A stretch of DNA of 64,000 bases. It comes from Lacipirellula parvula. GTDB lineage: Bacteria; Planctomycetota; Planctomycetia; Pirellulales; Lacipirellulaceae. A program made the position numbers and the translations under genes. Within the stretch, counting starts at the first letter, position 1; each line of letters starts with the position of its first letter. Of the stretch, positions 1 to 64,000 are shown in pieces. The stretch is taken from NCBI RefSeq assembly GCF_009177095.1, contig NZ_AP021861.1, forward strand, positions 3,640,501 through 3,704,500. The letters are read 5' to 3'. The notes beneath the pieces are model-generated. The model saw only the letters and a list, made by a program, of their open reading frames with translations. It searched no databases and was not told the DNA's origin.

Positions 1-359
1 GGAGCAGTCCTACTTGGACACACGGCTCATTGATCGGCCGTCTCCCAATCTGTTGCTTCCGAGTTTCACAATGTCGCCCGACGTCCCAACCGAGGGATAG
101 TTGGGCCTTAAGGGCTAACGACATCGCCGCGGGCAGGCGGCGGCCTTAGCCCTCGCAACGCCTGAGAACCGACCAGCAATAATTGCGGTTCTCCGAAGGT
201 AGGCGATGCTACGCGCGTATCATCGCCTTATATTCGACGATTCGGGTGTCCGCTGTGGGTTGCAAACCGCGGCGGCAAGCGGCTCGCGGCGACTCGGCCT
301 TCCCATCCTTCGGCCAGTCGCCGCGCGTCGGCCCGATTGAAGAAAGGGTGGATTCGGCG
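1..359. other. Gene-free start of window
   Basis: No convincing gene. The frame of the 360-1352 gene is open back to 183, but that stretch has no recognisable protein features. A small hairpin (ttaagggctaa ... ttagccct) lies near 108-153. Confidence 0.4.
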
Positions 360-1352
360 ATGACTTCTCAGTGGCGCGACACACAGCCTGGCCTACACAA
401 GTTCAATCGTCAAGTTCACGATCTTTTCAACACTCCCTCACGGCTCGCGTGGCTTCACGAACAACTCCTTGAATGTGCTAAGCATCGCTCGCAATCTCGG
501 CATGCCGAGCAAGAGTGGGAGGAAGGCCGGCGCAAGTACTTCGAAGAGTCCGTCCAGAAAGTAGGGGCGAGCGTTCTTCGGGATCAAACAAAGCCGCACA
601 AGAATGACACGGTTTGGGATCATTACCGACGGGACTTACCTGCGGCGGAAGTTGTCGTAATCCCGTACTCCTACCGCAAGAACATCTACATCAGGTCTGA
701 AACGGGTTCCGATGGCGCGGAAGTACAGAGCCGCACAAATTGCTTCCGAGAATTTCCGGACGGTCGAGGTGCGTTCGACCTGTGCGCCTGGACTCCGCTA
801 GCATTTGTTAGTTTCGATTCTCGGCTGCGGTTTTATCTTCCGCTACCGCCAGATGACATACCGAGGGATTATGCAATCAACGAGATCTGTTTCGCACTGA
901 CCGCGCTCCATGATGCAGATGGCGCTTACGATGCCCTCGTGCCATCGCACTCCGCTCTTCGCGCGGAGCTCGGGAGTGCATTCAGCTTCTTATTACAACG
1001 GCTGAGACACGATGCTCGCTCTTCCTGGGTCGTTAGCATCGAGCCGCTTGCTGATCGAGTTTCCGGAGCAATCCTCGCGTTTGAAACATCTTCTCAGGAA
1101 GTTGAATTGCCAATCGCATTTAACGGAGTGGTTGATAAAAAAGCTCGGGATCGATGGCTGTACACGCTACGCAGTTCGGGACGAGTGTGGAAAGAGATTC
1201 ACTCAGCTTGCAAGAATCGCGCTGCTAGTGAGGGGTGGTTTAACGACCTCCATAAGGAGTCGTCGGTTCGCGCAGCAGTGACCAGATACGCGGAAAACAA
1301 TAGTCTTCCGCTTGACAAAAAGGCTTCGGGGCGACCCCCAAAAGTCCTTTGA
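360..1352 (+). CDS. Unknown protein of the integrative element (possible cargo)
   Basis: A 330-residue protein that I do not recognise. The ATG at 360 is chosen because residues upstream of it are Arg-rich and look untranslated. The sequence is soluble and mixed alpha/beta with no signal peptide, membrane segment or Cys clusters. The N-terminal 100 residues are charged and probably helical, the C-terminus is basic and ends GRPPKVL. It is the leftmost gene of the element seen here and is separated by 115 bases from the HTH gene, so it may be independent cargo rather than part of the replication module. No function is assigned. Confidence 0.6.
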   Translation: MTSQWRDTQPGLHKFNRQVHDLFNTPSRLAWLHEQLLECAKHRSQSRHAEQEWEEGRRKYFEESVQKVGASVLRDQTKPHKNDTVWDHYRRDLPAAEVVVIPYSYRKNIYIRSETGSDGAEVQSRTNCFREFPDGRGAFDLCAWTPLAFVSFDSRLRFYLPLPPDDIPRDYAINEICFALTALHDADGAYDALVPSHSALRAELGSAFSFLLQRLRHDARSSWVVSIEPLADRVSGAILAFETSSQEVELPIAFNGVVDKKARDRWLYTLRSSGRVWKEIHSACKNRAASEGWFNDLHKESSVRAAVTRYAENNSLPLDKKASGRPPKVL

Positions 1353-1467
1353 GAAATCACCGTGCGCCATTCTGCGCCATCCTGCGCAATTTTTTGAGAC
1401 GCAGACTTCAGAACAATGTCCTCAGAGTCGCACTCCGCGGCACAGTCTTTCCAATGAGGGTCAAATC

Positions 1468-1677
1468 ATGTCCAGCGCCGTAAGCTCTGAGTCTCCGCAA
1501 CTTCTCACCACGCCGCGTGAGGCCGCCGAACTTCTCCGAATCAGCGAGAAAGCGCTCTGGAATCTGACGGTGCCGCGTGGCGACCTACAATGCGTCCGGC
1601 TTGGCCGGTCAGTCCGCTATAGCCTCGCGACTCTTCGCAAGTACGTCGAGCAGCAACAGAACGCTGCCGCGGGCTAA
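1468..1677 (+). CDS. AlpA/excisionase-like helix-turn-helix DNA-binding protein
   Basis: A 69-residue protein with the pattern of MerR-type excisionase/AlpA proteins: LLTTPREAAELLRISEKAL forms the HTH (residues about 10-28), followed by the wing with VRLGRSVRYSLATLRKYVE. In this family the protein acts as a recombination directionality factor or as an activator of the integrase or replication genes. The ATG at 1468 is chosen because the conserved domain starts a few residues later; the open frame upstream has no family resemblance. It lies 114 bases before the next gene of the element, which fits a regulatory or excision role. Confidence 0.75.
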   Translation: MSSAVSSESPQLLTTPREAAELLRISEKALWNLTVPRGDLQCVRLGRSVRYSLATLRKYVEQQQNAAAG

Positions 1678-1790
1678 TTTCTCCACCCAGCCCGTGTAGC
1701 TGCCGGCGTGCCAGAATGCGAAGCGCGCCGGCCCTCTGCCTAGATTTAGCGGTCAACGGCAGGGGACCGGGCGCTTCCACGGCGACAGCC

Positions 1791-2234
1791 ATGAAGTCTC
1801 TCATAGCGGAGGCAAGCGGTCAACGTTTGCCCCAATCCGACGTTACAGCTAACCGTCGATGGAATGCCGAACTCTGGTCGCTCTACTGCGCGAAGTGCTT
1901 GGCGCCGAACATCGATGGCGATTACTTTCCTCAGTTCGTCGACGAACTCGTCGCGCGTTGGCGGGAACACGATGAACTCTATCAGGAGTTCATCAACGCC
2001 AAGAGCTGGTTCGCACGAATGCTGCCGCTCATCGAGTGTGAGAGGTTCCGCACCATTGAGCTCCCCAATGGCGAGTTTGTACCGTTGCGGCTCGATCGAG
2101 CGAAGTTCGACTTTCAAGTTCGACGCAAACCTAGTCTGGTTCTCGAAGCTCCACGCTGCTGCAGCTGCAAAGCGAGCGGTCGGCGGAAACGGATTGAGGC
2201 CTTCATCGCGCCAACACGGAGGGCCGCCGGATGA
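1791..2234 (+). CDS. Small unknown protein coupled to the primase-helicase
   Basis: About 147 residues from the ATG at 1791 (the frame is open from 1716). No known domain is recognised; it has several Trp and Cys residues (LWSLYCAKC) and a basic C-terminus with CCSCK. Its TGA overlaps the start of the primase-helicase at 2231 in an ATGA arrangement, so the two are translationally coupled and probably act in the same process. It could be an accessory replication protein of the element; this is inferred from position only. Confidence 0.55.
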   Translation: MKSLIAEASGQRLPQSDVTANRRWNAELWSLYCAKCLAPNIDGDYFPQFVDELVARWREHDELYQEFINAKSWFARMLPLIECERFRTIELPNGEFVPLRLDRAKFDFQVRRKPSLVLEAPRCCSCKASGRRKRIEAFIAPTRRAAG

Positions 2235-4366
2235 GTCCAGCCGTTCAACAAGAGATGGAGGCGCTAGCGAGAAATAACCGCTTCGATCTCCCGCTCTTCC
2301 CCCAGCACTACGCCAAGCTTGCCGACGAGTGCGGCTTATCTCCCGCAACGATCTTGTCGGCGAAGATTCGCTCGACCGGTGATCTCCAAGACCTCGCGCA
2401 ATTGCTCAATCGCAAATCCGTCGCGAGATCGTGGGGAACGGCGATTGTGATCCCGTACCTAGATCAGTCCGGCGACTTCGTGCTGCATCGGATTCGACCG
2501 ACGAATCCGCCTGTCAGCAAGAAAACCGGCAAGGCGCAGAAGTATCTCCAACCTACAGGCGCCGCGAGCCGAGCGTATTTCCCTCCGAGCATCTATTCAG
2601 TGCTTGACGACGCGTCGTGTCGCCTCATCATCACCGAAGGCGAATTCAAAGCATTGAAGGCGACTCAGGAGGGATTCCCATGCATCGGCCTCAGTGGCGT
2701 CGACTGCTGGCATCCTCGGAAGAAATTGTCTCTGCTCCCCGATCTCGCGGATATCCGCTGGCAGGGCCGCCAAGTCTTCATCGCATTCGACTCCGACGCC
2801 ATCGACAACGAGAACGTCGCTCGCAACGAACGCGAACTCGCGGCAACGCTGAAAATGCAGGGAGCGCAAGTACGCATCGTCCGTATCCCGGCAGGGGAGG
2901 GCGGCAAGAAAGTTGGTCTCGACGATTTCCTCGTGGCCCAAGGCCCCGACAAGTTTCCTGAGTTGCTCGAAAACGCCGCGGAACCATTGCCGCCGGCGGC
3001 AGGCGAATTCATGGAATCGGCGTCGGATATGGATCCGGCGATTGAGGCCGCACACATCCTCTCGACCGTAAAGATGGGCGACCTCTACCGGCTCCGTTTC
3101 TGGCGGGGTGGCTGGTACTGGTGGGCGAACGGCCGCTACGGCGAGAAGCCACCCGAGGAAGTCCGCGCCGAGATCGTCAATCTGCTCAACAAGAAATGGC
3201 TCGGAGTGAAGAGCCGAAACGTCTCCGACGTGCTCGAGCATGTAAAGGCGAAATCAATTCTGCCAGCTTCAGTTGAGCCTCCGTCGTGGCTCGCGGCGCC
3301 ACCTCACGGTTGGGCGTCCGAAGAATGCCTTGCCACGAAAAACTCTGTCGTGCATCTACCGTCGCTGATTCAAAACCTCGCGCCATGCGACACGCCCGCG
3401 TCGCCGGCCTTTCTCACGACGAGTGCAACCGACTTCCAGCTCGACCTCAACGCCCCGCGCCCAGACAACTGGCTCAAGTTCCTTGACGCATTGTGGAAAG
3501 ACGACGTCGAGAGCATCCACGCCCTCCAGGAATGGTTCGGCTACCTACTGACTCACGACACACGTCAGCAAAAGCTGATGCTCCTCGTCGGTCCGAAGCG
3601 ATCTGGCAAGGGCACCATCGCCCGAATTCTGACGGCACTTGTTGGGAAGGGAAACGTCGCGGCGCCGACGCTCGGCGGCCTTGCCACCAACTTCGGCCTA
3701 TGGCCCCTTATCGGCAAATCAGTCGCCATCGTGTCTGACGCGAGGCTCTCCGGCCGCTCCGACCAGGCAGCCGTCGTCGAACGGATTCTCTCGATCACCG
3801 GCGAAGACTCGATCACGATCGACCGCAAGAACATGGCGCCGATCACGGTGCGGCTGCCAACGCGGTTCGTCATCCTGACCAATGAGCTTCCCAAGCTCTC
3901 CGACGCCAGCGGGGCCATCGTCTCTCGCGTCGTCCTCCTGCACACGACCAACTCATTCTACGGCAAGGAAGATCACGACCTCACCGAACGCCTGCTAGGC
4001 GAGCTCCCAGGCATCCTGCTGTGGGCCATCGAAGGCTGGCGGCGACTCCGCGAGCGCGGCCGTCTCCTGCAGCCCGAAACAGGCCTCGAGTCTCTCGGCG
4101 AGATGAACGACCTCGCGAGCCCCGTCGCCGCGTTCGTACGCGATTGTTGCGTCGTCGACCGTGTGGCGCACGTCACGCCGTCGGACCTCTACGCGACCTG
4201 GGAACGGTGGTGCAAATCGCAAGGCCGGGAGAAGTTCATCGGCACCGTCCAATCGTTCGCTCGCGACCTGCTTGCGGCGGAACCAAGCATCCGCCGGAAA
4301 CGCGTTCGAGACGGCGATGACCGTCAACGAGTCTACGAAGGGATCGGGCTGAAGTTGGGTTTCTAG
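2231..4366 (+). CDS. Toprim-type primase / SF3 helicase replication protein
   Basis: A 711-residue replication protein. The N-terminal third has a Toprim-like DUF3854 domain: IITEGEFKALKA carries the catalytic Glu and IAFDSDAIDN the DxD metal site (residues about 135-200), followed by VGLDDFL. The C-terminal half is a superfamily 3 / D5-like helicase with Walker A GPKRSGKGT at about residue 455, a Walker B-like IVSDAR and the TRFVILTNELP motif. Such proteins prime and unwind the element's own origin, as in P4 alpha protein and many satellites. Start overlaps the preceding stop. The length is usual for the family and all key motifs look intact. Confidence 0.9.
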   Translation: MSPAVQQEMEALARNNRFDLPLFPQHYAKLADECGLSPATILSAKIRSTGDLQDLAQLLNRKSVARSWGTAIVIPYLDQSGDFVLHRIRPTNPPVSKKTGKAQKYLQPTGAASRAYFPPSIYSVLDDASCRLIITEGEFKALKATQEGFPCIGLSGVDCWHPRKKLSLLPDLADIRWQGRQVFIAFDSDAIDNENVARNERELAATLKMQGAQVRIVRIPAGEGGKKVGLDDFLVAQGPDKFPELLENAAEPLPPAAGEFMESASDMDPAIEAAHILSTVKMGDLYRLRFWRGGWYWWANGRYGEKPPEEVRAEIVNLLNKKWLGVKSRNVSDVLEHVKAKSILPASVEPPSWLAAPPHGWASEECLATKNSVVHLPSLIQNLAPCDTPASPAFLTTSATDFQLDLNAPRPDNWLKFLDALWKDDVESIHALQEWFGYLLTHDTRQQKLMLLVGPKRSGKGTIARILTALVGKGNVAAPTLGGLATNFGLWPLIGKSVAIVSDARLSGRSDQAAVVERILSITGEDSITIDRKNMAPITVRLPTRFVILTNELPKLSDASGAIVSRVVLLHTTNSFYGKEDHDLTERLLGELPGILLWAIEGWRRLRERGRLLQPETGLESLGEMNDLASPVAAFVRDCCVVDRVAHVTPSDLYATWERWCKSQGREKFIGTVQSFARDLLAAEPSIRRKRVRDGDDRQRVYEGIGLKLGF

Positions 4367-4424
4367 GGCTCGCTGGTCCGCAGTGGTCCGCGACCCCATC
4401 CAAAGTACGCGAAAGCCAAAATTT

Positions 4425-4811
4425 ATGTTTGAAAGCGCAATTCAATATAGTGAGTATGAGCTACTTTCAGTTGGGTCGCGGACCATCGAGGCCCAGTGGG
4501 GCCCCTCTTGGCTGAACCAATCTGAACCATCATCGGCTTCTCCGCCGGCAGTTGATCCGCCCGCGGTGTCTCCGGTGCTCACCCCCGAGCGATCGTCCGA
4601 GCCGGTGATCGCGCTCCAAGTGTGCTGCGAGCGATGCGGGTCGAATCGATTCCGAGACGCGGCAATTCACGGGGGTATGTCCACGCGTCGCGACTGTAGC
4701 GTCTGCGGGCGGACGCTCGACTTCCCGGTGTGGGCGAGCGAAGCGGAGCGTGGTGAATCTATGCTCTGTTCGCGCGGGCACGCCGCGCCGCAAAACTCGG
4801 AGGCCGCATAA
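4425..4811 (+). CDS. Zinc-ribbon protein of the integrative element
   Basis: About 128 residues, with an ATG at 4425 (the frame also allows 4383). The N-terminal 60 residues are Pro/Ser-rich and probably disordered. The C-terminal part carries CERCG and CSVCG pairs about 25 residues apart, a typical zinc ribbon (residues about 70-105). It follows the helicase by about 60 bases. Zinc ribbons of this kind in integrative elements often bind DNA or RNA, but no specific role can be read from the sequence. Confidence 0.55.
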   Translation: MFESAIQYSEYELLSVGSRTIEAQWGPSWLNQSEPSSASPPAVDPPAVSPVLTPERSSEPVIALQVCCERCGSNRFRDAAIHGGMSTRRDCSVCGRTLDFPVWASEAERGESMLCSRGHAAPQNSEAA

Positions 4812-4985
4812 CGTCACTGGGGAGCGAGCAGCCGCCGACGCCACTCGACCGCCGCGTGCCTTGCGATGCAACGCTGTCGGCGCCACGCGCGTAGACCAGT
4901 CGCCGTACGACTCGAACATCTGCACTTCGAACGCCGCGGACCGCGGCGTCATACACGACACTCAACTCGTTTTTATTTTGAAACC

Positions 4986-5567
4986 ATGCTTGATTCTCAA
5001 TCAACAGCCGACGATGATTCACGAAGCACGCTGAGCTCGCGTCTGCGGGCTGCACTTCGTTCATCGCCTCATAGCCGCTACGCGATCAGCAAAGCCACTG
5101 GCATCGACCAGGCAACGCTGTCGCGATTCGTCAACTCGGCCGATCCTTCGAAGCGATCCGGCCTCAGCCTGCGAGCGATCGATCTCCTCGCGGCTCAACT
5201 CAACCTCGAGCTCGTCGCTTGCGATAGCAGCGACGCAGAAAGGACGCCTACCGATGGCATCGCTGAGCAAAGACAAACAGGGCAATCGCACAATCCAGTT
5301 CAGCGCGGGCGAGAAGAAGCGGCGATCGATCCGGCTGGGCAAGATGCCGCAGAAGGAGGCCGAGAACATCAAGGGCCATGTGGAGTCGCTGATCGCCGCG
5401 CTGATCTCGCAGACGAGCTGGAGCGCGAAGACGTCGGAGTGGATTCGCAACCTGACGCCGACGCTCCACGACAAACTGGCGAAGGTGGGGCTGCTCCCGC
5501 CGCGAACGACGATCAACGCATCGACGTTGGGCGAGTTCCTGGCGATGTACATCAAGAGCCGCTCTGA
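4986..5567 (+). CDS. Helix-turn-helix regulator with read-through tail over the integrase gene
   Basis: From the ATG at 4986, residues 15-85 form an XRE/Lambda-repressor-like HTH: RYAISKATGIDQATLSRFVN followed by LRAIDLLAAQLNLELV. This part is a convincing regulator. The frame then runs on to 5567, overlapping the integrase gene by 314 bases in another frame. The tail is Arg/Gln/Gly/Asp-rich, like a shadow translation, so the original stop was probably near 5250 and has been lost, or translation really ends in this tail. The protein may control the integrase or the replication gene. Confidence 0.6.
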   Translation: MLDSQSTADDDSRSTLSSRLRAALRSSPHSRYAISKATGIDQATLSRFVNSADPSKRSGLSLRAIDLLAAQLNLELVACDSSDAERTPTDGIAEQRQTGQSHNPVQRGREEAAIDPAGQDAAEGGREHQGPCGVADRRADLADELEREDVGVDSQPDADAPRQTGEGGAAPAANDDQRIDVGRVPGDVHQEPL

Positions 5568-6579
5568 CGTGAAGGGCGGCACGAAGAACGTTTACCGCCA
5601 CACGCAGGAAGGGCTCATCGAGTACTTCGGCGCGAGCAAGCCTTTGTCGGAAATCTCTGAGGGCGACGCCGATGATTGGCGCCGGTGGCTTGCGACGTCG
5701 GGGAAGCGTTCAGACGGATCGACTCGCAAGCGGCTGGGCGACAACACGATCCGCCGACGGTGCGGAGTCGCTCGCCAGTTCTTCCGCGCGGCACTGCGGA
5801 AACGGCTCATCGTGGCGAACCCGTTCGGCGAGATGAAGGGGATCTCAGTGCGATCGAATCGCGAACGCGATTACTTCGTAACTCGCGACGAAGCTGCCAA
5901 AGTCGTCGAAGCTTGCCCCGATGCCCAGTGGCGTTTGCTGTTCGCGCTGAGCCGCTACGGCGGGCTTCGCTGCCCCTCCGAACACTTGGCGCTCAGGTGG
6001 GGTGACATCGACTGGGCGAACAAACGCATCACTGTGACGAGCCCGAAGACCGAGCACCACGAAGGGCAGGGGGTCCGAGTAATCCCGATGTTCCCGGAAC
6101 TTCAACAGCTCCTCGAGGACGTTTGGGAGTTGGCAGCTAAACCGTTGTCTTCGCTCACGCCTAAGGAACAAGCCAAAGTGCATGTGATCACCCGCTACCG
6201 CGACGTCAACGCGAACCTCCGCACACAGCTTGAGAGGATTATCGCCCGCGCCGGCCTCACGCCTTGGCCAAAGCTATTCCAGAATTTGCGGGCGTCGCGG
6301 GCGACGGAGCTCGCCGCCGAGTTCCCTTCGCACGTTGCGGCGGAGTGGATGGGGCACTCGGCCTTAGTCGCCCAGAAGCACTACTGGCGGACCACGGATG
6401 CCGACTTCGAGAAGGCGACAACCGCCAAAGCGCTGCAAAATCCGGTGCAGTCAGGAGCCGCATTGAGTGGCAGCGAGGAGTTCGGAGGCGAAGATATCCC
6501 GGGAAATTGCGAGTTCACCGAGAAATCGGGGCCTAAACAGCACGCCCGGCAGGACTCGAACCTGCGACCCGCAGATTAG
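5254..6579 (+). CDS. int: Tyrosine-type site-specific integrase
   Basis: A 441-residue tyrosine recombinase. N-terminal arm-binding and SAM-like core domains occupy residues about 1-200; the catalytic domain follows with Arg in YGGLRCPSEHLALRW, Arg in FQNLRASRATEL (Asn in place of the usual first His), His in WMGHSALVAQKHYW and the nucleophilic Tyr in KHYW. It catalyses integration and excision of the element. The last residues ARQDSNLRPAD are encoded by the complement of the tRNA-Arg 3' half, so this end of the protein is supplied by the attachment site itself. Confidence 0.93.
   Translation: MASLSKDKQGNRTIQFSAGEKKRRSIRLGKMPQKEAENIKGHVESLIAALISQTSWSAKTSEWIRNLTPTLHDKLAKVGLLPPRTTINASTLGEFLAMYIKSRSDVKGGTKNVYRHTQEGLIEYFGASKPLSEISEGDADDWRRWLATSGKRSDGSTRKRLGDNTIRRRCGVARQFFRAALRKRLIVANPFGEMKGISVRSNRERDYFVTRDEAAKVVEACPDAQWRLLFALSRYGGLRCPSEHLALRWGDIDWANKRITVTSPKTEHHEGQGVRVIPMFPELQQLLEDVWELAAKPLSSLTPKEQAKVHVITRYRDVNANLRTQLERIIARAGLTPWPKLFQNLRASRATELAAEFPSHVAAEWMGHSALVAQKHYWRTTDADFEKATTAKALQNPVQSGAALSGSEEFGGEDIPGNCEFTEKSGPKQHARQDSNLRPAD
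6541..6579. other. Probable attachment-site core (attR-type junction) in tRNA-Arg
   Basis: The stretch shared by the integrase coding end and the tRNA T-arm/acceptor. Integrases of this class normally cross over in the tRNA 3' half. The matching copy at the other end is not in the window, so the exact core length is not known. Confidence 0.55.
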
Positions 6580-6614
6580 AAATCTGCTGCTCTATCCAGC
6601 TGAGCTACGGGCGC
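6541..6614 (-). tRNA. tRNA-Arg (anticodon TCT)
   Basis: Read on the minus strand, a full cloverleaf can be drawn: acceptor GCGCCCG, D-stem GCTC/GAGC, anticodon stem GCAGA/TCTGC with loop TTTCTAA (TCT), T-stem GCAGG/CCTGC with TTCGAGT, 3' acceptor CGGGCGT and discriminator G. The terminal pair is G1-U72, and CCA is not encoded. The 3' half overlaps the end of the integrase gene, so this is the element's attachment site; the G-U end pair may come from the element's version of the tRNA end. Confidence 0.95.
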
Positions 6615-6846
6615 TTAATTCAATTAGCGTAACAACTTAGGTTGACGTTTTCCACTATCCTGAAATCGGCAGCAACCTTGAATGCTCGCAACTCCATATG
6701 GCTTGAGTTAGCAGCGCGTTCGAGGCAAGCGGTAGTCGCCGAGAATCAGCTTCGTGAAGTTGTAGTAGCAGTGCGCTCGCCCGCACGGCCCTCCACATAG
6801 CGCTCCAACGCTAGCGACGCCATACGCGACTGCTACCTCAATACGC

Positions 6847-7194
6847 CTAAATTGCTTCAGGCCCGCGCTCGCCGGTGCGGATGCGGATGCAGTCATCAAG
6901 CGGCAAAATAAAGATCTTGCCGTCGCCGATTTGGCCGCTGTCGCCGGTGCGGCCGCCTTTGATGATCGCGTTGATCGTCGGTTCAACGAAGACATCGTTG
7001 ACGGCAATCTGCAGCTGAACCTTCCGCAGCAAGTTGACGGAGATCTCACGCCCGCGGTAGACCTCGGTCTGCCCCTTTTGCCGGCCAAAGCCTTGGACGT
7101 CCATGATCGTCAGGCGGACGACTTCGACTTCCGAGAGCGCGGCTTTCACGTCTTCCAGCTTGCTGGGCTGGATCACTGCGATGATCAACTTCAT
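6847..7194 (-). CDS. glnB: PII family nitrogen regulatory protein
   Basis: A 115-residue PII signal protein starting MKLIIAVIQPSKL (ATG at 7194; nine further residues upstream are in frame but unlike the family). It has the GFGRQKGQTEVYRG T-loop entry, the GDGKIFILPL B-loop region and the IRIRTGE C-terminus. PII trimers bind ATP/ADP and 2-oxoglutarate and control nitrogen assimilation partners. Tyr46 is present but position 51, the uridylylated Tyr in E. coli GlnB, is Ile, so regulation by GlnD-type uridylylation is not expected. No amtB or glnA lies beside it in the window. Confidence 0.92.
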   Translation of the reverse strand: MKLIIAVIQPSKLEDVKAALSEVEVVRLTIMDVQGFGRQKGQTEVYRGREISVNLLRKVQLQIAVNDVFVEPTINAIIKGGRTGDSGQIGDGKIFILPLDDCIRIRTGERGPEAI

Positions 7195-7334
7195 GGGAGC
7201 GGGGAGCTTTTCGTCGGGCAATGGATGATAAGAGCGGGCCGAAGGCCGTCCGTCTCGCTTCTATGGTAAAGCACAGGCCCAGCGTCGAACATCCCAAGCT
7301 CAACCCCGGGTGCAAGCTGGGGAAGACTGCAGCG

Positions 7335-7358
7335 GACTGGTCGCTTAAGCGACCAGTC
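7335..7358. repeat. 24-base perfect palindrome
   Basis: GACTGGTCGCTT followed at once by its exact reverse complement AAGCGACCAGTC. It lies upstream of glnB (coding on the minus strand), about 140 bases from its start; no run of T follows, so it is not an intrinsic terminator. Confidence 0.7.
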
Positions 7359-7423
7359 TAGAACCCTTGAGCGAACTTGCCTCACCACCGGAGTTGCGAA
7401 GGCGAAGTAGGCGACGCCTTACT

Positions 7424-7486
7424 AGGATACCCCGGCTCGGGCGCACTTAGGCGGAAAAGCGCACCGCGAGCCATTGGGGTACCCTA
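7424..7486. repeat. Hairpin repeat family A, copy 1
   Basis: Outer arms GGATACCCC / GGGGTACCC, inner arm GGCTCG / CGAGCC and a loop side containing TAGGCGGAAAAGC. It shares the loop and the asymmetric CCATTGGGG right arm with the copies at 7586 and 7709. Confidence 0.6.
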
Positions 7487-7585
7487 ATGGTCGAGTATGG
7501 ACGGGAAGCCGGGTTCCGACGGCTGTCGAGAATGGGTCGATTGCGACACGTGACAAGCGTCTCATCAGAAGTGGGACTCCAGGGA

Positions 7586-7648
7586 GTCCCGACCCCGGCT
7601 TGGGCGAGCGGAGGCGGCATTGCTCGCCCAAGCCATTGGGGTTGGACT
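7586..7648. repeat. Hairpin repeat family A, copy 2
   Basis: Outer arms AGTCC / GGACT, then CCCC / GGGG, then a perfect inner stem CTTGGGCGAGC / GCTCGCCCAAG around a GGAGGCGGCATT loop. Same plan as the copies at 7424 and 7709, but with different, still paired, stem bases. Confidence 0.65.
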
Positions 7649-7708
7649 ATTTTGACTAACCATTGCGGGTCGAAGCCCCGCAGATCCGTGGTCTCAGCCC
7701 TCGAAATT

Positions 7709-7766
7709 GACGTCCCGGCTTGGCGGCGTGTAGGCGGCAAAACGCCGCCAAGCCTTGTGGGACATC
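7709..7766. repeat. Hairpin repeat family A, copy 3
   Basis: Outer arms GACGTCCC / GGGACATC, inner stem CTTGGCGGCGT / ACGCCGCCAAG around a GTAGGCGGCAAA loop. Stem bases differ from the other two copies while pairing is kept, the loop is conserved. Confidence 0.65.
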
Positions 7767-8231
7767 AGTCCGACCCAGGCAAGAGTCGAATCCTTCAAAA
7801 CTTGGGGGGCGATCGTAATTAACGATCACCCGAGTGTATGGCCGAGCGACGTTTCGCGGTCCGTGCAAAACATGCTCAGTAGCGGCTTGCACCATTTCTT
7901 GGCACATCAGCACGGCGTTCCTTGCAGGCTGACAGGCCAAACTTAGCTAGCCGCATGAAGGAAAAGCAACTAGCGTGCCATGTTGCGCGAACCGCCCACT
8001 AATTCTCGCAAGTGGCTTATTTCAGGCACTTTACGATGTTACGGCGCACCGCCGATGTTTTGGCACGCCTCTAAAACGGGCCTTCAGATGCCCGGCTTCT
8101 CAACAAATCGTGATGCGCGGCTAGGCACGGGCCTGCCTTCACCCCGGGCAGAGGCTGCACGAATCGCTGCAAGCCCTGCAGCTGATAGCCGCGGGGCAAC
8201 GACCCGCCGGAGTGACGAGCAAAGGAATGTC

Positions 8232-8308
8232 GAATGGGGAATGCTGAATGGGGGGAGACGTGCTATTGGCCCTGATTTCAACCCCATTCCCATTCAGCAT
8301 TCCCCCAT
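8232..8308. repeat. Inverted repeat of TGGGGAATGCTGAATGGGG type
   Basis: Two arms, about 8234-8252 and 8284-8307, match as near-perfect reverse complements around a 30-base middle. A foldable element in the spacer downstream of the porin gene. Confidence 0.6.
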
Positions 8309-8362
8309 TTGAAACCGCTCCGGCGGCTCGTTGAGCCGCGGCTGCCTATTCGCACAGCGCAT

Positions 8363-8405
8363 AAAAATCCGGCGGCCGAACTTCGCGAGAAAGCTCGGCC
8401 GCCGG
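8363..8405 (-). terminator. Intrinsic terminator of the porin gene
   Basis: On the minus strand CCGGCGGCCGA and TCGGCCGCCGG form an 11-bp stem at 8369-8405, followed by ATTTTTA. It lies about 90 bases after the stop of the porin gene. Confidence 0.8.
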
Positions 8406-8495
8406 TCGAGGGGGTTTCGAGTTGTCGCTTTAGCTACGCGGGGCGGCGTCTGTTTGGCACCGCTCCGGCGGGTTGTTGCCTCGCGGCTGCGCGGG

Positions 8496-9842
8496 CTAGT
8501 AGGTCAGGATGGCGTCGATCGCGACCGCGGTTTGGTCGAGGTCGGTGCCGGGCGACCAGTCGTGACGAACTTCCGGACGGAAGACCAGGTTCGAGAGAGC
8601 CTGGATGTTCACGCCGCCGGTCACTTCGTTGAACGACGTGCCGTCCTTCTTCCACCATTCGCAACGACCACCGACCTTCAACGTGTCGGTGAGCGTGTAG
8701 AACATGTACTGGTTGAGGCCGATCGTGTCGATCTGGCTCACCCCAGGGTTGTCGGTGCGGAGCAAGTCGCTCTGGCCGACGTACTGGAGGTTGTCGGTCA
8801 GGTCAGCGACGAGCACCATGCTGTGCGAGTAGCTGTTCTTCGAACCGCCGTCGATCCAGCCGAAGTTGCCGTACGTGTTGAGGTACGTGAAGGTCACGTT
8901 CTCGCTGAGCTCGGTGGCGAAACCGCCGATCCAGTTGCTGCCCGAGTTGTTGTTCGTGAAGCCGGTGTCCCAGCCCGCCGTCCAACCGCCGTACAGCGTC
9001 AGGCCTTCAAAGCCTGAGTAGGTCGACAGGGCGCCGGTGTGGGTAAACGGCTCGCTGTTGAACATCGTGTACGAGTGCGTGTGGAAGAAGTTGCCGGTGG
9101 CCGGAATCACTTCAAACCCAAGCGGGGTGAAGAAGTGACCAACCTTCGTCGACAGGTCGCCGTTGGCCACTTCCATGTAGGCTTGGGGGATAGCCCAGCC
9201 GTAATAGCCGTGGTCGAGCGAGGCGTCGTAGAAGCCGTTGTTGCGGATGCCGGCGCCGGGGTTACCGAACGCTTGCGACTTCTGCGCGTCCGTACCATAA
9301 AGGACGTCGATGCGACCGCCGAAGTCGCGGCCGGCCGAGCCGTCGGCGACCTTGCCGATGTAGAACCATTGCTGGGCAAGGTTCGCATGGTCCGGGATGT
9401 CGTCGAACGACAGCAAGTCGTCGAAGTTCTGCGACAGCGGGATGTTCTTGTTGTAGTAGGCGATGTTCGTCCAGCCGCCGATCTCGATCGACGAGCATTC
9501 AGGATCGATGCCCACCAGGTCCGCCAGCGAAAGCCCTTCAATCGGGCCGGCTAGCGCACAGCCGCTGAACAGGCCGCCAGCTTCGCAACCCGAACCGCAG
9601 GCGACGTCGTCGCTGCAGTTCGGATCAGCACATGGGTCGCTGCACGCCGGATCGCCGCACGCGAGCGCCGCCGTTGAACTGGCCGCTTGCACCGGCGTCG
9701 ACGTTAGGTACTGATCGCCTTGTTGGTAGTACGCATCACTCTTGAATGCCACCGGCTCGACGTACCGCGTCGTTTCCGCGAGCGCGAAAGGGCTGTAAGT
9801 GATCGACGCAACCGTGAACAACGCAAACGTGCGTTTCCGCAT
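8496..9842 (-). CDS. Outer-membrane beta-barrel porin (BBP2-like family)
   Basis: A 448-residue exported protein. The first 22 residues (RKRTFALFTVASITYSPFALA) form a signal peptide. Residues about 58-90 are a Cys/Asp-rich segment with CGDPACSDPCADP and CSDDVACGSGC. The rest alternates Gly, Tyr, Trp and Asn as in a barrel, with FFTPLGFEVIPATGN and a C-terminal FRPEVRHDW strand ending AILTY, typical of the large planctomycete putative porin family. It should sit in the outer membrane and pass small solutes. It is a single-gene unit with its own downstream terminator at 8363-8405. Confidence 0.82.
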   Translation of the reverse strand: MRKRTFALFTVASITYSPFALAETTRYVEPVAFKSDAYYQQGDQYLTSTPVQAASSTAALACGDPACSDPCADPNCSDDVACGSGCEAGGLFSGCALAGPIEGLSLADLVGIDPECSSIEIGGWTNIAYYNKNIPLSQNFDDLLSFDDIPDHANLAQQWFYIGKVADGSAGRDFGGRIDVLYGTDAQKSQAFGNPGAGIRNNGFYDASLDHGYYGWAIPQAYMEVANGDLSTKVGHFFTPLGFEVIPATGNFFHTHSYTMFNSEPFTHTGALSTYSGFEGLTLYGGWTAGWDTGFTNNNSGSNWIGGFATELSENVTFTYLNTYGNFGWIDGGSKNSYSHSMVLVADLTDNLQYVGQSDLLRTDNPGVSQIDTIGLNQYMFYTLTDTLKVGGRCEWWKKDGTSFNEVTGGVNIQALSNLVFRPEVRHDWSPGTDLDQTAVAIDAILTY

Positions 9843-10183
9843 GGCGGGACTCCAAGCTGGGAGTATCAGTCGGGCGGGGGGCGGCGGAGGTGGGACGTCG
9901 GATGCCGCTGACTGAAACTATCGACCGTAAAAGTTGGCGTGGAGAAGCCGAAACGGTCGCGCCGTTCGAAAGTCCTTGAGCGTCCCGCGAAACCTTGCGG
10001 GATGTATCGAGCGTAGGTTGCCTGGCACTGATAGCACGGCGACATGGATCCTGTGAGTAACTTGTGGGAGGCGTCTCCGACGCCGATTCCGCTCGCCACT
10101 CCGAGCCTGCTACACCTACAACGCCGCTTCGGGGTCGGAGACCCCTCCCACACCAAACGCCTTATCGCGAAACGCCAGCATGA
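9843..10183. other. Spacer between porin and ftsY with an inverted repeat
   Basis: About 340 bases with no gene. It holds the repeat at 10064-10151 and, nearer the porin start, its presumed promoter region, where I see no strong sigma70 match. Confidence 0.5.
10064..10151. repeat. Inverted repeat, GTGGGAGGCGTCTCCGACGCC type
   Basis: Arms GTGGGAGGCGTCTCCGA and TCGGAGACCCCTCCCAC bracket a middle of about 50 bases. It lies just downstream of the ftsY stop and could end or protect that transcript. Confidence 0.6.
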
Positions 10184-11116
10184 TCACGCTGCCGGGGGGG
10201 CAACGTCGGCGAACAGGGCGTCGACGAACTCGTCCGGCTGAAAGAGAGCCAAATCCTCGGCTTTTTCGCCGACACCGATGTACTTCACCGGCAGCCCCAC
10301 TTGCTGGCGGATCGCCACGACAACGCCGCCTTTGGCCGTGCCGTCGAGCTTTGCGAGCACGATGCCGGTGCAGTCTACCGATTGGGTAAAATTCGCGGCT
10401 TGGCTGACGCCGTTCTGGCCGGTCGTCGCGTCGAGCACCAATAGCACCTCTTGCGGCGCCGTGGGAACGAGCTTGCGGATCGACGCTTGGATCTTCGTTA
10501 GCTCCGCCATGAGGTTCTTCTGCGTCTGCAGCCGGCCGGCCGTATCGATGATGCAAACGTCGATGCCTTGCGCCACGCTTTGCTCGACCGCTCGATAGGC
10601 GACCGCCGCCGGGTGCGAGCCCGGCTCCCCCTTGACGATCTCGGCGCCCAATCGTTGCGACCAAATGGTCAGTTGTTCGACGGCCGCCGCACGAAACGTA
10701 TCGCCGGCGCCAAGCATGACGCTCTTGCCTTGCGACTTGAACATCGCCGCCAGCTTTGCGATCGACGTCGTCTTGCCGGCGCCATTCACGCCGCACACCA
10801 TAATGATCGTCGGCCCGCTCTCGGCGAAGCGAATCGGCGAAGCATCCTGAGCGAGCAATTCCCGCAGTTTCGTCTTCCAGGTCGCGACGATATCGACCAA
10901 GTGGACGACGCGGCCGCGGAAGTTCTTCGCCACCTCGGCGACGATCTCCTCGGCCGACGCGTAGCCCATGTCGGTGCGAATGAGGATCGCCCGCATTTCG
11001 TCGAGAAACTCCTCGTCGATCAGCCGGCCTTCGCTCTTGAACAGATCGCGAACGTCGGTGAGGAGGATGCTCTTGGTCTTCGAGAGACCGAGTTTGAATT
11101 TATCGAACAGGCCCAT
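10184..11116 (-). CDS. ftsY: Signal recognition particle receptor FtsY
   Basis: A 310-residue SRP-GTPase with only a short N-terminal extension. The N domain occupies residues about 1-95. The G domain shows G1 GVNGAGKTTSIAKL, G2 DTFRAAAVEQL, G3 DTAGR, G4 as TTGQNG/AKLDGTAKGG, and the C-terminal YIGVGEKAEDLALFQPDEFVDALF. It docks ribosome-SRP complexes at the membrane for co-translational insertion. The acidic A domain of E. coli FtsY is missing, as in many bacteria, with a membrane-binding helix (GLFDKFKLGLSKTK) at the start instead. Confidence 0.96.
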   Translation of the reverse strand: MGLFDKFKLGLSKTKSILLTDVRDLFKSEGRLIDEEFLDEMRAILIRTDMGYASAEEIVAEVAKNFRGRVVHLVDIVATWKTKLRELLAQDASPIRFAESGPTIIMVCGVNGAGKTTSIAKLAAMFKSQGKSVMLGAGDTFRAAAVEQLTIWSQRLGAEIVKGEPGSHPAAVAYRAVEQSVAQGIDVCIIDTAGRLQTQKNLMAELTKIQASIRKLVPTAPQEVLLVLDATTGQNGVSQAANFTQSVDCTGIVLAKLDGTAKGGVVVAIRQQVGLPVKYIGVGEKAEDLALFQPDEFVDALFADVAPPAA

Positions 11117-11288
11117 AGGGTAGCGGAGCGATTGGTGGCTGATGATTGGTAGCCGCCGGTCGACGACCGGCCGGAGCGAACTAAAACGCCCGCTTCTGGT
11201 TGCGAACCGTCCATTCTAGGGGGTGAACGATAGGTGCGGAATGCGGTCGGTTACCGAGACTTGTTTTCGGCGGGAAATGCGGAAGTTG

Positions 11289-11415
11289 ACCGCGAATCAC
11301 GCGAATTGTCGCGAATGGGGCGTGGGGCAGCGAGGTCAGGCAGTGTTCACTGCGCACCGCCGACTGCCCCTGCCTCCTTATTTCCTATTCTCGCAAACTC
11401 GCGTGATTCGCGGTT
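11289..11415. repeat. Inverted repeat, ACCGCGAATCACGCGA type
   Basis: Arm at 11289-11304 and its reverse complement TCGCGTGATTCGCGGT at 11400-11415, each with an adjoining TCGCGAAT/ATTCTCGCA extension, around about 75 bases of unrelated sequence. Confidence 0.6.
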
Positions 11416-11516
11416 GGCCTTCTTGCGATCCGTGAGGGAACTGGTTGAAGCAAGTCGGACAGGCGCCCCAGGCGTTCAATTGTCGCTTTGTGCGTCGTGT
11501 TGCCTCGCTGTCGCTT

Positions 11517-11690
11517 TGTGTCGCGTTTCGCATTCTTGGCGACACAAAGCGGAATGTGTTGTCAGGATTGAAGTTGCGTTGTCGCCTCCAAGTGCCATCG
11601 ATATCGCGATCGAATTGTGTCGCGTTTCGCGTTTTAGGCGACATTAATCGGAAGTTGCTGTCGGGATTGGAGTTGTGTTGTCGCATTGCG
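11517..11690. repeat. Two tandem 99-base units, each with a hairpin
   Basis: Units start at 11517 and 11616. Both begin TGTGTCGCGTTTCGC, reach GGCGACA about 20 bases later, and continue with TCGGAA/GCGGAA and GGATTG.AGTTG. In the first unit TTGTGTCGC pairs with GCGACACAA. Confidence 0.65.
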
Positions 11691-12129
11691 TGCCACTGGC
11701 GTGTTGCCAGTGGGGAGCAAGACGGGTTGTGCTTGAGAATTGGGCCACCGGTTGCCTTGACCTCCAGGCTGCTTGCGAGCCGTTCTGCTGACATGCCGTA
11801 GCGGCGCGTCACACTGGCGACATGCCAGTGGCACCTACAAACTGGTGCGCGGCGCAGTTTGTAATCGTATGCTCTACCGTAGCGGATGGAGCGGCCGGCT
11901 CCTAGCTGGCAGTTTCGGCCACCCCGCGAGCGAGACAAGACATTTGCTATGGATAGCACGTCGTTGCGTAACATCGATATGCCGTCGATTGGCGACATCG
12001 GTCGAGCGTTCGCATGCGCGTGCCGTGTGGCCATGAGGTTGGCACCCGTCGTACAACTCGCATGCGACCTTGATTGAGCACGCATGGGCGGTGGGACGGT
12101 CTATCTGAATTTGCAATGAGTGGGCGCAC

Positions 12130-12420
12130 ATGTTTGGCTGGCTCAGAAAGCGTCGTGAACTACCGCCAACCGACGAGCCGAAGACGCTCGTTTTTCTCAA
12201 CCCGCTCGCAATGCTTCTTGCGGGGCGAGAAAGCCAAAAGGGTTCGCCGCTGACTGAACAAGAGGTTCTTGAAGTTCGCGACAGCGCTCAGTGCATCGTG
12301 ATGACGGCATCGCAAGCCGAGAAGTTCTATGCGTCACTCGATTCTCAAGTTCCCATTCCAAGGCTGAACCCGGAGAATCTTTGGCAGGAGTGGCAAGAGC
12401 TTCGTTCACATATGCGCTAG
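12130..12420 (+). CDS. Small unknown soluble protein
   Basis: 96 residues, not recognised. It opens MFGWLRKRRELPP, a short amphipathic basic helix that might touch the membrane, then has a helical middle (LTEQEVLEVRDSAQCIVMTASQAEKFY) and ends WQEWQELRSHMR. Base use looks coding, and it is surrounded by repeat elements on both sides. No neighbour shares its transcript. Function unknown. Confidence 0.55.
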   Translation: MFGWLRKRRELPPTDEPKTLVFLNPLAMLLAGRESQKGSPLTEQEVLEVRDSAQCIVMTASQAEKFYASLDSQVPIPRLNPENLWQEWQELRSHMR

Positions 12421-12430
12421 GGGCGGGCGG

Positions 12431-12523
12431 CGGGTGGCATGTCGTTGCGGAGCATCGACATGCTAGGGCGACGATTGACGGCGACTAAGGGTTCAGCATG
12501 CTCATGCCTTGGGGGCAAAGCAT
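12431..12523. repeat. GGGTGGCATG repeat family, copy 1
   Basis: About 93 bases: CGGGTGGCATGTCGTTGCG, then a hairpin AGCATCGACATGCT, a GACGATTGACGGCGA middle and GGGTTCAGCATGCTCATGCC. Related copies at 14071-14164 and 14451-14545; the right half alone at 13216-13253. Confidence 0.65.
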
Positions 12524-12553
12524 AGCGTCCAGCGGGATCGTGTTTGATGGCCT

Positions 12554-12600
12554 GCCTCTTGCGGCTGCGCCGCCCGGGTAGGCTTACGCCAACCCGGGCG
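12554..12600. repeat. GCCTCTTGCGGCTGCGCC repeat, copy 1
   Basis: GCCTCTTGCGGCTGCGCC followed by GCCCGGGTAGGCTTACGCC and AACCCGGGC; the CCCGGGT arms pair. Related copies at 14559-14610 and as a facing pair at 31748-31890. Confidence 0.65.
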
Positions 12601-12625
12601 ACCCCGCTTTTGGTATAGTGCGGCG

Positions 12626-13129
12626 ATGAAACTGCCGCGATTTCGATTGATGGCTCTGTTTATCGCCGTGGGGGCGGCGGCATTGCCGCTCGGGTGGCTG
12701 CAGGCTCGTCGGTTGAATCTCAAGCATCAACTCGTTGCATTCGAAGGCGAGGGATGCAAGGTCTCTTACCAGGACAATGGGCTGTGGATTACGGCGCCGC
12801 AGGTGGAAGTGGCGATGGGGCGCGATCAGGCCGGCGGCATGCGGATTGGATCGCAGAGCGTTTCGCCGGCTGAGGCGGGCGAGCGTCTCACCGCACTCCA
12901 TAATCAATTGCGGCTGCTGGTCGTGGCGGACAAAACGATTCGGATCATAACCACCGACGAGCGGACTGGCCAAAAGTCCGATACGACAACTTATATCGGC
13001 AAGGGCGACGGGCCTACGCGGATTTGGTTTAACGAGAAAGCTTCCTCTTCGCCCACGGGACGGCAACGGCGCGCTCAACGGAAGAAGACGGGGGCATCGC
13101 AGGCCCCAAGTTCTTCAGAGAAGAACTGA
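12626..13129 (+). CDS. Unknown protein with N-terminal membrane anchor
   Basis: 167 residues. Starts MKLPRFRLMALFIAVGAAALPLG: a basic cap and one helix, the usual opening of many uncharacterised planctomycete proteins, anchoring the rest outside the cytoplasm. The soluble part (VSYQDNGLWITAPQVEVAMG ... IRIITTDERTGQKSDTTTYIG) looks like beta strands and the C-terminus is low-complexity basic (GRQRRAQRKKTGAS). No known domain. Flanked by repeats, apparently its own transcript. Confidence 0.6.
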   Translation: MKLPRFRLMALFIAVGAAALPLGWLQARRLNLKHQLVAFEGEGCKVSYQDNGLWITAPQVEVAMGRDQAGGMRIGSQSVSPAEAGERLTALHNQLRLLVVADKTIRIITTDERTGQKSDTTTYIGKGDGPTRIWFNEKASSSPTGRQRRAQRKKTGASQAPSSSEKN

Positions 13130-13215
13130 GACGGCGTTGCGGCACTGAGTTCAAGCCGTTTGACGCAACTCTTGCAGAACTGAGGATGCGTGGGGCTGAT
13201 ATCGTCATCCACACA

Positions 13216-13253
13216 GGGTTCGGCATGCTCATGCCTAAGGGGCAAGAGCATGG
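13216..13253. repeat. Right half of the GGGTGGCATG repeat family
   Basis: Contains GGCATGCTCATGCC followed by GGGGCAAGAGCATGG, as in the right ends of the copies at 14071 and 14451. The left half is missing. A neighbouring GGGTAGCCCGGGTTGGCTACCC-like hairpin follows at about 13281-13304. Confidence 0.55.
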
Positions 13254-13353
13254 CACCCAATGACATGCCTATTGGGTTAGCGGGTAGCCCGGGTTGGCTA
13301 CCCGCTAACGCGATAGATTCGCTGAAGCCCTTTGAGGCGCAGGGGCGAGGCAT

Positions 13354-13866
13354 TCAGGGGGCGTCCAGCGACTCTAGCGCCTGGACGAGGCCGTCTTCGC
13401 TCACCTCATTGAGTTCGATCCCTTGCTGCTTCGCTAACGCCTGATATCGCAATACCACCAGCTGATAATCTGCGCGGCGCTCGACGTTGCGTTGCATCTC
13501 TTCCACTTCGTAGCCCCCTCTTTGCTGCAAAGCCTTCGCCGACTTCACGGCGTTCTCGGCGGCCATTTGGGCCAGCTGAGCATCTTCGTACGACTGTTTA
13601 AAATCTCCGTCGAGCCATGCCAGCCGCGATTCGGCTGAAAAGTACGGGCCGGCGCACTCCAGCACGGTCATCTGCGTGACTCTGCCTTGCTGCTTGAGCG
13701 ACAACGATTTTTCCAGAATTGCCTTCTGTTCGTCGCGGAGTTCAGTCAGCACGCGCTTTGACGAAGCCGCGTCGACTTCGATCGATGCGTCGCCCCAAGG
13801 GTCGGCAGCCATCGCGGCGACGCTCGTTGACAGAATGCACAGTACGCAAACCGTTCGAAGCAACAT
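13354..13866 (-). CDS. Unknown secreted helical protein
   Basis: 170 residues with a signal peptide (LLRTVCVLCILSTSVAAMA, cut before ADPWGDAS). The mature part is strongly helical and charged (KRVLTELRDEQKAILEKSLSL, LAQMAAENAVKSAKALQQRG, MQRNVERRADYQLVVLRYQALAKQ), consistent with a periplasmic coiled-coil protein. One Cys (LECAG). No family recognised, and no operon partner. Confidence 0.6.
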   Translation of the reverse strand: MLLRTVCVLCILSTSVAAMAADPWGDASIEVDAASSKRVLTELRDEQKAILEKSLSLKQQGRVTQMTVLECAGPYFSAESRLAWLDGDFKQSYEDAQLAQMAAENAVKSAKALQQRGGYEVEEMQRNVERRADYQLVVLRYQALAKQQGIELNEVSEDGLVQALESLDAP

Positions 13867-14180
13867 CCACCGCCCCCTTGTCGCTTAATGACCGTTATCG
13901 TTGACGCAGCTCTGCACTGCATCCTCCAATAGGCGGGATTGTACTCCCGGCGAGTCGAGGCGCCATCGATGCGGCCACTGCAGCACGGAAATAGCTCTAT
14001 CCTTTCGGAATTGGAATCAACGAGTCGCCGACAACCAGGAAATCAGGACACACAATCATTTTGAGGGGGGCGGGTGGCATGTTGTTGCGTAGCACCGACA
14101 TGCTGGGGTTAGTCCTGTCGTCGATCAGGGTTTGCATTCTCATGCCTTGGGGGTAAGAGCATGGCAATCGGAAGAACGCA
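13867..14180. other. Spacer with a repeat copy
   Basis: No gene seen. It holds the second copy of the GGGTGGCATG repeat (14071-14164) just before the convergent end of the zinc-ribbon gene. Confidence 0.5.
14071..14164. repeat. GGGTGGCATG repeat family, copy 2
   Basis: CGGGTGGCATGTTGTTGCGTAGCACCGACATGCT start, TCGTCGATCAGGGTTT middle and CTCATGCCTTGGGGG...AGCATGG end. Same plan as the copies at 12431 and 14451. Confidence 0.65.
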
Positions 14181-14408
14181 TCAGTTCGCCGCGTTCAGCC
14201 CGTTGCGCTCGGCGACTTCGGCGGGGTCGACGGTGAAATCGAGCGTGCCGCAATCCATGCAGAGCCTCGACTCGACTTTGACGCTTCCCACGCCCAAGAA
14301 ATTGAGCAGGCCGGGAACTTGCGGCAGGAAGTGCAATTGCCCAGCAGTCTGCAGCGAACCGGCTTGGAAGTTCGTACCATGACAGCGGAGGCATGAGGTG
14401 TTGCTCAT
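14181..14408 (-). CDS. Small zinc-ribbon protein
   Basis: 75 residues with two Cys pairs, CLRC at residue about 6 and CMDC at about 50, enough for one zinc ribbon; a hydrophobic LHFLPQVPGLLNFLGVG stretch lies between them. It ends DFTVDPAEVAERNGLNAAN. Similar short proteins with a nucleic-acid-type zinc ribbon are widespread and unassigned. Stand-alone gene between repeats. Confidence 0.65.
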   Translation of the reverse strand: MSNTSCLRCHGTNFQAGSLQTAGQLHFLPQVPGLLNFLGVGSVKVESRLCMDCGTLDFTVDPAEVAERNGLNAAN

Positions 14409-14450
14409 GCGTTGGATTTTAATGGCCGACTGGGCGGACTGCTACGCGGC

Positions 14451-14545
14451 TGGGTGGCATGTCGTTGCGAAGCATCAGCATACTGTGACGGCGATTGACC
14501 TCGACCGAGGGTTCAGCATGCTCCTGCCTGAGGGGCAAGAGCATG
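14451..14545. repeat. GGGTGGCATG repeat family, copy 3
   Basis: TGGGTGGCATGTCGTTGCG start, GACGGCGATTGACC middle and GGGTTCAGCATGCTCCTGCC end, directly followed by the GCCTCTTGCGGC repeat at 14559, the same order as at 12431-12600. Confidence 0.65.
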
Positions 14546-14558
14546 ACGCCCGATGCGA

Positions 14559-14610
14559 GCCTCTTGCGGCTGCGCCGCCCGGGTAGGCTGGACGCCAACC
14601 CGGGCTACCC
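14559..14610. repeat. GCCTCTTGCGGCTGCGCC repeat, copy 2
   Basis: GCCTCTTGCGGCTGCGCC, then GCCCGGGTAGGCTGG and GCCAACCCGGGCTACCC; arms GGGTAG/CTACCC and CCCGGGT/ACCCGGG pair. Confidence 0.65.
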
Positions 14611-14701
14611 ATTTGGTCGTGGGATGGGATGATTGGGGCTGCCTGCCGTGAGTTGCCGGCGTGCGCTTTCGCCTGATTTCTGCCTCGTGATTCTTGCTGC
14701 A

Positions 14702-15298
14702 ATGGCATCGCCTGCTGAATCGCCGGATGGGGAAGAACGGTCGCAGCCGGCTACGGGGCCGAGCGAGCCGCAGATTCTGCATTTTGGGCTGCGGCAGTGG
14801 TTTTACTTTATCTCGGGCGTGGCGATCCTTTGCGCGCTGCTCGCTCGGTTGGAGACAGTCGGGGCGCTGCTCGTGCTGAGCATCGTTGGCCTGGTGGCGG
14901 CTCATGTTGTGGGGACGTTTCTGGGGACGCGGCTGCGGGATACTTCGGCGGAAGTGGCTCGGTGGAAGGCTCGGCCGGGGTCGCCCGACGTCGATACGCC
15001 GGTGGCCTTGCGGCAGCCGGTTTCGCTCAGCGAATTGCAGTTGCCCGAGACGACGACACTGGCGGGGCAGGGGAGAGGCGTGTGGAGAACGCGATTGGCG
15101 GTCGCGATTGGGGCGCTAGTCGGTCTAGTGTGCGGAGCAGCGGCGATTGGGCGGTTCGCGGGGCCCGATGTGACGGCGGCGGGCGTGGCGCTGGGGGCGG
15201 TGAGCTGTGGCGTGATCGGGGCGTGGATGGCGCTGCTGGCCAGCAACTTTTGGGCCATTGCGCGCGAGGCGTGGCGGCATGCTCGGCGAGATGACTAG
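14702..15298 (+). CDS. Unknown four-helix membrane protein
   Basis: 198 residues from the ATG at 14702; an in-frame TTG at 14633 would add 23 residues with no better ribosome site. Two hydrophobic helices (FYFISGVAILCALLARL and VGALLVLSIVGLVAAHVVGTF) are followed by a soluble loop of about 60 residues and two or three further helices (LAVAIGALVGLVCGAAAIG, GVALGAVSCGVIGAWMALLASNFWAI). No transporter or enzyme motif is seen. Confidence 0.6.
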   Translation: MASPAESPDGEERSQPATGPSEPQILHFGLRQWFYFISGVAILCALLARLETVGALLVLSIVGLVAAHVVGTFLGTRLRDTSAEVARWKARPGSPDVDTPVALRQPVSLSELQLPETTTLAGQGRGVWRTRLAVAIGALVGLVCGAAAIGRFAGPDVTAAGVALGAVSCGVIGAWMALLASNFWAIAREAWRHARRDD

Positions 15299-15337
15299 GA
15301 AGTAGCAGCGGGATCGCTCAGTGAGTCTCCACATCTG

Positions 15338-15357
15338 CACTGGCAGGATGCCAGTGG
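15338..15357. repeat. CACTGGC/GCCAGTG short hairpin
   Basis: CACTGGCAGGATGCCAGTG. The same short hairpin type occurs at 11694-11712 and 11812-11830. Confidence 0.5.
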
Positions 15358-15396
15358 CGCCCCGCGAGAGAACGGCGCAACTCGCTATTGTCTACT

Positions 15397-15483
15397 TAGC
15401 CCCGGGCTTCGCCCGGGTGTTGCCGATCGCGCGACGATGCTTATCGGGATGGTTAGCGACCCCCGGGCGGAGCCCGGGGCTAG
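15397..15483. repeat. TAGCCCCGGGC long inverted repeat, copy 1
   Basis: Left arm TAGCCCCGGGCTTCGCCCGGG and right arm CCCGGGCGGAGCCCGGGGCTA enclose about 45 bases that include GCGCGACGATGC. Other copies at 21111-21196 and 54613-54703 share both arms and parts of the middle. Confidence 0.75.
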
Positions 15484-15517
15484 GATCAGGCGTCGATCGC
15501 TTCTCAATGCGTCGCGT

Positions 15518-15748
15518 CTAGCGGCCGCTCGCTTGCAGCAATCGCCGTAGTAGCACCGGTTCAACGCGGCCGCGGAAGCGAATCTTGCCGTCGATCTCGA
15601 CGACGGGGACGCAGGTGTTGAACTGCTCGCACAGTGCTGCGTCAGCGTCGACGTCGACCATTCGCGGCGTTAATCCGTGCGCTCTGACGAGCGCTTCGGC
15701 GTCTTCGCACAGGTGACATCCATTACGAGTATAGATCACGACATTCAT
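15518..15748 (-). CDS. Glutaredoxin-family thiol protein
   Basis: 76 residues with a glutaredoxin fold pattern: VVIYTRNGCHLCEDAEALV holds the CHLC active site (Cys10, Cys13), a cis-Pro follows in TCVPVVEIDGKIRFRG. It belongs to the short glutaredoxin-like group (DUF836-type) that reduces small disulfides or mixed thiols in the cytoplasm. Length is normal for this group. A third Cys pair member in LCEQFNTC is unusual but not diagnostic. Single gene, with convergent neighbours. Confidence 0.8.
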   Translation of the reverse strand: MNVVIYTRNGCHLCEDAEALVRAHGLTPRMVDVDADAALCEQFNTCVPVVEIDGKIRFRGRVEPVLLRRLLQASGR

Positions 15749-16118
15749 GCGGAGCGTCTCGCGGATGAATTCATTGCATTGATGGCGTCGCGCGCATGAG
15801 CGCTGCGGCGATGATGCGGTGCTCTTTTAGTGGACGAATGTTCACAAATCGCATGCCGTTTTCGGGGGGCCCAAATCCCCGCCAGCCCCCTCCTCGGGGG
15901 GGTGTCCCGGCACTCCCGAAGTCCCGGATTGGCAACGTCTTACAGCTTCTGTTTGCCGCCCGTTTTGCCCGCAGCCTACCATATAGGTGGCGACGGGAAG
16001 CTCGCCCCGACCGGTTTTTAGGCCTTTGGTCGGCTCGCCTTGAAGGGTGCTTTCAAGCCCCGCTCGCAGGATGCGTGACACGCAGCAAGTGTATGAATTC
16101 TTTAAGGTTAGGCTCGCT

Positions 16119-16817
16119 ATGTCAACGCAACGACGCTCGCAACTCAACGGTCTCCGCCCGAAGAAGACGACCCGCGCACAGACTGCCGTTCGGTGGTCGC
16201 GTCGCGCACGTAGTCCGCAGTTCGGTTCGCAGAACGTGCGCGCGCCGTTCGCGCCTCCAGAAGATTGGCACGAGCCTCGCAACGATGGCAAAGGGTACCG
16301 CATCGTTGTGCAAGATCCGGGCGAAGGTTACTCGCATGTGGTCACCCCCGAACAGATCCGCGCTCGGCTGGCTCAAGTGCCGCAAGAGTTCCTCAAGGGG
16401 CTCGAAGTGGTGCAGTTCAGCACGATGACCCGCAAGAAGCAAAGCTTCCCCTGCTATGGGATGCAATGGGGCAGCACGCTGTACCTCTATCCGCTCGAAA
16501 CCTCGCTGGAGGAATGGTTTAGCGTTCCGCCCCAGCCGCAGGTGGTGACCGAATCGCGGATGTATGGCGGTCGCTGGGACGAGCCGGTGAACGGTTCTTG
16601 GCGGCTAACCTGGACGAAGGCCGCGATCACGGACTTTTACCTGAATAACATCCTGATCCACGAGCTCGGGCACCTGATCGACGACCGGAATACCGGGTAC
16701 ACCGATCGGGAGCGGTATGCGGAGTGGTTTGCCATTCACTACGGCTACCGGGCGACCGGCGGGGCTGATAGCCGCCGGCCGAACCCGAAGGTGCGGCGCC
16801 GGCACCATGTGAAGTAG
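16119..16817 (+). CDS. Zinc-metallopeptidase-like protein with HELGH motif
   Basis: About 232 residues from the ATG at 16119 (the frame is open from 16047). Residues about 165-200 contain NNILIHELGHLIDDRN, an HExxH zinc site, and a later Glu in RYAEWFAIHYGYR, which may be the third ligand. The N-terminus is basic (RSQLNGLRPKKTTRAQ) with no signal peptide, so a cytoplasmic protein is likely. The middle has a beta-rich SFPCYGMQWGSTLYLYPLE section. The substrate is unknown. It is followed by a strong terminator at 16843-16879. Confidence 0.65.
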   Translation: MSTQRRSQLNGLRPKKTTRAQTAVRWSRRARSPQFGSQNVRAPFAPPEDWHEPRNDGKGYRIVVQDPGEGYSHVVTPEQIRARLAQVPQEFLKGLEVVQFSTMTRKKQSFPCYGMQWGSTLYLYPLETSLEEWFSVPPQPQVVTESRMYGGRWDEPVNGSWRLTWTKAAITDFYLNNILIHELGHLIDDRNTGYTDRERYAEWFAIHYGYRATGGADSRRPNPKVRRRHHVK

Positions 16818-16842
16818 GCTTGGGAACGAGCAATAAAAACAG

Positions 16843-16879
16843 AAGCCGCGGGGCCCAATGCGGGCCCCGCGGCTTTTTT
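16843..16879 (+). terminator. Strong intrinsic terminator between convergent genes
   Basis: AAGCCGCGGGGCCC and GGGCCCCGCGGCTT form a 14-bp stem with a 5-base loop, followed by six T. On the minus strand the hairpin is followed by CTGTTTTTATTG, so it probably also ends the symporter transcript. Confidence 0.9.
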
Positions 16880-16925
16880 CGTCGTTTCAACTCATCAGGC
16901 ACTTCTGTCGGGCTGAAAGCCCAAC

Positions 16926-18659
16926 CTACCAGAACCGTACGTAGAGGGCGCCGAGAGTCATCAGCAGGGTCACAATCAAGGTCAGCGTGAGCGGCGAGAC
17001 CTTGAACATCGACTTATCGATGGCAAACGCCTTCGGATTGTCCTTCGGGCCGAACAGGCTGATGATCACCATCAGCAGCATGGTGAAGGCAAAGGTCCAC
17101 CCCATGCTGATCAAGAAGGGGATCTCGAATACGGGCTTCCCGTCGACGACGTCGCCGGTGGGGTAAGCGGTGTAAAGGAGGTTTTCCCGGCTGATTCCGG
17201 GTGCGACCTTGTCGAAGAAGATCGACAGGCCGAAGCCGGTGAGCAGCCCCGCCACTGCGGCGGCGCCGGTCGTCCGCTTCCAGAACATGCCGAGCAAGAA
17301 CATCGCGAAGACGCCCGGGCTGATGAAGCCGGTGTACTTCTGGATGAACTTGAAGCCCCCCTCGCCGCCAATGTTCAGCGTGTCTTGCCAGGTGAAGGCG
17401 AGCGCGGCGATCATCGAGAAAAAGATCGCGAGCCGGCCGACCCAGATCAGTTTGCGTTCGCTGGCGCCCGTATCGATGTATCGCTTGTAGACGTCGAGCG
17501 TAAAGATCGTCGAAATGCTGTTCGCCTTGCCGGCAAGCGAGGCGACGATCGCCGCGGTGAGGGCCGCCACCGAGAGGCCCCGCAAGCCGACGGGCAAGAA
17601 CGTGAGGACCGCCGAGTAGGCCTGATCGCCCGAGACCTTGCCGTCTTTCAGCAGTTCGGTCTGGAGATGCCCATTCTCATGGAGGACGTAGGCCGCGATG
17701 CCAGGGAGCATCACCAGTACCGGCATGACCAGTTTGAGGAAGCCGGCGAAGAGGAGGCCCTTGCGGGCGGTCTCGAGGTCGGCGCCGAGGGCCCGCTGGG
17801 TGATGTACTGGTTGCAGCCCCAGTAGTTGAGGTTGGCCACCCATTGGCCGCCGATGTACATCGCCGCCGGGACGACCAGGTACTTGCTGATCTCACCCTG
17901 CGGCGCGTCGGGGGCCGGTTTCCAAACCATCATGTGGAAGTGGTCAGGCGCCTGCTTCATCAGTTCGTTGAATCCGGCCAATGCCCCGCCGTCGATGCCG
18001 AGATATTTGCTGACCATTTGCAGCGCGATGTACGTAGTCGCCAGGCCGCCGATGATCAACACCACCACTTGGATGACGTCGGTGTAGCCGATGACCTTCA
18101 TGCCGCCGATCGTGATGATCGTCGCGAAGATGGCCAGCGCCACCATGATGAACTGGTTCCCCTCGGCGCCAATCATCGGCCGAATCGCCTCGGCGCCGAG
18201 GTACAAAATCGACGTTAAATTGACGAGCACGTAGAGAAAGAGCCAAAAGACCGCCATGATCAACGCGACGGACTCGTTGTAGCGTTCCTTGAGGAACTGC
18301 GGCATCGTGAAGATGCGATTCTTCAAGTAGATCGGCAGGAAGAAGACGCCGACGACGATCAGCGAAATCGCCGCGATCCACTCGTAAGCGGCGATGGCGA
18401 CGCCGACGCGGAAACCGTCGCCCGACATGCCGATGAACTGCTCGGCCGAGATGTTCGAGGCGATGAGCGAAGCGCCGATGGCCCACCAGGTGAGCGAGCC
18501 TTCGGCCAGGAAGAAGTCGGTGGTCGAGGCTTCCGCGCGCTTCTTACGGTTGTAAATCCAGAAACCGTAGGTGGCGACGATGATGAAATAGATGAAGACG
18601 ACGACGTAGTCCGCGGACTTCAGTTGGCCAACGACTTCGGCAAGCGGGAGAGTGAGCAT
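16926..18659 (-). CDS. Sodium:solute symporter (SSS/SGLT family)
   Basis: 577 residues from the ATG at 18659; 42 residues upstream are in frame but do not look like family sequence. About 14 membrane helices. Family marks include FFLAEGSLTWWAIGASLIASNISAEQFIGMSG in the first helices (unwound TM1 with the conserved ASLIASNIS), GGMKVIGYTDVIQ, and the WGCNQYITQRALGA segment typical of sugar transporters of this family (vSGLT-like). It would import a sugar or related solute with sodium. The C-terminal region (LFGPKDNPKAF) lies between the last two helices. Stand-alone gene, with no catabolic gene next to it. Confidence 0.9.
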   Translation of the reverse strand: MLTLPLAEVVGQLKSADYVVVFIYFIIVATYGFWIYNRKKRAEASTTDFFLAEGSLTWWAIGASLIASNISAEQFIGMSGDGFRVGVAIAAYEWIAAISLIVVGVFFLPIYLKNRIFTMPQFLKERYNESVALIMAVFWLFLYVLVNLTSILYLGAEAIRPMIGAEGNQFIMVALAIFATIITIGGMKVIGYTDVIQVVVLIIGGLATTYIALQMVSKYLGIDGGALAGFNELMKQAPDHFHMMVWKPAPDAPQGEISKYLVVPAAMYIGGQWVANLNYWGCNQYITQRALGADLETARKGLLFAGFLKLVMPVLVMLPGIAAYVLHENGHLQTELLKDGKVSGDQAYSAVLTFLPVGLRGLSVAALTAAIVASLAGKANSISTIFTLDVYKRYIDTGASERKLIWVGRLAIFFSMIAALAFTWQDTLNIGGEGGFKFIQKYTGFISPGVFAMFLLGMFWKRTTGAAAVAGLLTGFGLSIFFDKVAPGISRENLLYTAYPTGDVVDGKPVFEIPFLISMGWTFAFTMLLMVIISLFGPKDNPKAFAIDKSMFKVSPLTLTLIVTLLMTLGALYVRFW

Positions 18660-18906
18660 GGCGTCTACGAACGAAAGGAGCGACGAAAAGTCGGAAAAGA
18701 ACCAGACGAGCCAGCAAGATTCTGGCAACGCTTGCGAAAACTCTAACAGACTCGGCGGACTCCGCACAAGTCGTGACGGGGTCAAGAATTGCGTCGCGGG
18801 GCGGTACCAATTCCGAGTAGCGGGGTTATAAATTGACGGCGGCGTTTTCGCCTCCGCCCACTATAATCAGCGGCGACTGAGAATGCTTGTCGATGGAGCT
18901 AACCGC

Positions 18907-19512
18907 ATGAAACGTCGCACAGGTTTTACCCTCATCGAACTGCTGGTGGTGATCGCCATCTGCGGGCTGCTCGTGGCCCTGCTGCTGCCGGCCGTGCAAG
19001 CCGCACGCGAAGCGGGGCGTCGGACGCAGTGCAAAAGCAACCTGCGGCAGATCGGGCTAGCGTTGACCCAGTATCTAGATCGCCACGGCGAGCGGGGAAA
19101 GTTTCCCGACGTCGCAAAGACGCCCAGCTTAGAGAAGAACTCCGCCAAGCCGAAGCCGTCGCTCTACGATGTGCTCGCCCCGTTCTGCGAAAGCAATCGG
19201 GAACTGTTTCGCTGCCCGAGCGATTCGCTCGTCTACGCCGCCAACGTGCTCGACCCGAACAGGGACGATGCGCTAGTCGATATCTCCGGTGAAGAATACG
19301 AAACGTACTTCGAGAAAGAAGGCTTGAGCTACGAGTACCCCTCGCTGATGCTCGCGGGGCGCACTCGACCGGAGGTTTTGGACATGAAGGGAAGCTCCGA
19401 GATCTGGATCGTCTATGACTTCGGTTCGTTCCACGGCCCGCCGGCGCAAAATGGCGCTCGCAATTTCGCGTATCTCGACGGTCACGTCGATGCGGTCATC
19501 GTTGCAGAATAA
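18907..19512 (+). CDS. Type II pseudopilin-like protein (DUF1559-type)
   Basis: 201 residues, starting [18 protein letters not shown], a perfect prepilin signal (cleavage after Gly6, Phe+1 and Glu+5). After the N-terminal helix comes [24 protein letters not shown], the hallmark of the large planctomycete DUF1559 pseudopilin family, and the C-terminus has [11 protein letters not shown], also usual there. It is shorter than most members (about 300 residues). It is processed by a prepilin peptidase and probably forms part of a type II secretion-like pseudopilus. The ATG at 18907 is preferred over 18883 because it places the leader correctly. Confidence 0.88.
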
Positions 19513-19558
19513 GCAAATCGTTCAGTCACCAGCCCACGCACAACCCAAGGTGCACGCC

Positions 19559-20158
19559 ATGAAGAAATCGGAAGTCACCGGCCTCGTCGCCGTCGCGGCG
19601 CTTGCGCTCTTTGTCGCATGGTTCTACGGTTGGTTCGACGGCAAGGCGTACAGCGACGATCCACAGGTTGCTGCGCTCGAGAAATTGCGCGATGAAAATG
19701 CTCCCAAGATGGAGAATATGCCTGCGGACCAGCGGCGCTCTCAGGGCGAAGCGTTTCGCAAGCAAATGGAAGGCCTCTCGCCGGATCAGCGAGCCGCCTT
19801 CTTCGAAAGTAGCATGGCGGTGTTCGTGCCGATGATGGCCCGTCAGTTCGAGAAGAACTACGACGAGTTCATGGCCAAGTCGCCGGAAGAGCAGCGACGC
19901 GAACTCGACAAGCGGATCGACGAGATGGAAAAGCGTGGAGGGCAGGGGGGGCCCGGCGGTCCTGGCGGCGGCCCCGGTCGCGGCGGCCCGCCGAATATGG
20001 ATCCGAAGAAAATGGACGAGTTCCGTAAGAAGATGCTCGACTACACGACGCCCGATCAGCGGGCGAAGTTTGAAGACGGGATCAATCGCTTCAATGAGCG
20101 CCGCAAAGAGCGCGGCTTGCCACCAGTGGGCCCGGGACCGGGCGGGCGGCCGTTCTGA
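19559..20158 (+). CDS. Unknown membrane-anchored protein with Gly-rich linker
   Basis: 199 residues. One N-terminal helix (VTGLVAVAALALFVAWFYGWF) anchors a charged, helical outside domain rich in PADQRR/SPDQR/SPEEQRR/TPDQR repeats, split at about residues 126-145 by a GGQGGPGGPGGGPGRGG linker; it ends PGPGGRPF. The repeated x-P-[DE]-[QE]-R motif resembles helical pairs of Spy/CpxP-like proteins, but I cannot confirm that. Starts 47 bases after the pseudopilin and may share its transcript. Confidence 0.65.
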   Translation: MKKSEVTGLVAVAALALFVAWFYGWFDGKAYSDDPQVAALEKLRDENAPKMENMPADQRRSQGEAFRKQMEGLSPDQRAAFFESSMAVFVPMMARQFEKNYDEFMAKSPEEQRRELDKRIDEMEKRGGQGGPGGPGGGPGRGGPPNMDPKKMDEFRKKMLDYTTPDQRAKFEDGINRFNERRKERGLPPVGPGPGGRPF

Positions 20159-20168
20159 TGTCGGCAGT

Positions 20169-21023
20169 CTACGCACGCGACGGTTGGCTGAAGCGGGTTA
20201 GCTCTTCCATCGGCACGAGCTGCTGAAAGCTTCCCGACCGAAAGCCTTCGAGGTCGAGCGTCACGTAGCGGAAGCCGATGCGGCGGAGTTCGGCGGCGAC
20301 GTCGCTACGCAGTTGCGCGTCGGCCATTCGCGCGAGGTCCGCGAGAGAAAGTTCCAATCGCGCGAGATCGTTCTCGTGCAATCGCACTCGCAAGTTGCCG
20401 AAGCCGAGCGTGCGCAACGCGGCCTCGGCTTGGTCAATCATCGACAATCGTTCCGGCGACACGGCGACGCCGTAGGCAAGGCGACTCGACAAGCACGGGG
20501 TTGCCGGTTTGTCCCAGATTTCGATCCCCCAATGTTTCGCGAGCGCCCGCACCGCGTTCTTGTCGAGGCCGCAGTCGGCGAGCGGGCTGCGAACGCGGTG
20601 TTGCGACGCCGCCTTCATGCCGGGACGGAAGTCGCCCAGGTCGTCGACGTTGGCGCCGTTGAGGATGAACTCGATGCCGCGACGAGTGGCTTCTTGCTCC
20701 AGCTTCGAGTACAGCTCGGTCTTGCAGTGGAAGCAGCGATCGGGGGCGTTCCGCAAGTACTGCGGATCGGCGAGTTCGTCGGTGGCGAGCGTTTCGTGCT
20801 GAATGCCGATCGCCTGGGCGATGCGGATGGCGCCGTCGAGTTCGCCGCTGGCCAAGCTCGCGCTGCTGCCGGTAATCGCCAGGGCGCCGTCGCCGAGGGC
20901 GGCATGCGCGGCATAGGCGACGACCGCGCTATCGACGCCGCCGGAGTAGGCGACGATGCAACGGCCCAGCGGGCGGATGGCTTCAACGAGTCGATGCGCG
21001 AGGTCTGCAGCGGGTGCGTCCAT
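20169..21023 (-). CDS. larE: ATP-dependent sacrificial sulfur transferase LarE
   Basis: 284 residues from the ATG at 21023. The adenylating PP-loop is IVAYSGGVDSAVVAYAA, followed by NAPDRCFHCKTELY, LNGANVDDLGDFRPG and ATPCLSSRLAYG; the Cys of the last motif aligns with the sulfur-donating Cys of lactobacillar LarE as I recall the family. LarE activates the pyridinium-3,5-biscarboxylate mononucleotide and adds sulfur in making the nickel-pincer cofactor of lactate racemase and relatives. larB and larC are not in the window. The alternative start at 21044 adds MRRYIVD. Confidence 0.9.
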   Translation of the reverse strand: MDAPAADLAHRLVEAIRPLGRCIVAYSGGVDSAVVAYAAHAALGDGALAITGSSASLASGELDGAIRIAQAIGIQHETLATDELADPQYLRNAPDRCFHCKTELYSKLEQEATRRGIEFILNGANVDDLGDFRPGMKAASQHRVRSPLADCGLDKNAVRALAKHWGIEIWDKPATPCLSSRLAYGVAVSPERLSMIDQAEAALRTLGFGNLRVRLHENDLARLELSLADLARMADAQLRSDVAAELRRIGFRYVTLDLEGFRSGSFQQLVPMEELTRFSQPSRA

Positions 21024-21110
21024 GTCGACAATATACCGCCTCATCGCGGTTAATCGCAGGCGTGTGCCTCGGCACGATCCGACGAATGCGAACGGATCGC
21101 GACGCATTCT

Positions 21111-21196
21111 TAGCCCCGGGCTCCGCCCGGGGGTGGCGTAATGCGCAACGATGCGTAGCGGAATAGAAACCGACCCCCGGGCGGAGCCCGGGGCTA
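21111..21196. repeat. TAGCCCCGGGC long inverted repeat, copy 2
   Basis: Left arm TAGCCCCGGGCTCCGCCCGG, right arm CCGGGCGGAGCCCGGGGCTA, middle with GCGCAACGATGC. It lies between larE and the DUF4912 gene, both coded on the minus strand. Confidence 0.75.
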
Positions 21197-21213
21197 GGGG
21201 CGAAGCGCTCGGC

Positions 21214-22311
21214 TTAGCTGTTGGCGTCGGCGAAGTCGCGGGTCAGCGGCTCCATGACCTTGGTGTTCCGCTCAACGGCAAGAATCGTGGTCCGTTGTTC
21301 GACGCCGTCGTAGGAGCTGGCGACAATCGGGATCACTTGGCGGCGATCGGGCAGGCTCAGCCGCACGGCAAACGTACCGTCGTCGCGGAGTTGCACCGGT
21401 TCGCCTTGCAGCGTCACGTGGGCGTCGCGGTTCGCGGCGCCGTAGACGATGATCTCGGCGTCGACGGCGAAGTCAAGCTGCTCGCCGTCGCGGCCGGCGG
21501 CGCCGCTGCCGTAGCGGGTCTTCATCGGCGTGCCGAGCGGGCGACGGAGCCGTTCCTCGAGCAGTTCTTGCAACTCGCGGCTGGCGCCTTGAGCCGAATA
21601 GCCGCCGCTCATCGCGAAGATGCGATCGGCGTCTTCGGCGACTGCCTTCCAATTGTCGTCGACCGCGTCGCTGGTGCCGGCGGGCGGCGTCGAAACCTCG
21701 TTACTGCGGGCTAGGCAATAAAACGAGTCGTCGATGGCGAGGTAGCCGATTTCAAGGCGATAGTCGGATGGCGGATCTTGGACGTCGACATACCAATTGC
21801 GGACGCCGCCGTGGATCTGGATGTCGCGTTCCAGCAGCGCGGCCGAATCAGGCTGAATCTTGTAAACGCGAATCACCGGCTTGGCGCCATGCCAACGCTG
21901 GCCCATAGCGGCCTGGGCGCGATCGACGCTGCGGGGCGAGAGTTCCCAGTAGGCATGCAGCCAGTAGGGGTCGCGGACCATCACCACCAAGCGATCTTGC
22001 CTCGCAGCGGCGTCAGGAGTTCCTGATGCCAAGTTGCGGCCTTGGGCGAGTTTATCTTGAAGTTGGCTCAGCTTCCGCTGGGCGAGACTGTCGCGTCGCG
22101 GTTGCAGGCCGACCGGTTCGGCGGCATCGACGCGACGGCCTTCGCCAGCGCGGGCGAGCTTCGCCTCGGCGGAGGCGCGGCGTTTGGCAGCGCGCACAAG
22201 GGCTCCAATCAACTCCTCCTTCCGCATGGAATGCCACCCAGCAACGCCTCGCTCGCGCGCCATTTGTGCCAGATCTTTAGCCGTCAGCGATCGGAGAGTG
22301 GCCGCCGTCAT
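21214..22311 (-). CDS. DUF4912 domain protein with N-terminal Rho-N/SAP-like motif
   Basis: 365 residues from the ATG at 22311. The N-terminus (LRSLTAKDLAQMARERGVAG ... MRKEELIGAL) matches the Rho N-terminal/SAP-like fold that binds nucleic acid. Residues about 95-250 are a DUF4912 domain: VVMVRDPYWLHAYWEL, WYVDVQDPPSDYRLEIGYL. The rest (residues 280-365) includes beta-rich segments FAVDAEIIVYGAANRDAHVTL and RLSLPDRRQVIPIVA. Role unknown in all organisms I know of; the mix of domains is usual for the family in planctomycetes and cyanobacteria. Confidence 0.85.
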   Translation of the reverse strand: MTAATLRSLTAKDLAQMARERGVAGWHSMRKEELIGALVRAAKRRASAEAKLARAGEGRRVDAAEPVGLQPRRDSLAQRKLSQLQDKLAQGRNLASGTPDAAARQDRLVVMVRDPYWLHAYWELSPRSVDRAQAAMGQRWHGAKPVIRVYKIQPDSAALLERDIQIHGGVRNWYVDVQDPPSDYRLEIGYLAIDDSFYCLARSNEVSTPPAGTSDAVDDNWKAVAEDADRIFAMSGGYSAQGASRELQELLEERLRRPLGTPMKTRYGSGAAGRDGEQLDFAVDAEIIVYGAANRDAHVTLQGEPVQLRDDGTFAVRLSLPDRRQVIPIVASSYDGVEQRTTILAVERNTKVMEPLTRDFADANS

Positions 22312-22806
22312 CGTTCGGAGATTCCTATGAGCGAGGCGAGTGTTCGTGGGGAGGGAGGCGAGCGCGCGGAGCATCTCTCCATGCGATCGTCCTTTCGCTC
22401 CCAGAATGGCCCTCTTGGCCGGAATCGGAGAAAGAATCAGCGGCGAGTGAGGGGAGGCGGGACGGTGGCTCGAACGGCGGAACTGATGTCCCGCCGCTGC
22501 GACGCGCTGGCAAATCGGGCACCGTCATGCGCTCCCTTCCCCCCTCATAATAGATATTACCGTCCCTTTCCGCAACTAAATTCCCTCAGAATCGATACGT
22601 AACCACTTACTGAGAAACAGTTTACGACCACTACGGGAGGCCACCGCAGCGGCCCCGGGGGGCGGCTTTTTTCGGATCGCGCCGCAGGGTGGCTAAATTC
22701 TGTTCAGGGCAGCACGGCGACGTCGACGCAACGCTATACAAATCAAAGAGTTAGTGAGGCGTGGGCGGACTTTGTGAAAAAAATCACAAATTCTGTTTCT
22801 GGGTGG
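22312..22806. other. Spacer upstream of the atp operon
   Basis: Nothing that I would call a gene. A GC-rich stretch near 22640-22675 (GCAGCGGCCCC...GGGGGGCGGCTTTTTT) looks like a weak plus-strand terminator-like hairpin. The atp promoter follows it. Confidence 0.4.
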
Positions 22807-22835
22807 TTGACACACCTCTTTGCGCTAAATAAATT
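22807..22835 (+). promoter_or_regulatory. Sigma70-type promoter of the atp operon
   Basis: TTGACA at 22807-22812 and TAAATT at 22830-22835 with a 17-base spacer, in an AT-rich stretch. It would give a leader of about 200 bases before the first gene at 23046. Confidence 0.65.
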
Positions 22836-23045
22836 GTGCTGGCATAGGGCCTTACGATTTCTTAACCACCCCTTGTCCAACATCTGGCCAGGGGTAAGGA
22901 ACTCGAAAGGCTCTACTCAACGCATTTCCCCGCAACGACTTGCAGCTTGACACCCGGTGCAGCGGCCAACCGCTTCGTCAGGAATCAAGCGAAATCACGT
23001 GTCGGAAGATGCGACGAGAACCGTAACCGGAGGCGATCGGCTGGC

Positions 23046-23318
23046 ATGGCAGACGACCCCATTCACCCGATGGGGATTGCCATGCAGTGGGTGGCGCGAA
23101 TTTTCGCAGCCGCCCTGATGATGGTCCTTCCCGGCGTGGCGGGCTTTTGGCTCGACAAGCGATTCGGGATGGGTTTCATCGGCCTGATTGGATTCGGTTT
23201 CGGGTTGGTGGGCGGCATGATTTACCTCATCTCCGCGACTCGCGTGACGGAAGTCGGGCGAGGAAAAGCGGCTCGGCCAAAGGCCGGGCAGGACTCGCCT
23301 CACGACCCGTCGAAATGA
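23046..23318 (+). CDS. AtpZ/AtpI-family membrane protein
   Basis: 90 residues starting MADDPIHPMGIAMQWVARIF, with a GGAGG site about 11 bases before the ATG at 23046. Two membrane helices: IFAAALMMVLPGVAGFWLD and GLIGFGFGLVGGMIYLI, joined by KRFGMGF, the usual AtpZ pattern. The tail is basic. AtpZ proteins sit with AtpI at the head of atp operons and help F0 assembly or cation uptake. First gene of the operon, 106 bases before atpI. Upstream in-frame sequence from 22947 is Arg-rich and probably untranslated. Confidence 0.82.
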   Translation: MADDPIHPMGIAMQWVARIFAAALMMVLPGVAGFWLDKRFGMGFIGLIGFGFGLVGGMIYLISATRVTEVGRGKAARPKAGQDSPHDPSK

Positions 23319-23384
23319 CGGGACGCCGTGAGGCTACCAGGCAAGGAAGCTGCAAAGGCGCCTCTCCCGCGCGGAGGGTTCGCC

Positions 23385-23441
23385 ATGGAGCTAGTGCGCG
23401 CGATCGCGCTGGCGAACAACACACGTGCTACGAGCGGCTAA
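23385..23441 (+). CDS. Possible 18-residue leader peptide overlapping the atpI start
   Basis: ATG at 23385 preceded by GCGGAGGG, reading MELVRAIALANNTRATSG then TAA at 23439. It overlaps the GTG start of atpI (23425) in another frame. The atpI start has no ribosome site of its own, so translation of this short frame could bring ribosomes to it. Evidence is only position and the ribosome site. Confidence 0.3.
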   Translation: MELVRAIALANNTRATSG

Positions 23442-23838
23442 ATACATCGCGATTCTCGGACTCTTCCTGGCGGCGGTCGCTGCTGTCTCGGGAGCAGTCG
23501 CCGCACGGCAATACGGAACGGGCGCCTATTTCGCGAGCGCCGTCTCGGCCACGATGATCTGGGCAGTCGGCTCACTGTCGCTGCTGGTCGTCGCCCTCGC
23601 CCCCACGCCGGCCGCCCGCGTCAACGCCGCGTTGCTGGGCATGCTCATTCGCATGGGGCTGCCGATGCTCGCCCTCATGTACTTCACGAAATCGAATCAT
23701 CCCCTCGCCGCCGAGGGAATTGTGGGCCTGTTGGTCGTTCATTACCTGCTGGGGCTGATCGTCGAGACGCTCCTGTCGGTCCGTTTGACCTCCGCCACGG
23801 CGACGCCGGCAGTCAACGCGACGCCGGTCGCCAGTTAG
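23425..23838 (+). CDS. atpI: ATP synthase subunit I-like protein
   Basis: 137 residues with a GTG start at 23425; an in-frame stop at 23392 leaves no earlier ATG. Four membrane helices: YIAILGLFLAAVAAVSGAV, YFASAVSATMIWAVGSLSLLVVAL, AALLGMLIRMGLPMLALMYF and GIVGLLVVHYLLGLIVETLLS. Position between the AtpZ-like gene and atpB identifies it as the AtpI-type assembly factor of the c-ring. Sequence in this family is poorly conserved, so the call rests on topology and context. Confidence 0.75.
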   Translation: MLRAAKYIAILGLFLAAVAAVSGAVAARQYGTGAYFASAVSATMIWAVGSLSLLVVALAPTPAARVNAALLGMLIRMGLPMLALMYFTKSNHPLAAEGIVGLLVVHYLLGLIVETLLSVRLTSATATPAVNATPVAS

Positions 23839-23889
23839 TTCGCACCGTATTAGTTACCAGTCGCTCCGCCTTCACCGAAGTAATTGGAC

Positions 23890-25164
23890 ATGTCCTCCCC
23901 GATCCTTCATATCAAAGACGCGTATTACTTCGAGGTGCCGCGCTTCTTGAAGAAGTCGGAGCTAAAGTCGCGCAGCGAATTCCCGGAACACTACATCCGG
24001 CTCGATTCTGAATACCAAGACTGGGAAGCGAAGCGTCAGTACGAAGGGCTCGCAAAGCTGAAGAACCTGCAGGGCTTGCCCGCGGAAGCTTCGCTGATGA
24101 GCCAGTACCATGCGTGGGTCCACGCTGACGGCAACTTTGCGAAGCCGTTCGATCGCTTCCTCGAAGAGGCGCCGAGCCAAGCTTGGTTCCAAAAGCAGCT
24201 CGACCTCGGCACATTCGCCAAACAGCAGGCAGGCGAAACGGAAGAGGCCTGGTCGACTCGCCAGTCCCGCGCCGAAGCTCTCCAAAAGAGCTGGACCACG
24301 ATCAAGACCAACGCCGAGAACGTTCAGGAATACCTCGACACGACTCCCGATTGGTCGCCGGCCAAGCTCGCCGAATACAACCATCAGCTCGACGGCAAGA
24401 TTCTGATTCCGCAGCCGTTCGGCAAGCTGAAGAACAACTACGAGCGCGAGTCGGGCTTCGCGATTTCCAAGTTCATGATCTTGGAAGCCGTGGTCGCCCT
24501 GATTCTGATCGCCGTGTTCACGATCCTGGCGGCGAAGATCCGCCACGGGAAAGTGGTTCGCGGGAAGCTGTGGAATATGTTCGAAGCGTTCCTGCTGTTC
24601 ATTCGCGACGAGATTGCTCGTCCTGCGATTGGGCATCACGACGCCGACCGCTTCGTGCCGCTGCTGTGGACGATTTTTATGTTCGTGCTGGGCTGCAACC
24701 TGCTCGGCATGCTGCCGTGGGTCGGAGCTCCGACCGGTAGCTTCAGCGTGACGTTCGGCCTCGCCATGGTGACGTTCGCGACGGTCGTCGTCGCCGGCTC
24801 GATCCGCTTTGGCATCGTCGGCTTCTGGAAGAATCAGGTCCCCAGCATGGGCCTGCCGTTGCCGCTCGCGATCTTCATCGTCCCAATGCTGTTCGCGATC
24901 GAAGTCCTCGGCCTGCTCATCAAGCACTTGGTGCTCAGCATCCGGTTGCTCGCAAACATGGTGGCCGGTCACTTGGTGTTGCTGGCGATCATGGGTCTCG
25001 CCGTCGGGGCGGCAGCGAGTGCGAATTGGCATCTCACCGCGACGATCTCGGTGATCGGCTCGGCGTTGTTCAGTCTGTTGGAGTTGTTCGTCGCCTTCCT
25101 GCAGGCGTACGTGTTTACATTTTTGTCTGCCCTGTTCATCGGCGCTGCGGTGCATCACCACTAG
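23890..25164 (+). CDS. atpB: ATP synthase F0 subunit a with long N-terminal extension
   Basis: 424 residues (ATG at 23890; a TTG two codons earlier is less likely), against about 230-270 in most bacteria. The C-terminal 235 residues are a normal subunit a: LGCNLLGMLPWVGAPTGS, then LSIRLLANMVAGHLVL with the essential Arg at about residue 352, and FVAFLQAYVFTFLSALFIG at the end. Before the first helix (about residue 190) is a hydrophilic, helical stretch of about 185 residues (PHLVLFLKKSELK-type charged sequence, QYEGLAKLKNLQGLP, DTTPDWSPAKLAEYN) with no known domain; by topology it should lie outside the cytoplasm or cap the c-ring. Confidence 0.93.
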   Translation: MSSPILHIKDAYYFEVPRFLKKSELKSRSEFPEHYIRLDSEYQDWEAKRQYEGLAKLKNLQGLPAEASLMSQYHAWVHADGNFAKPFDRFLEEAPSQAWFQKQLDLGTFAKQQAGETEEAWSTRQSRAEALQKSWTTIKTNAENVQEYLDTTPDWSPAKLAEYNHQLDGKILIPQPFGKLKNNYERESGFAISKFMILEAVVALILIAVFTILAAKIRHGKVVRGKLWNMFEAFLLFIRDEIARPAIGHHDADRFVPLLWTIFMFVLGCNLLGMLPWVGAPTGSFSVTFGLAMVTFATVVVAGSIRFGIVGFWKNQVPSMGLPLPLAIFIVPMLFAIEVLGLLIKHLVLSIRLLANMVAGHLVLLAIMGLAVGAAASANWHLTATISVIGSALFSLLELFVAFLQAYVFTFLSALFIGAAVHHH

Positions 25165-25232
25165 CCGAGCGTTCGAGGCAGGGTTAACGCTGGAACTTTC
25201 AGAGTTCTTATTTTTCTAAGGAGCTTACTGTC

Positions 25233-25598
25233 GTGACCAAGGTAGCGAAGCTGTTTGCATTGTGTTTGGTGGCCTCGTTGGCATTGGCCACTCCCGCTTG
25301 GGCCCAAGAAGAGGAAGGCGCTGAAGCGGCCGCTCCGGCCGTCGCCGCTGCTCCGGCTGGCGTTCTTTCGGCTGGCGTCCCGCTGATCACCTTCTCGGGT
25401 GCTTTCGGCGCCGCCCTCACCACGATCGGCGCCGCGTACGGCATCGGCAAGCTGGCCAGCGCCGCTCTCGAGAGCATGGCTCGTCAGCCCGAAGTCGCCG
25501 GCAACATCCAAACGGCGATGATCATCGCGGCCGCCCTTATCGAAGGTTTCACCTTCTTCGCGTTGTTCATCTGCATGCAGCAGAATCCGTGGGGCTAA
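25233..25598 (+). CDS. atpE: ATP synthase F0 subunit c with N-terminal leader
   Basis: 121 residues, GTG start at 25233 with AAGGAG 10 bases upstream. Residues 1-24 look like a signal peptide (LFALCLVASLALATPAWAQ), followed by an Ala/Glu-rich piece and then the usual c hairpin: GAALTTIGAAYGIGKLASAAL, the polar loop ARQPE, and AALIEGFTFFALFI with the ion-carrying Glu104. The helix-1 Gln and the Ser after the Glu that mark sodium-driven rings are absent, so proton coupling is expected. The mature c subunit would be about 75-95 residues if the leader is cut. Confidence 0.94.
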   Translation: MTKVAKLFALCLVASLALATPAWAQEEEGAEAAAPAVAAAPAGVLSAGVPLITFSGAFGAALTTIGAAYGIGKLASAALESMARQPEVAGNIQTAMIIAAALIEGFTFFALFICMQQNPWG

Positions 25599-25668
25599 GC
25601 GGTAGAGGCGGAGTCGCAAGGCGCCTGCCGTGGGCGGCGCCATGTTTCCTCGTGATGCGAGAGCTGAA

Positions 25669-26301
25669 ATGCGCGGGATTGTTTGGGTAATGTTGAGCAC
25701 GCTGGCCTTGCTGCTGGCCGGGTCGAACCACGCCAACGCCGAAGCGGCGCACGGTTCGCACGACCTGGGACACGGCAATGCCGGGGCGTCGTTGGAAGAT
25801 CCGTCGGAGATCCGCGGTGATCTGGCGATCTACACCTTCGCCGTGTTCGTCTTGCTCCTGGTGATCCTAGGTACGCTGGCTTGGCCGAAGATCAGCGTCG
25901 CTCTCACCGAGCGTGAAAAGCGGATCGAGGACAACATTGCTTCCGCCGAAGCAAAGAGTGAGGAAGCGAAGCGGCTGCTGGCTCAGTACGAGGCCAAACT
26001 GGCCAGCGCCGCGGCGGAAGTGCGGGCGATGCTTGAAGAAGCTCGCAAGGACGCCGAGGCAACGAAGGAGCAGATCATCGCCGAAGCTCGGGCCGGCGCC
26101 CAAGCGGAGCGAGATCGGGCGGTTCGCGACATCGATCTCGCGGCCGACCACGCCATGAAGAACATTGCCGAAACCAGCGCCAACCTCGCGGTGGATCTGG
26201 CCGGCAAGGTGATTCGCGAGTCAATCAACCCTGCGAAGCAACAGGAATTGGTTCGCGTGGCGCTCCAGAAGCTGCAAGCTTCGAACGTTAGCAACAACTA
26301 A
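25669..26301 (+). CDS. atpF: ATP synthase F0 subunit b with signal-like N-terminus
   Basis: 210 residues from the ATG at 25669; in-frame starts at 25642 and 25630 are possible. A hydrophobic leader (IVWVMLSTLALLLAGSNHANA) precedes a His-rich patch (AAHGSHDLGHGN), then the membrane helix IYTFAVFVLLLVILGTLAWP and a long charged coiled coil (ALTEREKRIEDNIASAEAKS ... VRVALQKLQ), the normal b stalk. It forms the peripheral stalk with delta. The extra leader matches the pattern seen in subunit c here and is unlike E. coli b. Confidence 0.93.
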   Translation: MRGIVWVMLSTLALLLAGSNHANAEAAHGSHDLGHGNAGASLEDPSEIRGDLAIYTFAVFVLLLVILGTLAWPKISVALTEREKRIEDNIASAEAKSEEAKRLLAQYEAKLASAAAEVRAMLEEARKDAEATKEQIIAEARAGAQAERDRAVRDIDLAADHAMKNIAETSANLAVDLAGKVIRESINPAKQQELVRVALQKLQASNVSNN

Positions 26302-26365
26302 AGTCCATCAGCACGCCAAGCCCATTTAGACCCGCCGTTCGCGGCGGGCACGCCTGGGAAACCAC

Positions 26366-27010
26366 ATGTCTGAATTCATCCACGCCGATCGCGATCAGGA
26401 AAATGTGTTCGACGTCGACGCCGAGCGTCTTGCTCGCGTCTACGCCGAAGCAGGTCTGAACGCTGCCGGCAGCATTGCCGAGCAAGAGTCGGTAGTGGAA
26501 GAGTTGGAAGCAGTGGTGCGCGACGTGCTGTCGGTCGATCCGCGGGTCGGAGAGATCTTCAGCTCCGAGCTAATCGGCTCCGACGAGAAGGTCGGCATGC
26601 TCGACCGCATCCTCGGCAAGCAAGCCTCGCCGAAGACGCTCAACCTGTTGAAGGTCATGGCTCGCCACGGGCGACTGGGCCTGCTTCGCGACGTCGCCAA
26701 GGCGGCCCGCAAGATGTGGCAGCAGCGTTCGGGCCGCATTCCGGTGGAGCTCGAAACGGCCAACCAACTCGACGCCACGCTGGAGAAGGAGATTCTCACG
26801 GCGTTTGGCGGCGTGCTGGGCGCCGATCCGATCGTCACCCAGCGAGTGAATCCCGAGCTGATCGCCGGCTTCGTGATTCGCGTCGGCGATCGCGTCTACG
26901 ACGGCTCGGTGCGAACCCGGCTTGAACGGATGCGGCTCGCGATGATCGAGCGGGCCGTCGATGCGATCCAGAAGACGCCGCAACGGTTCGTCGATAAGAC
27001 GACCGCCTAA
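26366..27010 (+). CDS. atpH: ATP synthase F1 subunit delta
   Basis: 214 residues, a little longer than the usual 175-185. The N-terminal helical bundle has [15 protein letters not shown] and [18 protein letters not shown]; the conserved C-terminal part reads [16 protein letters not shown] and [21 protein letters not shown], the delta signature. It links F1 alpha to the b stalk. Start at 26366 is 64 bases after atpF. Confidence 0.93.
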
Positions 27011-27089
27011 CGACAACAACGGCGAGCCTCGTGCTCTGCCGCGAATTCATAACCGATTACACGGTCACCAACCAAAAATAAGATTTGCC

Positions 27090-28628
27090 ATGAAGTTCAA
27101 TAGCGACGAAATCGCATCGGTTATCCAGAAGGAAATCGAGAACTACGCCGCCCAAATCGACGTCCGCGAAGTCGGCCGCGTGCTGGAAGTCGGCGACGGC
27201 ATCGCCCAGGTCTACGGCCTTTCCGGCGTCATGGCCGGCGAGATGGTCGAGTTCTCCAGCGGCCCGATCGGGCTGGCGTTCAACCTGGAAGAGAACTCGG
27301 TCGGTATCATCATCCTCGGCGACTACTTGTCGATTAACGAAGGCGACGAAGTCCGCTCGACCGGCAAGCTGCTCAGCGTCCCGGTGGGCGAAGCGCTGCT
27401 CGGCCGCGTCGTCGATCCGCTGGGCAACCCGCTCGACGGCAAGGGCCCGATCGTCACCAGCAAGCGTCGCGACGTCGAAGTGATCGCCACCGGCGTCGCC
27501 GAACGCAAGCCGGTGACCGAACCGCTGCAAACGGGCATCAAGGCCGTCGATGCGATGACGCCGATCGGTCGCGGTCAACGCGAACTGATCATTGGCGACC
27601 GCAAGACCGGCAAGACTGCCGTCGCGCTCGATGCGATCATCAATCAACGCGGCTCGGGCGTGAAGTGCTTCTACGTCGCCGTCGGTCAGAAGGAATCGAC
27701 CGTCGCCGCGGTGGTCGAGCGCCTTCGCGAAACGGGCGCCATGGACTACACGACCGTCATCGTCTCCGGCGCCAGCGCCCCGGCGCCGCTGCAGTACGTT
27801 GCTCCGTACGCCGGCACCGCGATGGCCGAAGAGTACATGTTCAACGGCGGCCACGCCCTGATCGTTTACGACGATCTCAGCAAGCAAGCCGTCGCCTACC
27901 GTCAGCTGTCGCTGCTTATGCGTCGTCCGCCAGGTCGCGAGGCGTTCCCCGGCGACGTGTTCTACTGCCATAGCCGGTTGCTCGAACGTTCGGCCAAGCT
28001 CAGCGACGCCCTCGGCGGCGGTTCGCTCACCTCGCTGCCGATCATCGAGACGCTCGAAGGCGAAGTGTCGGCCTACATTCCGACGAACGTCATTTCGATT
28101 ACCGATGGCCAGATTTACTTGCAACCCGACTTGTTCTTCGCCGGCATCAAGCCCGCCATGAACGTCGGTATTTCGGTTTCGCGCGTCGGCGGCGCCGCCC
28201 AGATTAAGGCGATGAAGAAGGTTGCCGGCGGTTTGCGTCTCAACCTCGCCGCATTCCGCGAACTTGAAGCATTCGCTCAGCTCGGTACGGAACTCGATCC
28301 CGACACGCAGTCGCGTCTCGACCGCGGTTACCGTCTGGTCGAGTTGCTGAAGCAAGGCGTCTTCAACCCGCTCAACATCGTTGACGAAGTGCTGGTCATT
28401 TACGCCGGCACCCGCGGTCACCTCGACAAAGTCCCGGTCAACCGCGTGCAGGAATGGGAAAAGACGTTCCTTAAGTTCATGGCCGACCAGAAGCCGGAGA
28501 TCCGCCAAGCGATCGCCGACAGCAAGGATCTCTCTGACGAGACGGTGCAGCAGATCGAAGCCGCGCTGAAGGAATTCAACTCGCAGCACGACTTCATCCC
28601 GGTCGTCGACGACGCGATCATCGCCTAA
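27090..28628 (+). CDS. atpA: ATP synthase F1 subunit alpha
   Basis: 512 residues, full length. Walker A-like [29 protein letters not shown], the arginine finger region [16 protein letters not shown] and the N-terminal [23 protein letters not shown] are all present. It binds non-catalytic nucleotide in the F1 hexamer. The ATG at 27090 fits the family start; upstream in-frame sequence is not conserved. The sequence shows no insertions or losses. Confidence 0.97.
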
Positions 28629-28692
28629 CGCGATGCAGCGAAATCGCAGCAGCAGTCATTAACGCCAACGTTCTTCAGCCTTACGCCACGCC

Positions 28693-29574
28693 ATGGCCAA
28701 TCCCAGAGCACTCGACAAGCGCCGCAAGTCGATCAAGAACATCCGCAAGATTACGCGGACGATGGAATTGATCGCCACCGCGCGGTTCAAGAAGGCGATG
28801 GATCGCGCTTCGGCGGCGACGTCGTATACGCAGCGGATCACCCAGCTGGTGAGCGACCTGACGCGGACGGGGCTCCAAGTGAGCCACCCGCTGCTCGAGA
28901 AGCGCGACGAAGTGAAGAAGGCGACGCTGCTCGTGCTGACCGCCAACCGCGGCCTGTGCGGCGGCTTCAACGGCAACCTGCTTCGCGCGGGCCTGCTCCG
29001 TTGGAAGGAAATCAACGAGGAAGTGCCGGAAACGCGGCTCGAGATCGCCGGCAAGCGCGGCATCGCGGGCTTCAAGTTCCGCGGCTACGAGGCCGAGCAC
29101 GCCTACACCCACTTCGAAGACAAGCCGAGCTTCGACGAAGTCGACGTGCTGGCGACGCGCTACCTCGATGAATACCAATCAGGCCAGCTCGATCGCCTCG
29201 ACGTCGTCTACATGAAGTTCGACAGCATCGCTCGCCAACACGTGGCGATCGAGACGCTGCTGCCGCTCGGTTCGCTGGGCGCTGAGGCGCAGGAAGAAGA
29301 GACGACGGGGCCGCAGGTTCAATACGAGTTCCTGCCGTCGCCGGAGAGCATCCTGGAAGAAGTCGTGCCGACCAGCTTCAAGGTGCGGCTCTTCAAGTGC
29401 TTCCTCGACTCGGCCGTGAGCGAGCAGATCGCCCGGATGGTCGCGATGAAGAGTGCGACCGAAAACGCCGGCGACCTGATCAAGCAACTGAGCATGCAAT
29501 ACAACCGCGCCCGCCAAGGCCGCATCACCTCCGAGTTGATGGACCTCATCGGCGGCGTTGAAGCTTTGAAGTAA
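28693..29574 (+). CDS. atpG: ATP synthase F1 subunit gamma
   Basis: 293 residues. The N-terminal rotor helix is RRKSIKNIRKITRTMELIAT, the middle has LTANRGLCGGFNGNLL, and the C-terminus AMKSATENAGDLIKQLSMQYNRARQGRITSELMDL splits into the usual conserved helix and ends at a GGVEAL tail. A variable charged insertion (GAEAQEEETTGPQVQ) lies at about residues 195-210, as in several related gammas. Forms the central rotor with epsilon. A large hairpin repeat separates it from atpD. Confidence 0.96.
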   Translation: MANPRALDKRRKSIKNIRKITRTMELIATARFKKAMDRASAATSYTQRITQLVSDLTRTGLQVSHPLLEKRDEVKKATLLVLTANRGLCGGFNGNLLRAGLLRWKEINEEVPETRLEIAGKRGIAGFKFRGYEAEHAYTHFEDKPSFDEVDVLATRYLDEYQSGQLDRLDVVYMKFDSIARQHVAIETLLPLGSLGAEAQEEETTGPQVQYEFLPSPESILEEVVPTSFKVRLFKCFLDSAVSEQIARMVAMKSATENAGDLIKQLSMQYNRARQGRITSELMDLIGGVEALK

Positions 29575-29587
29575 CAAATACAAATCA

Positions 29588-29673
29588 TCTCACGCAAAGG
29601 CGCAAAGCCGCAAAGAAATACTTCTGATTCACACCCTGCCGTATTCTTTGCGTCTTCGCGCCTTTGCGTGAGA
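29588..29673. repeat. Long inverted repeat inside the atp operon (atpG-atpD gap)
   Basis: Left arm TCTCACGCAAAGGCGCAAAG (29588-29607) continuing CCGCAAAGAAATAC, right arm GTATTCTTTGCGTCTTCGCG continuing CCTTTGCGTGAGA, ending at 29673. About 32 bases of each arm pair around a loop of about 20. No run of T follows, so it should not stop transcription but could be an RNA processing or stability site. Confidence 0.7.
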
Positions 29674-29715
29674 CAAATAACAGAAGACTTCGTTAGACTC
29701 CGTCCTACGAATTAG

Positions 29716-31170
<1,455 letters not shown>

Positions 31171-31266
31171 TATTCGCTGTTTAGCGGCCAGCTGCGGCGT
31201 GCAGACAATCCCGTCGCCGCCCGGCCGCCGACCACGCACCGAGCCCGTACCCAACAATAGACGACC

Positions 31267-31716
31267 ATGGCCGCCCACGCCGAAACATCGAGCCACTCGA
31301 CGACCCATGCAACTGGGACCACCGGAGAGCTGCGCGTCGTCGTCGTGACGCCGGAGCAGACGGTGCTCGACGCGACGAGCGACTTCGTGGCGCTGCCGCT
31401 GTTTGATGGCGAACTTGGCGTCGCGCCGGGTCATGCCCCGATGATCGGCCGGCTTGGCTACGGCGAGCTGCGGATTGGCCACGGCGAAGGGCAGCGGTAC
31501 TACATCGACGGCGGCTTCGTGCAGGTCGTCGACAACGTCGTTTCGGTGCTCACCAACCGCGCGATCGCAGCGCCGAAGCTCGATGAGACGAAGATCGGCG
31601 AGACGATCTCGTATCTGCTGACGACTCCGGCTGCCGGCGACGACGAACTCAACCGCCGCGACCGTGCGCTCGCCCAGAGCCGTGCGCAACTCCGCGTTGC
31701 TCAGCACGCGAAGTAA
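31267..31716 (+). CDS. atpC: ATP synthase F1 subunit epsilon
   Basis: 149 residues. After a 20-residue His/Thr-rich start (AETSSHSTTHATGTTGELR), the N-terminal beta sandwich follows: VVTPEQTVLDATSDFVALPLFDGELGVAPGHAPMIGRLGYGELRI and YYIDGGFVQVVDNVVSVLTNRAI. The C-terminal helical pair is shorter and has RRDRALAQSRAQLRVAQ, the expected position of the inhibitory helix. Last gene of the atp operon; no intrinsic terminator follows, only the repeat pair at 31748-31890. Confidence 0.93.
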   Translation: MAAHAETSSHSTTHATGTTGELRVVVVTPEQTVLDATSDFVALPLFDGELGVAPGHAPMIGRLGYGELRIGHGEGQRYYIDGGFVQVVDNVVSVLTNRAIAAPKLDETKIGETISYLLTTPAAGDDELNRRDRALAQSRAQLRVAQHAK

Positions 31717-31747
31717 CGCCACGTTCTCGCGGATGGCCTTGGGATTC

Positions 31748-31890
31748 TACCCGGGTAGCCCTGGTTGGCGTACTCGCCTACCAGGGCGGCGCAGCCGCAG
31801 GAGGCAGCGTCCTAACGCCCGCATCTGAGCGATGCCTCTTGCGGCTGCGCCGCCCCGGTAGCCGCTGGAGGCGGCAACCGAGGCCACCCA
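31748..31890. repeat. Two facing GCCTCTTGCGGCTGCGCC repeats
   Basis: A left unit ending CGGCGCAGCCGCAGGAGGC near 31805 and a right unit starting GCCTCTTGCGGCTGCGCC near 31834 face each other, so the whole can fold. The CCCGGGTAGCC ... GGTAGCC ends recall the copies at 12554 and 14559. It lies between the ends of convergent atpC and the Deg-like gene. Confidence 0.6.
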
Positions 31891-31917
31891 CAAGTTAGGG
31901 ATGCCGCAGCACCTGCG

Positions 31918-33564
31918 TCAATCTTCCCAGATATCGCGTAGCTTCTCCGACGCCTGATAGCGAATCCCTTCGTCCGTGAGAATCTCCTCCGTCGCCGCCT
32001 CGATCTCGCTGCGGCGGAAGACAAGCGATTCGTTGCGGTCGTCCATTTCGAACCGCAAGAACTCATCGGTGCTATCTCGCAATAGTTCGCCGAGGTGGCG
32101 GAGGTTCTTCACGGCCACGCCGTTGACGCTCTTCACGACGCCGAGGCGATTGTCGTAGCCCTTGGCGATGGTGTGCGGAAAGAGCCGCGTCGCGATGACG
32201 ACGAGTTCCTCGCCCGGCTCGGCAGGCGGATCGTACAGCCGCTCAAGGATCGGGCTATTGAGCCACAACAGCATGCCGCTGCCGTTCGCCCCCAGCCCGC
32301 GCACGTATTCCTGCGATGCCGCCTCGAAGACCATCGGCCCGTAGATGAAGTATTCCGGATAGCGGTCCTTCAGGATCGGCACTAGATAGTCGCGATCGGG
32401 CGACACGGGGACCTGCACCACCTGCGATTTGCCGTCCCGAAACACCGTCAGCTCGACTTTGCCGTCGTTCGCCAACCGAGGGATGTAGTACTGAAAGCGG
32501 AGCCGCAGCCCCTCGCGGACCTCGACGTACCCCTGGTTATCGATCGCATGCGGGCCGATGTGGGTGATGACGTCCCACGGCTCGAGCGGATAGTCGTCCG
32601 CGTCGCGGTAGGGCTCGGTGACGACGATGCCCGTCACCTCGCTCGGCATCTTGAGAAACGTCCGCAATGCTTCGTTTTCAGCCGTTTGGTACTCATCGTA
32701 CATCTGCGGATTTCCGTCGTATTGGCCATCCGCGGCGTCCTTGAGGAACGATTCGATCTCTTCGGGCGGAATGAGGTAGCCGATGTTGTCGGCCTCCTGA
32801 ATCTTGCTGAAGACCAGCCCGGCGATCTTGCCGTCCTGAATTGCCGGCCCGCCGCTGTTGCCGGGGTTGAGAGCCGCATCGACCTGCACCCGCGTGCCCC
32901 AGGCGCCGTAGTTGTAGCTGGCGTACTCAATCCGCGAGACGATGCCGTCGGTCACCGACAGGTCGTCGCCCCCCTGGGGATAGCCGTAGACGCTAATGTG
33001 CGATTTGAGCTTCGGTAGATCGGTCGCCAGCGACAGCGGCGTAATCCCGCCGAGCCCCGCCGGATCGACTAGCTCGACAAGCGCCAGGTCGATGCCGGGA
33101 GCAATCGCGGTCACTTTGCCGCGGAGCTGGTCGCCCCCTTGGCGGAGTTGAACGAGGACTTCGCTCGCGTGCAGCACGACATGGGCGTTGGTGAGAATCC
33201 GCGGCCCGGCGATGACGACGCCGGATCCGGACGACTTCGCCGGGCTCGCCTTCGTCCAAGGGCGGAAGAAATCGGGCGCCCGCGAGGTGACATTCAGCTT
33301 CACCACCGCCGCCTCAATCGCCGCGTCGGCGTCGGGTTCCGCGGCAGGTTGCTCTGCGGCCGGCTCTTCTGCGGCCGGTTCGCCCGCAGAGTTAACCGCC
33401 TCATCGACGACGGCTTCGGCAGCCGCTTTCACCGCTTCGACGGCTCCCTCAAGGGAGGCGGGGGATTCGGGCGTCTCGCTTGCGGGCTCCTGTCCATGCA
33501 ACAGGCTCGGCAATAAGGCGAGCGACAATACCAACGACCAACGACATCCACGCAGCAACTTCAT
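31918..33564 (-). CDS. Secreted Deg/HtrA-like serine protease with PDZ-like domain
   Basis: 548 residues from the ATG at 33564. A signal peptide (RGCRWSLVLSLALLPSLLHG) is followed by a Glu/Ala/Pro-rich region to about residue 85. The trypsin-like domain shows the whole triad: LTNAHVV (His), GIDLALVELV (Asp) and ALNPGNSGGPAI (Ser). Two PDZ-like regions follow, EVTGIVVTEPYRDADDYPLE and LGVVKSVNGVAVKNLRHL. The protein should degrade or chaperone misfolded proteins outside the cytoplasm. It resembles the plant-type Deg group in having a long C-terminal part. Stand-alone gene. Confidence 0.87.
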   Translation of the reverse strand: MKLLRGCRWSLVLSLALLPSLLHGQEPASETPESPASLEGAVEAVKAAAEAVVDEAVNSAGEPAAEEPAAEQPAAEPDADAAIEAAVVKLNVTSRAPDFFRPWTKASPAKSSGSGVVIAGPRILTNAHVVLHASEVLVQLRQGGDQLRGKVTAIAPGIDLALVELVDPAGLGGITPLSLATDLPKLKSHISVYGYPQGGDDLSVTDGIVSRIEYASYNYGAWGTRVQVDAALNPGNSGGPAIQDGKIAGLVFSKIQEADNIGYLIPPEEIESFLKDAADGQYDGNPQMYDEYQTAENEALRTFLKMPSEVTGIVVTEPYRDADDYPLEPWDVITHIGPHAIDNQGYVEVREGLRLRFQYYIPRLANDGKVELTVFRDGKSQVVQVPVSPDRDYLVPILKDRYPEYFIYGPMVFEAASQEYVRGLGANGSGMLLWLNSPILERLYDPPAEPGEELVVIATRLFPHTIAKGYDNRLGVVKSVNGVAVKNLRHLGELLRDSTDEFLRFEMDDRNESLVFRRSEIEAATEEILTDEGIRYQASEKLRDIWED

Positions 33565-33675
33565 TGTGGCGCTTTCCAAAGGACGAGCAGGTTGGAATCA
33601 ACCAATCGCTCGCCATTGTGGCCAGAAAGCGGCGCGAAAAGCAAACAGGCAGGAGCCTGCAGTTTGAGCCCGAAC

Positions 33676-35526
33676 CTACGCGGCGCGGCGGCGACGCACC
33701 GCCGTCACGGCAAGCCCCGCCGCTAATGCCAAGCAGCAGGCCGTCGGTTCGGGCACGCTCGCGAGCGGCGAACCGCCGGCGCCGAATTGCGTCTGCCAGA
33801 TCACGAGGTCGGCGGCGTCGACCAAGCCGTCGCCATTCGCATCGCCCGTGGCGAGCGACGCCGAGCCGCCGAAGCCGCGCTGCCACGACAGGAAGTCGGC
33901 GCCGTCGACGAAGCCGTCGCCGTTGAAGTCGGCATTGTCGACCGGCGCCGCTGAGACGACGCCGCTCAGCGTGAGCGACATGGCCCCCAGCGACGCGGCG
34001 CCGGAGAGGTTCTCGTCGGAGAAGTTGAGTGAATAGGTCACTGAGAACGCCCCGGGGGCGAGCGTGTTCATCGACGCCGTAAAACCATAGCCAGCCCCCG
34101 CCGCAAGCGTCGCGGCGCCTTGGAACGGTGAGAGCGTCGTGCTAAACGCCGCGGTATCGCCGCTGCCAAGGATCGCATCGAGGTCGAGCCCCGCGGTGTA
34201 GCCGGCGGTCGCTTCGAGGTTGAACAGGTCGAACGCGAACGTCGGTACAGGACCGCCGAGGGCGATCGTGCCGAAATCATAGGTCAGCGAATTAGCGTCG
34301 CTCCCCGCGGCGAACGAGGGGTTCGCGTGGCTCAGAACGCTGAGGTTCACGGTGGCGACGTCGTTGGCATCGTTCGCCCCGCGGCCCGCCCCGCCAGCGT
34401 TGGTGACGTCGAGATTGTCGACCGTCACGGTTCCGGTCTTCAGGCCCGCTGCAGCGGTCGAGGTCGTCAGGCCCACGTTGATTGACCGGCTGCCGGTCAC
34501 GCCCGTGTTAAAAGCGTTATAGCGTCCGGAGACGGTACTCGTGGCAGCTCCAGCCGTCGTCACCGAGTAATACGTCCCGTTGAGCCCCGCCTTATTGAGC
34601 GTGATGCTCTTCGCCGCAGGAACCGCGCCGCCGACGATCACGCGGCCCATGTCGACCGCCAACGTCGACCCGCCGTCGGCGCCGGTCGTTCCCCCTTGGA
34701 ACGACAGCGAGCTGTCGTTCGTTTGGTTCATGAAAATCGACCAGACGTATTCGGGGCGATCGGTGAACGGGTTGCGGTTGTGCTGGTAGTCGTCGTAGAT
34801 CACCTGATTGCGGCGACGCTCGAAGGCGTCGGGGACGGCGGCGTAGTGCCACTGAATCAAGTTATCGAGATTCCCGAGCGTCGCAGCAGTATTGGATGCG
34901 GTTGGATTGCCAGAAACAAGTTCCAAGTTCCGCGTGTTGCTGTCGCTGCCGTCGTAGCGAACCGCCATGTAAAACTCTTGCCTGGCAATCATCCCCGCAT
35001 CGGCGTCGCCGGGATACCAGTACGGTCGATCGCTCGTGCCTGACGGTTTCAATCCGTACGCTTGCCCGAACGTGCCGCCGAAGTTGTAGTTGGCGCGGTC
35101 GCCGTTGCCGGAGGTGAGGGCCGGCCGCAGCGCGAACAAATCGCTGTCATCGGGGCCGCTCGTTTCGACGCCCCGGCTCCGCGGCCAAGTGTGCTCTCGG
35201 TTCCAAGTGGCGCCCGAGTCCCATCCGGGGGGCGAACCTCCCGGGTTGATCGCGGCGACGTGCAGCGACGTGCGATCGTAGGCCGTCAGCATATAGCCCG
35301 GCTTGGCGGGATCGGCGTCGGTCACCTGCAGCGCGGACCGCGCGCCGTCGTAAGAAATCACTGTATGACCATCGATGATGTCATGCAGCTGTGACTTGAG
35401 CGTCGCCCCCGTGCCGGTGGCGGTCGCGTAGTAGTTGGCGGGAGGGTCGTACGATTGCGCGGTCGCGAGGCGGGGGAGGGAGGCGAGCGCGCAAACAACG
35501 GCAAGCAGGAGGGGGGAAGATCGCAT
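33676..35526 (-). CDS. Secreted endonuclease I family protein with dockerin-like repeats and PEP-CTERM tail
   Basis: 616 residues. Signal peptide (SSPLLLAVVCALASLPRLATA), then an endonuclease I (EndoI/Bsn) domain: LKSQLHDIIDGHTVISYDGA, TWNREHTWPRSRG (His and metal site), LFALRPALTSGNGDRANYNF and PDAFERRRNQVIYDDYQHNRNPF, residues about 25-265. A beta-rich middle region follows to about 530. Then two EF-hand/dockerin type I units, DFNGDGFVDGADFLSWQRGF and DANGDGLVDAADLVIWQTQF, and a PEP-CTERM tail (VPEPTACCLALAAGLAVTAV then RRRR). It should be exported and cell-surface processed, cutting nucleic acids for nutrition. Confidence 0.88.
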   Translation of the reverse strand: MRSSPLLLAVVCALASLPRLATAQSYDPPANYYATATGTGATLKSQLHDIIDGHTVISYDGARSALQVTDADPAKPGYMLTAYDRTSLHVAAINPGGSPPGWDSGATWNREHTWPRSRGVETSGPDDSDLFALRPALTSGNGDRANYNFGGTFGQAYGLKPSGTSDRPYWYPGDADAGMIARQEFYMAVRYDGSDSNTRNLELVSGNPTASNTAATLGNLDNLIQWHYAAVPDAFERRRNQVIYDDYQHNRNPFTDRPEYVWSIFMNQTNDSSLSFQGGTTGADGGSTLAVDMGRVIVGGAVPAAKSITLNKAGLNGTYYSVTTAGAATSTVSGRYNAFNTGVTGSRSINVGLTTSTAAAGLKTGTVTVDNLDVTNAGGAGRGANDANDVATVNLSVLSHANPSFAAGSDANSLTYDFGTIALGGPVPTFAFDLFNLEATAGYTAGLDLDAILGSGDTAAFSTTLSPFQGAATLAAGAGYGFTASMNTLAPGAFSVTYSLNFSDENLSGAASLGAMSLTLSGVVSAAPVDNADFNGDGFVDGADFLSWQRGFGGSASLATGDANGDGLVDAADLVIWQTQFGAGGSPLASVPEPTACCLALAAGLAVTAVRRRRAA

Positions 35527-35679
35527 TCGCCCATCCTAGCCCAGCGTTTCGCCTGAAGCCAATGTTGGGGGCCGCAGAATTTGAGCGGTTTGCTTGGCAA
35601 CGCTCCCCATTCCCACGGATCGTCTAGTACACTGGGCCTGTTGCGGTGTTCCACCTCTCGCCCGCGGTACGTGTCGTCG

Positions 35680-37545
35680 ATGTCGACAGCCGATTCGAAG
35701 TCTGAAGCCCCCGCCTCCCCCGAGCCGGCGCCGATCTACCCTCTCTTCTGCTACCGCCAGCGGCAGCGCGTCCTGGCGACACAGCTCGATACGACGCTTG
35801 AAATCGGTCGCCAACGCGAAGAAGAACCGGCGCCCGTGGTTCGCATCGACAGCGCGTTGGGAGCCCGGGTAATTCTCGCCCCGATCGACGACGTCGCGAT
35901 CTCCCGCTCGCACGTTGAGGTGGGCCCGACCGACTCGGCGCTTGTCCAGATTCGCAATCTCAGCGCCACGCAACTGGTGCGGATCTCGCCCAATCAGACG
36001 CTCGAACCAGGAGCCGCCACGCGGATGACGCCGCCGGTGCTGCTGCAGTTCGGCGACTACGCCGTCCGCGTCGACCCGCCCGAAGACGAGCAGTTGCAAC
36101 TCGAAGGCTTGCCCGAGCGAACGATCCCCCCCGGCCGGATCGCGCCGCCGGCGTCGGCGGCAATGCTGGGGGCGACGTTCGACGAAGGACGACTGCTGCG
36201 ATGGCTTGAGACCATCCTGGGCGTGTTCCAAAGCGCCGCCAATGCTCACGACTTCTCGGAACAGGCCGCCCGCGCCGCGGTGAAGATTGTCGGCCTCGAC
36301 GCCGCTGCCGTTCTCCGCTGTGAAGAAGGACGCTGGAAAACCGAAGCCCTCTACGCCGCCGACCAACGCCCCGGGGAGAACCAGTCGGCCTGGGCGCCAA
36401 GCCAAACGCTGCTCGGCTGGGTACGCCGCGATCGCCGCACGTTCCGCCATGTGCCGCCTACCGGCCCCGACACGCCGCGCAGTCTGCAGAACGTCTCCGC
36501 GCTCGTCGCAGCGCCGATCTTGAACGGGGCAGGGGAGGTGATCGGCGCGCTCTACGGCGATCGCCGCAGCGGCGAGCGGACCGGCGGCATGCCGATCATC
36601 ACCGAGTTCGAAGCGAAGCTCGTCGAACTTCTTGCCAGCGGCATCGCTGCGGGGCTCGCGCGGCTGAAGGAAGAGCAAGCCGCCGTGGCCGCCCGCGTGC
36701 AGTTCGAGCAGTTCTTTACTCCGCAACTCGCGACGCAACTGCAGCGCGATCCCGGTTTGCTCGAAGGCCGCAACGCCGAGGTGACGATTCTATTCGCGGA
36801 CATCCGCGGGTTCAGTCGCATCGCCGAGCAGCTAGGCCCCGACCGCACGATGGCGTGGATCCAGGACACGATGGGCGCCCTCTCGGAATCGGTGCTCGCG
36901 TACGACGGCGTCCTCGTCGACTACATTGGCGACGAACTGATGGCGATGTGGGGCGCCCCCGCGCCGCAGACCGATCACGCTCGCCTGGCCTGCCTCGCCG
37001 CGCAGCATATGCTCGAGCAGCTCGATGCGATCTCGGCAAGATGGCAGGCTGAGTTAGGCGCCCCGGTGCGGCTCGGGATTGGCCTCAACTCCGGCGTCGC
37101 CCGCGTCGGCAACACTGGTTCCGCGCTGAAATTCAAATATGGGCCGCTCGGCGACGTGGTGAACGTCGCCAGCCGCGTCCAAGGGGCAACCAAGTATCTC
37201 GGCGCCGATTGCCTCATCACGGGCGAGACGCTCAAACGGCTTCCCGCCGAGATCGCCAACCGCCGGCTCGCGCGTGTTCGCGCGGTGAACATCGCCCACC
37301 CGATCGATCTGTACGAGCTCGTGCCCAACGCCGGGCGCGATTGGGAGCAGAATCGCACCGCCTACGACGCCGCCCTCCGCGCGCTCGAGCAAGAAAACTG
37401 GCCGCAAGCCACCGCTGCCGCCGATGCGCTCGCGAAGGCGTATCCCGAAGATGCAGCGATCGCCGCTCTCGTGAAGCGCGTCGCCTCGGCCGATCGCACC
37501 GACCTACCGGGCGATACGTCGGTGTGGCAGCTGCCGGGGAAATAG
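35680..37545 (+). CDS. FHA-GAF-class III nucleotidyl cyclase-like signalling protein
   Basis: 621 residues from the ATG at 35680. N-terminal FHA domain (about 30-130; SRSHVEVGP matches the FHA SxxH core), then GAF-type domain (about 185-335; LVAAPILNGAGEVIGALYGDR), then a class III cyclase domain (about 360-560). Both metal-binding Asp residues are present in FADIRGFS (D374) and YIGDELMAMW (D418), and the transition-state NxxxR is in VVNVASR. The Lys that usually fixes the purine (KFIGD-type) is missing here: the sequence is LVDYIGDE. The C-terminal 65 residues are TPR-like. It should answer phospho-peptides and a small ligand. Confidence 0.87.
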   Translation: MSTADSKSEAPASPEPAPIYPLFCYRQRQRVLATQLDTTLEIGRQREEEPAPVVRIDSALGARVILAPIDDVAISRSHVEVGPTDSALVQIRNLSATQLVRISPNQTLEPGAATRMTPPVLLQFGDYAVRVDPPEDEQLQLEGLPERTIPPGRIAPPASAAMLGATFDEGRLLRWLETILGVFQSAANAHDFSEQAARAAVKIVGLDAAAVLRCEEGRWKTEALYAADQRPGENQSAWAPSQTLLGWVRRDRRTFRHVPPTGPDTPRSLQNVSALVAAPILNGAGEVIGALYGDRRSGERTGGMPIITEFEAKLVELLASGIAAGLARLKEEQAAVAARVQFEQFFTPQLATQLQRDPGLLEGRNAEVTILFADIRGFSRIAEQLGPDRTMAWIQDTMGALSESVLAYDGVLVDYIGDELMAMWGAPAPQTDHARLACLAAQHMLEQLDAISARWQAELGAPVRLGIGLNSGVARVGNTGSALKFKYGPLGDVVNVASRVQGATKYLGADCLITGETLKRLPAEIANRRLARVRAVNIAHPIDLYELVPNAGRDWEQNRTAYDAALRALEQENWPQATAAADALAKAYPEDAAIAALVKRVASADRTDLPGDTSVWQLPGK

Positions 37546-37592
37546 AAACGGGGACATTCTGCTTTTCGAAAAAGCAGAATGTCCCCGTTTTG
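37546..37592. repeat. Perfect AACGGGGACATTCTGC palindrome after the cyclase gene
   Basis: GAAACGGGGACATTCTGC and its exact reverse complement GCAGAATGTCCCCGTTT with a short TTTTCGAAAA centre. The hairpin ends in TTTT, so it may work as a terminator of the cyclase gene, but its 46-base perfect symmetry points to a dispersed repeat element. Confidence 0.7.
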
Positions 37593-37701
37593 ACCGCGCA
37601 TAAAAATGCCCAGCTTCGAAGGCTGTTCGAAGCTGGGCCGATGCGCCAAGCACAGGGCGTGGGCCGCCCGTCGCACGGCTTGGCTGTATGACCTACAAAA
37701 T

Positions 37702-38154
37702 TTAGCGGCTGCTGTACTTCCGCGGATCGGTCTTCTGCAGCGCGTACTTGTCGACGTGGGCGCGATGGTAGCGACCGCTGGAGTACGTCGGTTGCACCGT
37801 CGTCGAGCGTTCAATGCTCGGCACGGCGGTCGCTGGTTGGCTCGACGCCGTCGCTTGCGGCGTCGGAGCGTAGGAGAACCGACGACCTTCGGCCGGCGCC
37901 TGTGCCACCGCAGCTGGAGCGGGAGCCGCAGGCGCGGCCGAGATCGCGGATTGTACGACGACTGGTTGTGCGCTCTGGCGCGCAACGGTGTAGCCGCGAT
38001 TCACGTGATGGCGACCTTCATGGAGTTGCGTCCAACCGCCGCCGCCAAAATGGCCGCGGGCCTTCTCCGTGCCGATCACCTGGCCCGCCATCGCGCTGCT
38101 GGCCAACATCGAACCAAACACTGCCGAAAGAATCAAACCTTTGTAAGTATTCAT
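37702..38154 (-). CDS. Unknown small secreted protein
   Basis: 150 residues, ATG at 38154 with GGAGG 6-9 bases before it. Signal peptide TYKGLILSAVFGSMLASSAMA. The mature part starts GQVIGTEKARGHFGGGGWTQLHEGRHHVNRGY, followed by an Ala/Pro/Gln-rich low-complexity middle (AAPAAPAPAAVAQAPAEG) and a basic C-terminus with YHRAHVDKYALQKTDPRKY. No known family; probably periplasmic or cell-surface. Stand-alone. Confidence 0.7.
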   Translation of the reverse strand: MNTYKGLILSAVFGSMLASSAMAGQVIGTEKARGHFGGGGWTQLHEGRHHVNRGYTVARQSAQPVVVQSAISAAPAAPAPAAVAQAPAEGRRFSYAPTPQATASSQPATAVPSIERSTTVQPTYSSGRYHRAHVDKYALQKTDPRKYSSR

Positions 38155-39060
38155 GGAACACCTCCGCCAAAACATTTGGGTTGCATTTGTCCCCGCAGTC
38201 GCTCGACGAGAGCAGCTGAAAATCGGGGAAATATTCGCCGGCCGATCTCAAGAACTTCGAGAGCGAACCGACCGTCAAAGGAAAGGGTGAGAATGCCTAT
38301 GCGTTCACGCTGCGGATGCATGCGTCCAACGCTTCACACCCGCCAACAGACTCGGAAGGAATAGAGCGTTCGCGCCGGCGTCGCGAAAGACGCAGCGGTT
38401 GCTGAGGTATGCGAGGCCTTCGCCGTCGCGTCGTCACTTCGACCACGCGGAGAAGCGTTCTCCGCAGCGAGTTGATTGCTTGACTCGATCTCGGAACGAC
38501 TTGCCATTAGCCCGCCGCCGCAGCGTACCACCGGCCGCGACGCGGCTCGGTCGACGCGAAACATGCTAGTCGCTAACGCTGATCTCGACGTGCAGGAGGT
38601 CGCCGGCAGACTGCCTTCCAACGTCGCCGTCACGGCGACTGGAGAGCAGCACGTGCCGACGCTCAGTCCGCAGACAAGCGTGGCGGCAATCATGCAACGG
38701 ATGGTCGGGGCAATGAAGGACATCTCATTGAATACTACGACTGGAACTGGCTAACCGCCCGACCAATCGGGGCTACCTTACGCAGATGTAATTTCGATAA
38801 CAGCGACCCGTTTGGGCCGCTTCTGACGCTGCCTCCGCATCTACCGCCGACGCTCGGCGCCCTCGGTACAGGCAGCGGTCGCCCCCCTCTTCAGCAGCCA
38901 GCGTTTGTCCTCCAGCGAGCCGGCACGGGAGCTGTGGCCGCAACTCTTATCGCCCCATCGACTTGCGGCATCCTCGCGAATTTCCAGCGACGAGGCACGG
39001 GCATTGCCTAAGGGAGCAGAACTGCCGTTTCCATCACCGCCCGCTCCCTCGGACAAATCG
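38155..39060. other. Spacer with only one doubtful gene
   Basis: About 900 bases with the doubtful reading frame at 38334-38723 and nothing else that looks coding. No repeats of the families seen elsewhere. Confidence 0.4.
38334..38723 (-). CDS. Doubtful small secreted protein
   Basis: 129 codons. Only the start is protein-like: MSFIAPTIRCMIAATLVCGL followed by SVGTCCSPVAVTATLEG could be a signal peptide. The rest is Ser/Ala/Arg-rich and low in features. A plus-strand frame of 92 codons at 38476-38754 overlaps it and is equally plausible. No ribosome site of note. Confidence 0.25.
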   Translation of the reverse strand: MSFIAPTIRCMIAATLVCGLSVGTCCSPVAVTATLEGSLPATSCTSRSALATSMFRVDRAASRPVVRCGGGLMASRSEIESSNQLAAENASPRGRSDDATAKASHTSATAASFATPARTLYSFRVCWRV

Positions 39061-40032
39061 TTGCCTCCCCGTCGCCCCCACTCCTGCCGCTTAACTGCCG
39101 CGATCCTCGCGATTGGCCTGCTGCATTGTGCGGGCGTTCGCGCGACCGAACCATGTGAGGCGAACGCCCCTACCTACGGATCCCCCTGTGCGGCCGCCAC
39201 TGCGGTAGTTCCTCCAACGGCTGTCCAGCGCCGTGGCGCTTGGTATGTGGCGACCTCCGTGAACTTCCAAGTCTGCTCTCTGGAGAGCGCCGCCGGTGCC
39301 TTTCAGACAGCGGAGGCCTGCGAAAAGTTACGCAGCGAGTTAGCCGCGAAGTGTGGATTCAAGCCCTCCGCTTGGAACCCGCGATGCCACGTCGTACTGC
39401 ATGCCAGCAGCAAGTCGTACGAAGCGACCGTCGGCGCGGCCGGACGCACGACGTTGGCGTCGGCGCTCGTGAAGCGCGCCCAGGGCGGCATCGCGTCGCG
39501 CCAGATCGACGTCCGCAGCGACGTCGACGACTTCCTCACCGCCGCGCTGCCGCACGAGCTCTGCCACGTGCTTCTCGCCGATCATTCGCCCGCGCTCCCG
39601 CTGTGGTGTGACGAAGGCATGGCGCTGCAATTCGATTCGCTCGAGAAGCAGCAACTGCACGATCGCGATCTTCGTCGCAGCCTCTCGAGCGGTCGCGCCT
39701 TGCCGCTTGCGTCGCTCCTCACGCTCCGCCAGTATCCCGCGGCTGAAGACTGGCCTGCGTTCTACGGCCAGAGCGCTTCTGTCGTCCGCTGCCTGCTGCA
39801 ACTCGGCGGGCCCGAAAAGCTGCTGCAGTTCGCGGAGTTGCAACAATCGCGCGGCGTTGATGCGGCGTTGCGTGAGCTTTATGGCCTTCGCAACGCCGGC
39901 CATCTCGCCGAGATCTGGCACGACTCGCTCCGGGGCTCCTCGGCGACGCCTCTGCAGCTGGCGTTCAGCCCTCCTGTGCCGCCAGCGGATTTAGACCCCG
40001 CCAACTTCTTAAAACTCGCCGAGGCCCGCTAG
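39061..40032 (+). CDS. Secreted MA-clan metallopeptidase-like protein (DUF1570-like)
   Basis: There is no ATG in the first half, so the start is non-standard. The TTG at 39061 gives a good signal peptide (RLTAAILAIGLLHCAGVRA), TTG at 38905 would add 52 residues. The zinc site is in ALPHELCHVLLADHS (HELCH) and the third ligand in LWCDEGMALQF (WxxEGxA), the gluzincin arrangement, at about 163-190 residues. The rest is helical, with QSASVVRCLLQLGGPEKLLQF as in planctomycete DUF1570 proteins. Probably a periplasmic peptidase. Ends shortly before the oxidoreductase gene. Confidence 0.7.
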   Translation: MPPRRPHSCRLTAAILAIGLLHCAGVRATEPCEANAPTYGSPCAAATAVVPPTAVQRRGAWYVATSVNFQVCSLESAAGAFQTAEACEKLRSELAAKCGFKPSAWNPRCHVVLHASSKSYEATVGAAGRTTLASALVKRAQGGIASRQIDVRSDVDDFLTAALPHELCHVLLADHSPALPLWCDEGMALQFDSLEKQQLHDRDLRRSLSSGRALPLASLLTLRQYPAAEDWPAFYGQSASVVRCLLQLGGPEKLLQFAELQQSRGVDAALRELYGLRNAGHLAEIWHDSLRGSSATPLQLAFSPPVPPADLDPANFLKLAEAR

Positions 40033-40155
40033 TCGGCCTCTGCTAGTTGCGAGCCGCCGGCCCATCTGTTTAGATGGCACTGGTCTCTTTTGCTTCGCTC
40101 GCACCAGCGGCCTGCTATTTCCTGTGGCGGCGAGTTGCACCTGCTGAACACCGAC

Positions 40156-41841
40156 ATGTCTGCGCACGTCCTCCTCGCCACCACCATCGCGTTTGCTTTC
40201 TGCGCCGCCACAGCTCGTAGCGTGCATGCCGCCGAATCAATCGTCGCCGACGTCGTCGTTTACGGCGGCACATCGGGCGGCGTCGTGGCGGCTGTCCAAG
40301 CGGCGCGTCTCGGCAAGTCCGCCATCATCATTGAATCTGGCCGCCACCTCGGCGGCATGACATCCGGCGGCCTCAGTTGGACCGACGTCGGTAACGCTCC
40401 CGATCGCATCGACGCGATCGGCGGACTCGCGCGGGAAGTCTACCGGCGAATTGGGGCCGAATACGGCGTTGCTCCCGGCAAAGAATTCGCTCCGCCCGCA
40501 ACCGACGATGCGACTCGCGTCGGGGTTGATTTTGCCAAACCGGCCTCGCTCTCATTCGAGCCGAAAGTTGCCGAGAAGGTTCTCAACGACCTCGTCGCTG
40601 CCGCCAAAGTGAGCGTTTATTATTCCGCGCCTCTCGCATCCGTCGAGAAAGGCGCCAATCGCATCACAGCGCTTGTCGCAGGCAACGGTCAACGGTTTTC
40701 CGGCCGAGTCTTTATCGATGCAACCTACGAAGGCGACCTGCTCGCCGCCGCCGGCGTTTCGTCCACCCTCGGGCGTGAGGCGAATGCCCAGTACGGCGAA
40801 ACTGCCAACGGCATCCAATCCCCGGCGAAGAAACCTCCCGCCGGCCGGTTCGTCGTGCCGCTCGATCCGTACCGCACGAGGGGCGACGCCGCGAGCGGAC
40901 TGCTTCCTTACTTACTGCAAGCGGGCGACCTCGGCCAAGTTGGCGCGGCGGACCGCAGAATCCAGAGCTACAACTACCGCGTCTGTCTGACCGATCGGGC
41001 GGCCAACCGTCTCCCCATCGCACCGCCCGCCGACTACGATGCCGCGAATTACGAACTCCTCGCCCGCTGGATCGCCGCGCGGCAAGCGGCAGGTGAGCGA
41101 CTGACGCTTCGCAGCTTTCTGAAATACGATCCGCTGCAAAATGGCAAATACGACTTCAACAACCGCTGGCCCATCTCCACCGACTTTATTGGCGGCGCCG
41201 ATGAGTACCCCGAAGCCAGCCCGGCCAAGCGCGCCGAAATCACGCGCCGCCACGAGGACTACCTCCGCGGCCTGTTCCACTTCTTGGCCACCGACAAGCG
41301 CTCGCCGCCGGAAGTCCGCGCCGAGACGTCGCGCTTCGGCCTGTGCCGCGACGAGTTCCTCGACACCGGCGGCTGGCCGCACCAACTCTACGTGCGCGAA
41401 GCCCGCCGCATGGTGAGCGACTTCGTGATGACCGAGCATCACTGCACCGGCGCCGCGGTCGCCCCGCACTCGATCGGCCTCGGGACTTACGGCATCGACA
41501 TGCACGCCGTACGGCGGATCGTCCACGCCGGCCAACCGGTCAATGAAGGGAGCAACAGCGTCTCCGTGCCGCGTCCGTACCCCATCGCCTACGACGCCAT
41601 CGTGCCGAAGCAGGGCGAGTGCGACAATCTGCTCGCCACGTTCGCGCTTTCCGCCAGCCATGTCGCCTTCGGCTCGATCCGCATGGAGCCGGTCTTCATG
41701 ACGCTTAGCCAATCGGCTGCCACCGCCGCCGCGCTCGCGATCGACGACGATGTCGCGATCCAGGCGGTCGACTACAAAGAACTCCGCGACCAACTCCTCG
41801 CTGACGGACAGGTGCTGGAGTGGGGCCAGCCCGACCGTTAA
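40156..41841 (+). CDS. Secreted FAD-dependent oxidoreductase
   Basis: 561 residues from the ATG at 40156. Signal peptide (AHVLLATTIAFAFCAATARSVHA), then the FAD Rossmann motif DVVVYGGTSGGVVAAVQAARLG and LGGMTSGGLSWTD, typical of the FAD-dependent oxidoreductase family pfam12831 common in planctomycetes and Bacteroidetes. Further conserved parts are VFIDATYEGDLLAAAGV and, at the C-terminus, AFGSIRMEPVFMTLSQSAATAAAL. Usually of unknown substrate, often near polysaccharide-degrading genes. An export signal on a flavoprotein suggests Tat or late loading, but no twin Arg is seen. Downstream of the peptidase by 120 bases. Confidence 0.85.
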   Translation: MSAHVLLATTIAFAFCAATARSVHAAESIVADVVVYGGTSGGVVAAVQAARLGKSAIIIESGRHLGGMTSGGLSWTDVGNAPDRIDAIGGLAREVYRRIGAEYGVAPGKEFAPPATDDATRVGVDFAKPASLSFEPKVAEKVLNDLVAAAKVSVYYSAPLASVEKGANRITALVAGNGQRFSGRVFIDATYEGDLLAAAGVSSTLGREANAQYGETANGIQSPAKKPPAGRFVVPLDPYRTRGDAASGLLPYLLQAGDLGQVGAADRRIQSYNYRVCLTDRAANRLPIAPPADYDAANYELLARWIAARQAAGERLTLRSFLKYDPLQNGKYDFNNRWPISTDFIGGADEYPEASPAKRAEITRRHEDYLRGLFHFLATDKRSPPEVRAETSRFGLCRDEFLDTGGWPHQLYVREARRMVSDFVMTEHHCTGAAVAPHSIGLGTYGIDMHAVRRIVHAGQPVNEGSNSVSVPRPYPIAYDAIVPKQGECDNLLATFALSASHVAFGSIRMEPVFMTLSQSAATAAALAIDDDVAIQAVDYKELRDQLLADGQVLEWGQPDR

Positions 41842-42174
41842 AGGCGGTGCGGTCGCCCGTTGGCGCGATCAACAACCGGGCAAATGTGCGGAAAAATTTC
41901 TTGCTCACGGCGTTGCTCGGAGAGCATCAGTCGCAGCAATTTTGGCCCGAAAATGAGGGCTTCGGCGTGTAGAGCCAGCGGTCGCCGATTCGCGTTCAAA
42001 AACAGCCCCTCGCTCGCCGCCACCCCGCTTGTCGATCCCCAGTTCGCGAGCTATATTTCTTGCTTCAGGGGTGCTTCGGCCCCCTGGCCAATGAGCCCCG
42101 CGGCGGGCTAGGCCGGTGTCGGAACTTCTGACTGCCGTGAACCTTACGCCCCGTCACGGCCTCTCTCGCTACAC
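41842..42174. other. Spacer before tRNA-Asp
   Basis: No gene seen. A short hairpin GGGGTGCTTCGGCCCC lies near 42068-42083. Confidence 0.4.
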
Positions 42175-42248
42175 GGCGCTGTAGCTCAATTGGTTAGAGC
42201 ACTGGACTGTCGATCCAGAGGTTGCGGGTTCGAGCCCCGTCAGCGTCG
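42175..42248 (+). tRNA. tRNA-Asp (anticodon GTC)
   Basis: Acceptor GGCGCTG/CAGCGTC, D-stem GCTC/GAGC, anticodon stem CTGGA/TCCAG with loop CTGTCGA (GTC), T-stem GCGGG/CCCGT with TTCGAGC, discriminator G. CCA is not encoded. A terminator follows at 42257-42300. The 3' end is duplicated at 43747-43774. Confidence 0.96.
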
Positions 42249-42250
42249 CT
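42223..42250 (+). repeat. Direct repeat, copy 1 (tRNA-Asp 3' end)
   Basis: Identical over 28 bases to 43747-43774. It covers the T-arm, the 3' acceptor strand and two further bases, the normal size and place of a tRNA attachment-site core. Confidence 0.85.
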
Positions 42251-42256
42251 GGGAAG

Positions 42257-42300
42257 AACCCCGTGGTTTTCGACTTCAAATCGAAATCACGGGGTTTTTT
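42257..42300 (+). terminator. Intrinsic terminator of tRNA-Asp
   Basis: AACCCCGTG...CACGGGGTT stem with an inner TCG/CGA pair, loop ACTTCAAAT, followed by TTTTTTCG. Same plan as the terminator-like copy at 43781. Confidence 0.88.
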
Positions 42301-42670
42301 CGTGCGCGAAGTTCTTTTTGAGGGACGCCCATTTCCCGCCCCCTCCGCAACGGGTGCGGTAGTATCCTGCCAGCCTTCTCCTTAGCGGCATAACGATTGG
42401 TAGCCGGCTTAGCAGCAGCGTGAACCCCTTAGCCGTCGATTGGCGAAATCGGCAACGCACCGATCTTGTCATCTCCCGGTCAACTGAGGGCCGTAAGACT
42501 TCGAGAATCCGTTCTCGACTTCAAGAAGCATTCGGCCCTCGCTGTGAGTCGCCGCTATTGTCGATGCACTCGCTGAAAGTGGAAAATAAGAGTGCAATTT
42601 TCAACCTAATTAACTACAATCCCAGGCGAGTTCGTGAAACTCTTCTTTTCGGAACAGAAGGAGACGCCTA
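42301..42670. other. AT-richer spacer within the tRNA-flanked segment
   Basis: No gene. The stretch from about 42540 to 42660 is richer in A and T than the surrounding chromosome and probably carries the promoter of the next gene. Confidence 0.4.
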
Positions 42671-43711
42671 ATGAAACGCTCGCTTATGTGGTGCTGCGCG
42701 CTTGCGCTGAGCACCTGTCTCGCGGCCCCTGAACTTGAGGTGGCGGCCGCACCGCTCAATCTGCCGACAGCTACGGGACTTGCGCCCGGCGACTTGCTGA
42801 TTAGCGATTTCTTCAACGGATGGATTAAGTTTGATCCATCCTCGAATCAGCTCTATTCGTTGCCTTGGCCGACGCTCTTAGGCGCTCCAAAGAACCTAGC
42901 AATCGACGTTGATGGTTCGATTCTTTTCAAAGGCCGCCTAGATTCGATCGATCGGCTAAACCCGCGTACTGGGACATCGGCGCCACTAACGCCGCCGGCT
43001 TCAACGCCATTGCTCGGCGTTAATTTCTCGATGCTCCCGGACGGCGATCTCCTACTCTTCCAGCAAACGACTTCGGCGAGTCGAAATGGCGATGTTTGGA
43101 CCGGCGGCACGGATAGCGTGTTCGCGAGGTTCGACCGTGCGTCTGGAACGATTTCGCCGATTCCCATTCCGAATCAGTTTGTGCCGAGGCAAGTGGCCAT
43201 CGGCGTGAATGGCGAAGTGTACGTCAATGAGTTCTTTCGAGGCGTCCAGCGAATTGACTTGATGACGGGAGAAATGTCGCAGTATCCCCAGGCACAGTTA
43301 GGATTCACGAGCCTGCTGGGAGTCTCCCCAAACGACGACTTGATCACCTACAACTTTGTGGATGGGATCGTTCGCTTCAATCCTGAAACAAATGTCAACA
43401 CAACGATCAAAGCCGGCTCGCTCTTCGGGGCAGCGCCACTCGCGGTTGATGAGCACGGCGATATTTGGGTGAATGACGCTTCCGACGGCCTGACACTGAT
43501 CGACGGGTCCACAGGAGAAACGTCATTGCTTCTTCCCCGCACGTCGTTTTTTTCGCCCCAAGCGATGATTGTCATCCCGTCGAATTGGACGCCGCCGCCT
43601 GTCCCCGAACCAACGACGCTGGCGCTGGCTATCTCCGCCTACGGCGGGCTATGCTTGATCACTTTGCGTTCGCGACGTCCGGGACGAGCGTATACACGGA
43701 GCGCTCCCTAG
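42671..43711 (+). CDS. Secreted PEP-CTERM protein with beta-propeller-like repeats
   Basis: 346 residues; ATG at 42671 after AAGGAGACGCCTA. Signal peptide (LMWCCALALSTCLAAPELEVAAA). The body has repeats of the type GDLLISDFFNGWIKFDP, GEVYVNEFFRGVQRIDLMTG, GDIWVNDASDGLTLIDGSTG, as in NHL/SMP-30/vgb-like beta-propellers. The C-terminus is a PEP-CTERM tail: VPEPTTLALAISAYGGL, then a short helix and RSRRPGR. It should be exported and sorted to the cell surface. The gene is the only one in the segment between the two tRNA-Asp 3' ends and was probably brought or trapped there. Confidence 0.85.
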   Translation: MKRSLMWCCALALSTCLAAPELEVAAAPLNLPTATGLAPGDLLISDFFNGWIKFDPSSNQLYSLPWPTLLGAPKNLAIDVDGSILFKGRLDSIDRLNPRTGTSAPLTPPASTPLLGVNFSMLPDGDLLLFQQTTSASRNGDVWTGGTDSVFARFDRASGTISPIPIPNQFVPRQVAIGVNGEVYVNEFFRGVQRIDLMTGEMSQYPQAQLGFTSLLGVSPNDDLITYNFVDGIVRFNPETNVNTTIKAGSLFGAAPLAVDEHGDIWVNDASDGLTLIDGSTGETSLLLPRTSFFSPQAMIVIPSNWTPPPVPEPTTLALAISAYGGLCLITLRSRRPGRAYTRSAP

Positions 43712-43746
43712 AGAGATCGCTCGCAGTTCGACAGTAAACCAATGAA

Positions 43747-43774
43747 TGCGGGTTCGAGCCCCGTCAGCGTCGCT
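43747..43774 (+). repeat. Direct repeat, copy 2 (partial tRNA-Asp)
   Basis: Exact 28-base copy of 42223-42250. Only the T-arm and 3' acceptor strand are there; nothing like the D-arm or anticodon arm stands before it. Confidence 0.85.
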
Positions 43775-43780
43775 TCTGAA

Positions 43781-43824
43781 AACCCTGCGTTTCTCGACTT
43801 CAAATCGAAGACGCAGGGTTTTTT
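43781..43824 (+). terminator. Second terminator with compensating stem changes
   Basis: AACCCTGCG...CGCAGGGTT stem, same loop side (TCGACTTCAAATCGA) and same TTTTTTCGTGCGC tail as 42257-42300. The stem differs at both arms (CCGTG/CACGG against CTGCG/CGCAG) while keeping pairing. Confidence 0.8.
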
Positions 43825-44142
43825 CGTGCGCTCGTCGAAATAGACGTTCCGCCGTGCCGATCGACTTCTCACTTTTTGTCACTAAGTCTCCAGCGAGAGA
43901 CTGCGGGGAGTCCGGCTTTTCCATTGCCTGACTCAGTGTGTGAACAGCCGGGCGTCCGCGAGGAGGGGCGGCGAGGGCTGTGACGACGGCGAGGCCCGTC
44001 CGCGACCGCAGAATCTGCATAGGCCGTCCAGCGCGTCGCCTTCTCGCAACGCCCCTCGGTTGCCTCTCCGCATCATTTCGCACAGTAGGCTTTTGTTAAT
44101 TCCATCTCATCTCTTCTTCAGTACTTTTCGTAGGGTAGTCAC

Positions 44143-44688
44143 ATGAAACCAATCGGTTTCGTCGCTGCGGGGAGCCCGAGCGGGCCACGAGCGGGCGCGG
44201 ACGCGACGGCGGATCGCGAGATCACCGGCCCCGCCACTTCAACCACGTCCAATGCCGGGGACGCGTATACCTCCGCCTTCGCGACTGCGGAGGATTCGAA
44301 CTCGTCTGCGATAACAGGCTGGAGCGCTGCCGCGGAGTTCGCGCGCAACACCCCAGACCGATCAGATGGCGGGAACCTCAACTTCACACTCATCGGCAAC
44401 CCGAACAGACCTCAAGGAGGGCTTTGGGAGAGAATGGAGGGACAGCAGAACTCCATCCCCATAGTTTCATTCCCATTCTCTGGCGCGGTTCCATCCTCGT
44501 CCGATAGCTGGGTCGCATCCAAAGTTTTGTCCGAAGCCCCAGCGATGCCCATGGCGAATCTCTTCGAACAAATAGCGAGAACGCTTCTTCCCTACAACGG
44601 GCTCGCTCCGCAAGCTTCGCCCAACGACGCCGTCACGATCAGCCCCGAAGCGCAAGCGGCGGCCGATGCGTTACTCCCGCCCAGCTAA
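44143..44688 (+). CDS. Unknown protein, low complexity N-terminus
   Basis: 181 residues, not recognised. The first 60 residues are Ala/Thr/Ser/Gly-rich (GADATADREITGPATSTTS) and likely disordered, with no signal peptide. The middle has NLNFTLIGNPNRPQGGLW; the C-terminus ends DAVTISPEAQAAADALLPPS. The start MKPIGFVAAG at 44143 has only a weak AGGG site. A hairpin GCCTTCGCC...GGCGAAGGC at 44699-44735 follows the stop. Confidence 0.5.
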   Translation: MKPIGFVAAGSPSGPRAGADATADREITGPATSTTSNAGDAYTSAFATAEDSNSSAITGWSAAAEFARNTPDRSDGGNLNFTLIGNPNRPQGGLWERMEGQQNSIPIVSFPFSGAVPSSSDSWVASKVLSEAPAMPMANLFEQIARTLLPYNGLAPQASPNDAVTISPEAQAAADALLPPS

Positions 44689-45001
44689 TTGCCCTGGGGC
44701 CTTCGCCATTGGACTTGACGTCCAGCGGCGAAGGCTCGTTGCCCAGACGTTAGAACTGTTCGAGCGCCACCCCCTCTCGGCGCGCCCGCTCGTCCTGGCA
44801 GGAGATACTTGGCTAGAAATTTAAACCGAGAGCGTTCTACGACCTGCTGAGTTGCGATCGCCTCCACCCTAAAACGCTCGCTGCCGGCTGTAATCCGGAC
44901 GAAGCGATTTCGCTCCGTGGCCTTCGCGATAGGCTGCATTGACGTGAGCAAGACAAGAAGGGCCGTCGCCAGTCCTTCAGGAGGAACTGGCGACGGTTTT
45001 T
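44689..45001. other. Spacer ending in an unassigned terminator
   Basis: No protein gene. It holds the hairpin at 44699-44735 and, after about 220 bases, a strong plus-strand terminator. The bases between could belong to a small RNA; see findings. Confidence 0.4.
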
Positions 45002-45002
45002 T
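44963..45002 (+). terminator. Strong intrinsic terminator, plus strand
   Basis: CCGTCGCCAGT...ACTGGCGACGG stem with a loop containing TCCTTCAGGAGGA, followed by TTTTTT. The only protein gene upstream on this strand ends 275 bases earlier. It overlaps the stop of the convergent gene at 45002. Confidence 0.85.
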
Positions 45003-45412
45003 CATTGCACCAACTTCGACGGCCCGGCGCCAGGAAACCATTCGGTATGCTGGTCGCCTTGCCTACCAAGGTAAGTAACACGCTGACCGCGCAGGAAGGC
45101 GAAGTAACCTTGCACTCCAGCCGCCATCACGCGACGTGAGAAATCGCGATGAACTTGGCCGTGGCGTTGGCTGTCGAGAATGGCCGCCTTGACTTCGTCA
45201 GCGTTAAAATCATCGGCGATTGGCGGCATGTCCTCATATCGAACAGGACAAGTCACGACGCAACCTTTCCCATAGAACGTCGTCGCCAGCGCCGTGTAGT
45301 CAACAAAGTAATATTCGACGCCCGCGGCGATCAACATACCGACGATTTCGGGAAACGGCTTTGTGCCGTGGTGAGTTGCGTGCGCCGCTTGTTCAATTGC
45401 GGTTGAGTCCAT
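45002..45412 (-). CDS. DUF1398 family protein (YbcV-like)
   Basis: 136 residues from the ATG at 45412 (the frame allows 45466). The pattern AAHATHHGTKPFPEIVGMLIAAGVEYYFVDYTALATTFYG followed by ADEVKAAILDSQRHGQVHRDFSRRVMAAGVQGYFAFLRGQRVTYLGRQGDQHTEWFPG-type sequence is that of the DUF1398 family: a repeated AAGV.xY.V motif and a DYxxxxxxYYG. Function is unknown in this family, a phage-derived homologue occurs in E. coli. The protein is cytoplasmic. It lies 65 bases after the membrane protein gene and could share its transcript. Confidence 0.8.
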   Translation of the reverse strand: MDSTAIEQAAHATHHGTKPFPEIVGMLIAAGVEYYFVDYTALATTFYGKGCVVTCPVRYEDMPPIADDFNADEVKAAILDSQRHGQVHRDFSRRVMAAGVQGYFAFLRGQRVTYLGRQGDQHTEWFPGAGPSKLVQ

Positions 45413-45477
45413 GCTGCGGTGTCCGTCGTAGACCTTGCCCAGATGTGCACAAATGTACAACCCCAAAGCGAGTGCGT

Positions 45478-45942
45478 CTATAGAGCCACCGCCATCCCCA
45501 ACAACGCAGCGGCGACGCTCATTCCCACTAACGCCGACCGCAGCGTGAACTGGCGACCAACGCGAATTGCGGCAACCGCGGCTAGGGCGAAGACTAGAGC
45601 GGGATACCAGAGCGGGAAGAGAAGATTATTCCGCACAAGCCCGAAGTCGCCGCATTCCGCCAGTTCTTGTTTGGCAACCGTCGTGCCCTCGAAGGTTGCG
45701 GAATCGGGCATTCTGTAATAGTGGTTCACACCGTACAGAGGCAAGCTCGCCAGACCGCGGTGCAGCTGGTAATTGACCAGCGACCTTCCGCGTTCAATCG
45801 TCACGTGCACGAACGCTGGCGAATGTACTATCTCAACGGTAATGCACCAAGGCGTCAAGCGTCCGTAAAGCCACAACGCCAAGCACCCGACGCTCGCCGC
45901 GAGGCAAATTGCCGCCAAGGTATAGCGGATAAGCTTAGCCAT
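45478..45942 (-). CDS. Unknown membrane protein
   Basis: 154 residues. N-terminal helix IRYTLAAICLAASVGCLALWLYG, then about 65 soluble residues, then two helices near the end (PALVFALAAVAAIRVG and LRSALVGMSVAAALLGMAVAL). The RQFTLRSALVGMSVAAALLGM end is a very common planctomycete tail. Probably a small inner-membrane protein of unknown job. It is followed by the DUF1398 gene and preceded by two short reading frames on the same strand. Confidence 0.6.
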   Translation of the reverse strand: MAKLIRYTLAAICLAASVGCLALWLYGRLTPWCITVEIVHSPAFVHVTIERGRSLVNYQLHRGLASLPLYGVNHYYRMPDSATFEGTTVAKQELAECGDFGLVRNNLLFPLWYPALVFALAAVAAIRVGRQFTLRSALVGMSVAAALLGMAVAL

Positions 45943-45980
45943 GAAATCAGTTGCTGCGTTAGGCAGCGTCCTTCAATCTA

Positions 45981-46082
45981 TCAAGCTTGCACATCGTCCG
46001 ATTCATCGTTAGGCGGTCTGCTAAGCCGGAACGCCACTGCCCGGACGCCGACGACAATCGGCCAAGCCGTCAGGCCCGCCAT
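45981..46082 (-). CDS. Possible 33-residue small protein
   Basis: Short frame that starts MAGLTAWPIVVGVRAVAFRL with a GGAG site (TTAGGAGTCGTC) six bases before its ATG at 46082. It ends NDESDDVQA. The first 20 residues are hydrophobic, so a tiny membrane peptide is possible. No homologue known to me. Confidence 0.3.
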   Translation of the reverse strand: MAGLTAWPIVVGVRAVAFRLSRPPNDESDDVQA

Positions 46083-46116
46083 GACGACTCCTAACGTCGA
46101 TGAAAAGGCGCCAGTT

Positions 46117-46251
46117 TCAAGCCTCTACGTCAAGTTCATTGGGCCAAAGCGACCGAAAGACCGCCGTCCCAATTGCGACCAGCGCCGCCACAAGGGCGGT
46201 TAGGCACAACATGGTGCGAATGGTGAAACGAATCGATGACATTGACGCCAT
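46117..46251 (-). CDS. Possible 44-residue small membrane protein
   Basis: Starts MASMSSIRFTIRTMLCLTAL then VAALVAIGTAVFRSLWP, ending ELDVEA. The IRFTIRTML...ALVA opening matches the leader pattern of many planctomycete membrane proteins, so this short frame is more likely to be real than most. It is upstream of and on the same strand as the genes at 45478-46082. Confidence 0.4.
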   Translation of the reverse strand: MASMSSIRFTIRTMLCLTALVAALVAIGTAVFRSLWPNELDVEA

Positions 46252-46728
46252 GATAACCGATCGTCAGCGAACGCGATTCTCCCTACAACGCCGCCGCCAT
46301 CCCCAGCAAACGCTTCGATTTCTCGATCAATCGGGCCCTCCGCCGGCGGCATTGTGAACATCGACTTTCCGAGTAGGTTCGCAGCTTTCTCGTTGCTGCT
46401 CGTCGGTGCTCGCCGATCAATCAACATCGCGGCCTAGGCTTCCGCCGCACGCGACCGCCTCGATTCGACGCCCGCTTCCCTGAGCGCGCCTTCATTCGCA
46501 TCAACCGCGGTTAATTGCGTTCACCCGCAAATATGGTCGCTTCCACCGCGGAAACACGCAATGGCTAATTCGATACATTCATCTATTATTACAGCGACAT
46601 GTTTGCGAGCATCGCGCGGATCGGCGGAACGCGACGGCTATCGCCTGTCGGACCTTCGGCGCAACTGCAGAGAGTTCCGCCGTCAGTGAAGTGGATTTGT
46701 CGTTCTCCCCAGATTCGATTCGGCGCCT
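46252..46728. other. Spacer with possible gene remnant
   Basis: No intact gene. On the minus strand near 46290-46345 a frame ends KRLLGMAAAL then a stop, like the ends of small planctomycete membrane proteins, so a decayed copy is possible. Confidence 0.3.
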
Positions 46729-46938
46729 ATGCCTGCCTACACGCGGTTGCCAAACGTCTTCGCTTGGGAAGAAGGAGGACGTTGGTACTACGTCCAAGAT
46801 CGATCGGCCGCCCCGCCAGAGGCTGAAGAAGTTCGCTGTTTTCACGATGGCTTGGCAACCGTGCTGTCGATCAATCGAGGGACCAACGGAGCCTTCATTC
46901 GCGATGCGCTGCCGTGGGCGCGAGAAGGGCGCCTATAA
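46729..46938 (+). CDS. Small unknown protein
   Basis: 69 residues: MPAYTRLPNVFAWEEGGRWY then YVQDRSAAPPEAEEVRCFHD and GLATVLSINRGTNGAFIRDA. It looks like a compact beta-rich domain; no family is recognised. It has no signal peptide. The amino acid mix is protein-like, unlike the shadow frames around it. Confidence 0.45.
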   Translation: MPAYTRLPNVFAWEEGGRWYYVQDRSAAPPEAEEVRCFHDGLATVLSINRGTNGAFIRDALPWAREGRL

Positions 46939-47050
46939 AACGGCAAACCGCAATCGCAAACCGACGAATTGCAATCGCTAGCGGCTGACGCGCCGTCTAT
47001 ACTGCTACGCAACCGTTACACACCGGTAACTGTTGCGAAGGGCAGTCGCG

Positions 47051-47281
47051 ATGGGTTCGTCCGTAGTAAGCGAGAGAACATCCGGGCCGTTTACCACTGA
47101 GGTAGACGGCCGGCTAATCAAATGCGAGTCGTTGGCCGAAGCGCTAGCGCTCAAGGTCGCAGAGCTAACCGCCACGGCGGGAAATCTTGGGCCCTGCGAA
47201 AACCTGCAACCTCAAGAATTGATCGCGGTTGCGCGGAAGTACGGCTACGACGCCATCGCGGACGAAATCGAAAAGCTGTAG
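47051..47281 (+). CDS. Small unknown protein
   Basis: 76 residues from the ATG at 47051 (the frame allows 47033). GPFTTEVDGRLIKCESLAEALALKVAELTATAG then QELIAVARKYGYDAIADEIEKL-type sequence; mostly helical, acidic end. No family is recognised. Same strand as the 69-residue protein before it, with a 112-base gap. Confidence 0.5.
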   Translation: MGSSVVSERTSGPFTTEVDGRLIKCESLAEALALKVAELTATAGNLGPCENLQPQELIAVARKYGYDAIADEIEKL

Positions 47282-47389
47282 CGCCGCCGGTCCCAGCGGC
47301 GCGGCGGCGCAGCGTCGCCAAGCGGTAGCGCAGGCGCTCAGCATCTAAAAGCCGAAAAAGTTGCTCTGATCGCCAACGTCCGCCAGCCG

Positions 47390-48004
47390 CTAGTAGTCGA
47401 CGCGGCAAACAAAGTCGCCGGCAATGGCGAAGCCGCTGCCTAATCGCGAGCAGCGAATCGGACGCAAGATCACCGGAGGGATATTGAGAAACCCATCCGC
47501 AAACTCAACCGCGTAGAGCGCCGCCTCAGTCGCTTTCGGATAGAGCAGCGACATGCCGCCGGTGCTGATGTCGATCGAGTAGGCGAGCGACGGCGCGCCA
47601 GTCACGCAAAATTTCTCGTTGAGCGTCACGACGTTGAGCGGAACCGCCACGGCGTATCGCTGCGACTGGCGCAACTCGTGCGACGGCAGTTCGACGCTTT
47701 TCGTGCAGTTGCGCAACTGCTCAATGTCTTCGTCGCTGAGGTGCGACGGCGAGACGTCGGCGCGTGGCGTAACGGACTTGTAAATCGTGTTGAAGTCGGA
47801 TCGGCGCACCCCGCCGTGAAATTCAGATCCGTCGCGCCGCTGCGGGCTAGCCAGCAGCACCGAACCGCAACGCAGGCATTGCCAAGGCGCTGCCGCCAGG
47901 TGACGCGACGGCTTGACCAGCGAAACAGGGGCTCCGCACGAACAGCGCTCAATTGTCAGATTGCGCGAATGTACTGGATGGTCTGACAAGTGCGAATACG
48001 GCAT
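47390..48004 (-). CDS. PilZ domain protein with N-terminal zinc ribbon
   Basis: 204 residues. Cys pairs CSCG (about 21) and CLRCG (about 43) form a likely zinc ribbon in the first 50 residues. The PilZ domain (about 110-200) has RQSQRYAVAVPLNV (the RxxxR motif) and SIDISTGGMSLLYP (DxSxxG motif), the two sites that bind cyclic di-GMP. So it is a probable c-di-GMP receptor of unknown output. No motility or cellulose gene is next to it. It ends in VCRVDY. Confidence 0.82.
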   Translation of the reverse strand: MPYSHLSDHPVHSRNLTIERCSCGAPVSLVKPSRHLAAAPWQCLRCGSVLLASPQRRDGSEFHGGVRRSDFNTIYKSVTPRADVSPSHLSDEDIEQLRNCTKSVELPSHELRQSQRYAVAVPLNVVTLNEKFCVTGAPSLAYSIDISTGGMSLLYPKATEAALYAVEFADGFLNIPPVILRPIRCSRLGSGFAIAGDFVCRVDY

Positions 48005-48363
48005 CCGAAATCCCTACGTGAACACGTAACGGTAACACAATACGTGCGAAACCATAGTTCATAGACTTGGTGGCTGAATCGTCTGTTTTGCAGTTGTCCG
48101 CAAGCGAATAAGGACAATTATGCGTTCCAGCCCGCACATCCGGTCCCTGCCCGGGTGTGCGGCTAGCCTCGGCGACGTACTCGCATGCCGGCAGGTCGGA
48201 CTCGAACATCGCACCGCAAACCGGCGCCGTGAGAGTCACCAGGCATCAGTTTCGCGGCCTCGCGCACAAGCATAAAAAAACGACGCCCCCAGCGCGTTTG
48301 CACTGGGGACGTCGTTCTCATACGTCCGCTTGAAAGAAGCTACGAAACCTATCGACGCCGGGC
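48005..48363. other. Spacer with terminator
   Basis: No gene seen; it holds the minus-strand terminator of the PEP-CTERM gene at 48274-48316. Confidence 0.5.
48274..48316 (-). terminator. Intrinsic terminator of the PEP-CTERM pair
   Basis: On the minus strand ACGACGTCCCCAGTGC pairs with GCGCTGGGGGCGTCGT around a short loop, followed by TTTTTTT. It lies about 45 bases after the stop of the gene at 48364. Confidence 0.9.
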
Positions 48364-49107
48364 CTACCGACGCCGGCGGCGTTGCGCCAGCCCGACCAGC
48401 AGGGCGGAACCAGCCAACGTCGCACACGCTGGCTCCGGCACCGATGCGACCGCTCCGCCGACGCGCTCGATATACCCGTAAGCCCCCGTGAGGTCGAAGC
48501 CGTGGCCGTTGCCGCCGTCACCGACGGCGAGATCGATCGTGCCGCCCGCGTTCAGGTGAATCGGAGCGGCGGGAACGAACGTGGGGCCAGCGCCGAGGAC
48601 TTCGCCCACGCGAATCGCGTTCACCGCTCCACTGTAACTGTCGGCGCCGTTGATCATCACGTGAACGTCGGTCGAAGGGGCGACAATCGAGTTGTTGCCC
48701 GTAAAACTGATGTTGAACGTGTAGTCGCCGGCAGTGGGCGCCGTAAATCGCAACGCTCCGTAGACGCCGCCCGCGCCAGGATGGATGGTCAACGAATTAG
48801 CCGGCCGACCGCCGCCGTAGGCGTCTTCGGCAAAATTGTCACGGAGATTGAATTCGAGGTTGGCGCCCGGGCCCTCGTCGATCCACTGGACGAAGACTAG
48901 GTCGTCGAGCCGTCTGGTGAAAACTGATTTACGCATGGGGACGAACGCCGCGCTGAGCGACGCCTTCGACCCATAGGTCCAGGGCCCGGCGGTGCTAGGG
49001 TTTTTGATGCGGTCGACGCCGTCGACCCAGTTGTAAATGACAGCGTACGCCGACTGCGAACCGAGAGCCGCACAGGCGACGAGCGCGAGTAGGAAGCAGC
49101 GAATCAT
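48364..49107 (-). CDS. PEP-CTERM sorting domain protein, paralogue A
   Basis: 247 residues. Signal peptide (RCFLLALVACAALGSQSAYA), a single beta-sandwich body (VIYNWVDGVDRIKNPSTAGPW, YGALRFTAPTAGDYTFNISF, IHLNAGGTIDLAVGDGGNGH) and a PEP-CTERM tail (VPEPACATLAGSALLVGLA then RRRRR). It should be exported and processed by an exosortase-type system. Very similar in plan to the next gene upstream on the strand (49168-50100), so the two came from one duplication. The body lacks known catalytic motifs. Confidence 0.85.
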   Translation of the reverse strand: MIRCFLLALVACAALGSQSAYAVIYNWVDGVDRIKNPSTAGPWTYGSKASLSAAFVPMRKSVFTRRLDDLVFVQWIDEGPGANLEFNLRDNFAEDAYGGGRPANSLTIHPGAGGVYGALRFTAPTAGDYTFNISFTGNNSIVAPSTDVHVMINGADSYSGAVNAIRVGEVLGAGPTFVPAAPIHLNAGGTIDLAVGDGGNGHGFDLTGAYGYIERVGGAVASVPEPACATLAGSALLVGLAQRRRRR

Positions 49108-49167
49108 GATAATCCCTCGAAATCAGGAATTTGATTGAATGGATGAGGGGCAAATAAAAGGCTTAAC

Positions 49168-50100
49168 TCAGCCAACCAGACCGCGACGGCGCGTCCGCAC
49201 GGCGACGAGCGACGCGCACGCCATAACGGCGAGCACGGCGCAGCCCGGCTCGGGCACGGCCGCTGCGGCTCCGAAGGACGCCGCTGGACCGAACGTACGC
49301 TGCCAGAGGAGGAAGTCTTTGCCGTCGACGACGCCGTCGCTGTTGCCGTCGGCGTTTGGCGCCGGAGGAATGGACGCGGCATGGAACTGCGACTTCCAGA
49401 CCGTCAGGTCGTCCTTGTCAACGTCTCCATCGCCGTCGTAGTCGCCCTTCGGTTGCGAGGCGCTGGCAATGAAGCCAGCGATGCCGGTGAGATCGGACGC
49501 ATAGCCGTTGTTGCCCGCACCGACCGCGATATCGATGGTGCCGCCGGCAGCGAGCTGAATCGGCGCCGGCGTGACAAAGTGCTGCCCGACGCCCAACGTC
49601 TCGCCGACGCGTGTGCTGTAAACCAAGCCGCTGAACTGCGTGACGCCATTGACGAGGATCACGGCATCGCTGGTCGTCCCGGCGCTGCTGTTCCCCGTGA
49701 AGTTAACGTCGAAGGTGTAAAAGTCGGCGGTGGGCGCCGTGAACCGGAGGACGGCATACTCGGCGCTGCTGCCGGGATGCAGCGTCGCCGAGCGCGGGGC
49801 CCGCGCCCCGCCGTACGGATCGTAGACCCAGTTGTTCGTCATGTTGAATTCAAGATTGGCGGCCGACAGGTCGTTAATCCACTGAACCTGAACGTATTGG
49901 CCGTCGTAAGTCGTCACGGTCGATGTTTCGGCCGCCTCGAACGGCTGCCCGAGCGCAAAGAACGTGCCGTAGCTCCACGGTCCGTTTTGGCTGGGGTTGC
50001 TATCGCCGACTCCGGCAACCCAGTCGTAGACGATCGCTTGAGCATTGCGACTGGCCAGCGCGACGGCCAACGCAACCACGAAACAGGTGATGCGAGACAT
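49168..50100 (-). CDS. PEP-CTERM sorting domain protein with dockerin-like unit, paralogue B
   Basis: 310 residues. Signal peptide (RITCFVVALAVALASRNAQA); body VIYDWVAGVGDSNPSQNGPW, YAVLRFTAPTADFYTFDVNF, IQLAAGGTIDIAVGAGNNGY matches paralogue A strand by strand. It has an extra EF-hand/dockerin-like section (KGDYDGDGDVDKDDLTVW and NADGNSDGVVDGKDFLLWQR) between body and the PEP-CTERM tail (VPEPGCAVLAVMACASLVAV then RTRRRG). Probably in one transcript with A, 60 bases apart. Confidence 0.85.
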   Translation of the reverse strand: MSRITCFVVALAVALASRNAQAIVYDWVAGVGDSNPSQNGPWSYGTFFALGQPFEAAETSTVTTYDGQYVQVQWINDLSAANLEFNMTNNWVYDPYGGARAPRSATLHPGSSAEYAVLRFTAPTADFYTFDVNFTGNSSAGTTSDAVILVNGVTQFSGLVYSTRVGETLGVGQHFVTPAPIQLAAGGTIDIAVGAGNNGYASDLTGIAGFIASASQPKGDYDGDGDVDKDDLTVWKSQFHAASIPPAPNADGNSDGVVDGKDFLLWQRTFGPAASFGAAAAVPEPGCAVLAVMACASLVAVRTRRRGLVG

Positions 50101-50268
50101 CTAGGGCTCCTCGATAAGGATCTGTGAGGAATACGCCTGGACGCCGCGCCGCGTAAACCGCGGCGCGGCGTTCATCGCCAGACGCATGGACGAAAAGGCC
50201 TAACGAACTAATACGAACCAACGCAGGCGTCGGTGACGCCGCTTTGGCGAAACGCCTGAAGTACGGGA

Positions 50269-52344
50269 TTAACCCCCTTGTTCCTTCGTCAGGAAATAAA
50301 GTCCCGCGCTCCGTTTTTCTCCGAGTTTCGCGTTCAGCCCTTGATCCATGAGCTTCGCGCCCGACTCGGTCCAGGCGTCGCCGCCGCTGAGCGGCTCAAT
50401 CCGGTACTGTGCGGCTGGGTCGAGGCCTTGCAACTTCAGCGACTTTTCCGGCTCCTCGTTGTCTTGACGGCGGAAGGCCTGAACGACCGCTTCACCCTTT
50501 TCCGGGTTGTTGAATTGCCAAGCAATCCATTCGTTCGTGGCGAGGCTGTGCGGCGTCAGAGGGTAAAAGTCGCTGGAGTAGAGCGGGGAGATCTTCTTGA
50601 ATTCGCCGACCAAACGACGCAACGAGTCGTAGTCGAGCGCCTTGTCGCGGAGGTCCCAGCAAGCGGTGAAACTCGGCGCGATGTGGCTGCGGAAGTCGTA
50701 GCCGCTAACGCCTTCGCCGGTGTTCAGGCCGATGGCGCTCTTACCGACTAGCGTTCCCGTGCCGTGATAGGGAATCCACAGCGAAATACCGTAGGTGTGC
50801 GCTTGTTGGCCGGTCGGTTCGAACAGGAAGTCGCTACGTAGCAACGGCACGCTGCGCCGCATCGACTCGAGATCCATCCGCCGACCGCCACTCGCGCAGT
50901 TGTCGATGCGGACGTTCGGATGGGCGGCAAGAATCCCGTCCCAGTAGGCGAGGTAGCCTTCAATGTAGTGATTTTCGGCAATGCCTTGCCGATCTTCGGC
51001 CTCGCCATTCCGCCAGAACATCAGCGGATCGACGTTAAAATCTTGCCGATACAGATCGATGCCTTGGCTCTCGATCAGATCGTTGACGTGCTTTGTGAGC
51101 CACTCGCGAGCTTCTTTGTTGCCTAAGTCCAGGAGGCGCCACCGCTCGTCGTAGGCTTGATTGCCTGGATTCGGCGGCGGAGTGAGCAGCCACTGCGGGC
51201 GTTCGTTGTAAAGCCACGAGTTCGGCGCGACGCGTTCCGGCTCGAACCAGACGATAGACTTCACGCCCTTCTCATGGCCGTGATCGGTGATGGCGCGCAG
51301 ACCGTTCGGGAAGCGATTCTTGTCCACTTCCCAGGTGCCGGTCGTGACCCACGTGCCGTCATTCGGGTACCAGCCCGCATCCATCCACCAGTAGTCGAGC
51401 GGAAACTTCTCTTCGAGGTAACGGTCGATGAATTGCTTTTGGTTTTCTTCATTGGCGTTGAGCATCTCGTTGAACTGATGCGAACTGCACGCCACCATTT
51501 GCGCGGGCGGAAGCTTGCCTTCCGGACGCGGCAGATTGTGGGCGACCACCCAACGGCGCCAAATGTTCTGGCCGCGAATCCAATCGCCGTCGTAGGCTTG
51601 GACGACGATCAGCGGAGTGCGGGCCGATTCGTTCGGGTGCAACTTGAAATGGGCCGCCTCTTGGCCGCCGCGGACGATGAGCTCTCCGGCTTCGTTCCGC
51701 TGCATACTGAGATTCCATTGGCCGGGCCAGCCCATGACCACGATGAGCCCTTGCTTGCCCCAGTTGACGTTGAAGTAGGGCCAATCGCCGTTAGTACCGC
51801 GTCCGCCGGCGGACGCGAACTTCTTGTCTGTGCCCACGTCGAGCGCGGTTTGATACGGCTCGAAGTCGTTGGGAACGGCCGTCGAACCCTTTTGATGATG
51901 CAGCGTCGCCTTCGCATCAAGCGGAATCGCCTGAGTCAGATCGATCGCCTGAATCTCCGAGAGGATCGGGCTATCTTCCTTGCCGACGTTCGTGAAGCGG
52001 ACGGTCCATTCAACGCTCGGATAGTCTTTGTAATCAACGGCGACGACTTGCGTCTCGAGCCCCGTTTTTGCATCGTTCCATTTCAGCGTCCGGCGAACGG
52101 CATAGTCGCCAAGCTTCTCGCTGCTCACGGTCGGCTTCGAGCGGCCGAGCACCGTGGCCGAACTTTCATCGCCCAACTTGAAGCTGAACGGCAGCTTCGC
52201 GACGTCGCCGCCGAAGTGCTCGTCGGCCCAACGCGTCGAGGACGCAAGTTCGCCCTCGGCCAAAAAAGAAGAGGCTGTGTCCGCGTGCGCAACGCTCGAC
52301 ATCCAGCCAACGGCCAACAACATCACTAGAGCAGACGATTTCAT
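50269..52344 (-). CDS. Secreted GH36-type alpha-galactosidase
   Basis: 691 residues, ATG at 52344. Signal peptide (SSALVMLLAVGWMSSVAHA). The N-terminal beta-sandwich to about residue 300 is followed by the TIM barrel with DYWWMDAGWYPNDGTW, KSIVWFEPERVAP, the nucleophile Asp in LYRQDFNVDP (D435) and the acid/base Asp in LLRSDFLFEP (D505), and NCASGGRRMDLESMRR. All are hallmarks of GH36/GH-D alpha-galactosidases. It should release a sugar, probably galactose or a related unit, from glycans outside the cytoplasm. Its upstream region, shared with the divergent fusion gene, holds operator-like palindromes. Confidence 0.9.
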   Translation of the reverse strand: MKSSALVMLLAVGWMSSVAHADTASSFLAEGELASSTRWADEHFGGDVAKLPFSFKLGDESSATVLGRSKPTVSSEKLGDYAVRRTLKWNDAKTGLETQVVAVDYKDYPSVEWTVRFTNVGKEDSPILSEIQAIDLTQAIPLDAKATLHHQKGSTAVPNDFEPYQTALDVGTDKKFASAGGRGTNGDWPYFNVNWGKQGLIVVMGWPGQWNLSMQRNEAGELIVRGGQEAAHFKLHPNESARTPLIVVQAYDGDWIRGQNIWRRWVVAHNLPRPEGKLPPAQMVACSSHQFNEMLNANEENQKQFIDRYLEEKFPLDYWWMDAGWYPNDGTWVTTGTWEVDKNRFPNGLRAITDHGHEKGVKSIVWFEPERVAPNSWLYNERPQWLLTPPPNPGNQAYDERWRLLDLGNKEAREWLTKHVNDLIESQGIDLYRQDFNVDPLMFWRNGEAEDRQGIAENHYIEGYLAYWDGILAAHPNVRIDNCASGGRRMDLESMRRSVPLLRSDFLFEPTGQQAHTYGISLWIPYHGTGTLVGKSAIGLNTGEGVSGYDFRSHIAPSFTACWDLRDKALDYDSLRRLVGEFKKISPLYSSDFYPLTPHSLATNEWIAWQFNNPEKGEAVVQAFRRQDNEEPEKSLKLQGLDPAAQYRIEPLSGGDAWTESGAKLMDQGLNAKLGEKRSAGLYFLTKEQGG

Positions 52345-52609
52345 GATTGCAGTTCTCTGGGCGAACAGGGAGCTAACGGCAAATGAGTTAGCGGCACAAG
52401 ATACGGCGTTCTCAAACTGGCGACGTCCGGGCTTCCGCGACCGCGACGGCTTCGCCTCTCTGGAAGCAACGGCCGGTGCACCGCCAAGGAAGTCTCGACT
52501 CTCGACGGGACGAGAGCTTGCAGCGACGAACGATTCGTGTGGGAAAAGAGAAAGAAACTAGCAGCCGCGAAACCAAAGCCGCGGCAGCGACAAGTCAGCC
52601 TACAGCACA

Positions 52610-52624
52610 AATTATATTACAATT
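52610..52624. promoter_or_regulatory. Operator-like palindrome, site 1
   Basis: AATTATATTACAATT, a near-palindrome with one changed base against the FadR/GntR pattern TNGTNNNACNA. It overlaps the TATAAT of the minus-strand (galactosidase) promoter at 52611-52616. Confidence 0.55.
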
Positions 52625-52695
52625 AAATACGCAGCGGAAGGGGGCGTTTTCGAGAAAACTAACGGATCGCTTGGCCTCAATAAAGCGAACGTCGA

Positions 52696-52724
52696 TTGAC
52701 GCCGGGCGGCACGATAATTATCTT
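52696..52724 (+). promoter_or_regulatory. Promoter of the bisphosphatase-kinase fusion gene
   Basis: TTGACG at 52696-52701 and TATCTT at 52719-52724 with a 17-base spacer. The -10 box lies inside the site-2 palindrome, and site 3 covers the likely start point, so binding there would block transcription. Confidence 0.5.
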
Positions 52725-52730
52725 ACAATT
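52716..52730. promoter_or_regulatory. Operator-like palindrome, site 2
   Basis: AATTATCTTACAATT; its right half matches TTACAATT of the other sites, and the left half differs by one base. Confidence 0.5.
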
Positions 52731-52734
52731 CAGT

Positions 52735-52751
52735 TAATTGTAATACAATTA
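52735..52751. promoter_or_regulatory. Operator palindrome, site 3 (perfect)
   Basis: TAATTGTAATACAATTA, perfect 8-base arms around one centre base. It contains TTGTAATACAA, which fits the FadR-subfamily GntR consensus TNGTNNNACNA. It lies 62 bases before the fusion gene start. Same site at 57848-57864. Confidence 0.7.
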
Positions 52752-52812
52752 CTGGCTCGGCACGCTGTCCGGGGAAAACCCGCAGCTCGGCCTCTACTCG
52801 CACGGATTACCG

Positions 52813-54579
52813 ATGAGCCTAATCACCGCCGCTCGCGACGCTTCGCCCGTCACCCGAAACGTTACTTCTCCGCTCCCGCATTCTTCCCGCATTCATCTCG
52901 ACCTTCTGCAGTTCGATTTCCTGCGGGCGACCGAACTCGCGGCGTTGTGTTGCGCGAAGTGGATCGGGCGTGGAGAGAAAAACGCCGCCGACGCGGCCGC
53001 CGTCGACGCCATCCGATCCGTGTTCGACGGCATGGAGATGCGCGGCGAGATCATCATCGGCGAAGGAATTAAGGACGACGCCCCCGGATTGTTCCAGGGC
53101 GAGAAAGTCGGCAAGTGGGGACACGAGACGCCGCGCGTGGACATTGCGATCGATCCGCTCGACGGGACGACGAACCTCAGCAAAGGACTCCCTAACGCCA
53201 TTAGTTGCATCGCCGCCGCTATTCGACATGACGAAAACACCCCGGCTCTGCAGCTAGTCCCATCATTCTACATGCGGAAACTGGCCTATCCGGCCGCGAT
53301 GGAAGCCGCCTGCCGAAACGACCCATCGCTGCGGCCGGACATCGACGCACCCTTCTGCGACGTGATCGCACAGACTGCGCGAGCGCTCAAGAAAAAGCCG
53401 CATGAAGTCGTTGTGATGTGCTTAGATCGTCCCCGCAATCAAGCAATTATTGAAGGAGCGCGCGAAGCAGGCGCGACGCTGCGTCTTATCGTCGACGGCG
53501 ACATCTTGGCGGCCCTGGCCCCCGCCATCGCCTCTTCGGGCATCGACCTGTACGCCGGCATCGGCGGCGGCCCCGAAGCGGTGCTCGCTGCCGTCGGGCT
53601 ACGCTGCCTAGGAGGCGAAATGTTGGGCCGGATGTGGACTCGCGATCCCGCTGAGCTTGCCGAATTGCAAGCAGACGGTTGGGGAGAGCGTCTCAACCGC
53701 ATCTATCGCTCTGCGGATTTGGCGCGGGGACACGACATGCTGTTCGTAGCCAGTGGAATCAGCGACTCCAGCCTGCTGCGAGGCATTTGCCGCGATGGCG
53801 CCAATGCGACGACGCACTCAATCCTCATGCGTTCGCAAGCGCCTGCCATCCGTCACATCCAATCGGCCCATCGCGAAACGCCGCCAACGGCGCCGCTAGA
53901 ACTTTCCCCTGCCGATCAGCGACGCTACGATCGCCCCGCAGTCGCGGCCGTTAACGGCCGAAAGTTGTCAATAAAAGAATCGCCCGCGACTCGCGCTGCC
54001 TTCTCTGGAGTCGTGCTTGTCGGCGCCCCAGGCTCCGGCAAAGGAACAATCGGCAAGATTCTCAATCGAATCGACGGGTTTGCCCATATTTCGAGCGGCG
54101 ACGTCATTCGCCAGTCGATGACGGAAAAGTTGCTCGACGTCGATGGGCAGGCCACGTTGGCGCAGGGAGGGTTTATTTGCGATGCCCAACTCTGGCGATT
54201 GTTCGATTCGCACCTGGCGAGCTTGCTGCACAATGACAAAACCTTCGGCTACTCGAAGCAGCTCGTGCTAGACGGCGTGCCGCGCACGCGCAGCCAGGTC
54301 GACGAACTAGCCAAACGCGTCGACGTGCGAGCCGTCCTCTACTTTGAATGCAACAACTTGGACGTGCTTCGCGAACGCCTATCGCACCGTTCGCTGGTGG
54401 AAGGACGCATCGACGACGGCGTTCAAGAAGTGATGCAAAACCGCTTCCGGCTCTTCGAAGAGGAAACAGCTCCGCTGCTCGAAGCCTACCCGGCGAGCAT
54501 GGTACATCGCATTGACGCAACGCTGAGACCGGCGCATGTGCTGGCCGACGTGCTCGCTCAGATCAACCGGCTGGGGTAG
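52813..54579 (+). CDS. Fusion of class II fructose-1,6-bisphosphatase (GlpX) and adenylate kinase-type domain
   Basis: 588 residues in one frame. Residues about 30-340 are a full GlpX-type phosphatase: LGRGEKNAADAAAVDAI-like KWIGRGEKN, IIGEGIKDDAPGLFQGEKVG (metal ligands), AIDPLDGTTNLSKGLPNAIS (D114 region) and GIGGGPEAVLAAVGLRCLGG. Residues about 396-588 are an adenylate-kinase fold: GAPGSGKGT (P-loop, about 404-412), HISSGDVIR (NMP side), LVLDGVPRTRSQVDEL and a short-lid RSLVEGRIDDGVQEVMQNRF. Both halves keep their key residues. A linker of about 55 residues, Pro/Arg-rich, joins them. GlpX splits fructose or sedoheptulose bisphosphates; the kinase would transfer phosphate among nucleotides. 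I know of no described protein with this pairing. Confidence 0.88.
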   Translation: MSLITAARDASPVTRNVTSPLPHSSRIHLDLLQFDFLRATELAALCCAKWIGRGEKNAADAAAVDAIRSVFDGMEMRGEIIIGEGIKDDAPGLFQGEKVGKWGHETPRVDIAIDPLDGTTNLSKGLPNAISCIAAAIRHDENTPALQLVPSFYMRKLAYPAAMEAACRNDPSLRPDIDAPFCDVIAQTARALKKKPHEVVVMCLDRPRNQAIIEGAREAGATLRLIVDGDILAALAPAIASSGIDLYAGIGGGPEAVLAAVGLRCLGGEMLGRMWTRDPAELAELQADGWGERLNRIYRSADLARGHDMLFVASGISDSSLLRGICRDGANATTHSILMRSQAPAIRHIQSAHRETPPTAPLELSPADQRRYDRPAVAAVNGRKLSIKESPATRAAFSGVVLVGAPGSGKGTIGKILNRIDGFAHISSGDVIRQSMTEKLLDVDGQATLAQGGFICDAQLWRLFDSHLASLLHNDKTFGYSKQLVLDGVPRTRSQVDELAKRVDVRAVLYFECNNLDVLRERLSHRSLVEGRIDDGVQEVMQNRFRLFEEETAPLLEAYPASMVHRIDATLRPAHVLADVLAQINRLG

Positions 54580-54612
54580 GGCAGGGCAGGTCGCGATAGC
54601 GCCTTCGTCTTC

Positions 54613-54703
54613 TAGCCCCGGGCTCCGCCCGGGGGTCGGGTAGCACTACGCGCGACAATATCTACCGATTTGGAAACCCACCCCCGGGCGGAGCCCGGGG
54701 CTA
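54613..54703. repeat. TAGCCCCGGGC long inverted repeat, copy 3
   Basis: Left arm TAGCCCCGGGCTCCGCCCGG, right arm CCGGGCGGAGCCCGGGGCTA, middle of about 50 bases that is less like the other two copies. It lies between the ends of the convergent fusion gene and the lactonase gene. Confidence 0.75.
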
Positions 54704-54712
54704 CAGCGAGGC

Positions 54713-55648
54713 TTACTTCGCGCCTGCCGTCTGGAGCTTGACCGCGAAGAGCGAGCTCGAAGCGCCGATGAACAAAGTCTGCTTATCGGACATGCCGAAG
54801 GACAGATTACCGACAGCTTCAGGCGTCAAAATCTTGCCCAGCATTTTGCCCGCCGGATTGAAGATCTGGACGCCATCGCCCGCCCCGACGTAGACGTTGC
54901 CGTCGACATCGCAACGGAAACCATCCGGCACCCACGGATTGATATCGGCGAACAGCCGCGGATTCGAGAGCGTGCGGCCGTCAGCCTGCACGTCGAACGC
55001 CATCAACCGGTGCGGGCGAAACGCACCGTGCGTCATGCCGGTATCGCCGATGTATAGGATTCGCTCGTCTGGCGAGAAACAGATGCCGTTCGGCTTGTCG
55101 AAGTCTTCGCTGGCGATCGTGACTTCCAGCGTATCGGGCGCCACCCGGTAGACGCGGTTGCGGTGTTGTTCCGGCGGTTGGCAGTGGCCGAATTCAGCGA
55201 CCAACCAGCCGTAGTCGGGATCAGTGAACCAAATGGACCCATCGCTCTTCACCACCACGTCATTGGGCGACGTTAGCTTCTTCCCGTCGTAGGAATCGGC
55301 GAGTACCGTCTGCGACCCGTCATGCTCAAACCGCACGACCGAGCGTGCGCGGGTAAGGCAGGAGATGACTCGCCCCTCTGCATCAACCGCATTGCCGTTG
55401 GCCGTCTGTGCCGGTTGGCGATAGACGGTCAGGCCTTCGCGCTCCGTCCACTTCATCACGCGATCATTCAGGAAATCGCTGACGACCAAAAATTGTCCTT
55501 GCTCGACCCAGCAGACGCCTTCAGAGAACTTGAAATCGTTCGACAGCAACTCCAGCTGCGGGTTGGAACCGAGAATGCGACGGAACTCGTCGCTATAGAT
55601 TTCGAACGGCGCTGAAGTCGCGGAGGCGGCGAGAGTCGATGCAGACAT
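54713..55648 (-). CDS. SMP-30/gluconolactonase family protein
   Basis: 311 residues from the ATG at 55648, with an AAGAAG site before it. It has the six-bladed propeller marks of the family: FSEGVCWVEQGQFLVVSDF, LTSPNDVVVKSDGSIWFTDPDYG (metal-binding Asn/Asp), KPNGICFSPDERILYIGDTG (metal-binding Asn/Asp) and VPDGFRCDVDGNVYVGAGDG. Members hydrolyse sugar lactones to the acids in the cytoplasm or periplasm; no signal peptide is seen here. It is the last gene of the TauD-SDR-lactonase operon. Confidence 0.9.
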   Translation of the reverse strand: MSASTLAASATSAPFEIYSDEFRRILGSNPQLELLSNDFKFSEGVCWVEQGQFLVVSDFLNDRVMKWTEREGLTVYRQPAQTANGNAVDAEGRVISCLTRARSVVRFEHDGSQTVLADSYDGKKLTSPNDVVVKSDGSIWFTDPDYGWLVAEFGHCQPPEQHRNRVYRVAPDTLEVTIASEDFDKPNGICFSPDERILYIGDTGMTHGAFRPHRLMAFDVQADGRTLSNPRLFADINPWVPDGFRCDVDGNVYVGAGDGVQIFNPAGKMLGKILTPEAVGNLSFGMSDKQTLFIGASSSLFAVKLQTAGAK

Positions 55649-55785
55649 AATCGGTGCTTCTTGCTGATTAGACTTGTGAAGGACTGCGACGGTGAAAGAC
55701 GGCGACAAGCAGCGGAGTCGCTGCCCTGGCCAAGCTAGAGCCACGACTACGCTCGTCGAAAACACGCTGCCGGTTAGCAGCAACC

Positions 55786-56574
55786 TCAGAAATCCCTAAA
55801 GAATCCGCCGGCCGTCCAGCCGCCGTCGACAGCCATAATTTGGCCAGTGATGTAGCCGCTTTCCGGAGCGCAGAAGAAGAGAACGCCGTGCGCCATCTCT
55901 TCGCACGTTCCGGGCCGGCCGAGGGGGACGTGGCTAAGCAGCCGCTCGGCACGCTCGCGTTCGCTGGCGTTCTCGCCGTAGTACAGCCCCTTCGTCCCCT
56001 CGGTCAACGTCGAACCGGGCGCCACGCAATTCACAAGAATATTGTGCGGGCCCAACTCGATCGCGGTCCCTTTGGTCATGTGCACTAGCCCGCCCTTCGC
56101 GGCGATAAACGCGCACTGCAGGCGAACCGGCACGATGCCCAGGGACGATGCGATGTTGACGATGCGCCCGCCAGTTCCCTGGCCGATCATCACGTTGCTC
56201 ACCGCCTGCGTCACCAAGTAGGTGCCGGTGAGGTCGACGTCGACGATTCGCTGCCATTCCTCGAGCGGGAACTTGTCGATGTTGACCCGATGCTTGGCCG
56301 TATTGACGCCGGCGTTGTTGATCAGGATGTCGATGCCGCCAAGCTGTTTGACGACGTCGGCGACGCCGTGATCGATGGATTCCTTCTTCGTGATATCCAT
56401 CGTCACGGCGATCGCGCCGTCAACTTTAGCGGCCGTTTGCTTGGCAAGTTCGCCGTTGACGTCAGTGAAAGCGACTCGCGCGCCGTTGGCCGCAAGGGTC
56501 TTCGCAATCGCTTCTCCAATACCTTGCGCGGCGCCCGTCACGAGGGCGCGTTTGCCTTCCAATGCCACTTTCAT
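55786..56574 (-). CDS. SDR-family sugar dehydrogenase-like protein lacking the catalytic Tyr
   Basis: 262 residues from the ATG at 56574. Cofactor motif TGAAQGIGE, ILINNAGVNTAK (NNAG) and IASSLGIVPVRLQCAFIAAKGG. The catalytic Ser (S143/S144) and Lys (K160) are present, but the Tyr of YxxxK is Phe156 (codon TTT). The C-terminus (DGGWTAGGFFRDF) is of the usual sort. The family oxidises sugars to lactones or keto-acids with NAD(P). The loss of Tyr needs explaining: the protein may use another proton donor, or be a changed enzyme. In an operon with TauD-like and lactonase genes. Confidence 0.88.
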   Translation of the reverse strand: MKVALEGKRALVTGAAQGIGEAIAKTLAANGARVAFTDVNGELAKQTAAKVDGAIAVTMDITKKESIDHGVADVVKQLGGIDILINNAGVNTAKHRVNIDKFPLEEWQRIVDVDLTGTYLVTQAVSNVMIGQGTGGRIVNIASSLGIVPVRLQCAFIAAKGGLVHMTKGTAIELGPHNILVNCVAPGSTLTEGTKGLYYGENASERERAERLLSHVPLGRPGTCEEMAHGVLFFCAPESGYITGQIMAVDGGWTAGGFFRDF

Positions 56575-56655
56575 GTCGTCATGCTTTCCCGGATGAGATA
56601 AATTGGCCTCCGCACATCGTGCGGAGGCCTGCGAACCTGACAAGTAATGCTCTTC

Positions 56656-57729
56656 TTAACCGCGATCATCGGCCGCAAGCGCGGCGAGAATCTTGCGGGG
56701 CGGCGAATACGGCTGCCGACCGTGCGAAACAAGCTTATTGTCGCAGATGAGCAAGTCGCCGGCCTTCCAATCGAACATGGTCATCGTCTTGTCGATCGTT
56801 TGGCGAATCGTTTCGAGGTCGCTCACCATGATCTCCGATCCATCGGCGTGCGTCGAGTGATAGAAGAACCGTTTTGACAACTCAGGACGCCGACGGTTGG
56901 CCTCATCGATCTGCTCGGGAGTCGTGCCGAGGAAATCGCCCTTCCACGGGGCGTATTCCTTATGCAGCAGGTGAGCCTGGTTGAACCAGATCTTCTCGCC
57001 GGTGACGCGGTGCGACTTGGTCGTGGGCGAAGGCTTTTGATAGACGCGAACGCCGCCGTCGTCGGTCCATTCGATGCGCCAGCCCCGCTTCTCGGCGAAC
57101 GCCTCGGCTTCCTTTTTATCGGAAGTTCCGAACATCGTGGGCCAAGTCACTTCGTGGCCCGCTTCCTTCGTGAACGGCAGTTGGCGAGTGAGAATAAGCC
57201 CCTTCGACTCAAAGCGTTCGATCAGGTCCTTAGGCAGCCGTTCCAGCACGACCCGCATATCGCAGATCGGCGTTTGACCAGCGCCGCCTGGTTCGATTTC
57301 GCAGAAGAACGCGACCTTGTCCGGCGTCGGGTCGGGGAAGCTGGCGGAAGGCTCAAGGTAGCTCATCTCTTGATGGAGCCCGATCGTCATCTGGGCCGGG
57401 GCGTCGGTCGACGAGACAATCTTGCCGCTCACCGCGCTGCGAGGCGTGGTGCCGCCGGCGTAGTCGAGCAGCGTGTGCGACACGACCTTCATCACCGCTT
57501 CGAAGTCTTCAGCCCCAGTGAGGGACTTGAATCCGCGGAACAGGATGGCTCCGTGCTTTTGGAGCTTCGTTTCAAACTCTTGCCGATTCGCAGCGATCCA
57601 ATGCAGCAGTTCCTCGCGCGATACGTTCGCCTTCTCCGGCTTGGCTTCGATCACCAACGGAAGAGGGGTGCCGCTGAACGTTTTGAAGGTCGCCAGTTCA
57701 CTAACTGGCACTGGCTTCTCACTGATCAT
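56656..57729 (-). CDS. TauD/TfdA-like Fe(II)/2-oxoglutarate dioxygenase
   Basis: 357 residues from the ATG at 57729. Facial triad IGLHQEMSY (HxE in place of HxD) and distal His in KLVSHGRQPYSPPRKI, whose Arg residues bind 2-oxoglutarate. A GAILFRGFKSL start and the DYAGGTTPRSAVSGKI loop match the SyrP-like branch of TauD/TfdA. It would hydroxylate a substrate using 2-oxoglutarate and oxygen. First gene of a three-gene operon behind an operator-overlapped promoter. In sugar pathways such enzymes are unusual. The frame allows a start at 57762. Confidence 0.87.
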   Translation of the reverse strand: MISEKPVPVSELATFKTFSGTPLPLVIEAKPEKANVSREELLHWIAANRQEFETKLQKHGAILFRGFKSLTGAEDFEAVMKVVSHTLLDYAGGTTPRSAVSGKIVSSTDAPAQMTIGLHQEMSYLEPSASFPDPTPDKVAFFCEIEPGGAGQTPICDMRVVLERLPKDLIERFESKGLILTRQLPFTKEAGHEVTWPTMFGTSDKKEAEAFAEKRGWRIEWTDDGGVRVYQKPSPTTKSHRVTGEKIWFNQAHLLHKEYAPWKGDFLGTTPEQIDEANRRRPELSKRFFYHSTHADGSEIMVSDLETIRQTIDKTMTMFDWKAGDLLICDNKLVSHGRQPYSPPRKILAALAADDRG

Positions 57730-57847
57730 GATTGCCTCGGTTAATTGAAAATGTCGTCGCACAGAGCTGCGTCGGAATGCCGCGAGAGAAGATGTTTCCG
57801 CGCGTAACGCAGAGTGCGAATAGGCCGCCGAATGCCGCCGTCGAATC

Positions 57848-57864
57848 TAATTGTATTACAATTA
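57848..57864. promoter_or_regulatory. Operator palindrome, site 4 (perfect)
   Basis: TAATTGTATTACAATTA, perfect 8-base arms around one base, differing from site 3 only at the centre. It overlaps the -10 box of the promoter of the TauD operon and is 119 bases from that gene's start. Confidence 0.7.
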
Positions 57865-57877
57865 AAAATGGGTGCAA
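57850..57877 (-). promoter_or_regulatory. Promoter of the TauD-SDR-lactonase operon
   Basis: On the minus strand TTGCAC (57877-57872) and TACAAT (57855-57850) with a 16-base spacer. The TACAAT box is part of the site-4 palindrome, so a repressor there would compete with RNA polymerase. Confidence 0.5.
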
Positions 57878-57949
57878 GCGGAGAATCCGGGACTTTTTTA
57901 AGACTTTTTAACGAAACGGCTTCGGAAGCGAGCTGGCTGCTGGCGACTC

Positions 57950-59008
57950 TCAGGTCCGCTCCCGCATGGCTAGTTTTTTGCGGAAGCGCTCGCGCGCCTC
58001 GTGAGAAAATTGATCGATAGCGACGGCGCCAATCAGTGCCGCTCCTTTGACGACTTCGGCGTATTCCGGGTTAATGCCCAACGCGACGATCCCGCTGTTG
58101 ATGACGCCCAGGAGCGCCACCGCCAGCATCACGCCGGGAATATTTCCCTCGCCGCCCGTAAACGCCACGCCGCCGAGAATGACGGCCGTGATCACATCCA
58201 ACTCCATTCCCTCGCCGAATGCGGGGCTAGCGGAGCCGAATCGGCTTGCGGCCAAGACGCCGGCGATGCCGACAATCAGCCCATTCGCCAGGAACACGCC
58301 GAGCGTCACGCGACGAACGCGAATTCCGACGGCTTCACAGGCGGCGCGGTTCCCGCCGAGCGCGAGCGTGTATCGGCCAATCGTCGTGCGGGACAGAACC
58401 AGGTGAGCCACAACCGCTAACAGCAACAGCAACCAAATAGGCGACGGCACGCCCAGCGGGCGGAGTTGTCCGAGCGTTGCGAACTCCTTCGGCACGCTCC
58501 GAACCGAGTAGCCGCCAGTCAGCAACAAGACGGCGCCCCGAATGATCGACATGCTGCCAAGCGTAATGATCAGCGGCGAGAGTTTAATGCGCCACGTCAG
58601 CACGCCGTTGATCCAGCCGACGGCGCCGCCGAGCGCGACGCCCGCCATCATCGCCGGCACAGGGCCAATTGTTCGCGCCAGCATCGCGGAAGTGACGCCC
58701 ACGAGCGCGAATAGCGAGCCGATTGATAAATCAATGCCGCCGCTGATGACCAGGTAGGCCGTGCCGATGGCCGCAATGCCGACGAACGACATTTGCATCG
58801 CAACGACAATCAGGTTGTCGCAACTCAGGTACTGCGGCCGGAGAAAGCCGAGAATCCCCAGCGCGATGAGCAGCGCCGCGGCCAAGCCGAGATTACGGAC
58901 ATGGGGCCGCAGCGCGTCCCGCCAGTTGAAGCGCGACGCCGCGTCCGTCGCGAGCGAAGCGTCGACCGCAGGCGCGGCGTTCGAGTTGGCGCCGGGATTC
59001 GCGTTCAT
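57950..59008 (-). CDS. Sugar ABC transporter permease (RbsC/FrcB-type)
   Basis: 352 residues with about 9-10 membrane helices. The family motif ISGGIDLSIGSLFALVGV, IITLGSMSIIRGAVLLLTGG, the EAVGIRVRRVTLGVFLANGLIVGIAGV coupling loop and VILGGVAFTGGEGNIPGVMLAV are all those of ribose-type carbohydrate permeases. It forms the membrane channel with the ATPase next to it; a homodimer is expected. The start overlaps the ATPase stop by one base (TGATG), so the two are coupled in translation. N-terminal 25 residues are Ala/Asn-rich. Confidence 0.93.
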   Translation of the reverse strand: MNANPGANSNAAPAVDASLATDAASRFNWRDALRPHVRNLGLAAALLIALGILGFLRPQYLSCDNLIVVAMQMSFVGIAAIGTAYLVISGGIDLSIGSLFALVGVTSAMLARTIGPVPAMMAGVALGGAVGWINGVLTWRIKLSPLIITLGSMSIIRGAVLLLTGGYSVRSVPKEFATLGQLRPLGVPSPIWLLLLLAVVAHLVLSRTTIGRYTLALGGNRAACEAVGIRVRRVTLGVFLANGLIVGIAGVLAASRFGSASPAFGEGMELDVITAVILGGVAFTGGEGNIPGVMLAVALLGVINSGIVALGINPEYAEVVKGAALIGAVAIDQFSHEARERFRKKLAMRERT

Positions 59009-59778
59009 CAGTTGGCCGCTCCCGTCAGCAGTCCGGTCATGGCGGCCACAACGACGTCACGCCGCGCTTCACGCGTCAGCTCATTCAGGACGAGGCGGCC
59101 CTGGCGGAGTGCGACGATGCGATCGGCGACGCTGAACACGTCGTCCAAGTTGTGGCTGATCAACAGCGCCGCCACGCCGCGATCGGCAACGCCGCGAATC
59201 AACTTCAGCGTCGCATCGGTTTGGCGCGCCCCCAGCGCCGCCGTCGGCTCGTCGAACATCACGAGTTTGGGCGAGGAAGCCATCGCGCGGGCGATGGCAA
59301 TCGCCTGGCGCTGCCCGCCGGAAAGCTGCCGCACCGGCGCCATCAAATCGGTGACCGTGGCGCCGACTTCGGCGAGCCTTAGCGCCGCGATTTGCCGCGC
59401 GCGTCGCTGGTCGATGAACTTGAGCGGTCCCCACCGACGGACGAGCGGTTCCTGCCCGAGCGTAATATTCGCCGCGGCGCCAAGATTGTCGCAGAGCAGC
59501 AAGTGCTGATGGACCGTTTCGACGCCCAACGATCGCGCCCGACGCGGGGTCAAATCGTCAACGCGCTCGTCGCCGAACCAAAGTTTGCCTTGGTCAGGCT
59601 GCTGAAAACCGGCGAAGATCCTCACCAGCGTGCTCTTCCCGGCGCCGTTGTCGCCCACGAGCGCTACGACTTCCCCGGCATACAGGTCGAGCGTGACGCC
59701 ATCTAATGCCTTCACGCCGCCAAAAAACTTGCTGACGGCCTGACAGCGAACGAGCGGCGTTGAGGGAGTCGATTGCAT
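59008..59778 (-). CDS. Sugar ABC transporter ATPase, single domain
   Basis: 256 residues with one nucleotide-binding domain: Walker A GDNGAGKST, Q-loop, signature VRQLSGGQRQAIAIARA, Walker B KLVMFDEPTAAL, switch His in LLISHNLDDVF. Most ribose-type systems have two fused domains (RbsA, about 500 residues); the single domain is like FrcA or the frcABC group. Overlaps the permease start. It powers import of a sugar delivered by the binding protein encoded just upstream. Confidence 0.93.
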   Translation of the reverse strand: MQSTPSTPLVRCQAVSKFFGGVKALDGVTLDLYAGEVVALVGDNGAGKSTLVRIFAGFQQPDQGKLWFGDERVDDLTPRRARSLGVETVHQHLLLCDNLGAAANITLGQEPLVRRWGPLKFIDQRRARQIAALRLAEVGATVTDLMAPVRQLSGGQRQAIAIARAMASSPKLVMFDEPTAALGARQTDATLKLIRGVADRGVAALLISHNLDDVFSVADRIVALRQGRLVLNELTREARRDVVVAAMTGLLTGAAN

Positions 59779-59813
59779 GCTTTGAGATGAGGACGCCGCG
59801 CTGAGGATACCGG

Positions 59814-60941
59814 TTACGCCTGCGGAGATTCCAGCGGCACGTCGCTGTAGGTGAGGATCGTCGTGTCAGCGAAGTATTGTTGATTCTCGGCCGCCTGCGG
59901 ATCCGCGCACATCCGTCGAACATCGGCGATGTTCGCCGAGGTCGCAAGCCGACCGATTTGAGTGCGCGTCGGTTTGATCGCCTCGCCGCGCAACGCGCTC
60001 AAAATGTCGCGCATCGCGGCCGTCGCGCTGTAAGGAAAGAGGTAGCTCCACGTCGCCTGGTAGATTCCTCCTTCGGCGATCTTCTCCAGCACCATGTCGG
60101 TGCCGTCGCAGCTGGCCACCAGAAACTCATCAGGATTACTTTTGCCCGCTTCCGACGCCGCAGTGTAGCAACCGAACCCTGGGTCGTCCGCGTGCGCGAG
60201 AATCGCGCACAGATTGGGATGGGCTTGCAGCATGTTCGCCGCGCCGCTCGCCCCCAACTCGATCGAGTGCCCGTGAACTTCGGCGACGATCTTGGCGGCG
60301 GGGCAGCCTTCGACCAACCCGTCCTTCATCCCTTGAGCGCGCAACTCAAGCAGCGGATCGGCCGAGTTGCCCAGCACGCCGACTTCGCCCTGACCGCCGC
60401 GTTTTTCGTTAATCCACTTCGCGGCGAGCAACCCAACTTGCCGGCCGCTCTCGTGCTGATCGAGCACGATATTCTGCGTCGCCCCCGTCGCGGGCGACGC
60501 GCCATGGCTGACCATGACGATCCCCGCCGCGACGCCGCGCGCGACGATCTCGTCCAACCCGACGGAGGGCGGCGCTAAGAAGAAGATGGCGTCGTACCCT
60601 TGGCTGATGAACGACTCCATATCTTGGAGTTGCTTCATCGGGTCGTTCTCGCCGTCGACGACGACAAACTCGACGCCCGGAGCCGACCGCTCCGCTTCGC
60701 GCCGCATTTCGGCATACAAATCGTTGAGAATCTCAACGCGATGCGGGCTGGCCACGCCGATTCGCTTGCCGGCGAGCGAACCGCTTGCTGGGTTCTCGGC
60801 CGTCGGCTGCGAGCAGCCATGAGATGATGCGATGAGCAGTCCGCCGGAAGCGACGGCAGTCCATCTCAAGAATTCTCGCCGGGGCAGGGGGGCGTGCAAC
60901 AGCCGCTGGTCAGTCGTGTCTTGCCTGGACTGGAATGCCAT
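59814..60941 (-). CDS. Sugar-binding lipoprotein, Tat-type signal
   Basis: 375 residues of the periplasmic-binding protein type 1/4 (RbsB-like) family. The N-terminus has PRREFLRWTAVASGG, a twin-arginine motif, followed by a lipobox-like ASSHGC, so it is probably exported folded and lipidated. The body shows RIGVASPHRVEILNDLYAEM, DAIFFLAPPSVGLDEIVARG, DPLLELRAQGMKDGL and TQIGRLATSANIADVRRMC. Its ligand cannot be read. It stands between the dehydrogenase and ATPase genes, 22 and 35 bases away, so is in the same transcript. Confidence 0.9.
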   Translation of the reverse strand: MAFQSRQDTTDQRLLHAPLPRREFLRWTAVASGGLLIASSHGCSQPTAENPASGSLAGKRIGVASPHRVEILNDLYAEMRREAERSAPGVEFVVVDGENDPMKQLQDMESFISQGYDAIFFLAPPSVGLDEIVARGVAAGIVMVSHGASPATGATQNIVLDQHESGRQVGLLAAKWINEKRGGQGEVGVLGNSADPLLELRAQGMKDGLVEGCPAAKIVAEVHGHSIELGASGAANMLQAHPNLCAILAHADDPGFGCYTAASEAGKSNPDEFLVASCDGTDMVLEKIAEGGIYQATWSYLFPYSATAAMRDILSALRGEAIKPTRTQIGRLATSANIADVRRMCADPQAAENQQYFADTTILTYSDVPLESPQA

Positions 60942-60962
60942 CGGCCGCCTCCTCCGCAGTTG

Positions 60963-62072
60963 CTACACAGCGAGCGCTTCCCGTTGATTGGCCGCGAAGC
61001 GCGCTAGTTTTTCTTGGAACCCGCGCCGTTCCAGCACGTCGCGATTCACGACGTTCGCCGGAATCTTGCCTTGCGATGCGGCGATGATGCCTTGCGACAT
61101 CACCTCCATTGTCTGCCGCGCGGCCTGCCGCGTCGACGGCAGCCAGTGCGGCGTGAGAATCACATTATCGAGCGCGTTAAGCGGATGCTCAACCGGCAGC
61201 GGTTCGTGCTCGAAGACGTCGAGGCCGGCGCCAGCGATCTTCCCCTCTTGCAGCAGCGACACGAGCTCCGGCTCGTCGACGAGTTCGCCACGGGCCACGT
61301 TGACGAAGTACGCCGTCGGCTTCATCGCGCGAAGATGCTGCCGCTTGATCATCCCGCGTTTGTCGTCCGTCAGCCGCGCGTGGAGGCTCACGAAGTCCGA
61401 AGCAGCGAAAAGCTCTTCCAAACTATCAACCAGCGTGACGCCGTATTGGGCGGCCTCGGCGGGGTCGGCGCTCGGCGAGTAGGCGATTGTGTGCATGCGG
61501 AACGGCTGCACCAGATTCAGCAATTCGTAGCCGCTCTTCCCCAACCCGACGATGCCGAGCGTTTTGCCGGGGAGATCGTCGCCCATCATCACCGGCTGCA
61601 AATCCCAGCGTCCGTCGCGTACCATCCGTTGATGCTGCGGCAATTTCTTCGCCAGGGCGAGCATCAACAAAAACGCCGAGGATGCCGTCGCGTGAGTGAG
61701 CGTGTCGGGCGCATTGAACACTGCCACGTCGGCGGCCGTGCACGCCGACATGCTGATTTTGTCGCAACCGGCTCCTGCCCGGCCGATCACGACCAAATTG
61801 TCGCTGCCTTGCGCGAACGCCGACTCTTTCACCCACGGCCGGAAGATGACGATGCCGTTGGCCGCGCGCACATGCTCGGGCTTAATCGCCATCGAGTAAA
61901 TGTTCGACCAGTACTCGGTGTCGCCGCGTTGCTCCTGCTGATCGCGGAGAAAGTCTTGCGAAATCCAGGGAGCGGATTCGTACAGGTCGAGCGCAATATC
62001 GCCGCTGTTGACGGTGACTCCGCCATCGACGTCGAGATAGTCGCCTGTGTAAAGAACGCGAAATTCGTGCAT
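60963..62072 (-). CDS. D-isomer-specific 2-hydroxyacid dehydrogenase
   Basis: 369 residues from the ATG at 62072 (frame open to 62087). NAD-binding motif GKTLGIVGLGKSGYELLNLV, catalytic Arg in YFVNVARGELVDE, Glu in GLDVFEHEPLP and His in VILTPHWLPSTRQA. In this family the enzyme reduces 2-oxo acids or oxidises D-2-hydroxy acids with NAD(P). The N-terminal 100 residues are longer than in short members and hold the VIGRAGAGCDKISMSAC motif in the substrate domain. It follows the dehydratase gene directly (8-base gap), so it probably acts on a product of the sugar acid. Confidence 0.9.
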   Translation of the reverse strand: MHEFRVLYTGDYLDVDGGVTVNSGDIALDLYESAPWISQDFLRDQQEQRGDTEYWSNIYSMAIKPEHVRAANGIVIFRPWVKESAFAQGSDNLVVIGRAGAGCDKISMSACTAADVAVFNAPDTLTHATASSAFLLMLALAKKLPQHQRMVRDGRWDLQPVMMGDDLPGKTLGIVGLGKSGYELLNLVQPFRMHTIAYSPSADPAEAAQYGVTLVDSLEELFAASDFVSLHARLTDDKRGMIKRQHLRAMKPTAYFVNVARGELVDEPELVSLLQEGKIAGAGLDVFEHEPLPVEHPLNALDNVILTPHWLPSTRQAARQTMEVMSQGIIAASQGKIPANVVNRDVLERRGFQEKLARFAANQREALAV

Positions 62073-62080
62073 ATCGCTGC

Positions 62081-63352
62081 TTACCACCGTTTGAGTGAGT
62101 CTATGGTCGTCGCTTCCCAGACCGCATCCGGCCGCGACATGAAATCGTCGCGGAGCTGCGTCCCCAGGCCTGGCTTGCCGTCGAGGAACAAGTGGCCTTC
62201 GACGACCTTGATTTTGTCAGTCACGACTTCGTTGTACCAACCGTCGATGTAGCCGCGCACGGTTTCCATCGTCATTGCGTTGGGAATGTGCAGCATGAGG
62301 TGGGCCGCAGTCCAGAGCCCGACCGGGCCGATCGTGTCGTGCGACGTCACAGGCAGGAAGTAGGTATCGGCCAGGCTGCAGATCTTCCGCCCCTCGGTGA
62401 ATCCGCCGCACCACGAGAAGTCGGGCATGATAATATCGGCGGCGTGCTTCTCGACCCACGGACGCATGTGGTAACGAGTGAAGACGCGCTCGCTCTGGCA
62501 AATCGGGATGCTCGTTTCCGTCTTCAGCCGAACATAGGCGTCGACATTGTCAGGCGGCATGATCTCTTCCAGCCACATGATGTCGAGCGGTTCGAGCGCC
62601 TTCGCAATCCGCGTCGCGGCTGGCAGATCCCAGCGGGCGTGGCCTTCGATGGCGATCTCCATCCGGTCGCCGACGGCGCGGCGGATGTCTTCGACGATCG
62701 CACAGCCGCGACGGATTTCTTCGTTGGTAATCGAGTGACCTAACGTGCCGGCCGCCGTCTTGCCGCCCCACATCACGACCGGTTCTTTCGGCCGCGTCGG
62801 GCCGGCTAGCGTGGGCCCGAACTGATCGAACGGCCAGATCTTCATCGCCCGCACGCCTTGCGCGAGGAGCGACTCGGCAACCTGACCCGCGCGGCCTTCC
62901 ATGATGTCGTCGAGGTCGCGGTTAGTGCCCGTGCTGACGCAGGTGTTGTACACCTGAATTCGATCGCGATTCCTGCCGCCGAGGAGGTTGTAGATCGGCT
63001 GGCCAAGGTGCTGCCCAGCCAAGTCCCACAGGGCAAAGTCGATAGCTGAGAGAGCCCGCATTTCCGCGCCGGCGTAGCCGCAGAAGTTGGCGAGCGAGAA
63101 ACAGTTGTTCCAGTGATTCTCGATGTCGAGCGCGTCGCGACCCAATAGCAGCGGCGCGTAGATATCGTGAATGACGGCCGAAAGGGCGCGCGGCGTGTAA
63201 TAAGTCTCGCCGAGGCCGACAAGCCCGTCGTCGGTGTGAATACGAACCCAAAGGTTATTGGGCATCGCCTGCCGGGCGACCTTGTTCTCCGCTTGCCACG
63301 AGTCGGCCGACTGCGCATCGAAACGAAGCGTTTCGATTTTTACGATCTTCAT
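62081..63352 (-). CDS. Enolase-superfamily sugar-acid dehydratase (mandelate racemase group)
   Basis: 423 residues. Metal ligands E236 (IEGHARWD), E262 (WLEEIMPP) and E288 (CQSERVF), spaced 26 and 26, and the His-Asp pair H338 (TSHDTIGP) with D311 (MPDFSW), plus K171 (MKIWPFD) at the end of the second strand. This set is that of the mandelate racemase/galactonate dehydratase subgroup, and EGHARWD/LEEIMPP resemble sugar-acid dehydratases. It would abstract the alpha proton of an aldonic acid and remove water to give a 2-keto-3-deoxy acid. First gene of the transporter operon; 104 bases from the upstream gene. Confidence 0.92.
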   Translation of the reverse strand: MKIVKIETLRFDAQSADSWQAENKVARQAMPNNLWVRIHTDDGLVGLGETYYTPRALSAVIHDIYAPLLLGRDALDIENHWNNCFSLANFCGYAGAEMRALSAIDFALWDLAGQHLGQPIYNLLGGRNRDRIQVYNTCVSTGTNRDLDDIMEGRAGQVAESLLAQGVRAMKIWPFDQFGPTLAGPTRPKEPVVMWGGKTAAGTLGHSITNEEIRRGCAIVEDIRRAVGDRMEIAIEGHARWDLPAATRIAKALEPLDIMWLEEIMPPDNVDAYVRLKTETSIPICQSERVFTRYHMRPWVEKHAADIIMPDFSWCGGFTEGRKICSLADTYFLPVTSHDTIGPVGLWTAAHLMLHIPNAMTMETVRGYIDGWYNEVVTDKIKVVEGHLFLDGKPGLGTQLRDDFMSRPDAVWEATTIDSLKRW

Positions 63353-63456
63353 CAGTAACTGCTTCCTCGTGCTATCGCCAGATTGCCGCCTGTCGCCCCA
63401 ACGCTACTTGCGGGAACCGCTCTCCAAAGCTGGAAGTGTAAGCGTACTCTGGAGCG

Positions 63457-64000
63457 CTACTTAGAGTGCAACGCGATTGTCTTTCGATTGAAGAAGTCGT
63501 AGTCCGGCGCAACTTCGATTCCGAGTTCGGTCTGCTCGTTGTACTTCGCCGGAACCTTCTTGCTCGGGTGAGTAATCTTCACGCGATAGAGGCCGCAAAA
63601 CATGCCGAAGGGAATGTCTTTGCTCAACATCTCTTTAGGCACCGTCGGCCCGCATGCGCCGGAGGCGCCGACTTGAGAGACTCCCTTTGGCAAGACGTCG
63701 CCCATGAACGCTTCAGGCTCAAGCACGACCTCGGCGCCCTCAAGCGCGCGACCGTCCAGAGTGACGTCGAAATTAATCGGCACGACCTTCGGCCCTCGCG
63801 CTGACCAGGTCGCGATACGCGATTCAATCTCCGCCGCGTCAATCTTACCGTCGCCGTTAGCGTCGTATTTGCCGAACTCTGCAACAAGCGAAGGAACTGC
63901 GACGGCTTCTTCCTTTGAGATGCCGGCGTCTCCGTTTTTGTCGGCCGCCTGCATAGCGCCAGCGGCCGCGGCAGAAGCGTCGACGGTTGGGAAACTAATC
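63457..64000 (-). CDS. EF-hand protein, N-terminally cut by the window edge
   Basis: The frame runs open from the right end of the window; a Met at 63954 is internal (the 15 residues before it read SFPTVDASAAAAGAM). Two EF-hand loops, DKNGDAGISKEE and DANGDGKIDAAE, start the visible part; the following domain (VPINFDVTLDGRALEGAEVVLEP ... FCGLYRVKITHP) is a beta-sandwich often found in planctomycete secreted proteins, in which EF-hands precede a carboxypeptidase-regulatory-like fold. Probably exported, but the signal peptide would lie outside the window. It could be unrelated to the sugar operon. Confidence 0.7.
   Translation of the reverse strand, partial: ISFPTVDASAAAAGAMQAADKNGDAGISKEEAVAVPSLVAEFGKYDANGDGKIDAAEIESRIATWSARGPKVVPINFDVTLDGRALEGAEVVLEPEAFMGDVLPKGVSQVGASGACGPTVPKEMLSKDIPFGMFCGLYRVKITHPSKKVPAKYNEQTELGIEVAPDYDFFNRKTIALHSK

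Follow-up and report, generated by a model that had tools for sequence, protein, structure and literature searches.

One open frame in the 64,000-nucleotide stretch of Lacipirellula parvula DNA analyzed here (the window) encodes both a GlpX-type class II fructose-1,6-bisphosphatase (FBPase) domain and an adenylate-kinase domain. The frame runs without interruption for 588 codons, from an ATG at 52813 to a TAG that ends at 54579, and is divided as follows:

52813-54579, plus strand: fused gene, GlpX-type class II fructose-1,6-bisphosphatase and adenylate kinase, 588 aa (open reading frame, Pfam, NCBIfam, codon score)
52906-53871, plus strand: GlpX domain, residues 32-353 (Pfam, alignment to 6ayy, model, Foldseek)
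53878-54003, plus strand: linker, approximately residues 356-397 (alignments, translations)
54004-54576, plus strand: adenylate-kinase domain, approximately residues 398-588, with a short lid

Both domains exceed the curated Pfam gathering scores. FBPase_glpX covers residues 32-353 (E 5.7e-99, 331.3 bits against a curated score of 27) and ADK (PF00406) covers residues 402-560 (E 3.4e-19, 69.9 bits against 26.8), which bears out the initial annotation of the gene as a single-frame fusion of the two. The catalytic motifs quoted in that annotation are all present (DPLDGTTN at residues 114-121, GAPGSGKGT at 404-412, LDGVPRT at 486-492, and the short lid); the linker, given there as about 55 residues, is about 42 residues long. 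In NCBIfam, the GlpX half misses the glpX equivalog cut-off (250.3 versus 259.3 bits) and the kinase half misses that of adk (TIGR01351, 94.5 versus 168 bits). Given that these matches are to the right families and fall below the curated cut-offs, both halves are considered divergent family members, and we claim for them the family names alone, not the glpX equivalog and TIGR01351 names.

By a codon-usage score trained on seven other window genes, the fused frame exceeds both remaining forward frames at each of the 27 steps (50 codons) that span the two halves and the junction. The score is weakest over the linker, where it is close to zero and frame 0 is still the best forward frame. In relatives, the place of the linker is taken by a conserved C-terminal GlpX tail, RKTIHLRST. 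This tail is missing from all three forward translations of the junction, making a sequencing frameshift between two genes unlikely, and glpX and adk were seen as adjacent genes in no relative examined (tblastn of 80 loci; 53 short loci). Based on the codon score, the absent tail and the lack of adjacency in relatives, the fusion is taken as real. The source genome is one contig of 6.92 Mb. A frameshift, which the initial annotation had named as a possible flaw, left no signature and was rejected, as the codon score favors one frame throughout. It is thus very improbable that assembly or sequencing error joined two genes, even though the codon signal is lowest exactly at the junction and the fusion has no counterpart in a second genome.

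The GlpX half shares its whole domain and fold with the class II FBPases GlpX of E. coli and M. tuberculosis and the FBP/SBPase of Synechocystis; these enzymes end in a C-terminal tail, whereas the fused protein continues into the linker and the adenylate kinase. The ten catalytic residues given for the M. tuberculosis enzyme (PMC5892879) are all kept (D60, E84, D114, D117, T119, Y153, R206, R208, D230 and E255, mapped by hand on an alignment to 6ayy, the M. tuberculosis enzyme), including the Asp of DPxDGTT. The Thr is the proposed nucleophile of class II FBPases (PMC10289334). In addition, of the 84 positions that do not vary among 29 relatives picked from the 80 clade loci described below, the GlpX half keeps 79; all 29 relatives are standalone proteins and at most 60% identical to it. 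The model of this half has a pLDDT mostly above 90 and is predicted to adopt the GlpX fold: the best Foldseek match is 7txb_A (E 2.2e-36, TMt 0.94, rmsd 1.9), and all 24 matches at E ≤0.001 are class II FBPase chains. The genome has no other PF03320 match and none to class I FBPase (PF00316), so that the fused gene is the sole FBPase found by these two family searches.

The AMP-stacking residue is Phe309 in the Synechocystis enzyme, with Tyr279 as the equivalent in M. tuberculosis (PMC5892879). In the alignment to 6ayy, the residue opposite Tyr279 is Asp328, and AMP inhibition of the Synechocystis type is therefore not expected. The proposal that the protein senses energy charge by AMP inhibition of GlpX is hence not supported for the known site, as judged from the sequence; other AMP sites may exist.

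The kinase half keeps 34 of 45 positions that are invariant in 12 standalone kinases and has changed at the remaining 11; in the same leave-one-out test, the 12 kinases keep 92-100%. The positions kept include the P-loop, R433, DGxPR, Q495, R522, R526, R532, D534, D535 and R544. K410, R433, D487, R491, Q495, R522, R526, R532 and R544 are all present, and cover the signature residues, namely the P-loop lysine, the NMP-site arginines, DGxPR, and the lid and catalytic arginines; G429-D430, R433, G488, R491 and Q495 form the AMP-site signatures and are kept. Together with the ten GlpX residues, this agrees with the earlier claim that both halves keep their catalytic motifs. The NMP-kinase fold is complete in the model. 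In the tree, the kinase half clusters with standalone planctomycete PF00406 kinases and apart from the order's canonical Adks (support 100/99). It shares with these standalone kinases (e.g., loci L078-L091) the spacing of the NMP-binding part and the signature residues, but at only about 32-40% identity, and differs from them in being fused and in its far longer branch. For 9 of 12 genomes tested, the kin gene is the sole PF00406 member present, which suggests that the kinase half is ancestrally an adenylate kinase. Unlike those nine, the genome studied here also carries a second, canonical housekeeping Adk, which falls outside the group of the kinase half.

The fusion appears to be rare. Whole-protein searches covered overlapping sets: 97 relatives and, by rank, genomes from the phylum (392), class (397), order (396), family (43) and genus (6). 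Among the matches listed, from about 1,020 genomes, both halves occur in one place in the window's genome only and no second fusion was found (in the phylum, order and class searches, the best three candidates per genome were scored, and a fusion would rank near the top). The same-domain-pair search that had been proposed thus gives an occurrence of one genome and not a widespread protein. A GlpX match at E ≤1e-20 is present in 8 of the 43 family genomes, counting the window's own. A scan of named genome contigs for the GlpX clade kept 80 of 226 relatives, mostly from Verrucomicrobia and Planctomycetes, and none of these 80 loci has a kinase beside GlpX by tblastn, with flanks often shorter than 10 kb. 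This count rests on tblastn and not on the survey of open reading frames, which picked the GlpX frame in 74 of 91 loci. Coverage extends over the window's phylum, with Verrucomicrobia represented by loci among these 80. Six exact peptide patterns taken from the fused protein have no match in the named genome contigs. As the fusion was seen in a single genome, there is no conserved partnership to back functional coupling of the two halves. The initial annotation's view that such a protein is undescribed fits searches of the open-access literature, in which no paper on the pair was found.

Several candidates for further fusions were rejected. Five long GlpX frames (782, 782, 482, 457 and 455 aa) are N-terminal over-extensions or, in one case, a masked stretch. 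The matches in genomes G084 and G907 that run past the stop towards the kinase half lead to no kinase (53 short loci). A wide family of such fusions was dismissed because neither the whole-protein searches nor the clade loci contain one. A conserved glpX-adk neighborhood was dismissed as well: only genome G034 has an adk near a clade GlpX, and this single case is unremarkable since that genome has three adk genes.

Both halves have diverged strongly. In its tree, no end branch is longer than that of the GlpX half (0.99 versus a median of 0.09; 57 rows, made up of every third of the 80 loci and other chosen rows), and the same is true of the kinase half in the kinase tree (2.81 versus 0.36). 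Fast change with the active sites kept is compatible both with a new role and with constraint that is relaxed elsewhere in the protein.

The fused gene is divergently oriented to an alpha-galactosidase gene, and one further operator-like site of the window lies before a group of three genes:

50269-52344, minus strand: divergent GH36 alpha-galactosidase (melibiase; Pfam Melibiase, 2.8e-27), with an apparent signal peptide (by eye)
52610-52624, plus strand: operator-like 15-nt site AATTATATTACAATT
52716-52730, plus strand: operator-like 15-nt site AATTATCTTACAATT, overlapping promoter-like matches on both strands
52736-52750, plus strand: operator-like 15-nt palindrome AATTGTAATACAATT, overlapping promoter-like matches on both strands
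54713-55783, minus strand: SMP-30 type lactonase, behind the 57849 site (Pfam)
55786-56643, minus strand: SDR, behind the 57849 site (Pfam)
56656-57762, minus strand: TauD-type dioxygenase, behind the 57849 site (Pfam)
57849-57863, no strand assigned: fourth window copy of the palindrome, 87 bp before the TauD-like gene
62081-63352, minus strand: enolase-superfamily sugar-acid dehydratase, galactonate-dehydratase-like, with no exact operator site (NCBIfam 203.3 versus 311 bits, below cut-off)

The 468-bp intergenic region common to the fused gene and the GH36 gene holds three copies of AATTRTNNTACAATT, which is absent from shuffled sequence, and three promoter-like matches where 0.5 are expected. 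This arrangement agrees with the proposal that the gene is controlled from the same region as a galactosidase, and points to a putative shared control region. Genome-wide, the palindrome occurs at 10 distinct places (14 strand rows), six of them within 40 kb, and a reversed control pattern at none. When the three intergenic copies are counted together, the 10 places make eight loci, seven of which lie within about 350 bp before sugar-type or regulator genes; as the pattern was derived from the copies beside the fused gene, the fair count is six of the seven other places. GH36 genes are found at four loci (in one case following an Ldh_2 gene), and other loci have the TauD/SDR/SMP-30 genes, a galactonate-dehydratase-like enzyme, and a single site common to a 2-hydroxyacid dehydrogenase and a GntR-FCD regulator. 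The eighth locus (C1:3168489) has no sugar-type or regulator neighbor by eye. Repetition of an operator-like sequence ahead of a number of genes of a single pathway, and also ahead of a GntR gene, is regulon-like and makes the GntR protein (L234:16672-17451) a candidate regulator.

The same region as the operator sites also encodes a KDG-type sugar kinase (L235:5553-6596, below NCBIfam cut-offs), a KDPG-type aldolase (L235:14981, over the TIGR01182 cut-off) and a DapA-family protein; the latter two genes each have a one-mismatch operator site. Most sugar-acid enzymes of the gene set score below curated NCBIfam cut-offs. The kinase resembles, below cut-off, the kinase part of the KHG/KDPG aldolase/sugar kinase fusion NF041633. 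That protein is likewise a fused pair in sugar-acid breakdown, although of other enzymes than GlpX and adenylate kinase, and its kinase and KDPG-type aldolase are separate genes here. The palindromic site common to galactoside and sugar-acid genes and to a candidate GntR regulator supports a sugar-catabolic setting for the fused gene, in line with the role first suggested. The further statement that this role is "not general gluconeogenic" is perhaps too strong, because the gene is the sole FBPase found in the genome and a pathway yielding triose phosphate and pyruvate would need an FBPase.

Other features of these regions were also recorded. Behind one operator-like site at L234:9816-16540, a single strand encodes the E1 and E2 components of a 2-oxoacid dehydrogenase, an FAA hydrolase, an Ldh_2 protein and a 2-hydroxyacid dehydrogenase, a possible sugar-acid degradation operon. 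At L235:8861-12722, a cytochrome P450 gene and a GH36 gene flank an operator-like site. Downstream of the alpha-galactosidase (48364-50100, minus strand) are two adjacent genes that resemble each other and have signal peptides and PEP-type anchors at the C-terminus, all judged by eye.

The fused protein is most likely a bifunctional enzyme. We give a probability of about 0.5 to the reading, drawn from sequence and gene context, that one chain comprises two working enzymes, a class II FBPase and an adenylate kinase, made during growth on alpha-galactosides or on the sugar acids that these give rise to. The pathway would oxidize galactose-type sugars to sugar acids and cleave these into pyruvate and glyceraldehyde phosphate. 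Since a galactoside/sugar-acid path yields no hexose phosphate, inducing an FBPase would be reasonable; the GlpX half would turn trioses into fructose-6-phosphate. The kinase half would return AMP to ADP, with AMP coming, for example, from an apparent pyruvate, phosphate dikinase (PPDK), for which matches occur in one open frame of 892 codons. The tether would most likely fix 1:1 co-expression and bring adenylate turnover to a phosphatase whose relatives are tetramers, and would not require an allosteric switch. The single frame, the two modeled folds, the catalytic residues, the operator-like site, the lack of another FBPase in the family searches and the PPDK-type frame all argue for two working enzymes. 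Against this reading stand the restriction to one genome, the very long branches, the 11 changed kinase invariants, the NCBIfam cut-offs missed by both halves and by most sugar-acid genes, and the second canonical Adk. Moreover, an FBPase may not be indispensable: the genome has three PFK-family genes, one of which, by its motif, is presumably PPi-dependent, and an enzyme of this type could run the same step backwards.

Another reading takes the kinase half as a regulator, whose binding of ATP, ADP and AMP and open-closed motion would tune the GlpX tetramer to energy charge. With Asp328 at the stacking position, an added adenylate-binding domain could supply the absent control, and both halves have evolved fast. 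Chlamydomonas adenylate kinase 3 has a comparable tie to central carbon metabolism, through a CP12-like tail that binds GAPDH (PMC9406205); the likeness is in logic only, as the tie is a short tail there and a whole catalytic domain here. We consider regulation of this kind unlikely, as the kinase half has preserved its catalytic residues, for which a pure sensor would have no use. The full-length model, made from an alignment without rows for the kinase half, speaks neither for nor against domain contacts or a disordered linker. The bolder version is rather doubtful: a self-contained energy-charge switch for gluconeogenesis, induced with the galactoside regulon, in which the built-in kinase would set or sense adenylates beside a GlpX without the known AMP site. 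It would be a bacterial counterpart in logic to eukaryotic PFK-2/FBPase-2, whose single chain holds a kinase as well as a fructose-bisphosphate phosphatase, both acting on fructose-2,6-bisphosphate. That enzyme combines another phosphatase family with another kinase reaction and is an analogy, not a relative.

The long branches, and the one occurrence in about 1,020 genomes among the matches listed, would also follow from a recent neutral event in which a translocated adk copy lost its start beside a glpX copy and is now tolerated or decaying, with no meaning for control. The loss of the conserved GlpX tail and the presence of a housekeeping Adk fit such an origin. It is nevertheless quite improbable, because the 79 GlpX invariants and the kinase signature residues are kept after long divergence, the frame has neither stop nor frameshift, and the gene sits under a regulon-like operator. 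The kinase branch of 2.81 could instead reflect changed specificity, with the kinase half acting on another small molecule of the pathway and the GlpX half on another bisphosphate, so that kinase and phosphatase would serve one pathway together. The sugar acids handled by this gene set could be of several kinds, and the GlpX relative of G034 belongs to a sugar-type cluster that has an additional adk at a distance of about 3.9 kb. However, the AMP-site signatures are kept, the G034 adk groups with canonical Adks, and one adk neighbor among approximately 100 GlpX loci (some of them duplicates) is about what chance would give; changed specificity is thus an improbable explanation as well.

If both halves work, a control point of gluconeogenesis and an enzyme that balances ATP, ADP and AMP would sit in a single chain, and whether tethered adenylate turnover alters the flux or control of a sugar phosphatase could be tested directly. 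Should the kinase half be a sensor, the protein would represent a new bacterial way to put FBPase under energy charge. If the fusion is neutral, it would be a clean case of fast post-fusion divergence with active sites kept.

Two further observations concern the surroundings of GlpX genes. The G034 cluster (L061, L062) contains, next to GlpX and the extra adk, a DeoR-like gene (by eye), kinases of the FGGY and PfkB types, two DeoC/LacD-type aldolases (one identified by Pfam, the other by eye), a PIG-L deacetylase, a class III aminotransferase, and two related proteins of 322 and 308 aa without a Pfam match; it is possibly an undescribed amino-sugar pathway. In the window, the fused gene is directly followed by a G+C-rich inverted repeat, CTAGCCCCGGGCTCCGCCCGGGG (54612-54704), that recurs at 15461-15483 and 21110-21197. 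With five window matches at two or fewer mismatches, none in shuffled sequence, and a fold z of -6.15, it looks like a dispersed intergenic hairpin element.
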